A stretch of 35,464 bases of DNA, from assembly GCA_014730055.1 (NCBI GenBank), contig WJIV01000241.1, positions 1 through 35,464 on the forward strand, written 5' to 3'. The notes beneath the pieces are model-generated. The model searched no databases. It was not told where the DNA came from and saw only the letters and a list, made by a program, of their open reading frames with translations. Numbering within the stretch: position 1 is the stretch's first letter; each line of letters starts with the position of its first letter. The position numbers and the translations under genes are program-made. The stretch is from Candidatus Bathyarchaeota archaeon (GTDB taxonomy: Archaea > Thermoproteota > Bathyarchaeia > TCS64). Of the stretch, positions 1 to 35,464 are shown in pieces.

Positions 1-1121
1 ACATAACCAGATTCCTAGACGAAAACAATCTGCCATACAATATAATCTCACCAAAGGAGGAAATGGTGAATATTGTAGCCTCCTTCGATTGTGGAAGTAA
101 CGGTAAGCACCTTGTGCTTAACGGACATATTGATGTCTACCCAGTGGGAGACCCAGATAAGTGGGTCCATGATCCTTGGGGAGGAGAGATAGTTGATGGA
201 AAGATCTTCGGAAGAGGATCTAATGACATGAAGGCAGGGACCACTGCTAGCATCTTCACATACTATTACCTGAGCAGAATAAGAGAACAGTTAAATGGAA
301 AGCTTACCCTGACATGCGTCTCAGACGAAGAGACATTCGGACCATGGGGGGCACGATATCTCATAAATCACTACCCCGAGGTTCTTGGGGATACACTGCT
401 CAACGGAGAGCCATGTGCTCATCAGATACGATTTGGTGAAAAAGGTATACTATGGCTAAAATTCACAATCAATACAAAGGGAGCCCATGGAGCATATGAA
501 CACGCCAGTCCAAGTGCCACCAAGATAGCCTCAGAACTAATGCTAGAATTGGATGACACCATTAAAAGCATAGAAACATTACCCCCAGAAAATGTAAGAG
601 TAGCCTTGCAGGAGGCCAAAGAGATAATTGAGGATGGTTACGGCACTGGAGCCTTCGAGGTCCTTCAAAGGACCACTATAAATTTTGGTACAGTACATGG
701 AGGCCTCAAAGTAAACATGATCCCAGGCACAGTCGTAATTGAAGCAGATATAAGACTACCAGTAGGTCAAACCAAAAATCAAGTATTGGAAGCTGTGGAT
801 AGTGTGGTAAAAGACTATCCAAATGTGAGTTATGAAGAAATTAACTATACGCCCCCGAGCCATTGTGATCCAGATGGTGAGATGGTTGATATTCTAAAAA
901 GAAATGTTGAATTAGTTGAGGGTCAAACACCTAAGGCGCTCATTGCAATGGGAGGAACCGATGCTCGCTTGTGGCGCTACAAAGGGATCCCAGCATATGT
1001 TTATGGCCCATACGCTAAAGGTATGGGCTCCACTGATGACTATGTAGAAGTTGACGAGTTTATTGACATAGTTAAGGTGCACGTCCTCTCTGCTTACGAA
1101 TACCTAAAACAAGGGAATTAA
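1..1121 (+). CDS. M20 family metallopeptidase / ArgE-DapE-like deacylase (5' end outside window)
   Basis: The reading frame is open from base 3, encoding ITRFLDENNLPYNI before the first internal ATG at 63, so the gene begins upstream of the window and 63 is not its start. M20 features are visible in order: LNGHIDVYP with the first zinc His and the catalytic Asp, GRGSNDMKAG with the bridging Asp, SDEETFG with the general-base and ligand Glu pair, LLNGEP, the dimerisation-domain GAHGA His, and GGTDARLWRYKGIPAYVYGP near the C-terminus. Family members hydrolyse N-acyl or peptide bonds, for example N-acetylornithine, succinyl-diaminopimelate or dipeptides, in the cytoplasm; the substrate cannot be read from this sequence. 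The last zinc His usually found in an aHxxxE-type motif is not evident, since the local sequence reads GMGSTDDYVEVDE. It ends 124 bp before the convergent ferredoxin gene. Confidence 0.88.
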   Translation, partial: ITRFLDENNLPYNIISPKEEMVNIVASFDCGSNGKHLVLNGHIDVYPVGDPDKWVHDPWGGEIVDGKIFGRGSNDMKAGTTASIFTYYYLSRIREQLNGKLTLTCVSDEETFGPWGARYLINHYPEVLGDTLLNGEPCAHQIRFGEKGILWLKFTINTKGAHGAYEHASPSATKIASELMLELDDTIKSIETLPPENVRVALQEAKEIIEDGYGTGAFEVLQRTTINFGTVHGGLKVNMIPGTVVIEADIRLPVGQTKNQVLEAVDSVVKDYPNVSYEEINYTPPSHCDPDGEMVDILKRNVELVEGQTPKALIAMGGTDARLWRYKGIPAYVYGPYAKGMGSTDDYVEVDEFIDIVKVHVLSAYEYLKQGN

Positions 1122-1245
1122 AAGGACTAAAGTGAGATTATTTCACTTAGATGGAATACTCATGATGGAAACAGCTGTTCATAAGCAAGAAAGACCCTCT
1201 AAACAAATCGATATCATATCCATAGAGAAGTTATGCCAACTCAGC

Positions 1246-2055
1246 TCAATCTTTATCTCGGGACCAACTTAGAGCCCCGACTTTGCAAGAGTCAATGCAC
1301 TCTCCACAAGCAAAACAATCATTATGAAATTCTTCTTCAAAATAAAATCCCTGCATTGCACCAGATGGACATGCCTTAACACATTGCATACAATCCGAAC
1401 AGCTTTCTTCATCGATCCTTGGTCTGTACAGGCTCCACTGTTCGACAACCAAACCAGCCAAGCCAAATGGACAAAAGAATCTGCACCATGGTCTATAGAA
1501 AAATACACTTGATGTAATAATGCCAATAATTAGTATACCACTTGCAGTACTTAGGCTCAATTTAAAAATACTAAAAGGATCAAGCAAACTCAGTAGGTTC
1601 AAGTCTCTGAAGAATAGCAGGCCTAGGAACAGCAAGAAAAATCCCACACGGGTCCATAATGTTACATATTTAGATGTATTAAGTTTCTTGGATTGTGAAA
1701 TTCTATATAATGAGTCTTGTAATAAGCCTAGCTGACAACCCCATCCACATATAATACGATTCGATACAATAGCAAGTAAAATCATACCCAATAGCATCAA
1801 GATTGATAAATTAAAGGGCACAGGGACATAAGCCCCTGTGATGTTTGCGAAAAAATTGACAATAATAGACATAGGGTTCGGGTTAAGGGGGCTCAACTGA
1901 CTGTAAACAAAACCGAAGACAATTATTCCTACTATCATGAACCAAAGTCGGTTGCTTCTTGTAATTTTTCCTCGCTTGAGAAAGACAGTTGCTATAATTG
2001 AGGTTAAGATCAGTAGGAATAGCTTTGATATTAATACGATTTTAATCTCATTCAA
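1246..2055 (-). CDS. NapH/MauN-like membrane polyferredoxin (4Fe-4S)
   Basis: A 269-residue membrane iron-sulfur protein. Hydrophobic segments lie at about 5-25, 37-55, 83-100, 135-155 and 170-187. CGWGC (103-107) and CRFFCPFG (191-198) are the paired membrane cysteine motifs of the NapH/NosR/RdxA-type family. Two classical 4Fe-4S motifs follow: CxxCxxCxxxCP at 219-230 and CxxCxxCxxxC at 247-257. The family passes electrons between the quinone pool or another membrane donor and periplasmic or cytoplasmic oxidoreductases; no partner reductase lies next to it. The start is a TTG at 2055, since no in-frame ATG precedes the first membrane segment, and it may be leaderless. The divergent promoter region holds a strong palindrome beside a ribbon-helix-helix regulator gene, so repression by that regulator is likely. 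Confidence 0.9.
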   Translation of the reverse strand: MNEIKIVLISKLFLLILTSIIATVFLKRGKITRSNRLWFMIVGIIVFGFVYSQLSPLNPNPMSIIVNFFANITGAYVPVPFNLSILMLLGMILLAIVSNRIICGWGCQLGLLQDSLYRISQSKKLNTSKYVTLWTRVGFFLLFLGLLFFRDLNLLSLLDPFSIFKLSLSTASGILIIGIITSSVFFYRPWCRFFCPFGLAGLVVEQWSLYRPRIDEESCSDCMQCVKACPSGAMQGFYFEEEFHNDCFACGECIDSCKVGALSWSRDKD

Positions 2056-2061
2056 CCCCTA

Positions 2062-2082
2062 TATGTGACGTTACGTCATATA
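2062..2082. promoter_or_regulatory. Palindromic operator candidate between polyferredoxin and RHH regulator genes
   Basis: The core TGACGTTACGTCA (2066-2078) is a perfect inverted repeat around T2072. Three further paired bases on each side follow one mismatch (G2065/T2079). It lies 6 bp upstream of the TTG of the polyferredoxin gene and about 44 bp upstream of the regulator's ATG, overlapping the place where both promoters must sit. TATA-like sequence (acatataaacatatg) follows on the plus strand at 2092-2106. A short symmetric GTGACGT/ACGTCAT-type site fits binding by a dimer or tetramer of the adjacent regulator and so autoregulation; this is inferred from position. Confidence 0.6.
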
Positions 2083-2125
2083 CCACATAGAAACATATAA
2101 ACATATGCCAAATTGTCATATAGAT

Positions 2126-2590
2126 ATGAGGTTAGTGACCCTTAGACTCGAGACCATTCTAAAAGAAAATCTGCAAGAAATGGCTGAAAATTCTCAGAGA
2201 ATCATGAGTGACATTATAAGAGATCTTGTTGACCTCGGAATCGGTTATCAGCAAGAATCTCCCGTAATAATTAAAGGGGTCTTTGGAATAACTCGCTCAT
2301 TCAGTAAACTTCGATACGGGGATGAGGGATCAAGGATCAGTGTCTACCTTAATGAAGAACAGATAGGCGAATCCCTCGATACATTCAATGGGAATGAGAA
2401 CAGTGCAATCCGTGAAGCACTAAGACTTGGTTTCATCATGCTCAACGCGGACAAAGTTAGTTTTACCAACCCCCATGTTGAAGTAAAGCCACTAAAAGAT
2501 TTCATGGTAAACTCGTTCCAAAATAATAGAGCTCAAAAAGCACTTGAAAACCTAAAAGATAAAGAAAAAATGAGAGGCAAAGATTTCTAA
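2126..2590 (+). CDS. Tandem ribbon-helix-helix (CopG-like) transcriptional regulator
   Basis: Starting at ATG 2126 the protein is 154 residues; an alternative ATG at 2105 adds seven residues (MPNCHID) that do not look like part of the fold. The first residues, MRLVTLRLE, form the basic beta-strand of a ribbon-helix-helix domain, followed by two helices ending in RIMSDIIRDLVDLGIG. A second copy begins near SRISVYLNEEQIGESL and runs to SAIREALRLGFIML, again strand-helix-helix. The C-terminal tail is charged and Lys-rich. Two RHH domains in one chain could bind a palindromic operator as a pseudo-tetramer. It is divergent from the polyferredoxin gene with the symmetric site between them, the usual arrangement of a local regulator. 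No metal-binding His/Cys cluster like that of NikR is evident, so the ligand is unknown. Confidence 0.75.
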   Translation: MRLVTLRLETILKENLQEMAENSQRIMSDIIRDLVDLGIGYQQESPVIIKGVFGITRSFSKLRYGDEGSRISVYLNEEQIGESLDTFNGNENSAIREALRLGFIMLNADKVSFTNPHVEVKPLKDFMVNSFQNNRAQKALENLKDKEKMRGKDF

Positions 2591-3005
2591 TTAATGACGC
2601 AGATACTTAAAAAAACATTATAATCATCAATTTAAATGTTATATTTATTGATATGTTTAGTTTTGTCGAATATTGCTATAATCCGAATGCTAATATTCTT
2701 ATGAGGACCCGCATAAGTTACGATTCCTGATTCTTATCTCTAATCTAACACATATCCACTGATTAGATATTAATGATTATCATGAGGACATCAATAATAG
2801 TTTTTTCTTATAATTCATAATTCCATCAAAATACAGCATATCTAATTAACAATATTTTAAAAATGAATAGAGAACTATTCTAATGTATTATAAATAAAAG
2901 GTTGATCACTGTGAGGATATTCGATCATTATAGGTATGCATATAAAAAATTGCCTGTTTTTCATCTGTTTATTTTCTTGTGTTTATTTATTATGGAAAAC
3001 TACAT
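2591..3005. other. AT-rich intergenic region, no convincing gene
   Basis: About 415 bases between the convergent regulator and phosphoesterase genes. It is very AT-rich. A short hairpin-capable sequence, cttatg at 2698-2703 pairing with cataag at 2712-2717, sits in the middle. I see no tRNA-like cloverleaf, repeat array or conserved coding frame. A hydrophobic open frame starting with TTG at 2902 runs into the antisense of the phosphoesterase and is not credible as a gene. Confidence 0.5.
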
Positions 3006-3806
3006 TCATATTCCTCTTGAGCTAATCAGATTTCTACCATTATTATATATTATTGGTCTCGCATTTATTTGGTTCTTATTCAAAGTTACTTGTGTGAACC
3101 CATATGAGTCATATATATTATACCTATTCATTTCGATATGAAGTTCTGATAAGGCAGCGCAACCAACCAAGTACTGGATCCCCTTATCCTCAACAAAGAG
3201 ACTTTGATGAAGATGCCCACATAAAACAGCCAGAACATTTGACCCTCTAACTACTTCCTGAAATCTTGACATAGCCGATTCATCAAACACTAAATGCTTT
3301 TCACCGTTTGGTATATGCAAAGCGAAAGGTGGGTGATGAAGAGCAATTAAAGTGGGCTCATACTCCTCCTTCAACTCCTTACTGAGCCAATCAATCTGAT
3401 CCTCATCTAAATAACCCGTGTGTTTCCCTGGGCTTTGTGAATCTAGGGCAATTACTCGAATTCCCTCGATAATTGTGGCGTAGTAACAGGATATACTCTT
3501 ATCCGAATCTTGGTCTTTTAGAAGGCATTCCCTGAACCCTCCTTTCTTATCCACGTTTCCCATAACCGGTAATACTGGTCCACCAAGTGATTCTAGTTGA
3601 GATATGTACTCCTGGGCGATCTGATATCCAGGGATGGAGCCATCCTGGGAGATATCTCCAGTAATTAAAGAGAAAGCTGGCTTGATATTGGTATCCTTCG
3701 CCAATTCTATAACCCTCTCTATCTTGTTGCAGGGGTTTCCTTCCTTTCGACTTATGCTTTTCTCGGGAGGTATGTGAAAATCGCTGAAGTGGAAGAATGT
3801 TGTCAT
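3006..3806 (-). CDS. Calcineurin-like metallophosphoesterase (CpdA/Icc-like)
   Basis: A 266-residue protein with the full set of calcineurin-like phosphoesterase motifs: FSDFHIP near the N-terminus (DxH), LITGDIS (GD), VMGNVDK (GNxD), ALHHPPF (HH-type) and VLCGHLHQ (GHxH). These coordinate a two-metal centre. The motif spacing and length match the class III cyclic-nucleotide phosphodiesterase / Icc group, but many archaeal members act on other phosphoesters and the substrate is not readable from sequence. The ATG at 3806 places the first beta-strand directly at the start (MTTFFHFSDFH). There is no signal peptide or membrane segment, so it is cytoplasmic. It stands alone and is divergent from the SPFH gene; a short inverted repeat lies about 30 bp upstream. 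Confidence 0.88.
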   Translation of the reverse strand: MTTFFHFSDFHIPPEKSISRKEGNPCNKIERVIELAKDTNIKPAFSLITGDISQDGSIPGYQIAQEYISQLESLGGPVLPVMGNVDKKGGFRECLLKDQDSDKSISCYYATIIEGIRVIALDSQSPGKHTGYLDEDQIDWLSKELKEEYEPTLIALHHPPFALHIPNGEKHLVFDESAMSRFQEVVRGSNVLAVLCGHLHQSLFVEDKGIQYLVGCAALSELHIEMNRYNIYDSYGFTQVTLNKNQINARPIIYNNGRNLISSRGI

Positions 3807-3835
3807 TGGAATCCTAATTGTTAATCTTAGTACTC

Positions 3836-3852
3836 AAGGAAAAAAGTTCCTT
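3836..3852. promoter_or_regulatory. Short inverted repeat in the phosphoesterase/SPFH divergent region
   Basis: AAGGAA (3836-3841) and TTCCTT (3847-3852) are perfect inverted arms around a 5-base spacer, 30 bp upstream of the phosphoesterase ATG. The position fits an operator or promoter element, but arms this short arise by chance in AT-rich DNA. Confidence 0.25.
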
Positions 3853-3987
3853 AAGGATTATACGAATTAATTTAGTAACAAGCACCTCATAAAGAGTAAA
3901 ATGATTCTAGGATCTATCTAACAAATCCAATTTTTATCACGTAAAAAAGATAAAATAAAAAAACAAGTAAGACCAAAAAGAGAATAC

Positions 3988-4908
3988 ATGTTTAGAGAAA
4001 TGAAAAATAGGTTTGGGGGTGATTTCCCAGATCTTCCTCGAGGAAGCCGTGCTGGAGGTATAATGGTTGCAGTAATTATTACCATTTTAGTTATAGCTAC
4101 TCTTGGCTCCTTGGCTATTGTTCAAGTACCTTCCGGGACACGGGGCGTCCTTATTACTTTGGGAAAAGTTGAGGATAGAATTCTAAGTGAGGGGTTGAAT
4201 TTTAAAAACCCTGTAACTCAACGCGTTGTTTTTATGGACGTACAAATACAAAAAGCAGAGTCAACAGAATCTACGGCCACAAAAGACCTTCAGGAAGTAT
4301 CCACAACTGTCGCTGTAAACTATCGACTTGATCCAGGGAAGGTAAATATGATCTACCAGGATCTTAGACAGGACTACGTTTCAAGGGTCATTAAACCCAA
4401 TATTGAGGAGACCTTGAAAGCCACAACAGCAACCTACAGGGCTGAGGAGCTAATTACTAAACGAGCGGAAGTCAAGTCTACTTTTGATGCTATTCTCGCT
4501 GAGAGACTAGACGTGTTCTATATTGATGTTGTTTCAGTAAGTCTGACTGACTTCCAGTTTAGCGCCTCCTTCTCTGAGGCAATTGAGGCTAAGGTAACAG
4601 CAGAACAGGAAGCCCTGAAAGCCAAAAATGAGTTAGAGAGGATTCGCTACGAGGCACAGCAGCAGATTATTCAGGCAGAGGCAGAGAGGAACGCAACTAT
4701 TACCCGTGCACAGGGGGAGGCAAGCGCACAGATTATCACAGCTAATGCGACTGCTGAGGCCATACAGTTGATCACTTCTCAGATGACTGATGAATACGCA
4801 CAGTATCTCTGGCTTAATCAGTGGGATGGTAAGCTTCCACTTGTCATGTCTGGAGAAGATCATAGTTTTATCTTAGACATTAAAAGCTTGATTGATGAAA
4901 GTCCTTAA
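3988..4908 (+). CDS. SPFH/prohibitin-family membrane protein
   Basis: A 306-residue protein with a short Arg/Gly-rich N-terminus, one transmembrane helix at about 24-45 (MVAVIITILVIATLGSLAIV), then an SPFH (band 7) domain starting at VPSGTRGVLITLGKVEDRIL and containing TVAVNYRLDPGKV. A long Ala/Glu/Gln-rich coiled coil (roughly EAKVTAEQEALKAKNELERI to AEAIQLI) follows, and the C-terminus ends LWLNQWDGKLPLVMSGED, the W-x-G-x-LP pattern typical of prohibitin-like proteins. Such proteins assemble into ring or cage-like membrane scaffolds and often hold FtsH-type proteases; no protease gene is adjacent. The ATG is preceded by an AT-rich tract. It is convergent with the RidA-like gene downstream. 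Confidence 0.9.
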   Translation: MFREMKNRFGGDFPDLPRGSRAGGIMVAVIITILVIATLGSLAIVQVPSGTRGVLITLGKVEDRILSEGLNFKNPVTQRVVFMDVQIQKAESTESTATKDLQEVSTTVAVNYRLDPGKVNMIYQDLRQDYVSRVIKPNIEETLKATTATYRAEELITKRAEVKSTFDAILAERLDVFYIDVVSVSLTDFQFSASFSEAIEAKVTAEQEALKAKNELERIRYEAQQQIIQAEAERNATITRAQGEASAQIITANATAEAIQLITSQMTDEYAQYLWLNQWDGKLPLVMSGEDHSFILDIKSLIDESP

Positions 4909-5003
4909 TTTTTTAATTCTAGCAGATTCACAGATTCCAAATTCTGATAGTTAATTTTCTAAAAACTTTAGTACCTATTTATAGAATTGCATGAAAACAG
5001 ATA

Positions 5004-5018
5004 CAGCTACTGTAGCTG
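5004..5018. repeat. 15-bp perfect palindrome in a convergent intergenic gap
   Basis: CAGCTAC-T-GTAGCTG has perfect 7-base arms around one base, between the convergent 3' ends of the SPFH and RidA-like genes (4909-5117). A hairpin here could act on transcript ends. There is no T-run directly after it, so a classical intrinsic terminator is not supported. Confidence 0.3.
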
Positions 5019-5117
5019 CATCAACTACAGCATTCTTGACCAGGAAATTATGCTATTTATACAACTTTCAAAAGAAAAATACTGATGAATTAAGCTGTTT
5101 TCTTCTTAGCACAATTA

Positions 5118-5618
5118 CTATTCATTGAGTTCGATTTCTGCTTCAATTTCCACAGGGATATTGAACGGGAGTTCGGCCACTCCAACCGCTGAGCGAGCGT
5201 GCTTTCCTGCTTCTTCGCCCCAAATATCAATTATTAGATCGCTGAATCCGTTGATCACTGATGGCATCTCATTAAATCCTGGGGCCACGTTGACCATACC
5301 GAATACGCGAACCCATTTCTTAACTCTATCAAGGTCACCTAACTCCTCCTTCAAACCGGCAATTATTGCCAGCCCAATTAATCGTGCATAATCATAAGCC
5401 TCCTCTTTAGATACCTCGGTGCCCACCTTACCGATTTTGTGGAACATTGTCCCATCTTGATTCGTAGCTGCGTGACCCGATATCCATGCCCTATTACCAC
5501 TTACTCTGACAAAGGGGAAAACCCTTCTGAATGATTCTGGTACCTTAGTGGGCTCATGTAGAGGTATGCCCAATTCCTTCAACCTATTCTCGATCTTCAC
5601 ATCAAATTCTAATATCAT
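5118..5618 (-). CDS. RidA/YjgF-family protein
   Basis: About 166 residues from the ATG at 5618; a TTG nine bases upstream is also in frame but less likely. The YjgF/YER057c/UK114 fold is recognisable from RVSGNRAWISGHAATNQDG, the central Ala-rich helix followed by VRVFGMVNV, and the C-terminal ARSAVGVAELPFNIPVEIEAEIEL, which retains the Arg that binds carboxylate ligands in RidA enzymes. Members of the family hydrolyse reactive 2-aminoacrylate or other enamines/imines released by PLP enzymes. It is longer than E. coli RidA (about 128 residues), with an extra N-terminal helix (FDVKIENRLKELGI) typical of the long, RutC-distant branch. It is divergent from the FAH-family gene. Confidence 0.9.
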   Translation of the reverse strand: MILEFDVKIENRLKELGIPLHEPTKVPESFRRVFPFVRVSGNRAWISGHAATNQDGTMFHKIGKVGTEVSKEEAYDYARLIGLAIIAGLKEELGDLDRVKKWVRVFGMVNVAPGFNEMPSVINGFSDLIIDIWGEEAGKHARSAVGVAELPFNIPVEIEAEIELNE

Positions 5619-5784
5619 ATATCTCAATAGTTTTTCGATAATCCCACATTCAACCTATGCTCGCTAAAAATGAAAAATGTAGAAACAGAGAGAAAAGTAC
5701 AATCCTCTGAAAAAGCTGTTTTAAGTAAACAAAAATGAGGTATTTTTCGATTTACTCATATACTATTCGTATCTTACCATTACC

Positions 5785-6792
5785 ATGAAGCTAGTTATTT
5801 TTAACACCGGAAGAGTAGGAGCCTTACTTGATGATGGCTCAGTTATCGACTTAAACTATGGTTACGCATCTTGGCTGCATGAGAAAGGCGAAGTAAGGCC
5901 ATATGAGAGAGCTGATCTACTTGTACCTTCGAATATGTTACCTTTTATACAGGAAGGTAAAGAAGCACTAGAACTCTCAAAAAAAGTAGTATCATGGGTC
6001 TTGGCGGGAAAAAAATATGGTCCCATGGATGAGAAGCTTCACTTTCTTGAAAATGAGGTTGAGTTAAGAGCACCTCTTCCCAGTCTGCAATCCAGAATCA
6101 TGATGGCTGGTAGTAATTTCTGGGACCACGCACGAGATGGCTTGAATGTGAGAAGCGAAAAACAGTACACCATAGCGGATGTCAAGGAACTAGTGAAAAA
6201 AGGGGAGAAGAGACCCTGGGGATTCTGGAAACAAGCATACAATGTTATCGGTACCGGAGAACCCATTACGTACCCAGCCCGAACTAAAAGACTAGACTAC
6301 GAGTGCGAACTGGGAGCGATAATTGGTAAATCATGTAAAGATGTAACCGAGGAAGATGCATTATCTTACGTTTATGGGTGGACCATAATCAATGATATGA
6401 GTTGCAGAGACCATCCAAGTGATGTTGGACTATGGGTCGAAAAGAACTTTGACGGATCAGCACCTATGGGCCCATGCATAGTTACAGCTGATGAAATTGA
6501 TGATCCATACAGCCTGAGTATTAAGCAGACCGTTAATGGAGAATTGAGGCAAGATGGAAATACATCAGACATGATTTGGGATTACTCATACTGGATTAGT
6601 TGGCTCTCCAGAGACCTAACACTAAAACCGGGAGACATTATATGCGGTGGAACATGTAGCGGTACAGCAATGGATCAAACCCCAAGACATAATGGGACGA
6701 CGGATCCAAAGCTCTTCCTTAAGCCAGGTGATAGGCTAGAAGCCACGATTGAGAAGATAGGTACCCTGAAAAATCACATTGTATCAAAATAA
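5785..6792 (+). CDS. Fumarylacetoacetate hydrolase (FAH) family enzyme
   Basis: 335 residues. The N-terminal part (1-100) is the accessory region of FAH-type proteins; the catalytic domain begins near IMMAGSNFWDHARD. Metal ligands are visible: ECELGAIIG with E173 and E175, then IINDMSCRD with D204, followed by KNFDGSAPMGP, the substrate-loop motif. IICGGTCSGTAM and LKPGDRLEATIEKIGTLKN close the domain, as in other family members. The family cleaves C-C bonds of beta-diketo acids or hydrates/isomerises oxo-acids, in catabolism of aromatic compounds and sugars. The exact substrate is unknown. It precedes an amidohydrolase gene on the same strand, 177 bp away with a T-run (cctttttt) in the gap, so the two are probably transcribed separately. 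Confidence 0.9.
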   Translation: MKLVIFNTGRVGALLDDGSVIDLNYGYASWLHEKGEVRPYERADLLVPSNMLPFIQEGKEALELSKKVVSWVLAGKKYGPMDEKLHFLENEVELRAPLPSLQSRIMMAGSNFWDHARDGLNVRSEKQYTIADVKELVKKGEKRPWGFWKQAYNVIGTGEPITYPARTKRLDYECELGAIIGKSCKDVTEEDALSYVYGWTIINDMSCRDHPSDVGLWVEKNFDGSAPMGPCIVTADEIDDPYSLSIKQTVNGELRQDGNTSDMIWDYSYWISWLSRDLTLKPGDIICGGTCSGTAMDQTPRHNGTTDPKLFLKPGDRLEATIEKIGTLKNHIVSK

Positions 6793-6969
6793 TTCCGATA
6801 AATCCTTTTTTATAATATCTGTATAAATTAAACCACATCGAACTCTCTTGTTCCAAATAACTACTTTTCACGCTTTATGGCTTTTAAATCAATAATAATT
6901 CAAATCTTATTATCATTTTATCTAAGCGTAGACGTTATAACTACTTGATTTTCACTATTACTGATTTAT

Positions 6970-8241
6970 ATGGAAGAGTACTTGATCAAGGGAGGAAAAG
7001 TTATAGATGGAACAGGAGCATCGCCCATAGTAGAAGACCTGAGAATCACTAATAGCAAAATTTCTGAAATAGGTGATATAAGAGAAAAGAAGAGTCAAGT
7101 CATAGATGCAACCGGGTGTACAGTAATGCCCGGTCTCATCGAAGGACATAATCATCCTCTGGGAGAACGTAACTTCACCGACCCAGGATTCAAAAAATAC
7201 TATGATAATATGGTGAACAGCCCAACTTTAGCATTAATGAAGGGAATCCACGTAATACAGGGGCTTTTGAGAAGAGGAATTACAACTATTAGAATTCCTC
7301 ACCCCACAATACCGAATGCCCCAGAACTCCGTGGTGAGTGGCTTGTAGCCTTACGAAAAGCGGTAGAGCGGGGATACTTCCCAGCACCCAGGGTAGTAGC
7401 TGGAGGATGCGTCCTACCTACTGGAGGCCACCTCAATAGTATGGGGCCTCCTTATGCCTTTAACCCCGGGTGGAAGGGAGCCGATGGCCCATGGGAGATA
7501 AGAAAACAGACACGCGAATGCCTTCAATACGAGGTGGATTTCATAAAACTCATTGGCCCTGGTCATAAAAGGTTCAAACCGGGTCCTGGGCCAGAGCATA
7601 CCTGTATGACTTTTGAGGAGATATCTGCCGCGGTAGAGGAGGCTCACTGGAAAAGCGTCCCCATCGCAGCCCATGCTAAGAATGGTCCAGGTTTGAAGTT
7701 TGCTGTGGAGGCGGGAGTGGACAGTATTGAGCACGGTACACATCTGATGGAACAGCCCGAGCTAATCACGCACATGGTACAAAATGGACAGTTCCTTGTG
7801 CCCACGCTTGGGATGTTTTTCTATGAGCCATTGGTTGATGCCTATGATGAGGCTGAGCCTGGGACAAAGAGTAATTTTAAATCTATACGACCCAAGCTGA
7901 TCAAAAACTTCAAGGAATGCATGAAGAAAGGGGTGAAAATAGCTGCAGGAACAGATAATACATACTGGGAAGCCCCTGGCGTAGCTTGGGAGCTTTATAC
8001 TTACGTCAATCATTGTGGCATGAATCCTATGGATGCTATCATTAGCGCAACAAAATATAACGCACAGAACTGCGCCTTGTCGGATGTAGGAACATTGGAG
8101 GTCGGTAAACAAGCGGACATTATTCTAGTTAATGGCAATCCGCTGGAAGACATATCAGTGCTCCAAGATAGAAAAAATATAATCAAGGTAATTAAAGGAG
8201 GTGAAGTGCTGGTTGATAACGGCAAGATCAACTGGCCTTAA
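6970..8241 (+). CDS. Amidohydrolase, imidazolonepropionase/prolidase-like
   Basis: 423 residues with a split beta-sandwich: the N-terminal part (YLIKGGKVIDGTGASPIVED) and the C-terminal part (GTLEVGKQADIILVNGNPLEDI) flank a TIM barrel. Metal and catalytic residues: EGHNHP with H60 and H62, FIKLIG with K193 at the carboxylysine position, AAHAKN H235, IEHGTH H255 and AAGTDN D329. This set matches two-metal subtype amidohydrolases related to Xaa-Arg dipeptidases and imidazolonepropionase. A cytosolic hydrolase of amides or cyclic amides is expected; the substrate is not determined. An archaeal TATA-like stretch (atttatatgg) adjoins the start, but the true promoter is not clear. Confidence 0.9.
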   Translation: MEEYLIKGGKVIDGTGASPIVEDLRITNSKISEIGDIREKKSQVIDATGCTVMPGLIEGHNHPLGERNFTDPGFKKYYDNMVNSPTLALMKGIHVIQGLLRRGITTIRIPHPTIPNAPELRGEWLVALRKAVERGYFPAPRVVAGGCVLPTGGHLNSMGPPYAFNPGWKGADGPWEIRKQTRECLQYEVDFIKLIGPGHKRFKPGPGPEHTCMTFEEISAAVEEAHWKSVPIAAHAKNGPGLKFAVEAGVDSIEHGTHLMEQPELITHMVQNGQFLVPTLGMFFYEPLVDAYDEAEPGTKSNFKSIRPKLIKNFKECMKKGVKIAAGTDNTYWEAPGVAWELYTYVNHCGMNPMDAIISATKYNAQNCALSDVGTLEVGKQADIILVNGNPLEDISVLQDRKNIIKVIKGGEVLVDNGKINWP

Positions 8242-8394
8242 ACTCCACGATAGTGTTACAAAGAGAGATTCCTACTACCAGAATCATAGAGTAAAGAAAT
8301 TCGCATTATCGATGTCATAGACCATAATACCGTTATTTTTAGATACCTCTCCTGTCTTGAGACACATTTAGTCTAATATTTTAAAAGGATCATT

Positions 8395-9108
8395 CTAAAG
8401 ATTATTATTTGATTTAGGTATTGACCAGTGACTATCTTTACCTGCTGAGACCCATCTTCCACCGAGCTCACTTATTCTCTCGTTAATCTCTTGCCAGAGG
8501 TTCTTGTCAAGGTACCTCGCTCTCTCTATCCTGAAAACTTCCTCTTGCTCCTTAATTGTGAGGACTTCCTCTAGGTCGGGGAGGTGTTCGGAGAGCAGGT
8601 ACTCCAATTCTGCCACGCTACTAACACTATATAGCTGCTCCGTAGAGTCTTCTTGACCTAGTTCCGCCTCCATCTCCTCTGCTGATACAGCTCCACCAGC
8701 CACCATATCACTGATTGCACGGCTTTTCGCCCTGGTATGAGCTGTAGCATATACGTCATGTTCCACGTGGGCAAATCGACGCTCCCTGCTATCGCAGGCA
8801 CCAACTCCAGTTGATACCCTACCATTTGGGGCCTCAACTTCAACTACTATACGCCAGAAGAAGCTACCATCATCCCTATCCACTCTCTCCTGCTCAAGGA
8901 TCCTGTCCGAGAGACCAAAGTAAACTGCTATCTTGCGGAAGCCACTACGCTTGATGTACCGCTTACCCGCAATGGGCTGATAATCCTCCTCTGTAAGCAG
9001 CTTTGACTTGAGCGCCTCAAAGAGAGCCCAATCCTCCGCTGCCTTCTCGGGTGAGACCAGAGGCTTCACGGGATTGAGTGAAATTGGCAGATCTTCTCTA
9101 TCAGACAT
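8395..9108 (-). CDS. Conserved archaeal protein resembling single-strand annealing proteins (operon gene 4)
   Basis: 237 residues and the last gene of the four-gene minus-strand operon, 53 bp after the beta-CASP gene. The N-terminal two thirds are the conserved part: DYQPIAGKRYIKRSGFRK, VYFGLSDRI, FWRIVVEVEAPNGRVSTGVGACD, then HDVYATAHTRAKSRAISDMV followed by GGAVSAEE (118-145). A strand-rich start followed by an A-TRA-RA helix and a Gly step resembles the core of Rad52/Sak/ERF-type annealing proteins, but I cannot assign a named family. The C-terminal 90 residues are acidic and helical (VAELEYLLSEHLPDLEEVL) and may bind a partner. There is no signal peptide or membrane segment. If the likeness is right it binds single-stranded nucleic acid beside two nucleases. 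A general archaeal single-strand-binding role is the main alternative. Confidence 0.55.
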   Translation of the reverse strand: MSDREDLPISLNPVKPLVSPEKAAEDWALFEALKSKLLTEEDYQPIAGKRYIKRSGFRKIAVYFGLSDRILEQERVDRDDGSFFWRIVVEVEAPNGRVSTGVGACDSRERRFAHVEHDVYATAHTRAKSRAISDMVAGGAVSAEEMEAELGQEDSTEQLYSVSSVAELEYLLSEHLPDLEEVLTIKEQEEVFRIERARYLDKNLWQEINERISELGGRWVSAGKDSHWSIPKSNNNL

Positions 9109-9161
9109 GGTTCTAATACATCTATTATAGAGGCTAATAAAATAATAATGAAATCGCAGAT

Positions 9162-10664
9162 TTAGAGGGTTATTTGTATTCCATATTTAGGACTCGAGAC
9201 TTTTTCGAAGCTTTTCTTAAGATATTCGGGGTTCTCAGTGTGTATAGGTATTATCTTCTTAGGATTTATTGTCTTCAAAGCATCTGCGATCTGTTTCCCG
9301 TTTGCGTGACCGGAGGCATGTAATCTATCCTCGTTGCTCATTCCATGGAGATCTAAGCCAAATAGGTCGAGCCAGTTTCTAACCCTCTCAGCATCCAGTT
9401 CCATCTCATCATCGAAGGGTTCTGTGATACTACGGAGGTATACACTGCCCGGTACCGGCTTAATGTCAACTAGGCTGTTGAGCTGGAAGTAACCACAGAT
9501 GAGGATATACTCGGACTGGTCTTGTATATCCCAGTGGTTAACGGTGTTTTCCCTGTCAAGATACTCTCTTTCCCAAGTAGAGTAGTCCTGCTCACAGATA
9601 TTGGAAGGATAGCAGAGCCCCTCGATGTTGCTGTAATAATCGTCCCTGCCAGCAATACCCCAACTCTTTCGCTCAGCGAAAAGGCATATATCCGGGTCTT
9701 CGGGTTCAGGATATAACTCTGTGAACTCGTTGAACCTCTCAAGTAGATAGGCCTGCTTAAAACTGATAACAAGTTTCCTTCCAGTCTCTTTTGCTATTCT
9801 ATGGAAGGTCCTAAACCGCGTGAGATCTCGGACTGGGAAGGTTATGACAACGAGGCCATTAGTATTCTCTACTAGCCTCTTGGCATTGTTGTATACCTCA
9901 GTCTCACTAGTGGACTCCGTACTCTCGATCCGGGTACCCTCAGTTATCACTGCGAGGATATCCTCCTCTGCTGCCTCGCTGATCATTTTCTCTGTCCGAT
10001 CTCCCAGGTATCCGTGAAACCGGTAATCACCTGTATAGAGCAACGTTCCCTCGGAAGTGTGTAATAGATATGCGGTAGCTCCTGGTAAGCTGTGATCTAC
10101 CTCATAGGGTACCACCTCTAGATCCCCTAACCTGAATTTGTCACCATACTCAAAAATTCTACACGGCCTGTCTAAGCACTCGTCTCTCTTAGTCTTTCTA
10201 GTGAATCCTTCACCTCTGGAATAGGGTCTCATCTCAAAATTGGGTACGTACTCCAGATAGTCGTTCTCGCCGCTGGTAGTAGTGTCCTGAAGCGTACGCA
10301 TCACTGCCCTTGTGCCCCTGCTCATAACAAGCTCTATATCTTTCCTTAGATGATGGACATAGGCCATATGGTCGACATGTGCGTGACTAATTAGGAGCGC
10401 ATCTACAAGCTGTTCCTCATCTTCTCTACCCATGTGCCTTAGATAGTCACCGCGGTAAATCCCAGGGATGTCTGGAAGAAGACCCGTAGCAAAGTAATCT
10501 CCAAGACCATTGCACTTCCTCGGCTGAAGGAACTCGCTAAAATATTTTCCAGACTGCTTGAAGCTCATTCCAAAATCTAGCAAGACCCGCGTATCCCGGT
10601 CCTCCAGCAGTATCTTGTTTCCGCCTATCTCTCCGACTCCACCGTAAAATGTTAACTCAACCAT
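9162..10664 (-). CDS. Beta-CASP metallo-beta-lactamase nuclease, RNase J-like (operon gene 3)
   Basis: 500 residues. Metallo-beta-lactamase motifs: LLDFGMSF (motif 1 Asp, D30), HAHVDH at 94-99 (motif 2), H191 in YEVDHSLPGA (motif 3) and YTGDYRFHG D213 (motif 4). Beta-CASP motifs follow: ITEGTRIE E242 (motif A), LHASGHANG H453 (motif B) and IPIHTENPEYL H475 (motif C), the last also marking the RNA-specificity domain end. All catalytic residues are present, so an active zinc endo- or exoribonuclease is likely; some family members act on DNA. The region at 330-400 between the two beta-CASP parts is longer than I would expect for canonical RNase J, and there is no KH domain as in archaeal CPSF. 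It lies 12 bp after the PIN gene and is surely co-transcribed with it. Confidence 0.85.
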   Translation of the reverse strand: MVELTFYGGVGEIGGNKILLEDRDTRVLLDFGMSFKQSGKYFSEFLQPRKCNGLGDYFATGLLPDIPGIYRGDYLRHMGREDEEQLVDALLISHAHVDHMAYVHHLRKDIELVMSRGTRAVMRTLQDTTTSGENDYLEYVPNFEMRPYSRGEGFTRKTKRDECLDRPCRIFEYGDKFRLGDLEVVPYEVDHSLPGATAYLLHTSEGTLLYTGDYRFHGYLGDRTEKMISEAAEEDILAVITEGTRIESTESTSETEVYNNAKRLVENTNGLVVITFPVRDLTRFRTFHRIAKETGRKLVISFKQAYLLERFNEFTELYPEPEDPDICLFAERKSWGIAGRDDYYSNIEGLCYPSNICEQDYSTWEREYLDRENTVNHWDIQDQSEYILICGYFQLNSLVDIKPVPGSVYLRSITEPFDDEMELDAERVRNWLDLFGLDLHGMSNEDRLHASGHANGKQIADALKTINPKKIIPIHTENPEYLKKSFEKVSSPKYGIQITL

Positions 10665-10676
10665 AAATAATCAATC

Positions 10677-11678
10677 TCAGAAAGGTATCTTCAACTTGTT
10701 TAACTCTCGACATATTTCCAAGTCACGCTCTAAAATCAGAGGTATTATTCCACTAAGGTAACGTAATTTGTACCGGTCCCTGCCAGTTCGGCCGCGATAC
10801 TCGCCGAACACCAGCACATTGTTAACCTGGACTACGCCAAGAACTCCAGCCAAGTTAAGTATAAGACGGCACAACTTCTCAGGGGAGCAGTAACTTGGAT
10901 TCACCACATCAGGGTATTCAAGAAGGAAACTTTGAACCCCGTTTGATTCGCAGACATCTGTCAGGAGCCTATCACTGGTAAGTACAACAGGATAAGTATT
11001 GCTCGTCTTCCCATAGTTCGCTACACCCTCTACGAAAACCATATCATTACGCTCTTTATCACCGGTTAGATCCTCTGTACGGACAACTGCATATGCCTTA
11101 TTCCGATATTTTAGAAACTCCTGCAGAGCGAGATTATAGGCCTTCCGACTCTGCTTCATACGACCATTAACAAACTCATCTAGGATCCCACTCTGAAACT
11201 TTGCAGCCCGTTTAAGATCATTTACATGTCTGGGAGTGTATTTCTTGTTTAAAACCAAGTTGATCTCATCATGCACAGACTCAACTACAAGGATCCGGCT
11301 AGGCTCAATAAGTCGATTAGAGAGAAACCTGTTATAGTATAAGTTAGTATCCGGGGCATATACAACATCCTGAGGTATATTTTCATAAGTTCTGTCCATT
11401 CGCTCGAAGTTCTCAATGTTTTTATAAGATGCGAGGCCGCTGGCTAAGAAGCACTGCATATAATCTGAATGATTAGGCTGCTCCAGCTGCCAAAGCTCCG
11501 AGGGGGAGAACCCGCTAAGGTCATTCTCTATGTGTAGCTCTATGTTGTAGATTTTTCCCTCATCCTCGATGGTGGCAATTTGTTCGTTGGTTAACGGATA
11601 GTCAATCTTAATGGACTTTGGCTGTAGGTTGAGGAATATCTGGAGTTCGTCCTTAGAAATAGTCACATCTGTTCTCAA
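10677..11678 (-). CDS. PIN-domain nuclease with long N-terminal region (operon gene 2)
   Basis: 333 residues. A PIN-like active site is visible: APDTNLYYN with D110, VVESVHDEI with E133/E138, ERNDMVFVEGVANYGKT with D212, and VVLTSDRLLTDVCESNG with D236 and D241, followed by the usual QSFLLEYP strand. Residues 1-100 form a separate N-terminal region (INIELH..., strand-rich) of unknown fold, and about 70 C-terminal residues are hydrophobic and helical. PIN proteins cut RNA, often tRNA or mRNA in toxin systems; this one is more than twice the length of VapC and has no adjacent antitoxin-like gene. The start is a TTG overlapping the stop of the previous gene (TTGA), supported by GGAGG eight bases upstream; a GTG four codons later is the alternative. 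Translational coupling to the CARF-like gene is likely. Confidence 0.75.
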   Translation of the reverse strand: MRTDVTISKDELQIFLNLQPKSIKIDYPLTNEQIATIEDEGKIYNIELHIENDLSGFSPSELWQLEQPNHSDYMQCFLASGLASYKNIENFERMDRTYENIPQDVVYAPDTNLYYNRFLSNRLIEPSRILVVESVHDEINLVLNKKYTPRHVNDLKRAAKFQSGILDEFVNGRMKQSRKAYNLALQEFLKYRNKAYAVVRTEDLTGDKERNDMVFVEGVANYGKTSNTYPVVLTSDRLLTDVCESNGVQSFLLEYPDVVNPSYCSPEKLCRLILNLAGVLGVVQVNNVLVFGEYRGRTGRDRYKLRYLSGIIPLILERDLEICRELNKLKIPF

Positions 11679-12148
11679 CTGGGAGGCCTCCGAGTCTCCT
11701 CACGTAGATCATGGAGTCTTTGTTGCTGGAAGGAAATCATGGTATAAGGCTTTGCTTTATCCTCGACATCATCAATCTCCAAGTAGTATATGTGATCAGG
11801 CTTATTGTCTGCAGTAGCCAGTAGTGCCCCAGAGACAACCGCTTTGCGAGCTGACGTGATATCCATGGCTGTTTCCATCTCTTTCAATGAATCAAAAAGT
11901 TTCCTTACCTGTATGCCTGCCTCCACGATCTTACCAGTAGGCAAAGTTAATGATCGTATCATGGGTCTTATGTCAAAGCCGATGCTTATTATATCAAAAC
12001 CCTCATCCAATACATCTAACTGATCTCCATATCTGGACTCAGTCACCAGCCATATAACATCGGGTCTAAAGTCGGTCTCCAACAGGACAGCATAATAAGT
12101 GTTCAGCGTGGCCCAGATGGAACGACCGTGGAGTGCGACGTATGCCAT
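11675..12148 (-). CDS. CARF-like nucleotide-sensor domain protein (operon gene 1)
   Basis: 157 residues from the ATG at 12148; the open frame extends 23 codons further, but the fold begins at MAYVALHGRSIWATLN. The pattern is a stand-alone Rossmann-like CARF domain: strand plus ligand loop (VALHGRSIWATLNTYYAVL), strand PDVIWLVTES, strand DIISIGFD, a helix rich in E/K, then MDITSARKAVVSGALLAT, which matches the D-x-T-(G/S)-x-(R/T)K signature of CARF domains that bind cyclic oligoadenylate, and strand DHIYYLEID. No effector domain is fused; effectors would be supplied by the overlapping PIN gene and the downstream MBL gene. It heads the operon with a TATA-like element 29-36 bp upstream. Assignment rests on motif pattern, not a search. 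A non-CRISPR nucleotide-sensing Rossmann protein is the alternative. Confidence 0.6.
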   Translation of the reverse strand: MAYVALHGRSIWATLNTYYAVLLETDFRPDVIWLVTESRYGDQLDVLDEGFDIISIGFDIRPMIRSLTLPTGKIVEAGIQVRKLFDSLKEMETAMDITSARKAVVSGALLATADNKPDHIYYLEIDDVEDKAKPYTMISFQQQRLHDLREETRRPPS

Positions 12149-12176
12149 TAATAATCGATAAATGTGTGATGACAAT

Positions 12177-12184
12177 TTTAAATT
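12177..12184 (-). promoter_or_regulatory. TATA-box candidate for the CARF-PIN-MBL operon
   Basis: On the minus strand the sequence reads ggattaaatttaaaattg, with the AATTTAAA core centred about 32 bp before the ATG at 12148. This is the spacing expected of an archaeal TATA box driving a transcript with a leader of only a few bases, and it supports the start chosen for the first gene. Confidence 0.4.
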
Positions 12185-12296
12185 TAATCCTAAAATGTTT
12201 CTAACTTGGAGAACCAAATTTTAATATATTATAACGATAGGAGATTCTCATGTTTTAGTGAAATCGTTTCGATGTATCAGTCACATTATTATAAAT

Positions 12297-13169
12297 ATGG
12301 AGCTGTTCACTTTAGATATGTTCGCTGAGTTTGTAGCTTTGCTGGCATCCATCCTTACTGCTTTGAGCAGCGTATTGGCGACTAAGGGCATGAAGGATAG
12401 TAACCCTGATACGGCTAACCTCATATTAACTGGTATACAGACCATAGTCCTCTCAGGAATACTGCTATTTAACCTCTCCACAATCAATTTATCCGCCCTG
12501 CTCTGGTTCGCTTTATCAGGTATATCTGCTTCCTTCCTTGGGCGGCTTCTGACGCTGACCAGTTACAAACGTATCGGTGTATCATCTGGCAGCGCCTTAG
12601 TTGGAACCAGCCCCATAATTACCGCTATCTTGGCAATACTTTTCCTCGGTGAACCCCTATCCATACCAGTAATAATAGGTGCCATAATCGTAGTTACTGG
12701 GATAGCTACTCTAAACATAAGAGACGAAGGCATTAAGATAGAGCTTGGATCAGTCTACCTACCAATAACTGCATCTTTACTTTTTGCAGCTGGCAACATT
12801 ATGCGAAAGATAGGTACCAACATCCAATCAGAAGCTATACTTGGAGCACAGTCCAGCACCCTCGCAGGACTTTTGGCTTTCGTATTATATCTAGCTTTAA
12901 AAGGAGGCTTAAAGGACCTCCAGGTGAATAGAGAAAATATAAAATGGTTAACAGGATCGGGGTTTGTTAATGCATTCGCCTGGATCACTCTCACCATGGC
13001 AATTAACCTAGGAAGAGTTTCCGTAGTATCATCAATTATTTACAGTTATCCCCTATTCACAGTTCTTATGACGAGGTTCCTCCTGAGGGACGAGCAGCCA
13101 ACACGGTTTATTGTCATCGGAAGCCTGCTTATTGTAATGGGAGTTATAGTAGTATCCTTATTTGGATGA
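12297..13169 (+). CDS. EamA/DMT-family transporter
   Basis: About 290 residues with ten predicted membrane helices arranged as two EamA repeats: the first spans FAEFVALLASILTALSSVLATKG to AIIVVTGIATLNI, the second SVYLPITASLLFAAGNIMRKIG to GSLLIVMGVIVVSLFG. Diagnostic motifs are GTSPIITAILAILFLGEPLSIPV in repeat one and YSYPLFTVLMTRFLLRDEQPT in repeat two. The family exports or imports amino acids, nucleotides or metabolites across the cytoplasmic membrane; the substrate is unknown. The ATG at 12297 is preferred over the upstream GTG at 12258; an ATG at 12318 is also possible. It is divergent from the CARF-like operon and probably unrelated to it. Confidence 0.88.
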   Translation: MELFTLDMFAEFVALLASILTALSSVLATKGMKDSNPDTANLILTGIQTIVLSGILLFNLSTINLSALLWFALSGISASFLGRLLTLTSYKRIGVSSGSALVGTSPIITAILAILFLGEPLSIPVIIGAIIVVTGIATLNIRDEGIKIELGSVYLPITASLLFAAGNIMRKIGTNIQSEAILGAQSSTLAGLLAFVLYLALKGGLKDLQVNRENIKWLTGSGFVNAFAWITLTMAINLGRVSVVSSIIYSYPLFTVLMTRFLLRDEQPTRFIVIGSLLIVMGVIVVSLFG

Positions 13170-13212
13170 AAAATAGAAAACCATATACTACTACGTTTAC
13201 ACTGCCTCTATA

Positions 13213-13359
13213 ATGAGAGCCCATAAAAAAGGCGTATGTATCTATGCTTGGCGATGCCTTGGATACAAAAACCATGCTGCAGTATGTAATTTGGAAGGTG
13301 GAGGGTCTTTCTGTGGATACTGGAGACGCTATAAAGGGCAGATCAAAGTAAATAAATAA
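13213..13359 (+). CDS. Small Cys-containing protein, 48 aa
   Basis: A short frame (ATG to TAA) with four cysteines at positions 9, 15, 25 and 34 and a basic, aromatic C-terminus (GYWRRYKGQIKVNK). Its base composition is less AT-rich than the flanking intergenic DNA, and a TATA-like sequence (catatacta, 13182-13190) lies about 28 bp upstream, which would suit a leaderless start. The four cysteines could bind zinc or an Fe-S cluster, though the spacing C-x5-C-x9-C-x8-C is not a standard zinc ribbon. Function unknown; coding status is inferred from composition, spacing and cysteines. The remainder of the gap (13360-13516) has a short inverted repeat AGGAAT-aa-ATTCCT at 13400-13413. Confidence 0.4.
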   Translation: MRAHKKGVCIYAWRCLGYKNHAAVCNLEGGGSFCGYWRRYKGQIKVNK

Positions 13360-13516
13360 TAAATACTAAATCAAAAAAGAGAATATAGTGACAAATTTGA
13401 GGAATAAATTCCTAAGTAATTTGGTTAGATCCTAGGAATCGATGATCAAGGAGCCAGCTGTACAAAGTAACAGAACCCCTTCAAACAGATTCAAATGATT
13501 AGAATAGTAAAGAGTA

Positions 13517-13984
13517 TTATTGATTTAATGGATATACAAGCTCAAATCGGACTAAATCTACAAGCATATTCTCATCAAACTTGAACCCTAGCTTCTCCCC
13601 AACCCGTTTGTAATACTTATTATGCTCAAGGAAGTATGTCTCAATGGTTCTATCTCCTTCCCCCTCCCAATAAGCATGCTCAGCATCAACATCACTATAC
13701 TTAACACGTCTAACACTAACTGTTTTGATAACAGCTACAGGCTCTCCTCTACCATTTAATATGATATTGAAATCTCCAAGTTTATCCATAGGGTAACCCT
13801 GTAGCTCTGATTCCTTTATAAGAGAAGTAGTAGTACGTTTTTTTCCCTCTAAAATATAGCCTAATAATTCATCCATTAGCTCCGGATTATCCCCAAAACC
13901 CCATGCATCCGAGAAATCGCCTTCAATACCTGTCTCTGATTTAACTTTATCCCAGAAATCAAGTATCTCCCTTGAATATTCCAC
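13517..13984 (-). CDS. ASCH-domain protein
   Basis: About 155 residues from a GTG at 13984 (MEYSREILDFWDKVK); a TTG at 14005 would add seven residues. The architecture matches the longer ASCH proteins: an N-terminal helix pair with WDKVKSETGI, then AWGFGDNPELMDELLGYILEGKKRTTTSLIKE, the conserved Gly-Lys-Lys-x-Thr entry to the domain, IILNGRGEPVAVIKTVSVRRVKYSDVD and AYWEGEGDRTIETYFLEHNKYY. ASCH domains are PUA-related beta-barrels; known members bind RNA, hydrolyse N4-acetylcytidine, or act as ribonucleases. The Lys and Thr thought to act in catalysis are retained. It stands alone in its transcriptional unit. The choice of start is uncertain. Confidence 0.85.
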   Translation of the reverse strand: MEYSREILDFWDKVKSETGIEGDFSDAWGFGDNPELMDELLGYILEGKKRTTTSLIKESELQGYPMDKLGDFNIILNGRGEPVAVIKTVSVRRVKYSDVDAEHAYWEGEGDRTIETYFLEHNKYYKRVGEKLGFKFDENMLVDLVRFELVYPLNQ

Positions 13985-14217
13985 ATATAGGACCAAAAGA
14001 ACCAAAGGATAAAGATTCCGAGAAGCATGCTATCTTTTTAAGAAATTTTCATTTTGGGCAATAAGTGAGGTTTAATTTCAATTCTCCTGACTCCATGCTA
14101 TATCTAAATCAAAAATCATTTACAACAATCGGAAAAACTAAGTCTTTAGCAGTATTGCTCTGAGACACTGCGAGTCTAGATAATTTTATACTTCGGGATT
14201 CTTGTGTCTTTCTCAAA

Positions 14218-14880
14218 ATGGTTGAGTACATCAGAAGCCTGAGACCAATTATTCTTGTAAGACACGGTCAGGCCCACAGCAATGTAGATCCCAGCATAGG
14301 AGGCTGGCAAGACCCCGGCCTTACATCACTGGGCAGGTTACAGGCTAAAGCAGCAGCCAAACGCTTAGCAAAACTTCTCGAGGGTAGAAAGGTAGACATC
14401 TATACCAGTCACTTACGTAGAGCTCACGAGACAGCTGACTATATATGTCAGGAACTGGGACACGAGCCGACAATAGAGGAGAGTCTCCAGGAATATCAGA
14501 CCAATATAGATCCAGAGATCTCAAGAACTGAGGCACAGGAATACAGGATCGAGAGAGTAAATCCCGTAAAGGACTGGAAAATCTATAGTGACGCTGAATC
14601 CGTAGGCGAGATGTACCATAGGGCCGGAGAGGTTTTATCTCGAATTATGGAATCAGACCATGACATTATACTCATTATCAGTCACGGATGGCTCATTGAT
14701 AAGATGATATCCTGGTGGATGGGGATAAGTGAGGACGATATAAGACCAAACATGTTCACCACAGCTAACGCTAGTATAAGCATCCTAACAGTCTCAGAGC
14801 ACGGAGAGAGAGTCCTACTTAAATTAAATGACACAGCACATCTAAAGGACCTCACTGAAGAGGAAAGCATCCTTAATTGA
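14218..14880 (+). CDS. Histidine phosphatase (phosphoglycerate mutase-like)
   Basis: 220 residues. ILVRHGQAHSN (RHG at 15-17) carries the phosphorylated His and first Arg; TSHLRRAHETA supplies the second Arg; SLQEYQ (near residue 92) gives the acid, and IISHGWLID has the second His, H156. All members of the catalytic pocket are present, so a phosphomonoesterase or mutase is expected; substrates in this family range from sugars and nucleotides to protein phosphoserine. The insert after the acid residue (TNIDPEISRTEAQEYRIERV) is short. No signal peptide, so cytosolic. The ATG at 14218 follows a TATA-like stretch (gataattttatac) at about 28 bp. It is convergent with the SelA-like gene, with 42 bp between stops. 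Confidence 0.9.
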   Translation: MVEYIRSLRPIILVRHGQAHSNVDPSIGGWQDPGLTSLGRLQAKAAAKRLAKLLEGRKVDIYTSHLRRAHETADYICQELGHEPTIEESLQEYQTNIDPEISRTEAQEYRIERVNPVKDWKIYSDAESVGEMYHRAGEVLSRIMESDHDIILIISHGWLIDKMISWWMGISEDDIRPNMFTTANASISILTVSEHGERVLLKLNDTAHLKDLTEEESILN

Positions 14881-14922
14881 AAAAAGGTATAGGCCTAATA
14901 TTTCGTAATTTTATTAGCATTT

Positions 14923-16116
14923 TTAGGATTTCATATCACAAATATTCTTGAGTCGTTTAATGATAATCTCCTTATCCCCAGGGAGGAGATATTCTACCTT
15001 GAAAGTTATCATTAGCCCTGCTTCAGGTGATATGAAGAGGGGTTCATATAGTGTCTCAATAGGAGGATCTGACTCCATAAGATATTGGTGCACTTTCTTC
15101 AGATCGATGCTTGAGTTCTCCTCGGATTTTATGTAAGTATAAGTAGGAGGATGGAGAGAAGGGTCTATAGTCGGCTCATACAGAACACCTGATCTGAGGC
15201 CCTTTATATTTCCAAGTTCATAGGCTAGGTCTCTGCTTCTTTTCTCCATGTTTTCGTAATACTGGTTATCATCACGTTCTGTGAAGATATCCAAGGCCTT
15301 AACCAGACCCACTATTGTCTCTCGACTCATCTTAGCTGCACGTCCGACTCCATCGAAGGGGTATGAGTTTAAATGAGCGAGTTTTACAAGATCTTTTCTT
15401 CCTGCGAGTATTCCAGAGTTGTTAGGTCCTGCTAGCTGTTTTCCTCCGCTGAAGATCATAAGATCTGCACCACGTTCCTTTAGAATAAGTGGTACCTTTT
15501 TATGGGTGAGGTTTGGGGCAGCGTCGACAATTAATGGTAGATCATGTTCATGAGCTATTTTAGCAAATTCTCCTATGGGCATTAGTTCAGGTTTTGGTTG
15601 GATTGTATAGTAGAAGGCGGCTGTTTTGTCGGGGTTCACTGCTTTATGAATGTCATCAGCTTTAACGCCATTGGATGTTCCTGCCTCTACCATTACCCCA
15701 CCTGCGCATTCTACTGAATGATCATAAACATTTCTATCATTCTTCATAACCACGAACTCATTTCTCAAGCCCTTGGTTTTCAAAGGTAGTCTCTGGATTA
15801 TTTGAGTCCAACTCTTTTTCATGAAGGGATCATAATCCTCGAGTTCGGTTCCCTTGAAGATACATGCCGCAGATGCAAGCATTAATGCACAAGCTGCTCC
15901 ACTTGTTGGAAGGGCGTAATCGGTACCTAATTTTTTCGCTATATGGGATCCAGCCCATCTCTGGAGCTCTGGAATTCGAACGAATGCTCGGGAGGCATCT
16001 TTCATGCTCTCGAATACCTCATCATGAGGGATACTTCCTCCTAACCTCGTCAAGCTAGTGGCTGCGTTAACTGCACGGGTTAAGCCATACTTCCTGTAAG
16101 GATCATAAGGTTTCAT
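14923..16116 (-). CDS. SelA-like PLP-dependent enzyme (selenocysteine synthase / DgaE-type lyase superfamily)
   Basis: 397 residues from the ATG at 16116 (MKPYDPYRKYGLTRAVNAATSL); the TTG at 16158 would add 14 residues with no family match. The SelA-like large-domain signature is clear: RAVNAATSLTRLGGSIPHDEV at the start, LPTSGAACALMLASAA, IVDAAPN with D198 contacting PLP nitrogen, and IFSGGKQLAGPNNSGILAGR with the Schiff-base lysine K226. Non-selenium members of this family are beta-eliminating ammonia lyases of amino sugars or diamino acids. Archaea make selenocysteine by SepSecS, not SelA, so a lyase role is more probable. It is divergent from the QueG-like gene with an inverted repeat between them. 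Confidence 0.87.
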   Translation of the reverse strand: MKPYDPYRKYGLTRAVNAATSLTRLGGSIPHDEVFESMKDASRAFVRIPELQRWAGSHIAKKLGTDYALPTSGAACALMLASAACIFKGTELEDYDPFMKKSWTQIIQRLPLKTKGLRNEFVVMKNDRNVYDHSVECAGGVMVEAGTSNGVKADDIHKAVNPDKTAAFYYTIQPKPELMPIGEFAKIAHEHDLPLIVDAAPNLTHKKVPLILKERGADLMIFSGGKQLAGPNNSGILAGRKDLVKLAHLNSYPFDGVGRAAKMSRETIVGLVKALDIFTERDDNQYYENMEKRSRDLAYELGNIKGLRSGVLYEPTIDPSLHPPTYTYIKSEENSSIDLKKVHQYLMESDPPIETLYEPLFISPEAGLMITFKVEYLLPGDKEIIIKRLKNICDMKS

Positions 16117-16193
16117 TATTGCATAGTTATACTTGGGAACAATTGAGATTATTGGCAAATACTCACCAAAGCAAAAACTTAAGATGTAATTTT

Positions 16194-16213
16194 AAGCCGA
16201 AATGTTTCGGTTT
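16194..16213. promoter_or_regulatory. Inverted-repeat operator candidate between SelA-like and QueG-like genes
   Basis: CCGAAATGTTTCGG (16197-16210) is a perfect 6-base inverted repeat around TG, extended to AAg...tTT with one mismatch on each side. It lies 51 bp upstream of the QueG-like ATG and about 80 bp from the SelA-like ATG. A T-run follows on the plus strand, so it could also fold as an attenuator-like stem, but its place in a divergent region favours an operator. Confidence 0.4.
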
Positions 16214-16263
16214 TTACATCCTCCTTGAAAAGAATCTTAAACTGGAGGCGATATCAAGCCCTC

Positions 16264-17016
16264 ATGGACCCTAAAGAGCTTACGAAAAAAATAAAGAACT
16301 ATGCAATAAGCCATGGATCTGAGTTGGTAGGGGTACTATCTCCTGAATCTATAGATTCTTACCCTAGCTACTGGATCGGATGGCAGATTCAGGAGAGATC
16401 AAAGAAAACCATTGATTACATGGAAGACCCGAGGAGCATACTTGTCTTGGGCTATCATGCCTTCGATGATATCCATGAGGCACAGATCGCACACAATGGA
16501 AAAATAGAGTACCCAGTATATGATAGAATGAGGCTCTATGCCCGAAGAGTAATGCGTAAGCTCGAGCGAATGGGATACAAGTGTATAATTTATCCCTTTA
16601 ACCTAAGTCAGAAGAAGATGGCTCAACTTGCCGGGTTAGGTGCAATGGGTAAGAATAGCTTGATTATCAACCCCAAATACGGCCCCTGGATTAGGATACA
16701 AAGCATATTAACAAATGCTCCATTGATACCGGATAAAGAATTTACTGATGACCTATGTGGGGAATGCACCCTTTGCATCGATGCGTGTCCAACAGAAGCT
16801 CTTGAACCATATAAGGTCGATCCAGAAAGATGCCTTATTGGTATAAAGGAACAAGATCTTGCTAAACTTATTGAGAAAGGACTGTCCTACTCTGAATTCA
16901 GGGATACACCAGATCACATCTTTAAGAAATATATGCCAAGATTCACTAAGAATAGTATATTAATGTGCACAGCCTGTCAGGAATCATGTCCTCATGGGCA
17001 GGGTAATCGTGTATAA
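16264..17016 (+). CDS. QueG-like double 4Fe-4S cluster protein
   Basis: 250 residues from ATG 16264; a TTG at 16225 adds a short basic leader that is not part of the family. The N-terminal 130 residues resemble the cobalamin-binding half of epoxyqueuosine reductase and reductive-dehalogenase-type proteins (SILVLGYHAFDD, LAGLGAMGKNSLIINPKYGPWIRIQSILT). A ferredoxin-like part follows: CGECTLCIDACPTEAL with C165, C168, C171, C175, then C190 and the second set CTACQESCPHGQG with C235, C238, C242. True QueG continues with about 100 residues of HEAT-like repeats; these are missing, so tRNA queuosine reduction is not assured. It is divergent from the SelA-like gene. Confidence 0.82.
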   Translation: MDPKELTKKIKNYAISHGSELVGVLSPESIDSYPSYWIGWQIQERSKKTIDYMEDPRSILVLGYHAFDDIHEAQIAHNGKIEYPVYDRMRLYARRVMRKLERMGYKCIIYPFNLSQKKMAQLAGLGAMGKNSLIINPKYGPWIRIQSILTNAPLIPDKEFTDDLCGECTLCIDACPTEALEPYKVDPERCLIGIKEQDLAKLIEKGLSYSEFRDTPDHIFKKYMPRFTKNSILMCTACQESCPHGQGNRV

Positions 17017-17138
17017 ATACATATTAGATACGTGAAATTTCATGGTTACTAGCAGAATGATGAAGACTATTTTTGTCGAAGCTGTCAAACTAATAATCCA
17101 CTATGGTATTAGAGAAATGAATTATTGATAAAAGATCT

Positions 17139-18500
17139 TTATGGTTGTCTATTTTTAGCGTAAATAGCCGAATTTAGTATTGCGCTTATACATGCACCAA
17201 CATTATTCCTTATCGGGTTAATGGTGACATCGTAATCTGCGTGGAGGCGTCTATCATATTCAATTAGTTTATCCTGGACCTCGTCCCTTAGTTTTTCGAT
17301 CTTACTGTTAGAATTATGTTTTAACTCCTTATCGAAGACTCTCTTCAGCCCACCAAGGTGGGTCATACGAAATGAGAGCTCTCTTCCCTCTACAGCTATC
17401 TTTTCAGCTACCGTGGCATTACGCGTATGAACATTTTCATTGAAACTCAAAGGTGGATTGCTAACATTTGTGTATCTAATCTGGAGCGGTTTCATCATCT
17501 CTGCTATCATAACCTTGAAAGGATTGTTACTTTTCAGATTGGGGAGAGCTCTCTCCCAGATTCCCAGCATGAAGCTCTCCGTCTTGGTGGTGACATTGTA
17601 AGCGTATTGAAGTGAGTCCCCTAGAGGTTTGTTTGTGGGTGTGTCGTCCCACATACGTGGATCGTACCACAAGCAGCACTCGGGTATCATCATGAATAGA
17701 TGTGGATTCAGCATCTGCCCATACTCGTATATATAGCATCCATTAATGGGCTCTATGTTCTCATTTCCGGAGGCCCATTGGCGAAGGTAACCCCTTGCAA
17801 CTGTTAGATAATAGGCTTTACTAACCCCGGGAGCTACAGTTGGAGCTGGGCGTTTTCTAAGAAAGATGTTGAACTTTCTAGCTGAATTCCATAAAGGTGC
17901 ATACAGCTCAGGACATGAATGAGGAACTTGATATGTAATACCTCCCCATTTCATCATATGTAGGCTGCTAATGAAGTGGAACTCGATTTGATCCATTAAC
18001 TTCATGAGTGCACGAGTCTCAGGAACTGGGTTGTTCAGATCTAGGGGACCGAACCTGAACGGAAAACACCATTCGGGCGTCAATCTCGTAGGGGTTCTAT
18101 AGTAATTTCTACTGAAATTGAGTGGAGTGTGGGGTCCAAGCTGAAATCCCTCGTTAAGCCGGGCTCCATCTGGATCACTACATCCTATTAGATACCAATT
18201 ATAATCAAGCTCTTCTCGAATATCTTTTTCCTCGGCTAGTCTACGTGCGAGATACAAAAGTAAGTTTCCACCAATGGGTTCTTCACTGTTTGGGAATCCG
18301 TGTATAAGTGCATTATATTTTCCATCTCCAACCTTGAGACATTCAATGGATTCACCTTTTGTCGATTTACCCAGGTCAATGTATTTTATTTTACCAGGGT
18401 ATTCTTTTGCTATATTATCTATCTTTTCGTGAATCTCATCTACAGTGTGGTATCTCTTCCATTCAGGTATATCTCCTAGAAAATCTATTAGATTAATCAC
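17139..18500 (-). CDS. M14-family zinc carboxypeptidase homologue
   Basis: 453 residues from a GTG at 18500. Recognisable M14 elements: YHTVDEIHEKIDNIAKEYP (prodomain-like lead), DLGKSTKGESIECLKVGDG, ALIHGFPNSEEPIGGNLLLYLARRL, YLIGCSDPDGARLNEG, HFISSLHMMKWGG with the second zinc His, and a late Glu in MIPECCLWYDPR. The usual first zinc motif in this group, GFPHPNEP, reads GFPNSEEP here, with Asn71 at the His position and E74 kept. The C-terminal 150 residues (MTHLGGLKRVFDKELKHN) are a family-specific helical extension. No signal peptide, so an intracellular peptidase or amidase. Reduced zinc binding is possible given the Asn. Confidence 0.75.
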   Translation of the reverse strand: MINLIDFLGDIPEWKRYHTVDEIHEKIDNIAKEYPGKIKYIDLGKSTKGESIECLKVGDGKYNALIHGFPNSEEPIGGNLLLYLARRLAEEKDIREELDYNWYLIGCSDPDGARLNEGFQLGPHTPLNFSRNYYRTPTRLTPEWCFPFRFGPLDLNNPVPETRALMKLMDQIEFHFISSLHMMKWGGITYQVPHSCPELYAPLWNSARKFNIFLRKRPAPTVAPGVSKAYYLTVARGYLRQWASGNENIEPINGCYIYEYGQMLNPHLFMMIPECCLWYDPRMWDDTPTNKPLGDSLQYAYNVTTKTESFMLGIWERALPNLKSNNPFKVMIAEMMKPLQIRYTNVSNPPLSFNENVHTRNATVAEKIAVEGRELSFRMTHLGGLKRVFDKELKHNSNSKIEKLRDEVQDKLIEYDRRLHADYDVTINPIRNNVGACISAILNSAIYAKNRQP

Positions 18501-18680
18501 AGCAAGAACAATTTGTGTCCTACTTAAATCAGTTTTTTCATTGACTAACTGGTAAAATTTTCAATTAACAAGTCAAAACTTGATTAATTAAAGCCACAAT
18601 GACTGTATTATTTAAAGATCAAATTCTAAGGAAAATAACGCCAGAAATGAAAGAAAACTATGATTAGATTCAAAACTAAA

Positions 18681-19610
18681 TTAATGAATTATTAAAAGGG
18701 GCACTCCGTTTCTTTTAGCTTCTTTGACCAAGGAGGACCCCTTTTCTTGAGCCAATCCAGTCCTTAAGATGAGTAAGGAGGTCTTCTCAAGCTTTGACAT
18801 TATACTATCTATAGCCGCCCCAACTATCTCGATAACCTCAATATCTATCTGCATTTCATTTGCAATGTCCTTAAGACCCTTTATCAAAGGGGCTCTTTCA
18901 TCTCTTAGGGATATCTGAATTAAATCGTCATCTACTGCCTCATCCAGTAAATTCAAAGAGACATCTTTGAATCTCTCTATGTCCTCTCTTCTTACTAAAT
19001 CAAGTACTTTGAGAGCCGTTACTTTTTCTGAAAATATAAGAGCCCACTCCAGAGGGGGAACATCTTCTCTACCTAATACAGGTATAAGTATGCTATCTGT
19101 AATTTTATCGGGTCTTATTCTTGACTCAGGTAGCAGTAGCAAAGGAACTTCCGCTCTAGATATTAAAATTTCTATAGTAGCTCCTATGCTGTCCTGACTT
19201 TCTTTCTCAACTCTCTCCGCATATGGGCTCGGTAGGACTAGCAAGTCATGTTGCTCCTCATCCATGAGTCTAAGTATATTTTCAGAAGGGGAGCCAATAA
19301 CACAACTACCTACGGCCTCTATACTATTTTCCTTAAGATATTTGACCGCTTCATCAACTAGCGTCTCAGATTCAGAGTACTCCTCATCGTTCACGGCCAT
19401 GCAGATAATTTCTACATCTGCTCTGTGGCTTGTAGCTAACTCGCATGTAACTCGATATGCGTAACGGCTACTCTTTTTTACCCAGTCATGGGCATCTAGG
19501 GCAAGTAGTATTTTTTCGATCTTGGGTAGGACTAGACTCTCTTTATCTGGAATGAAGGCTTGCTCAAACTTCCTTATCTTTTCATTTATTTTCTCTGTTC
19601 TCTTTATCAT
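18681..19610 (-). CDS. Universal stress protein with two Usp domains
   Basis: 309 residues from the ATG at 19610, which overlaps the stop of the antiporter gene (ATGA), so the two are translationally coupled. Two Usp-like alpha/beta halves: KIEKILLALDAHDWVKKSSRYAYRVTCELA to AEVPLLLLPE and ITDSILIPVLGREDVPPLEWALIF to GVPLLIIH. The ATP-binding G-x2-G-x9-G motif of MJ0577-like proteins is not evident in either half, so a non-nucleotide or regulatory role is likelier. Usp domains co-encoded with ion transporters often act as cytoplasmic regulators of them, which fits this pair; that role is inferred. A 180-bp AT-rich gap separates it from the M14 gene. Confidence 0.82.
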   Translation of the reverse strand: MIKRTEKINEKIRKFEQAFIPDKESLVLPKIEKILLALDAHDWVKKSSRYAYRVTCELATSHRADVEIICMAVNDEEYSESETLVDEAVKYLKENSIEAVGSCVIGSPSENILRLMDEEQHDLLVLPSPYAERVEKESQDSIGATIEILISRAEVPLLLLPESRIRPDKITDSILIPVLGREDVPPLEWALIFSEKVTALKVLDLVRREDIERFKDVSLNLLDEAVDDDLIQISLRDERAPLIKGLKDIANEMQIDIEVIEIVGAAIDSIMSKLEKTSLLILRTGLAQEKGSSLVKEAKRNGVPLLIIH

Positions 19611-20929
19611 AGTAAACCAACCCCCGGACTGTTGAACACCAGCTCGTTCAGGACGAGATAAAGCGTCCCAATAAAAAGCTGAATAGTACAAATTATGATC
19701 CCAACTCGGGAGAACTCGCTGAACTTTACATCTTGCTCCTTCCTGAGAACGCTAAGGGCGATAATTGTAGAAGATGATCCAAAGGGGGTATAATTAGCTC
19801 CTAATCCTATACCAAAGATTAGGGCCCACCAAAGCAGCGAAACCTCCCTTTGTAGTATTATTGACGCCTCCTCTACTATCGGTATCAGCGCCGCTGTTAG
19901 GGGTATATCAACAATCAGGGATGAGAGAATGCCGACCAACCAGATCAGGGTCACACCTAACAGTATGTAGTTATCAGAGCTTAAATTTACTATAACTCCT
20001 GAGAGTTGCCTTATGAGCCCAAGTCTACTAAAACCATCTACTAGGACTAGTAAAGGACCTACGAAGAAGATAATCCCCCAGTCAAGTTTACTTAAAATAT
20101 TCTCTATATCGGTACCAGTTAGAAGAATTGATGCTGCAGCTCCAGATATTGCTATAAATTCAAGTCCATAGCTAAGCCAGTCACTAATGACAAAAAGTAC
20201 AAGGACTGCACCTATAACAATTATCATGTTTCTGAATGCTCTCTTATCTTTAACCACACTCCACTCATCGAAGGTTTCCACCTTCTTTCTAAGTGCCTCC
20301 ATATCCTCCTCAGACTCTGCACCCCTTACTTTTAAGATCCGCATAAGCAGTAGGAAGGAAATTACACCGACAATAACTGACAGAGGAAGCGAAACTAGAA
20401 GGTACTCCAGGAACCCTATTCCAGCAGCTAGAGATACAAGTATGTTTGGGACGCTGCTGATAAGTGTCAATAATCCTCCAAGGTTGGCAAAAATCGCCTC
20501 ACCGAAAATATATGGTTTTGGATCCAATCCGAGGTTCCTACAAGCAACGATGGTAAGGGAACTTATCAAAACCGTTGCTACCAAGTTACTCAATATTGAT
20601 GATAGCAGTACCATAAGAATTGAAAATAGAAGAAATAGTCGCCTAGGCTCACCTCTACTTACCTTCAGAAATCTAATAGCAAGGTACTCGAAGACCCCCA
20701 CTTCCTCGGCGACCTCAGTCATCATGAATGTTCCTATCAAAATTCCAATTACACCTAGGTCAAGGAATTCAAATGTTTCCGAGTAGCTGAATACATCGAA
20801 CAATACACCAATTATAATAATCCCTAAAGCTCCAAGCATAGCTGCAAGTGACTTGTCGAGCTTTTCCGATATAATTAAAATAAAGATGCTGATAAACCAC
20901 GCGACAAATAAAAGTGAAACGATGTTCAT
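19607..20929 (-). CDS. ArsB/NhaD-like membrane transporter (IT superfamily)
   Basis: 440 residues from the ATG at 20929 (MNIVSLLFVAWFISIF). The open frame extends 36 codons upstream, but that stretch lacks a membrane-protein character. About ten to eleven membrane helices. Both halves carry the family repeat motif: NLGGLLTLISSVPNILVSLAAG in the first and FGIGLGANYTPFGSSSTIIALSV in the second, each matching the GG(x)TPIG-type loop of anion and Na+/H+ antiporters. A cytoplasmic loop (RAESEEDMEALRKKVETFDEWSVV) sits between halves. Arsenite, sodium or dicarboxylate are possible substrates and cannot be separated by eye. It overlaps the Usp gene by four bases and leads that operon. Confidence 0.85.
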   Translation of the reverse strand: MNIVSLLFVAWFISIFILIISEKLDKSLAAMLGALGIIIIGVLFDVFSYSETFEFLDLGVIGILIGTFMMTEVAEEVGVFEYLAIRFLKVSRGEPRRLFLLFSILMVLLSSILSNLVATVLISSLTIVACRNLGLDPKPYIFGEAIFANLGGLLTLISSVPNILVSLAAGIGFLEYLLVSLPLSVIVGVISFLLLMRILKVRGAESEEDMEALRKKVETFDEWSVVKDKRAFRNMIIVIGAVLVLFVISDWLSYGLEFIAISGAAASILLTGTDIENILSKLDWGIIFFVGPLLVLVDGFSRLGLIRQLSGVIVNLSSDNYILLGVTLIWLVGILSSLIVDIPLTAALIPIVEEASIILQREVSLLWWALIFGIGLGANYTPFGSSSTIIALSVLRKEQDVKFSEFSRVGIIICTIQLFIGTLYLVLNELVFNSPGVGLL

Positions 20930-21325
20930 ATGAAAACGTGAGAACCGGATTAGATAAATCAAACGTTGGAAAGAGAAAACGGATAATAAAGTTTCGGCTC
21001 CTGCTTCAGAGAAGCCTATAGATGATGATGCATTCATTAGTCTCTACACAATCGAGCCATATCCAGCATATTTCGAGTACGCTTCTGAAGATTTGGATAC
21101 TAGACCAATAACTTAATCAAGTTTATCAAGCAACAGGACCTTTTTTTAGAATGCAGTTAAACTGTACCATAATCAGGTTGCTAAATATAGTTGGTAGAGG
21201 TTATTAACCAATGTTCCTTTCTTGGTAATTACTCGAAAGAATTTATCTTACCCTATATTCTTTGATCAAAAAAAACGCATTACAGATATTTACTTGATAT
21301 TAATTCTATTGTTACGTTATAAGTA
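20930..21325. other. Intergenic region upstream of the antiporter operon
   Basis: About 396 bases between two minus-strand genes. The first 108 bases (20930-21037) are an open extension of the antiporter frame that I do not believe is translated. The rest is AT-rich with a run of seven T at 21142-21148 and a short palindromic tract (gcagttaaactgt). No tRNA, repeat array or further open frame of note is visible. Confidence 0.5.
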
Positions 21326-22747
21326 CTAAATGCATATGTAGAACCACCAAGCGTAGTCGGGGCTGTTCAGGACCTTAATATCTGCCGGTAGATGTATGTG
21401 ATTTCCTCCTCTGTCTAGGCCTATTGTACTTCCTTCCTCATGAACAAAGCCGCACCTTCCTTGAGCCTTGTTTCCCAATATTTCTTCAACCCAGAAACTC
21501 TTCACTATCCGAGCTTCTCCTATGCTCTCATACCACTGTAGGGTATAATTCAGCTCTTCCTGGTCTCCTAGACTCAATATGACATCTATAGCGGTGATAG
21601 TACCATTTTGAAACATATCACTTCTGAGGTTATGAGCCGTTACATGTACATTCTCGAACTGCCAGTTATCGGTTATTCCGTTAATGTAAACATTAGGTAT
21701 TATAACCTCTCCATTATTATTCTCCAGCCTCTCGATCTCCTCCTTGAAGAATTCATGAGTCTCTCGTATCCTTTCAGGGCTCGTCTCAAAGAAGGTTAAA
21801 TATGCCCCATCCTTCCAAGGATAGTGATCCATCCTGTAATAGTTTGATTCAGGCCAACCAGCATCGTAATATATCTCATACCACCAGTCCATAGTCCCCT
21901 CAAGTCTATCAATCACATACGTGTTAATAGTCTCGTCAAAGTGGTATTCCAGGTCTAAATCACCTCTCTCAGCTACATGCACGAGCACATCGAAAACGCT
22001 GAAGTATCCCTCCCTGAATATATCCGGTCTCAGGGTATCCACTTTCTCTGGGTCGAACTCAAGTTTACGAGTATTCCCACTGAACCTGTATCCAATACGG
22101 AATTTCCCTGTTCTCTTGGGAATAGTGTTATTCTGGTCAGTGTATCTATCTGGATAAACGATCTCATCATCTATCTCGACTCCCTTCCTACCCAAACTTG
22201 TGTCGATGAAGATTACAGTTAAAATTAGAAGGATAGAAAGTATGGTTAATACCTTTCCTCCATCCGGTACTGCTATACTGTTTCTTGCTGCTGCTGACTT
22301 TAGGCCTGTTACGATATGAACAATAAGTGAGATGGTTATAATCTGATCAATCTGGATATGTAAAGTGAAAGGAACCAACCTATAGAAGATAAGTTCGTTC
22401 CATCCCAGACCTGTTGTTACCATAAGAATAGAGGCTGTTAAAAGAATCCAAGCGGAGATCCTTTGTAATACGCGAGTAGATGTCCATTCACCATATAACA
22501 GACTTGGGTTCTGCCATAGTCTCTTCCAAGGATACCCAATAGTGTGTAATGATAGAATGAAATGTATTACAAGTACCAATCCGTAGACATATCCGAGGTA
22601 AATATGGAATGGCTGGTAAATTCCCTTATCCACATTTAGACGAGTCATAGTATATCCAAGCGACAGCATTATTATGGTTATAAACGTGAATACCCATCCA
22701 AGAATTCGGTTAAATCTTATAGCTGATTTCTTAGAAATACTCAGCAT
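21326..22747 (-). CDS. Cytochrome b-like membrane protein fused to a large extracytoplasmic domain
   Basis: 473 residues. The N-terminal 185 residues hold five predicted helices with histidines positioned for haem: PFHIYLGYV H48, VLVIHFILSLHTIG H62/H68, FTLHIQID H130 and LIVHIVTG H144. This resembles a cytochrome b561/ferric-reductase-type di-haem bundle. After IDTSLGRKG the chain becomes a soluble domain of about 280 residues on the outer face. YFSVFDVLVHVAERGDL, TYVIDRLEG, WWYEIYYDAGWPES and YPWKDGAYLTFF resemble the DUF4430/transcobalamin-like beta-rich fold. No enzyme is encoded next to it. Possible roles are electron transfer to an extracellular acceptor, or a sensor; the pairing is inferred from the sequence alone. 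Confidence 0.65.
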   Translation of the reverse strand: MLSISKKSAIRFNRILGWVFTFITIIMLSLGYTMTRLNVDKGIYQPFHIYLGYVYGLVLVIHFILSLHTIGYPWKRLWQNPSLLYGEWTSTRVLQRISAWILLTASILMVTTGLGWNELIFYRLVPFTLHIQIDQIITISLIVHIVTGLKSAAARNSIAVPDGGKVLTILSILLILTVIFIDTSLGRKGVEIDDEIVYPDRYTDQNNTIPKRTGKFRIGYRFSGNTRKLEFDPEKVDTLRPDIFREGYFSVFDVLVHVAERGDLDLEYHFDETINTYVIDRLEGTMDWWYEIYYDAGWPESNYYRMDHYPWKDGAYLTFFETSPERIRETHEFFKEEIERLENNNGEVIIPNVYINGITDNWQFENVHVTAHNLRSDMFQNGTITAIDVILSLGDQEELNYTLQWYESIGEARIVKSFWVEEILGNKAQGRCGFVHEEGSTIGLDRGGNHIHLPADIKVLNSPDYAWWFYICI

Positions 22748-22859
22748 AAATAAGGTGCTTAATGGGATTATTTAAAGAATTTAAAGCTGACTAAGAGCCT
22801 ATTATTAGTGCCTCAATATTTATCTTTTGCAGTATAATATAATCAAATAAGTGATTATA

Positions 22860-23183
22860 ATGCCAAGCTATAGAGTAAAAATCACAGTTCAGAAAAAAGT
22901 CGACCCAAATTACATCTTCGATGGTGAGGTGCCTAACCAACCAGGAAAAGATCATCCTTACCCAGTTTGTCAAATAGACGAAGACGCGGAATGGATCGTA
23001 GAAAAAGATGGCAAAATGCCTGAAGGATTCTGCAGCTGGGCTTGGAGAGACCTCTATAAAGATCTAGCTGTCCTAAGATATGGAGGGAACTTTGAGTCAT
23101 GGGTAGAACCACCATATATGTACACAGCCTGTACAGATGGTGTGAGACCTGTAAGCTTCAAACTAGAAGTACTTGAAGACTAA
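22860..23183 (+). CDS. TIGR04076-family protein
   Basis: 107 residues from ATG 22860; a GTG at 22851 is in frame three codons earlier. The family pattern is clear: YRVKITVQ at the start, YPVCQIDEDAEWIVEKDGKMPEGFCSWAW, a central helix with LRYGGNFESWV, and the end CTDGVRPVSFKLEVLED. Conserved cysteines C37, C58 and C91 are present, suggesting metal or thiol chemistry, but no member of the family that I know of has a defined function. It stands alone between two minus-strand genes; its start lies 112 bp from the cytochrome gene start, so the two share a divergent promoter region. Confidence 0.85.
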   Translation: MPSYRVKITVQKKVDPNYIFDGEVPNQPGKDHPYPVCQIDEDAEWIVEKDGKMPEGFCSWAWRDLYKDLAVLRYGGNFESWVEPPYMYTACTDGVRPVSFKLEVLED

Positions 23184-23232
23184 TCATATATTACAAATTG
23201 AAATTATACCTCTTTTTAATTCCTTAGAAAGC

Positions 23233-24090
23233 TTAACTGTGAATTAACTCCAATTCTCTGGTATAATCGATGTTTCTCTGGTTAAAATAATCTAGATTAT
23301 CCTTCATCTCCTCGATATTCTGAACCCCCGAAACGACGCATTTTACACCCGGCTGATCCAATACATATTTAAGACATTTATGTGTGGTCAGAGTCCCGGG
23401 AATTTTGGCCTCTAAGGTGACACCCCCCGTTCGCCATCTAGCTATCTTTGTCTTCCTGTTAAATTTTAGGAGCTTTCCTCCAGCATATGGCTTCATTGCA
23501 ACAAGATCAACTCCTTTATTTTTGCACTTTAATAATGCTTCATCCCTGCCTTTGAGATTATGATTGGCAATATTGATTTGAAACATTATATTATCGATTT
23601 GAGGATGATTTGCTGCTTCTCTAACTACTGATACATCATGGGTACTAACGGATATGAGGTCTCCATAATTCCTCAATTCTAAAGCGAGTCCCATGAGCTC
23701 CTTTTCTTTAGAATATTTCTCCCATTGCCGTAAATCACTAAGGTAGTGAAGGTTTATTATAAAAATATTATCAGAATTGAATTGGGACTTTACTTCTTCA
23801 TAAGTTCTTCTGCAAAGCGCGATATCTCTTGATCGTTTGTATTTTCCACCCTCATGACACGAGCCCAGATGAATAGCTAATAGGTTATCTGTTCTTCCCT
23901 CAATCCCTTGTGCAATACCTTCGACAACGTTTGGTAGACTCCAGACTAAGTCAAAATAGTTAACACCGTTATTAGAACTGAAGTCTACTATATCTCGGAT
24001 ATAGTCAGAAGGCATATCCTTAAGGTGCTCTACTCCCAGCCCTAGTTCGCTTAATTTGATACAAGTATTACCAAGCTTGCGATATCTCAT
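23233..24090 (-). CDS. Aldo-keto reductase homologue with altered catalytic residues
   Basis: 285 residues with the TIM-barrel layout of aldo-keto reductases: MRYRKLGNTCIKLSELGLGVEH, the GVNYFD strand (D47), DNIFIINLHYLSDL with the substrate-pocket His, DNIMFQINIANH, VDLVAMKPYAGGKLL, and the cofactor-side VKCVVSGVQNIEEMKDNLDYF. The catalytic tetrad needs Tyr after the Asp (here DLVWSLPNVVE has none) and Lys at the next strand (here LLAIHLG). Two of four residues are therefore missing, so reductase chemistry is doubtful. The MRYRKLGNT start and KPYAGGKLL loop match the archaeal AKR branch that often carries a C-terminal ferredoxin, which is absent here. It follows the receptor-channel gene by 17 bp, in the same operon. 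Confidence 0.8.
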   Translation of the reverse strand: MRYRKLGNTCIKLSELGLGVEHLKDMPSDYIRDIVDFSSNNGVNYFDLVWSLPNVVEGIAQGIEGRTDNLLAIHLGSCHEGGKYKRSRDIALCRRTYEEVKSQFNSDNIFIINLHYLSDLRQWEKYSKEKELMGLALELRNYGDLISVSTHDVSVVREAANHPQIDNIMFQINIANHNLKGRDEALLKCKNKGVDLVAMKPYAGGKLLKFNRKTKIARWRTGGVTLEAKIPGTLTTHKCLKYVLDQPGVKCVVSGVQNIEEMKDNLDYFNQRNIDYTRELELIHS

Positions 24091-24107
24091 TCTCTAGGTA
24101 AATACCA

Positions 24108-25127
24108 TCATAGCAATATCAAGATAATGCTAGTGTAGTATGCAAGTGGAAATATTATTCTACTTAAAAAATCAAACTTCCTAGCATAATTTTTTTGTCC
24201 TTTTTTCGTCAAAACATAACTTAATAATGTTTCAAGAATTGTCAACGAGAGTATTATATAACTAATAATCATAATCGTGTCAAGTATGGTAAAATATGAT
24301 AATTTAGGGAGAGACTCTGTACTCACGAAATCGAATGCTACAATAGTAAGGACACTTGTAAGAGATATTTCTACTCTGTCTGAGATGCTAACTGAATCGT
24401 AATCCATCCAGAAGACTGCCCAAGATATCGAAATAATAAGAACTAATGGCAGTACATATTTTGATATATAAAACCAGGGTATTCTGCTGATACCAAGGGT
24501 ATAAGTTGCATAAGGTAAAGTGTCAATATTTTCAATGACTAATTTTCCACTATCCGTTACTATCCATTCGTTTGTCTCCCAAGTGAATGTCTGGGGTTCA
24601 ACCTCTGAGTTGAACACAAGCTCATAATCAGTATAGCTGAAACTGCTGATCGTCAAGTTAACTAAATGTGTATCAAACGGAAAGTCCCCTAAGTAAAATG
24701 GATGTTTAATAACAGCTTTAAACTTCTCTTCATAAAATACCGATCCATCGGGATACACCTCCAAAAATGAGTTTAGTATCTCTCTCTTACCTTTTGATTT
24801 TACAAGATAGAGATCGGGCCACCAGGTATCTTCTTCGAATTTCTGGGAAACTATTTCGTTGCGGTAAGTCTTCCATGGAAACCCGAATTCTTCTTGATCA
24901 AAAGATAATCTGTGGTCTATCCATTGTGCAGTTATAAACCCATCAATTTCAAATGTTTGCTCTTTTTCATTTATGGATAGAATATCACTTATGTAGAGGT
25001 TGATATTTACAGATGTTGGGCCATCGAGATTGGGGGGTAAGAGTTGCTGAGAGTTATCACCATTAACATATGTAATGTTTTGTAGTAATATCGTAAGTAA
25101 GAAAATTATTAAGAATCTTCTACACAT
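24108..25127 (-). CDS. Prokaryotic pentameric ligand-gated ion channel (Cys-loop receptor superfamily)
   Basis: 339 residues. A signal peptide (about 1-23, FLIIFLLTILLQNITYVNG) is followed by a beta-sandwich ligand-binding domain: VNINLYISDILSINEKEQTFEIDGFITAQWIDHRLSF in pieces, the WWPDLYL strand, DGSVFYEEKF and YLGDFPFDTHLVNL, where FPFD (149-152) is the Pro-loop core without the two animal cysteines. Four helices follow: M1 (YVLPLVLIISISWAVFWM, P227), M2 (ISDRVEISLTSVLTIVAFDF), M3 (FTILDTIMIISYIILSLTIL) and M4 near the end. Layout and length match GLIC/ELIC-type channels. The ligand is unknown; M2 has no clear selectivity residue change visible by eye. It is divergent from a large orphan membrane protein and followed by an AKR homologue. 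Confidence 0.88.
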   Translation of the reverse strand: MCRRFLIIFLLTILLQNITYVNGDNSQQLLPPNLDGPTSVNINLYISDILSINEKEQTFEIDGFITAQWIDHRLSFDQEEFGFPWKTYRNEIVSQKFEEDTWWPDLYLVKSKGKREILNSFLEVYPDGSVFYEEKFKAVIKHPFYLGDFPFDTHLVNLTISSFSYTDYELVFNSEVEPQTFTWETNEWIVTDSGKLVIENIDTLPYATYTLGISRIPWFYISKYVLPLVLIISISWAVFWMDYDSVSISDRVEISLTSVLTIVAFDFVSTESLPKLSYFTILDTIMIISYIILSLTILETLLSYVLTKKGQKNYARKFDFLSRIIFPLAYYTSIILILL

Positions 25128-25241
25128 GATGATATTTTGTAGCTAAATAATAATAAAATATGTCTGTTCAAAACAGGTCAGGTTATCGATCATCTCAGGG
25201 TAAATTACATATTATCAGGTATCAAGATATTATTGGGCCTA

Positions 25242-27206
25242 ATGTTTAATGAGAGGAAATACCTAGCACCAAGTATCATTGTCTCAGTTCACATAGTGTT
25301 ATTTTTTCTAGGTATTGCTGTATGGGATTTTGACTTAGAGACTTACAATTACATATTTTTTCAAAGATTGGAAATAGCATCATTTTTCCTTATGGTAGTC
25401 TCAGTAATACTTGTTTCATATCGAAGCAGATCTATAATATCTGGTTCACTAATTGGGTTATCTACAATAACCACATGGTTCGCCGGGTTCCTGCTCGGGG
25501 GTCTTATAATTCTTCCAGACGATTACTTTCACAGAATTACTATAGAGACAATACCAGATTATCCTCCCTTCATTACAGCTGGTAGAGATATGCTTCGATT
25601 GTTTATTTGGAAAAATCCTGCAATTTTCCAACTTTTCTTGGCTTTTCTCCTACTCGGTTCATTCTTCGGATTATTTGGTTACATCTCCGAAAAATTATTT
25701 ACAATAAAACCAATTTCACAACTTTACGTACTAAGAGATTACTGGTCAAGTATCTATGGCCTACGTCGTAACAAAAGAATAGAGTCAAACTCTCTAGATA
25801 GACAATTCTCCATGACCAGATTAAGCTGGGGTTTCAATGTTAAAAATTGGTGGATGAGAATGACACAGGAAATAGTTAAACCTGATCCTGAGCTAATTTT
25901 TACTTCGCAGAGTGATTTAGGAGATATCTTCGATATATCAACGGGTAGGAGAATAATTTCCGATGTAGCTGATCCCAGTGAACTTGTTTCCAAGTATAAG
26001 CCACATGTCATGAGTGCACCAGCACTGGCGTCGAGTCTTGGAGGTGTCCGGAAAATGGCTTTTGAGGAATTGACATCTAGGTTTTTGGGGTGGTTCATTA
26101 ACTCGAGGCTTTTATGGATAGTTTATTCTATTATCTCAATCTTGTTTTTCAATAATGTAATAGCACACTATTATAATCCAAAGGATCCTAAAGTTCTTTT
26201 ACCATGGGAATTTATTACAACTCTGATTGGGATATCAAGCCAGTCAGAAGGATCCTTTAGCTTATTATTTAACTCGGGTATAATTTACAGTAGTTGTCTC
26301 ATTGTATCGGTACTTCTACTATCATTGGTATATATTTGGAAAAGATTTTCATCACAATTTTACCAGAAAAGGCCTGATGAGAGGTTGCTTGTCTTCTCAG
26401 TGTTTTTGATTCTTGCATTATTTTATGGTATGTTTAGTCAGATACTCACTCAGAATCTGTTCTCAGTCTTTTTTATAGATACATGGTATGTTTTTGGAGC
26501 TTGGAGTAAATGGTTAATGTTACTCACAACGATTCTAGGATTGACATACATATTCATTCACCGTGAGAGCGAAATTACAAACATCTATCTATATCAAAAA
26601 GAAAAATCCGAGTCTCACGACTCTTTGTTTCCTTACATAAACTATGAAGATAGACCCTTCTGGCTGGATGAAGAAGAGACTGATACATACTGGGTCCTTA
26701 GATACATGTACTACTGGAGATATGAACTTACATTACTTCCTCACTCGGATTGGGAAAGAGTTGAAGTCTGGATCGACGCAAAAACAGGTAAGGCAAAGTG
26801 GGTTGTCTCAGACTATCATTATAGGGAACTATGGTACAAGGTCGAAGATGATATATCGGGTAAACTTTACGTCTCATTCCTAATCAATTTCCATACACCG
26901 ATTCCCCTCGTCAATAAAATGGACCTTAATAGGATCAGAAACTTACTATCTATAAAAACCAGTGAACTGCTTAACATTTTACTGACTGGGGTTCAGATAC
27001 AACCAATAAAAACGAATGATAAATACACTTCGCTTCACTCAGATTACTGGGTCCAAAGATATGGACTTCCAAAAGTAGCTGCAGGTTTCTGCTCCAAGCT
27101 TCCTTGGACCTATTGGAGGTACCCTTACGGAATTGATAATCGAGAGAAATATGGGAGAACACCTGCAGCTATAAATTCAGATCAACCATTTTTTAACATT
27201 GAATAG
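25242..27206 (+). CDS. Large orphan membrane protein (8 TM plus soluble tail)
   Basis: 654 residues from ATG 25242; a TTG nine bases upstream is also in frame. I do not recognise the family. Eight hydrophobic segments are visible: near residues 10-26, 44-60, 64-90, 124-148, 290-310, 345-365, 380-400 and 415-435, with a 140-residue loop between the fourth and fifth (ending RLLWIVYSIIS) and a C-terminal soluble part of about 210 residues rich in Trp/Tyr (TYWVLRYMYYWRYELTLL, DYHYRELWYKVE). The start lies 114 bp from the receptor-channel start, so the two share a divergent promoter region; whether they work together is open. There is no signal peptide and no nucleotide-binding or protease motif that I can see. 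Confidence 0.6.
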   Translation: MFNERKYLAPSIIVSVHIVLFFLGIAVWDFDLETYNYIFFQRLEIASFFLMVVSVILVSYRSRSIISGSLIGLSTITTWFAGFLLGGLIILPDDYFHRITIETIPDYPPFITAGRDMLRLFIWKNPAIFQLFLAFLLLGSFFGLFGYISEKLFTIKPISQLYVLRDYWSSIYGLRRNKRIESNSLDRQFSMTRLSWGFNVKNWWMRMTQEIVKPDPELIFTSQSDLGDIFDISTGRRIISDVADPSELVSKYKPHVMSAPALASSLGGVRKMAFEELTSRFLGWFINSRLLWIVYSIISILFFNNVIAHYYNPKDPKVLLPWEFITTLIGISSQSEGSFSLLFNSGIIYSSCLIVSVLLLSLVYIWKRFSSQFYQKRPDERLLVFSVFLILALFYGMFSQILTQNLFSVFFIDTWYVFGAWSKWLMLLTTILGLTYIFIHRESEITNIYLYQKEKSESHDSLFPYINYEDRPFWLDEEETDTYWVLRYMYYWRYELTLLPHSDWERVEVWIDAKTGKAKWVVSDYHYRELWYKVEDDISGKLYVSFLINFHTPIPLVNKMDLNRIRNLLSIKTSELLNILLTGVQIQPIKTNDKYTSLHSDYWVQRYGLPKVAAGFCSKLPWTYWRYPYGIDNREKYGRTPAAINSDQPFFNIE

Positions 27207-27246
27207 TATCTGAAAAAGTTATACACAATAAAGGATATGATAATTT

Positions 27247-27987
27247 ATGGACTTCTGGAAACTCATGGATATACTACATTCTAGAGAGAAAATAATGAAC
27301 CCCTTAAGAGAGCAGAAATTCGCGCGATTCTCAGAGAACCTTAGACTATCTAGAAAGAGCAAGGTACTCGATATCGGATGTGGCAAGGGCGAATTCCTCT
27401 TCAAACTATATGAGATCTATAAAATAAGTGGAGTCGGCGTCGATCTATCTCCTTATTGTATTAAAGATTGCAAACGCGAGAAGGTAACCAGAGCCCCAAA
27501 TTCTGAGATCGAGTTCTTACTAATGGACGGAAAAGATTACAAAACAGATGAGAAATTCGATGTAGCATCATGTATGGGAGCTAGCTGGATCTGGGATGGG
27601 ATTAAAGGCACACTGGATGCTCTAAAAAGCATGACTAAACCTGAAGGCATAGTGATCCTGGGAGAACCCTACTGGAAGCAGAAGCCATCTGAGGAATACT
27701 TGGAAAGGGAGCAGTTTGAGATAGATTCTTTTCATACTCATAGGGAGAATATAATGATAGGGGAAGAACTTGGTCTCCGATGTCTATACACCATGGCAAG
27801 TGACTCTGAAGACTGGGATCACTACGAGACCTCCCACTGGTGGGCTGCGAGCGACTACTCCATTAATAATCCCAATGATCCTGATCTAACCGAGCTATGG
27901 GAATATGTGAAAAAAATCAAAGACACCTATCTTACTTACGGCCGTAAGACCTTGGGATGGTGCCTCTATGTTTATCGGAACCATTGA
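27247..27987 (+). CDS. Class I SAM-dependent methyltransferase
   Basis: 246 residues. The Rossmann motif I is VLDIGCGKGEF at 40-50, followed by GVGVDLSPYCIKDC (motif post I with the acidic ribose contact) and FDVASCMGASWIWDG around motif II/III. The C-terminal half (KPEGIVILGEPYWKQKPSEEYL) has the acceptor-site features of a small-molecule or SmtA-like methyltransferase, while the N-terminal helical cap of 35 residues is short. The acceptor cannot be named. It follows the orphan membrane protein by 40 bp on the same strand and may be co-transcribed. Confidence 0.88.
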   Translation: MDFWKLMDILHSREKIMNPLREQKFARFSENLRLSRKSKVLDIGCGKGEFLFKLYEIYKISGVGVDLSPYCIKDCKREKVTRAPNSEIEFLLMDGKDYKTDEKFDVASCMGASWIWDGIKGTLDALKSMTKPEGIVILGEPYWKQKPSEEYLEREQFEIDSFHTHRENIMIGEELGLRCLYTMASDSEDWDHYETSHWWAASDYSINNPNDPDLTELWEYVKKIKDTYLTYGRKTLGWCLYVYRNH

Positions 27988-28113
27988 AAATTTCACACCA
28001 AAATCAATAAAAAATCTAATTTAGTTTAATATAAAGAAAATTTTCGATACTATGAAATTAATAAATAGGTTTGAATTGCTCAGATATGTAACTTATGTAA
28101 ATCTTTCTCATCT

Positions 28114-28422
28114 ATGGGTATCGACCTTGAGTTAAGAGAAATCATTGATGATGTCATAAAAGACTCAGTGGACGAAAAATGTCTGAGAGCACAGTATGAG
28201 ACTTGGCTAGAGATCAAAGAGAGAAACTATTTGAACTCATTCCGAGACTTCGTGATTGGGGACCTTAATGGTTTTCTAAGGGTAGCTTATGCCACATATA
28301 ATGGTATGAAAGGCTCAGATCTAAACGATGATGAGAGTTCTCATCTAAATAATCTCTTAATCAGAAAAATATACGGACTCGAACCGATTATAGAGAAAGT
28401 TATTCATAACAAAAACATATAG
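28114..28422 (+). CDS. Small helical hypothetical protein
   Basis: 102 residues, acidic and predicted all-helical, beginning MGIDLELREIIDDVIKD. There is no membrane segment, signal peptide or metal-binding cluster that I can see. The frame is credible because it has normal amino acid composition, starts with ATG and is less AT-rich than its flanks. The phrases YETWLEIKERNYL and FLRVAYATYNGMKGSD suggest a helical bundle. I do not recognise the family. Confidence 0.5.
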   Translation: MGIDLELREIIDDVIKDSVDEKCLRAQYETWLEIKERNYLNSFRDFVIGDLNGFLRVAYATYNGMKGSDLNDDESSHLNNLLIRKIYGLEPIIEKVIHNKNI

Positions 28423-28633
28423 ATTTGTTGCTAGTAGATTTCTTAAAAAATTATTCATATATATTTTTAGAGTATACCCTGATATTCTGTAGGTAACATA
28501 CCACGATTAGAGAGGTAGGTGATTTTTTTCTTATTTCGTTCGTTTTAGAGATCATTTAGCATTATATTTTAGGGAATCGAAGAATATGCGGTTCAAGTGT
28601 TTCTAAATAAAAAGTAAGTAAAAACTAGTGGAA

Positions 28634-29017
28634 CTATTCTAGCTGTTTCATTATGATGAAAATTGGAAGGGCTATAACTAGGAAATCGATAACTGCAGCA
28701 GCGAAATGTCCAACAGCCAGTTGGACTAGGCCAATAATCCACACTGCCTCCCGTCATATGCCTTGAGGTAGGAAGAAAGTGATTATGGGCATCATTATAT
28801 CGGTTACAAGGGCGATAACAAGCCTCCCGGCGGCCCCGCCTATTATGAAAGCTATCGCTAGTCCTATTACCTCGTATTTCTTCAGAAAGGCAGTAAACTC
28901 CTCCATGAATCCCTTTGCCTCCTCCGGCTCTGGAAGTGGCTTTGGCTTGCTGTTTTTCTGTATCTGCTTTAAGACCTCAAGCATTTCCTGCTCGATTTGT
29001 TCACTCAATTGTGTCAC
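28634..29017 (-). pseudogene. mscL: mscL-type mechanosensitive channel gene interrupted by an in-frame TGA
   Basis: Translation from GTG 29017 gives a standard MscL first half: acidic N-terminus, FMEEFTAFLKKYEVIGLAIAFI (TM1), IMMPIITFFLPQGI, then TGA at 28754-28756 after 87 residues. Reading on in the same frame gives 39 more residues, REAVWIIGLVQLAVGHFAAAV then IDFLVIALPIFIIMKQLE, then TAG at 28634-28636. This is TM2 of MscL with the typical VIDFLVIA core. The TGA sits where related proteins seem to carry Trp before Arg (GxWRxAV), a one-base change from TGG. So the gene encodes only the first half unless the codon is read through. It overlaps the DUF1508 gene by four bases (GTGA) and was evidently an operon partner. 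That neighbour is also broken, which favours real decay over sequencing error. Confidence 0.85.
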
Positions 29018-29349
29018 CCCTCAAGTTCAACGATATCTGCTGCAGGTGCCCATCTTTGAACAGATTTTATCCCATTCTGGAGGTTTGCCTCCGATTCATA
29101 AGCTTCTCCAACACCAATTACTTGATTGTTGGGCGCCTTCAATCTAAATTGGTACTCTCCTGCTTTATCCTGATAAGTCTCAAACCTCTCCGAATTTTTA
29201 CAATTTTCGATGACCGACTCTTCCCCATTCATACATCCAGACTTGGATACATAACCCTCACTTGACAGTATTGTTTACCCATTGAATGCTTTTAATCTAA
29301 ACCTGAACTCTCCCTTGGAGTCCTTGTAAACTTCAAAAACGCCACTCAT
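29014..29349 (-). pseudogene. Tandem DUF1508 (YegP-like) gene with an in-frame TAA
   Basis: From ATG 29349 the frame gives MSGVFEVYKDSKGEFRFRLK followed by AFNG, then TAA at 29275-29277, then TILSSEGYVSKSGCMNGEES, VIENCKNSERFETYQDKAGE, YQFRLKAPNNQVIGVGEAY and on to ADIVELEG with stop TGA at 29014. Each half is one DUF1508 repeat (F-E-x-Y-x-D-x-x-G-x-(F/Y)-x-F-R-L-K-A-x-N), as in E. coli YegP, which has GNGETIL at the stop position; CAA (Gln) to TAA is one base change. An internal ATG at 29232 would still allow the second repeat alone to be made. The gene precedes mscL in the same operon. Confidence 0.8.
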
Positions 29350-29438
29350 TTTTATTCAAGGAAAAGTTAGGATTTGATGTATTTAAATAATGGAGGTAAT
29401 ATCGATAATTCTTTAAAAGAATTGATCCAAGTTATAAC

Positions 29439-29657
29439 ATGCCTAATACTAACATTATTTTTACACTTCTTATTTGGGCTTACGTATTATATGGATTCAT
29501 ATATTTTGGAAAAAAATATTTTCTGGTAGATGATAAGTGGCTATATGATAACACACAAGTTTTTGACTTGCTTCAGAATATCGACGATACACCTAAAGCT
29601 GATGTGAATTATCGAGAAATTTTCTTGAACGTTTCTATAATACAGTTAGAAGCATGA
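29439..29657 (+). CDS. Small single-pass membrane protein
   Basis: 72 residues with one hydrophobic helix (IIFTLLIWAYVLYGFIYFG, about residues 6-24) and a charged C-terminal tail (KYFLVDDKWLYDNTQVFDLL). Predicted topology has the short N-terminus outside or in the membrane. No family is recognised. It sits 84 bp upstream of the TULIP-like gene on the same strand and could be its membrane anchor or partner, which would explain why that protein has no anchor of its own; this is inferred from position only. Confidence 0.45.
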   Translation: MPNTNIIFTLLIWAYVLYGFIYFGKKYFLVDDKWLYDNTQVFDLLQNIDDTPKADVNYREIFLNVSIIQLEA

Positions 29658-29740
29658 TAGATAAAAAACTAATCCTTAAGTTTATTTTAATATAGTTACT
29701 AAGCTTCAAAAAATATGTTTCATATTTAATAGCTGATGTG

Positions 29741-31156
29741 ATGGTGGAAAAATCCTATGATTTGATAATTGAGGTATCGGATGGATTTTTAAATAAAACC
29801 CTAAAAACCTTTTATAATGAGGACGTTCTTCCGAAGACCTTCACAGGAATATATAAGTTAGACGTGCCAGAGGTTTTGGACGATTATAAAGAAGTCGAAT
29901 ATAATATACAGCTTACTGAGCCGTTAATAATAGATGCCGTAACTGAAAATAAAATCCTCTTAAACTTCAAATCAGATATAGAATTATCAAATAGTTTAAT
30001 CAATATAGATATTGGTGTAGTGGGGTATTTAATTTCAAATCCGGTCTACAACCGTGAAAAACATGTGCTTGAACTCAATGTAGACGCGTTCCGGTTTGAA
30101 GATATCAATTTATTTAACGCTATATCTCTTCCATCAATTCTTCTGGAGCTTGTAGATGGTATAATTATTGATCTTTTTCAGAATATTGACACATTGAATG
30201 AGATTCCTCTTTCTCCTATAGTTGGTAATTTTTCTCTTCCAGAGGTACCTGAAGACAGAGAATATAGGATACCATTGGGCCTCGGTAAGATCGATATACT
30301 AGGAGAAGACATGCTAGCTATAGGTTTCAATATATTTTTCGAGGGCGCTGGAGAGCAAACAGAACTATCTGATTTCTCAAAAGGCCATAACTTGGCATTA
30401 ACTCTCTCTCAATCAGCTGCAAAAAAGATAATCAATCACTGGTGGAAATATACTACGCATACCAAATCTCATTTTCTTAAAGGTAGGATGATAATAAAAG
30501 ATATCGACGAAGTCATCAAATACTTATCAAAATTTAGTGTTGAGATGTACCCAAAACTGGCGACCTTAGGTTTTTTAGAGCTGTATTTAGATTTCATAAA
30601 TATCTGGATGGACTATGAAGCCATTATAAAATTCAATAAACCTTCAGTTCTCCTAAAGGAAGAGACATTAAAAGTAGATGGAGAAGCTTTACTCGAATTA
30701 ACAGGCACACTAAGAATTGAACTCGATATTGGTCTAGAGTTTGATACAAGTGGTCCTATACCTGATACAGTTACTCCGTGGAAAGATGATAGATTAATAA
30801 GAAAAGGAAAGCGAGTCATAGATTTATTCACCTTCGATAAACGTAGAGTCTACATTGATCTATTTGATGCCAGAGCAACATTGGTTCTAGATATCGGTAA
30901 GAGGCTATTAGCTCAGATTCATGGATTTAATCTGGATCTGGATATCGACTGGAACTTACCGAGAAGTCTAAATAGAGCTCTGGGAAGGCACATAGAGAAG
31001 GAGATAATTTCCCAATTTCCATTAGTTCCTGTATCTCCGTCTATAATCAGCCAGAATATCGAAGGCTCCAGTGTCTATGTAGATTTGGATATTAAGGATA
31101 TAATCCATAGAGAAGGCGAGATTGTTATTCACTCAAACATTGTTTACAAAATTTAG
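29741..31156 (+). CDS. Putative TULIP/BPI-like lipid-binding protein, two-domain
   Basis: 471 residues from ATG 29741 (GTG 29738 is also in frame). No membrane segment or signal peptide. The composition is typical of elongated beta-barrel lipid-binding modules: alternating hydrophobic strands (YNIQLTEPLIIDAV, KILLNFKSDIEL, INIDIGVVGYLI) and an amphipathic helix with ILLELVDGIIIDLF in the first half, then a second half opening with GHNLALTLSQSAAKKIINHW and continuing with strands TLRIELDIGLEF, ARATLVLDIG and HGFNLDLDIDW and a helix RALGRHIEKEI. Two such halves in tandem resemble the BPI/SMP (TULIP) arrangement. Sequence similarity in this superfamily is very low, so this is a structural guess. 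An alternative is an unrelated archaeal beta-helical protein. Confidence 0.35.
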   Translation: MVEKSYDLIIEVSDGFLNKTLKTFYNEDVLPKTFTGIYKLDVPEVLDDYKEVEYNIQLTEPLIIDAVTENKILLNFKSDIELSNSLINIDIGVVGYLISNPVYNREKHVLELNVDAFRFEDINLFNAISLPSILLELVDGIIIDLFQNIDTLNEIPLSPIVGNFSLPEVPEDREYRIPLGLGKIDILGEDMLAIGFNIFFEGAGEQTELSDFSKGHNLALTLSQSAAKKIINHWWKYTTHTKSHFLKGRMIIKDIDEVIKYLSKFSVEMYPKLATLGFLELYLDFINIWMDYEAIIKFNKPSVLLKEETLKVDGEALLELTGTLRIELDIGLEFDTSGPIPDTVTPWKDDRLIRKGKRVIDLFTFDKRRVYIDLFDARATLVLDIGKRLLAQIHGFNLDLDIDWNLPRSLNRALGRHIEKEIISQFPLVPVSPSIISQNIEGSSVYVDLDIKDIIHREGEIVIHSNIVYKI

Positions 31157-31272
31157 TCTTTTATCAATTTAATTTGAATTGTATACTCTTAAAAAAAGAA
31201 TTTTTTAAGGTAGTGGTAAATAAAACTTAAATTTTTAACCATATTTGTCAGAATAACTAAAGGGGTTTCCTA

Positions 31273-31776
31273 GTGCGTGAATCTTTGAAAGGTTTTAAAT
31301 TTAAAAACTTTAGAGAAATACCCGAGTTTGAAGATAAAATATCTGTATTCCTAGATGGTCTAGATGAGGAATTAGTTCACTGGCGTGGTTATGAGTTGAG
31401 GGCCGGAAGACGCGCTTTAAGATACCATACTGAGGGGTATGCGTGTCTGGATGGTGATAAGATCGTAGCTATTTCATTCTATATCTTTCCAAGGAAATTT
31501 ACTTTAAAGTGGTTACATGATCTTATTTTCCGACCGCGGGGCCCTGAGGCAGCCGATGTGGTAAAGAAGGATTATCAGAAACGTGGGATTGCTAGACATT
31601 TGACCCGGTTAAAGCTTCAAATTCTTCAGGATATAGGACTAAAGAACTACTGGTTTAGGACAGATGCTGATAATATTGCTGTTCTCAATTGGGCTGAGAA
31701 AAATAATAGAAGGATCTGGAAGAAAACTAATAAGCAAGTCTATTTCTCCGTCAATTTGGATATAGATAAACACTGA
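31273..31776 (+). CDS. GNAT-family N-acetyltransferase
   Basis: 167 residues starting at a GTG preceded by AGGGG eight bases upstream. The acetyl-CoA-binding part is VVKKDYQKRGIARHLTRLKLQI with the (Q/R)-x-x-G-x-(G/A) pyrophosphate loop QKRGIA, and TDADNIAVLNWAEKNN as the C-terminal motif B region. The N-terminal half (KISVFLDGLDEELVHWRGYEL) is the substrate side and has no recognised specificity. The substrate is unknown. It lies between the TULIP-like gene and the ArgH-like gene, in a separate unit from each. Confidence 0.82.
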   Translation: MRESLKGFKFKNFREIPEFEDKISVFLDGLDEELVHWRGYELRAGRRALRYHTEGYACLDGDKIVAISFYIFPRKFTLKWLHDLIFRPRGPEAADVVKKDYQKRGIARHLTRLKLQILQDIGLKNYWFRTDADNIAVLNWAEKNNRRIWKKTNKQVYFSVNLDIDKH

Positions 31777-31883
31777 TGTTTGATTTCAACAGAAAACTAT
31801 TTTTCTTAATCATTTTTTACAGTTTAAATATATGTGGTATTCGCATTGATTTCTAATATGAGTGTTTCCTATTCAACTCTGAT

Positions 31884-33374
31884 ATGTCAGAAGCAAAGGA
31901 TATTGATTGGGAGAGATTTGGCAGAGCAAGCAAAGAAGTATCACCGGAGATTAAGGTTTTAAACTCGATGAGAGAGAATCCTAGATCATTTGATTTGGCA
32001 TCCTACTACGCTCAGATTTTGATACATAGGGCTCATACCGTTATGCTTTTTGAGGAAAAAATTATCAGTCGTGAAGAAGCATCCGGCATCATCAAGGGCC
32101 TCAGAATAGTTGAGGAACAAGCCGAAAGCGATCCTAATCTTTCAGGCTACATGTCAACTGAGACGGCTTTAATCCATGAAATTGGTGAGATTGGGGGAAA
32201 GATGCATATAGGTCGTAGCAGGAATGACCTTGGTCACACTCAACGGAGGATATTCTACAGGGATCAGGTGAACAGGGTCATCTCAGCTTTAATTGAATAT
32301 CGTCGAAAACTCATTGAAACAGCAGAGGGGCATAAGAATACAGTAATGCCAGGATACACCCACTGGAGGCAGGCTCAGCCCATCACGCTAGCTCATTATA
32401 TAATGGCTCACGTGGAGTCAGCCAGTCGGACAGTTGAGCGCTTGGAGGGTATCTACAAGAGGACAAATCTAAGTCCTCTTGGTTCAGCCGCTTTCGCGGG
32501 TACTGGTTGGCCAGTTAATAGATATCGAACAATGGAACTCCTCGGGTTCGATGCTCTTGTTGAGAATACACTTGACGGGGTAGCTGCAATCGACTATTAC
32601 ATGGAGTTATCCGCAGCTTTATTCATACATATGTCTAACCTTAGTAGATTAGCTGAGGACATCCAGATATGGTCTTCGGATGAATTCAAGTTGGTTGAGC
32701 TTGACGAAGCTTATGCTGGCACTAGTAGTATTATGCCCCAGAAAAAGAACCCCTTAATCTTGGAACAGGTGAAGAGTTACACAGCTGAGACCTTAGGTAA
32801 CTCGGTATCAGTTTTATCTTCTATGAAAGGTGTCTCATACACGAATATTGTTGACAGGGTAATGTTAGAGCCCATGATTATTGATACAGTTGTTGGTAGT
32901 ACAAACGTAATGGCTGGATTGGTCAAGAGCTTAGAGCCATTACAAGATAACATGTTGAGAAGGTTAAGGGAGGGCTACTCAACTATGACAGATTTGGCTG
33001 ATACCCTAGTCCGACTATTTGATATCTCATTCAGGCAAGCCCATGATATTATTGTCAATGTAACAATAGATGCTCTAAATCAGGGAATTATTGCTGAGGA
33101 AATTAGTCCGGAGATGATAGAGGAAGCCTCAAGAAATGTCTTGGGCAGACCAATGATAATTGGACAAGTAGAACTAGAACAAGCACTTAACCCACTATTA
33201 AATGTAAATAGAAGAAGTGGAATAGGTGGTCCAGCACCTGAATCGGTTATGATGATGATAGAGAATCAAAAGTCAATAATATTAGAAGAAGAAAAACGGC
33301 ATAAAAGTCGGTTAAATAATATAGATCGAGCTAAGAAAAAACTCATGGAGGCTGAGAATAGGTTCTTGGATTAG
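31884..33374 (+). CDS. argH: Argininosuccinate lyase-like protein (fumarase/aspartase superfamily)
   Basis: 496 residues. Superfamily signatures are all present: GKMHIGRSRND (canonical ASL has HTGRSRNDQ), MPGYTHWRQAQP with the catalytic His, and the flexible loop GTSSIMPQKKNPLILEQVKS with the catalytic Ser. The N-terminal WGGRF-type motif of true argininosuccinate lyases is absent, and the residues after RSRND are LGHTQRR rather than QVAT. No other arginine-biosynthesis genes are nearby. It may therefore be a true ASL or a related lyase such as those that add amines to fumarate; the symbol reflects the closest named family. The ATG is 107 bp after the GNAT gene, likely with its own promoter. 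Confidence 0.75.
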   Translation: MSEAKDIDWERFGRASKEVSPEIKVLNSMRENPRSFDLASYYAQILIHRAHTVMLFEEKIISREEASGIIKGLRIVEEQAESDPNLSGYMSTETALIHEIGEIGGKMHIGRSRNDLGHTQRRIFYRDQVNRVISALIEYRRKLIETAEGHKNTVMPGYTHWRQAQPITLAHYIMAHVESASRTVERLEGIYKRTNLSPLGSAAFAGTGWPVNRYRTMELLGFDALVENTLDGVAAIDYYMELSAALFIHMSNLSRLAEDIQIWSSDEFKLVELDEAYAGTSSIMPQKKNPLILEQVKSYTAETLGNSVSVLSSMKGVSYTNIVDRVMLEPMIIDTVVGSTNVMAGLVKSLEPLQDNMLRRLREGYSTMTDLADTLVRLFDISFRQAHDIIVNVTIDALNQGIIAEEISPEMIEEASRNVLGRPMIIGQVELEQALNPLLNVNRRSGIGGPAPESVMMMIENQKSIILEEEKRHKSRLNNIDRAKKKLMEAENRFLD

Positions 33375-33457
33375 ATTACAAGAATAAACATTTCAATAAC
33401 GAGTAATGTATGATTAATGAGGAGCACACTCCAAATTCACTAACTTTTCCTAAAAAA

Positions 33458-33841
33458 TTATCTGTCAATTTTCTGGGCCTTGTGGAGAGGGATCCAACCG
33501 TATTTCCAGTTACGATCGAGACATTCCATCCAACCCATCGTATCACCAAGGTATTGAACTACCTCATCACGTACGACACTATGCTCGGTACTGTTATATG
33601 GTTGTTTAAGTAAGCCCCGTTCACCGTCAATAAATAGATAAGTTTCTGGTACCCAAGCCTCAACACTATCTGGACCCTTGCACCAATACCAACCAGGAGA
33701 GTCCATATCCTCCTTACCTATTTCAACAATATCCCCTTTCTCAACAACCAACGCATAATCAAAGCTTGCGCGATGCTCCTGAGTAATTACATATAAATCA
33801 CGCATATATTCGGTTACTTTTCTCCTATATTTAAAATCCAT
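33458..33841 (-). CDS. Tandem SH3-like domain protein
   Basis: 127 residues. Two SH3-like barrels are readable: the first (about 13-70) has DLYVITQEH, LVVEKGDIVEIG, GWYWCKG and EAWVPETYL, in the order of the SH3 RT-loop, n-Src strand, WW pair and P-x-x-Y end; the second (about 76-125) has DEVVQYLGD, GWMECLD and YGWIPLHKA. There is no signal peptide, catalytic motif or membrane segment, so it would be a small cytoplasmic adaptor or an inactive scaffold. It is convergent with the ArgH-like gene and divergent from the tautomerase gene. Bacterial SH3b and eukaryotic-type SH3 cannot be separated by eye. Confidence 0.6.
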   Translation of the reverse strand: MDFKYRRKVTEYMRDLYVITQEHRASFDYALVVEKGDIVEIGKEDMDSPGWYWCKGPDSVEAWVPETYLFIDGERGLLKQPYNSTEHSVVRDEVVQYLGDTMGWMECLDRNWKYGWIPLHKAQKIDR

Positions 33842-33894
33842 TTCCTCAAAGATCTTAATTTTATATGTGCAGTAATTAATCTATTCTGATTCAC

Positions 33895-34080
33895 ATGCCA
33901 GTTGTTACAATTCAAACTTGGAGTGGAAAATCCGTTGAACAGAAAGAAAAGCTCATGAAAGGAATAAAGAGCGCTTTTGAAGACATAGGAGTTGACCCTA
34001 GTGGTCTAACAATAATTATCCATGATGTGCCCAGATATAACTGGGCTAAAGCTGGAGAACAAGTATCAAAGAAAGAATAG
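33895..34080 (+). CDS. 4-oxalocrotonate tautomerase-like protein
   Basis: 61 residues with Pro immediately after Met (MPVVTIQTWSGKS), the catalytic amino-terminal Pro of the tautomerase superfamily. The conserved K-x-x-L-x-x-x-I pattern follows (EKLMKGIKSAF), then the IIIHDVPRYNWAKAG strand with Trp near the active site and a charged end. Length matches the 4-OT subunit, which forms hexamers and isomerises or hydrates small enol substrates; the substrate is unknown. The ATG follows a short AT-rich leader. Confidence 0.9.
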   Translation: MPVVTIQTWSGKSVEQKEKLMKGIKSAFEDIGVDPSGLTIIIHDVPRYNWAKAGEQVSKKE

Positions 34081-34137
34081 ATCCTTTTAATAAAACAAGT
34101 TAGCTCGTTTCCTTATTTTTCTTTGTATATATTTTTT

Positions 34138-34713
34138 TTAATGATTTAAGTGATTTAATACAACTCTTAGCCCAATTAGAATCAATAATAACCCTCCAAT
34201 GACCTGGGCTATACTTCCAAACCTCTGACCAGTTCTGTTCCCTATGTTTAAACCAATGAAAGAAAAGATCAGTGTACCAAATCCCATGTAAATACTGGGG
34301 ATCCAAATATTTACCCCTTGGAGACTAAAACTGAGACCAACAGCCAATGCGTCAAGGCTAACTGCGACAGTGAACATTAGAAGGCTCATAAACCCAAGAA
34401 GATCGCATACATTAACAGCTTCTTCATTTGTTATTATGCCTTCCTTGAGCATTTTTAATCCAACAAAAGCTAACAGAGTAAAAGCAAACCAATGATCCCA
34501 TTCCTGGATAAAATTAACAATTGATGATCCAAGACCCCACCCTAGCACCGGCATTAAAATATGAGCTGCACCAAAAACCGAGCTTATTCTCAGGGAATCC
34601 TTTAGTTCTACCTTTCCGAGTCCAAAACCAGCTACCAATGCTACGCTGAAGGCATCCATAGCTAATCCTATTGATATCAGAATTAGCGAAAAAGGATCAG
34701 TGGAAATACTCAT
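34138..34713 (-). CDS. mntP: MntP-family manganese efflux pump
   Basis: 191 residues with six membrane helices arranged as two three-helix repeats. Both repeat motifs hold the transmembrane Asp needed for metal transport: IGLAMDAFSVALVAGFG in the first and VAVSLDALAVGLSFSL in the second, with FGAAHILMPVLGWGLG and LLAFVGLKMLKEGI between them. MntP exports Mn2+ and protects from its toxicity. No yybP-ykoY-like riboswitch is visible upstream (34714-34813). It is 100 bp from the stop of the RNA methyltransferase gene on the same strand. Confidence 0.92.
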   Translation of the reverse strand: MSISTDPFSLILISIGLAMDAFSVALVAGFGLGKVELKDSLRISSVFGAAHILMPVLGWGLGSSIVNFIQEWDHWFAFTLLAFVGLKMLKEGIITNEEAVNVCDLLGFMSLLMFTVAVSLDALAVGLSFSLQGVNIWIPSIYMGFGTLIFSFIGLNIGNRTGQRFGSIAQVIGGLLLILIGLRVVLNHLNH

Positions 34714-34813
34714 AGTATACTAACAGCCTAAGATTATGTTGTTTAAATCTTGTGTGTATTGACTTTCTAATTCATAAAATAAATTTCGTGCTATAGTATA
34801 TTTCTATCATTAA

Positions 34814-35464
34814 CTAACTATTTTTAGTAATTTTTGCGATAAAGAACCCCTGACAATGGTGTTTGAAAGGATAAAGCCTCTGATTCTTCTCAAAACCTCT
34901 CAGGCCAGGTTCTCCTAGTCTGGGATTTGCTTCTGCTAATTCGAACTCTGGATGTTTTTTTAGAAAATTTATTATGACACCCTCATTCTCCTCAAAGGTA
35001 ATACTACAAGTGCTATAGATCACTGTACCTCCATCTCTAACATGATCTCCTGCAACTTCCATCATCTTGCTCTGCAGGCTAGCCATTCTGTAAATTGAGT
35101 TCTCGTTAATCCTCCACTTCCCTGAGGGGTAATCGTTGAAGGTTCCTGTTCCAGTGCAGGGGGGATCTAGTAAAACTAAATCTGCCTCCACATCAGGCAT
35201 TTCAACTGGTTCAGTAGCATTTGCAAGTACAGATTCAGCATTTTTCACCCCCAAATTTTCGATAATTCCCTTCCATGACTCCAATCTCCTAGCATCGTAA
35301 TCAACAGAGATTATTTTTCCTTTGTTATTCATTAGCTGTGCAATATGACTGGTTTTAATTCCAGGAGCAGCGCAAATATCCAGTACTAAATCATCGAAAT
35401 TTGGTGAGGAGACTTCACCGACGAGGGCACTTGCTTTGTCCTGGAAAATCAATTCTCCCCTTTG
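34814..35464 (-). CDS. NOL1/NOP2/Sun-family RNA m5C methyltransferase (5' end outside window)
   Basis: The frame is open to the right edge (QRGELIFQDKASALV), so the start is beyond the window; 216 residues are visible. NSUN motifs: LVLDICAAPGIKTSHIAQLM (SAM binding), ISVDYDARRLE, LVLLDPPCTGTGTF with the release Cys, and VIYSTCSITFEENEGVI with the catalytic Cys, then RLYPFKHHCQGFFIAKI at the end. The methyl acceptor is cytosine in rRNA or tRNA. An upstream PUA or N1 domain, if present, is not visible here. Both cysteines are kept, so the enzyme should be active. Confidence 0.92.
   Translation of the reverse strand, partial: QRGELIFQDKASALVGEVSSPNFDDLVLDICAAPGIKTSHIAQLMNNKGKIISVDYDARRLESWKGIIENLGVKNAESVLANATEPVEMPDVEADLVLLDPPCTGTGTFNDYPSGKWRINENSIYRMASLQSKMMEVAGDHVRDGGTVIYSTCSITFEENEGVIINFLKKHPEFELAEANPRLGEPGLRGFEKNQRLYPFKHHCQGFFIAKITKNS

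Follow-up and report, generated by a model that had tools for sequence, protein, structure and literature searches.

Most work on CARF effectors treats them as outputs of type III CRISPR systems, and cA4 is the usual product of Cas10. Csm6, Csx1 and other ancillary type III effectors likewise combine a CARF sensor with a ribonuclease; the ribonuclease of Csm6/Csx1 is HEPN, whereas the pair described here has PIN and most of its carrier genomes yielded no Cas10. A closer structural counterpart is SiRe_0806, a CARF-PIN protein of Sulfolobus islandicus (PDB 9jxw, 9jxx), whose residues 151–418 correspond to nearly the whole of gene 2 and whose effector half, judging from a structural model, appears to have the same fold as gene 2. 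The N-terminal part of SiRe_0806 would be CARF, because cA4 is bound. SiRe_0806 is a single polypeptide, whereas the locus here has two overlapping genes and no fusion, and no sequence-level match between SiRe_0806 and the pair was found. PADLOC already catalogues CARF_m1, and genes 1 and 2 match its CARF_m1 and CARF_m1-PIN families (PDLC01971 and PDLC01973) collinearly; here, however, the two parts are split and have an RNase J-like neighbor, and in other lineages the split pair is also accompanied by a HAD hydrolase. The literature searched consists of portions of PMC4012209, PMC12669027, PMC12409355, PMC9704534, PMC12715507 and PMC7790460. In the portion of PMC4012209 (2014) covered, CARF genes outside CRISPR are described and PIN is associated with two CARF families. 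No report of the split arrangement and no mention of SiRe_0806 by name was found in these portions, although the 2020 Makarova CARF classification, which lies outside this literature, may already report CARF_m1 outside CRISPR. Relative to the portions searched, three features are apparently new: how widely the split pair occurs, that it is not tied to Cas10, and that an RNase J-like protein or a HAD hydrolase can accompany it.

The window, meaning the whole stretch of DNA analyzed, comprises 35,464 nucleotides of Candidatus Bathyarchaeota contig WJIV01000241.1 (Table 1). The original prediction described four tightly spaced minus-strand genes having their own TATA-like element and no CRISPR locus in the window, and each of these points stands: the open reading frame list gives a 4-bp overlap between genes 1 and 2 and gaps of 12 bp between genes 2 and 3 and 53 bp between genes 3 and 4, an A/T-rich stretch is visible by eye 5' of gene 1, and a search of the window for CRISPR-like repeat arrays was negative. 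The start of gene 1 was set near 12148 by aligned homologues; the open reading frame list begins at an upstream TTG, at 12217. By-eye reading reveals a second A/T-rich, TATA-like stretch inside the 53-bp gap ahead of gene 4, and gene 4 may therefore have its own promoter.

Table 1. Coordinates of the four genes and the upstream element within the window.
Feature	Position	Strand	Assignment	Basis
Gene 1	11675..12148	minus	Predicted CARF_m1 sensor, 157 aa	PADLOC profile and motif
Gene 2	10677..11678	minus	Predicted PIN-domain ribonuclease, 333 aa, TTG start	Profile, residues, model
Gene 3	9162..10664	minus	Predicted RNase J-like metallo-beta-lactamase/beta-CASP nuclease, 500 aa	Pfam, PDB, motifs
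Gene 4	8395..9108	minus	Predicted Rad52-fold annealing-like protein, 237 aa	Model, Foldseek
TATA-like A/T-rich region	12149..12217	minus	5' of gene 1	By-eye sequence reading

The first two genes were expected to encode a CARF sensor and a PIN nuclease, and both expectations are borne out. Gene 1 matches the PADLOC CARF_m1 profile with E = 4.7e-41 (138.6 bits) and contains the sequence D96-x-T98-S-x-R101-K102, which fits the ligand-pocket motif D-x-T/S-x-x-R/K; D96, T98 and K102 are invariant across 27 aligned sequences including that of the window. The CARF fold is thus predicted at the level of the profile: by sequence, gene 1 has no significant match among solved structures, and a Thermococcus-type CARF relative aligns weakly (E = 0.11) to the motif stretch of Csm6. 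Viral contigs and plasmids contain no match to CARF_m1, and one named CARF homologue belongs to Hodarchaeales. Gene 2 matches the PIN half of PDLC01973 (CARF_PIN) with E = 1.5e-9, and all 22 aligned sequences, that of the window among them, keep its acidic residues D110, E138, D212 and D236. The gene 2 model (pLDDT 88.5) has a PIN fold, for which SiRe_0806 is the best PDB match and VapC chains are weaker matches. Sequence comparison of genes 1, 2 and 4 and their relatives with solved structures gave nothing significant, the best value being E = 0.021 (3i8o).

Conservation of gene order was assessed using 36 CARF loci from a scan of genome contigs. A sample of 120 genomes from the order of G002 contained 44 places, of which 20, mostly lower-scoring ones, were included as well, together with 20 of 27 strong places from a Thermococcus-type set. 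The resulting 76 loci are not independent, as many come from close relatives and two (L014 and L100) share one genome. A PIN gene follows the CARF gene on the same strand in all 76 loci, with a gap exceeding 100 bp in L025 and L030, and because the loci were picked by CARF alone this pairing is not built into the sample. A HAD hydrolase follows the PIN gene in 45 of the 76 loci (for example L014, L024, L085, L087 and L091) and in none of the 22 Thermococcus-type loci; according to the portion of PMC12715507 covered, type III CRISPR includes effectors in which CARF and HAD are fused. A strong CARF_m1 match is present in 27 of 61 Thermococcus-type genomes, three of the 27 (G012, G039 and G040) having an in-frame stop inside the match. 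Four neighbor families recur in 16–17 of the 22 Thermococcus-type loci, which suggests stable chromosomal inheritance, and the pair in this group looks more like an inherited chromosomal feature than part of a defense island. In four loci (L032–L035) two related small genes lie just upstream of the pair; in L033, the one locus tested, each of the two matches CARF3 profiles, and a Pfam HTH domain is present in one.

That all four genes form one system was only partly sustained. Genes 1 and 2 stay together throughout; in 7 of the 76 CARF-PIN loci, a share that depends on which loci were chosen, the gene immediately upstream of CARF is a gene 3 homologue; and a gene 4 homologue is present in 0 of 76, so the four-gene operon as a unit was rejected. 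Gene 3 recurs as a partner of the pair but is not obligatory. Its assignment as a predicted MBL/beta-CASP nuclease agrees with the original one: Lactamase_B_2 and RMMBL of Pfam score above cut-off, the match to PDB 2az4 has E = 1.7e-19, and the motifs HAHVDH, DHS, EGT, HASGH and HTE are all kept. Ribonuclease J has the same layout and motifs, but gene 3 falls far under the cut-off of the RNase J model TIGR00649 (79.6 of 400 bits). Identity with Cas14 of type VII CRISPR was ruled out (19.7 bits against an NCBIfam cut-off of 800). Matches to gene 3 occur in 6 of 50,697 phage records, at 19–27% identity.

The gene order in the window is CARF-PIN-MBL, whereas in the seven loci it is MBL-CARF-PIN, mostly followed by HAD. 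Three of the seven upstream homologues were compared with gene 3 and are 29–32% identical to it. In a FastTree tree containing gene 3, the seven upstream homologues and 112 of the best 120 of 3266 homologues (eight excluded by length), the seven form one branch separate from gene 3, subject to a long-branch warning. Because of this low identity and separate branch, gene 3 may have been recruited independently in the window and in the seven loci. The link to the pair either is old and was rearranged or arose twice, and either origin suggests a functional tie. One genome (G014) has two CARF_m1 loci, L014 and L100, each with a gene 3 homologue upstream. Co-occurrence on one contig was also sought by matching contig sizes among 43 CARF matches, the best 120 of 3266 gene 3 matches and the best 120 of 522 gene 4 matches. 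Among closer relatives of the window, a convincing coincidence is that of CARF P0012 and MBL P0175, whose contigs are both 55,811 long. Of the other CARF/gene 3 coincidences, the one at 4965 is possible and the one at 3106 is poor by identity; those at 1338 and 1828 are ascribed to chance because such contigs are too short for both genes with a PIN gene between them. The single CARF/gene 4 coincidence (2247) was rejected because a contig of that size could not also hold PIN and gene 3 in between, and the single gene 3/gene 4 coincidence (1889) because it could not hold both genes.

Gene 4 probably lies outside the CARF-PIN system. The annealing-type protein foreseen for it is supported with moderate confidence by a model with pLDDT 77.3 that matches RAD52 in Foldseek (E = 1.4e-4) and has a predicted Rad52-type fold. 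Gene 4 would share this fold with the Rad52/Mgm101 annealing proteins, but it has no significant Pfam or PADLOC family and nothing above cut-off in NCBIfam, and it matches two PHROGs of unknown function. It has 522 homologues, and separately 28 viral loci were identified; CARF, PIN and gene 3 are absent from the fetched stretches of all 28. A search of 35 related genomes, run without a positive control, gave no match to gene 4.

The CARF-PIN pair shows no tie to Cas10. Cas10 (PF22335) was not found in 35 of the 36 genomes behind the first loci (found in 1), in 23 of 27 Thermococcus-type genomes with a strong CARF_m1 match (found in 4), or in 39 of 43 CARF_m1 genomes of the order sample (found in 4). 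In the order sample, whose two draws of 120 genomes have agreeing handles and were taken as identical, Cas10 is as common without CARF_m1 (7 of 77) as with it (4 of 43; Fisher p = 1.0). Over all 46 Thermococcus-type genomes the corresponding counts are 7 of 19 others and 4 of 27 (p = 0.16); cutting the list at G071, a cut of our own made since kinship among the genomes is not given, leaves 7 of 10 others to compare with the 4 of 27 (p = 0.003), and because this value depends on the cut no anticorrelation with Cas10 is claimed. PF22335 also matches the Escherichia coli control, a hint that it calls Cas10 too often rather than too rarely. In 27 genomes searched with TIGR02577 and TIGR02578, the TIGR02578 cut-off was exceeded in all seven that are PF22335-positive, whereas the 20 PF22335-negative genomes, 11 of them Thermococcus-type with the pair on a contig of about genome length, had no TIGR02577 match and none above the TIGR02578 cut-off. 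Sub-cut-off, N-terminal TIGR02578 matches (<27 bits) occur in 11 of the 20, in open reading frames of 206–216 aa in ten and 333 aa in G104, which we take to be HD-domain proteins. The absence of Cas10 is less sure in fragmented genomes, because genome completeness is not given. Among 58 chosen pair-bearing genomes, mCpol gave no match at E 1e-3, a negative of uncertain sensitivity because no control genome reached the cut-off either; SMODS matched in 35 of the 58 at E 1e-3, one of these above cut-off, by 0.1 bit, and from open reading frame length the matches are presumed to be CCA-adding enzymes.

These counts weigh against the reading in which the pair is a type III CRISPR ancillary effector in trans, activated by cA4 that a Cas10 encoded elsewhere makes. 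That SiRe_0806, the best structural match, was crystallized with cA4 speaks for such a role, as do the Cas10-containing minority of pair-bearing genomes and the fact that the counts cover relatives, while the window's own genome, which lies outside them, may have Cas10. Nevertheless, the large majorities in which Cas10 was not found, and its equal frequency with and without the pair, make this reading unlikely. The many archaea that carry a tightly linked CARF-PIN pair but yielded no Cas10 allow a direct test of what turns on a CARF nuclease when the usual source of the signal is lacking.

The reading we prefer, at a probability of about 0.55, is that genes 1 and 2 encode the two subunits of a split, ligand-gated CARF-PIN ribonuclease whose ligand normally comes from a source other than Cas10, with gene 3 clearing fragments and gene 4 a neighbor having an unrelated recombination role. 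A dimer of the gene 1 CARF protein would bind a ligand, either a small nucleotide or an RNA end, and thereby turn on the gene 2 PIN nuclease, which would cut cellular RNA. PIN nucleases leave 5'-phosphates and RNase J enzymes favor such ends, so the gene 3 product may clear the fragments, probably degrading those 5'-phosphate products of PIN cleavage. In most carrier genomes the pair would act outside type III CRISPR, and for this reason its ligand would not normally come from Cas10. By analogy with SiRe_0806, cA4 is a candidate ligand, although most of the genomes searched yielded no Cas10, which usually makes it. The only solved relative being bound to cA4, and the presence of Cas10 in some pair-bearing genomes and perhaps in that of the window, count against this explanation, as do the lack of a significant solved-structure match for gene 1 by sequence and the possibly independent recruitment of gene 3. 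The broader proposal, that many archaea carry a CARF-gated PIN nuclease, sometimes with an RNase J-like helper, which acts as a CRISPR-independent RNA-decay switch and responds to a signal, a second messenger or an RNA end, that comes from none of Cas10, mCpol and the CBASS cyclases, is more tentative and falls somewhat short of even odds.

Two further readings were considered. The CARF domain of RtcR provides a precedent for sensing 2',3'-cyclic phosphates. By extension, the pair could serve a housekeeping or RNA-damage response in which CARF senses RNA ends of this kind and the PIN and RNase J-like nucleases clear damaged RNA; an RNA repair operon regulated by damaged tRNAs is described in the portion of PMC7790460 covered, and the frequency of the pair in the Thermococcus-type set, with its recurring neighbors, would suit such a role. 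However, inspection of the neighborhood, rather than a search for RtcA or RtcB, brought no RNA-repair gene to notice beside the pair, and we consider this explanation slightly more doubtful than the CRISPR one. If the genes instead formed a pair of toxin-antitoxin type, gene 1 would be a ligand-independent structural inhibitor of a PIN toxin. This reading recalls VapBC, where a small gene likewise overlaps the PIN gene, and some of the weaker matches to the PIN fold are VapC chains, but the invariant CARF motif residues of gene 1 and the existence of a fused CARF_PIN profile in PADLOC make it very improbable.

The proposed check for adjacent defense genes came back empty: PADLOC profiles applied to 34 open reading frames of the window recognized no defense system or cas gene. 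Besides genes 1 and 2, three of the 34 match PADLOC profiles, two to parts of mad2 and one to SspA/DndA, likely through shared folds. The mad2 matches are at 34814–35452 and 27247–27987, and the latter is probably generic, because Pfam identifies a plain methyltransferase there. The weak SspA and DndA matches belong to a SelA-like/class-V aminotransferase-like enzyme (14923–16158, minus strand), probably through a shared fold. The window contains no tRNA and nothing at the Rfam gathering score. The minus strand of this archaeal-looking window also encodes, at 24108–25127, a protein whose ligand-binding domain and membrane domain are those of neurotransmitter-gated ion channels.
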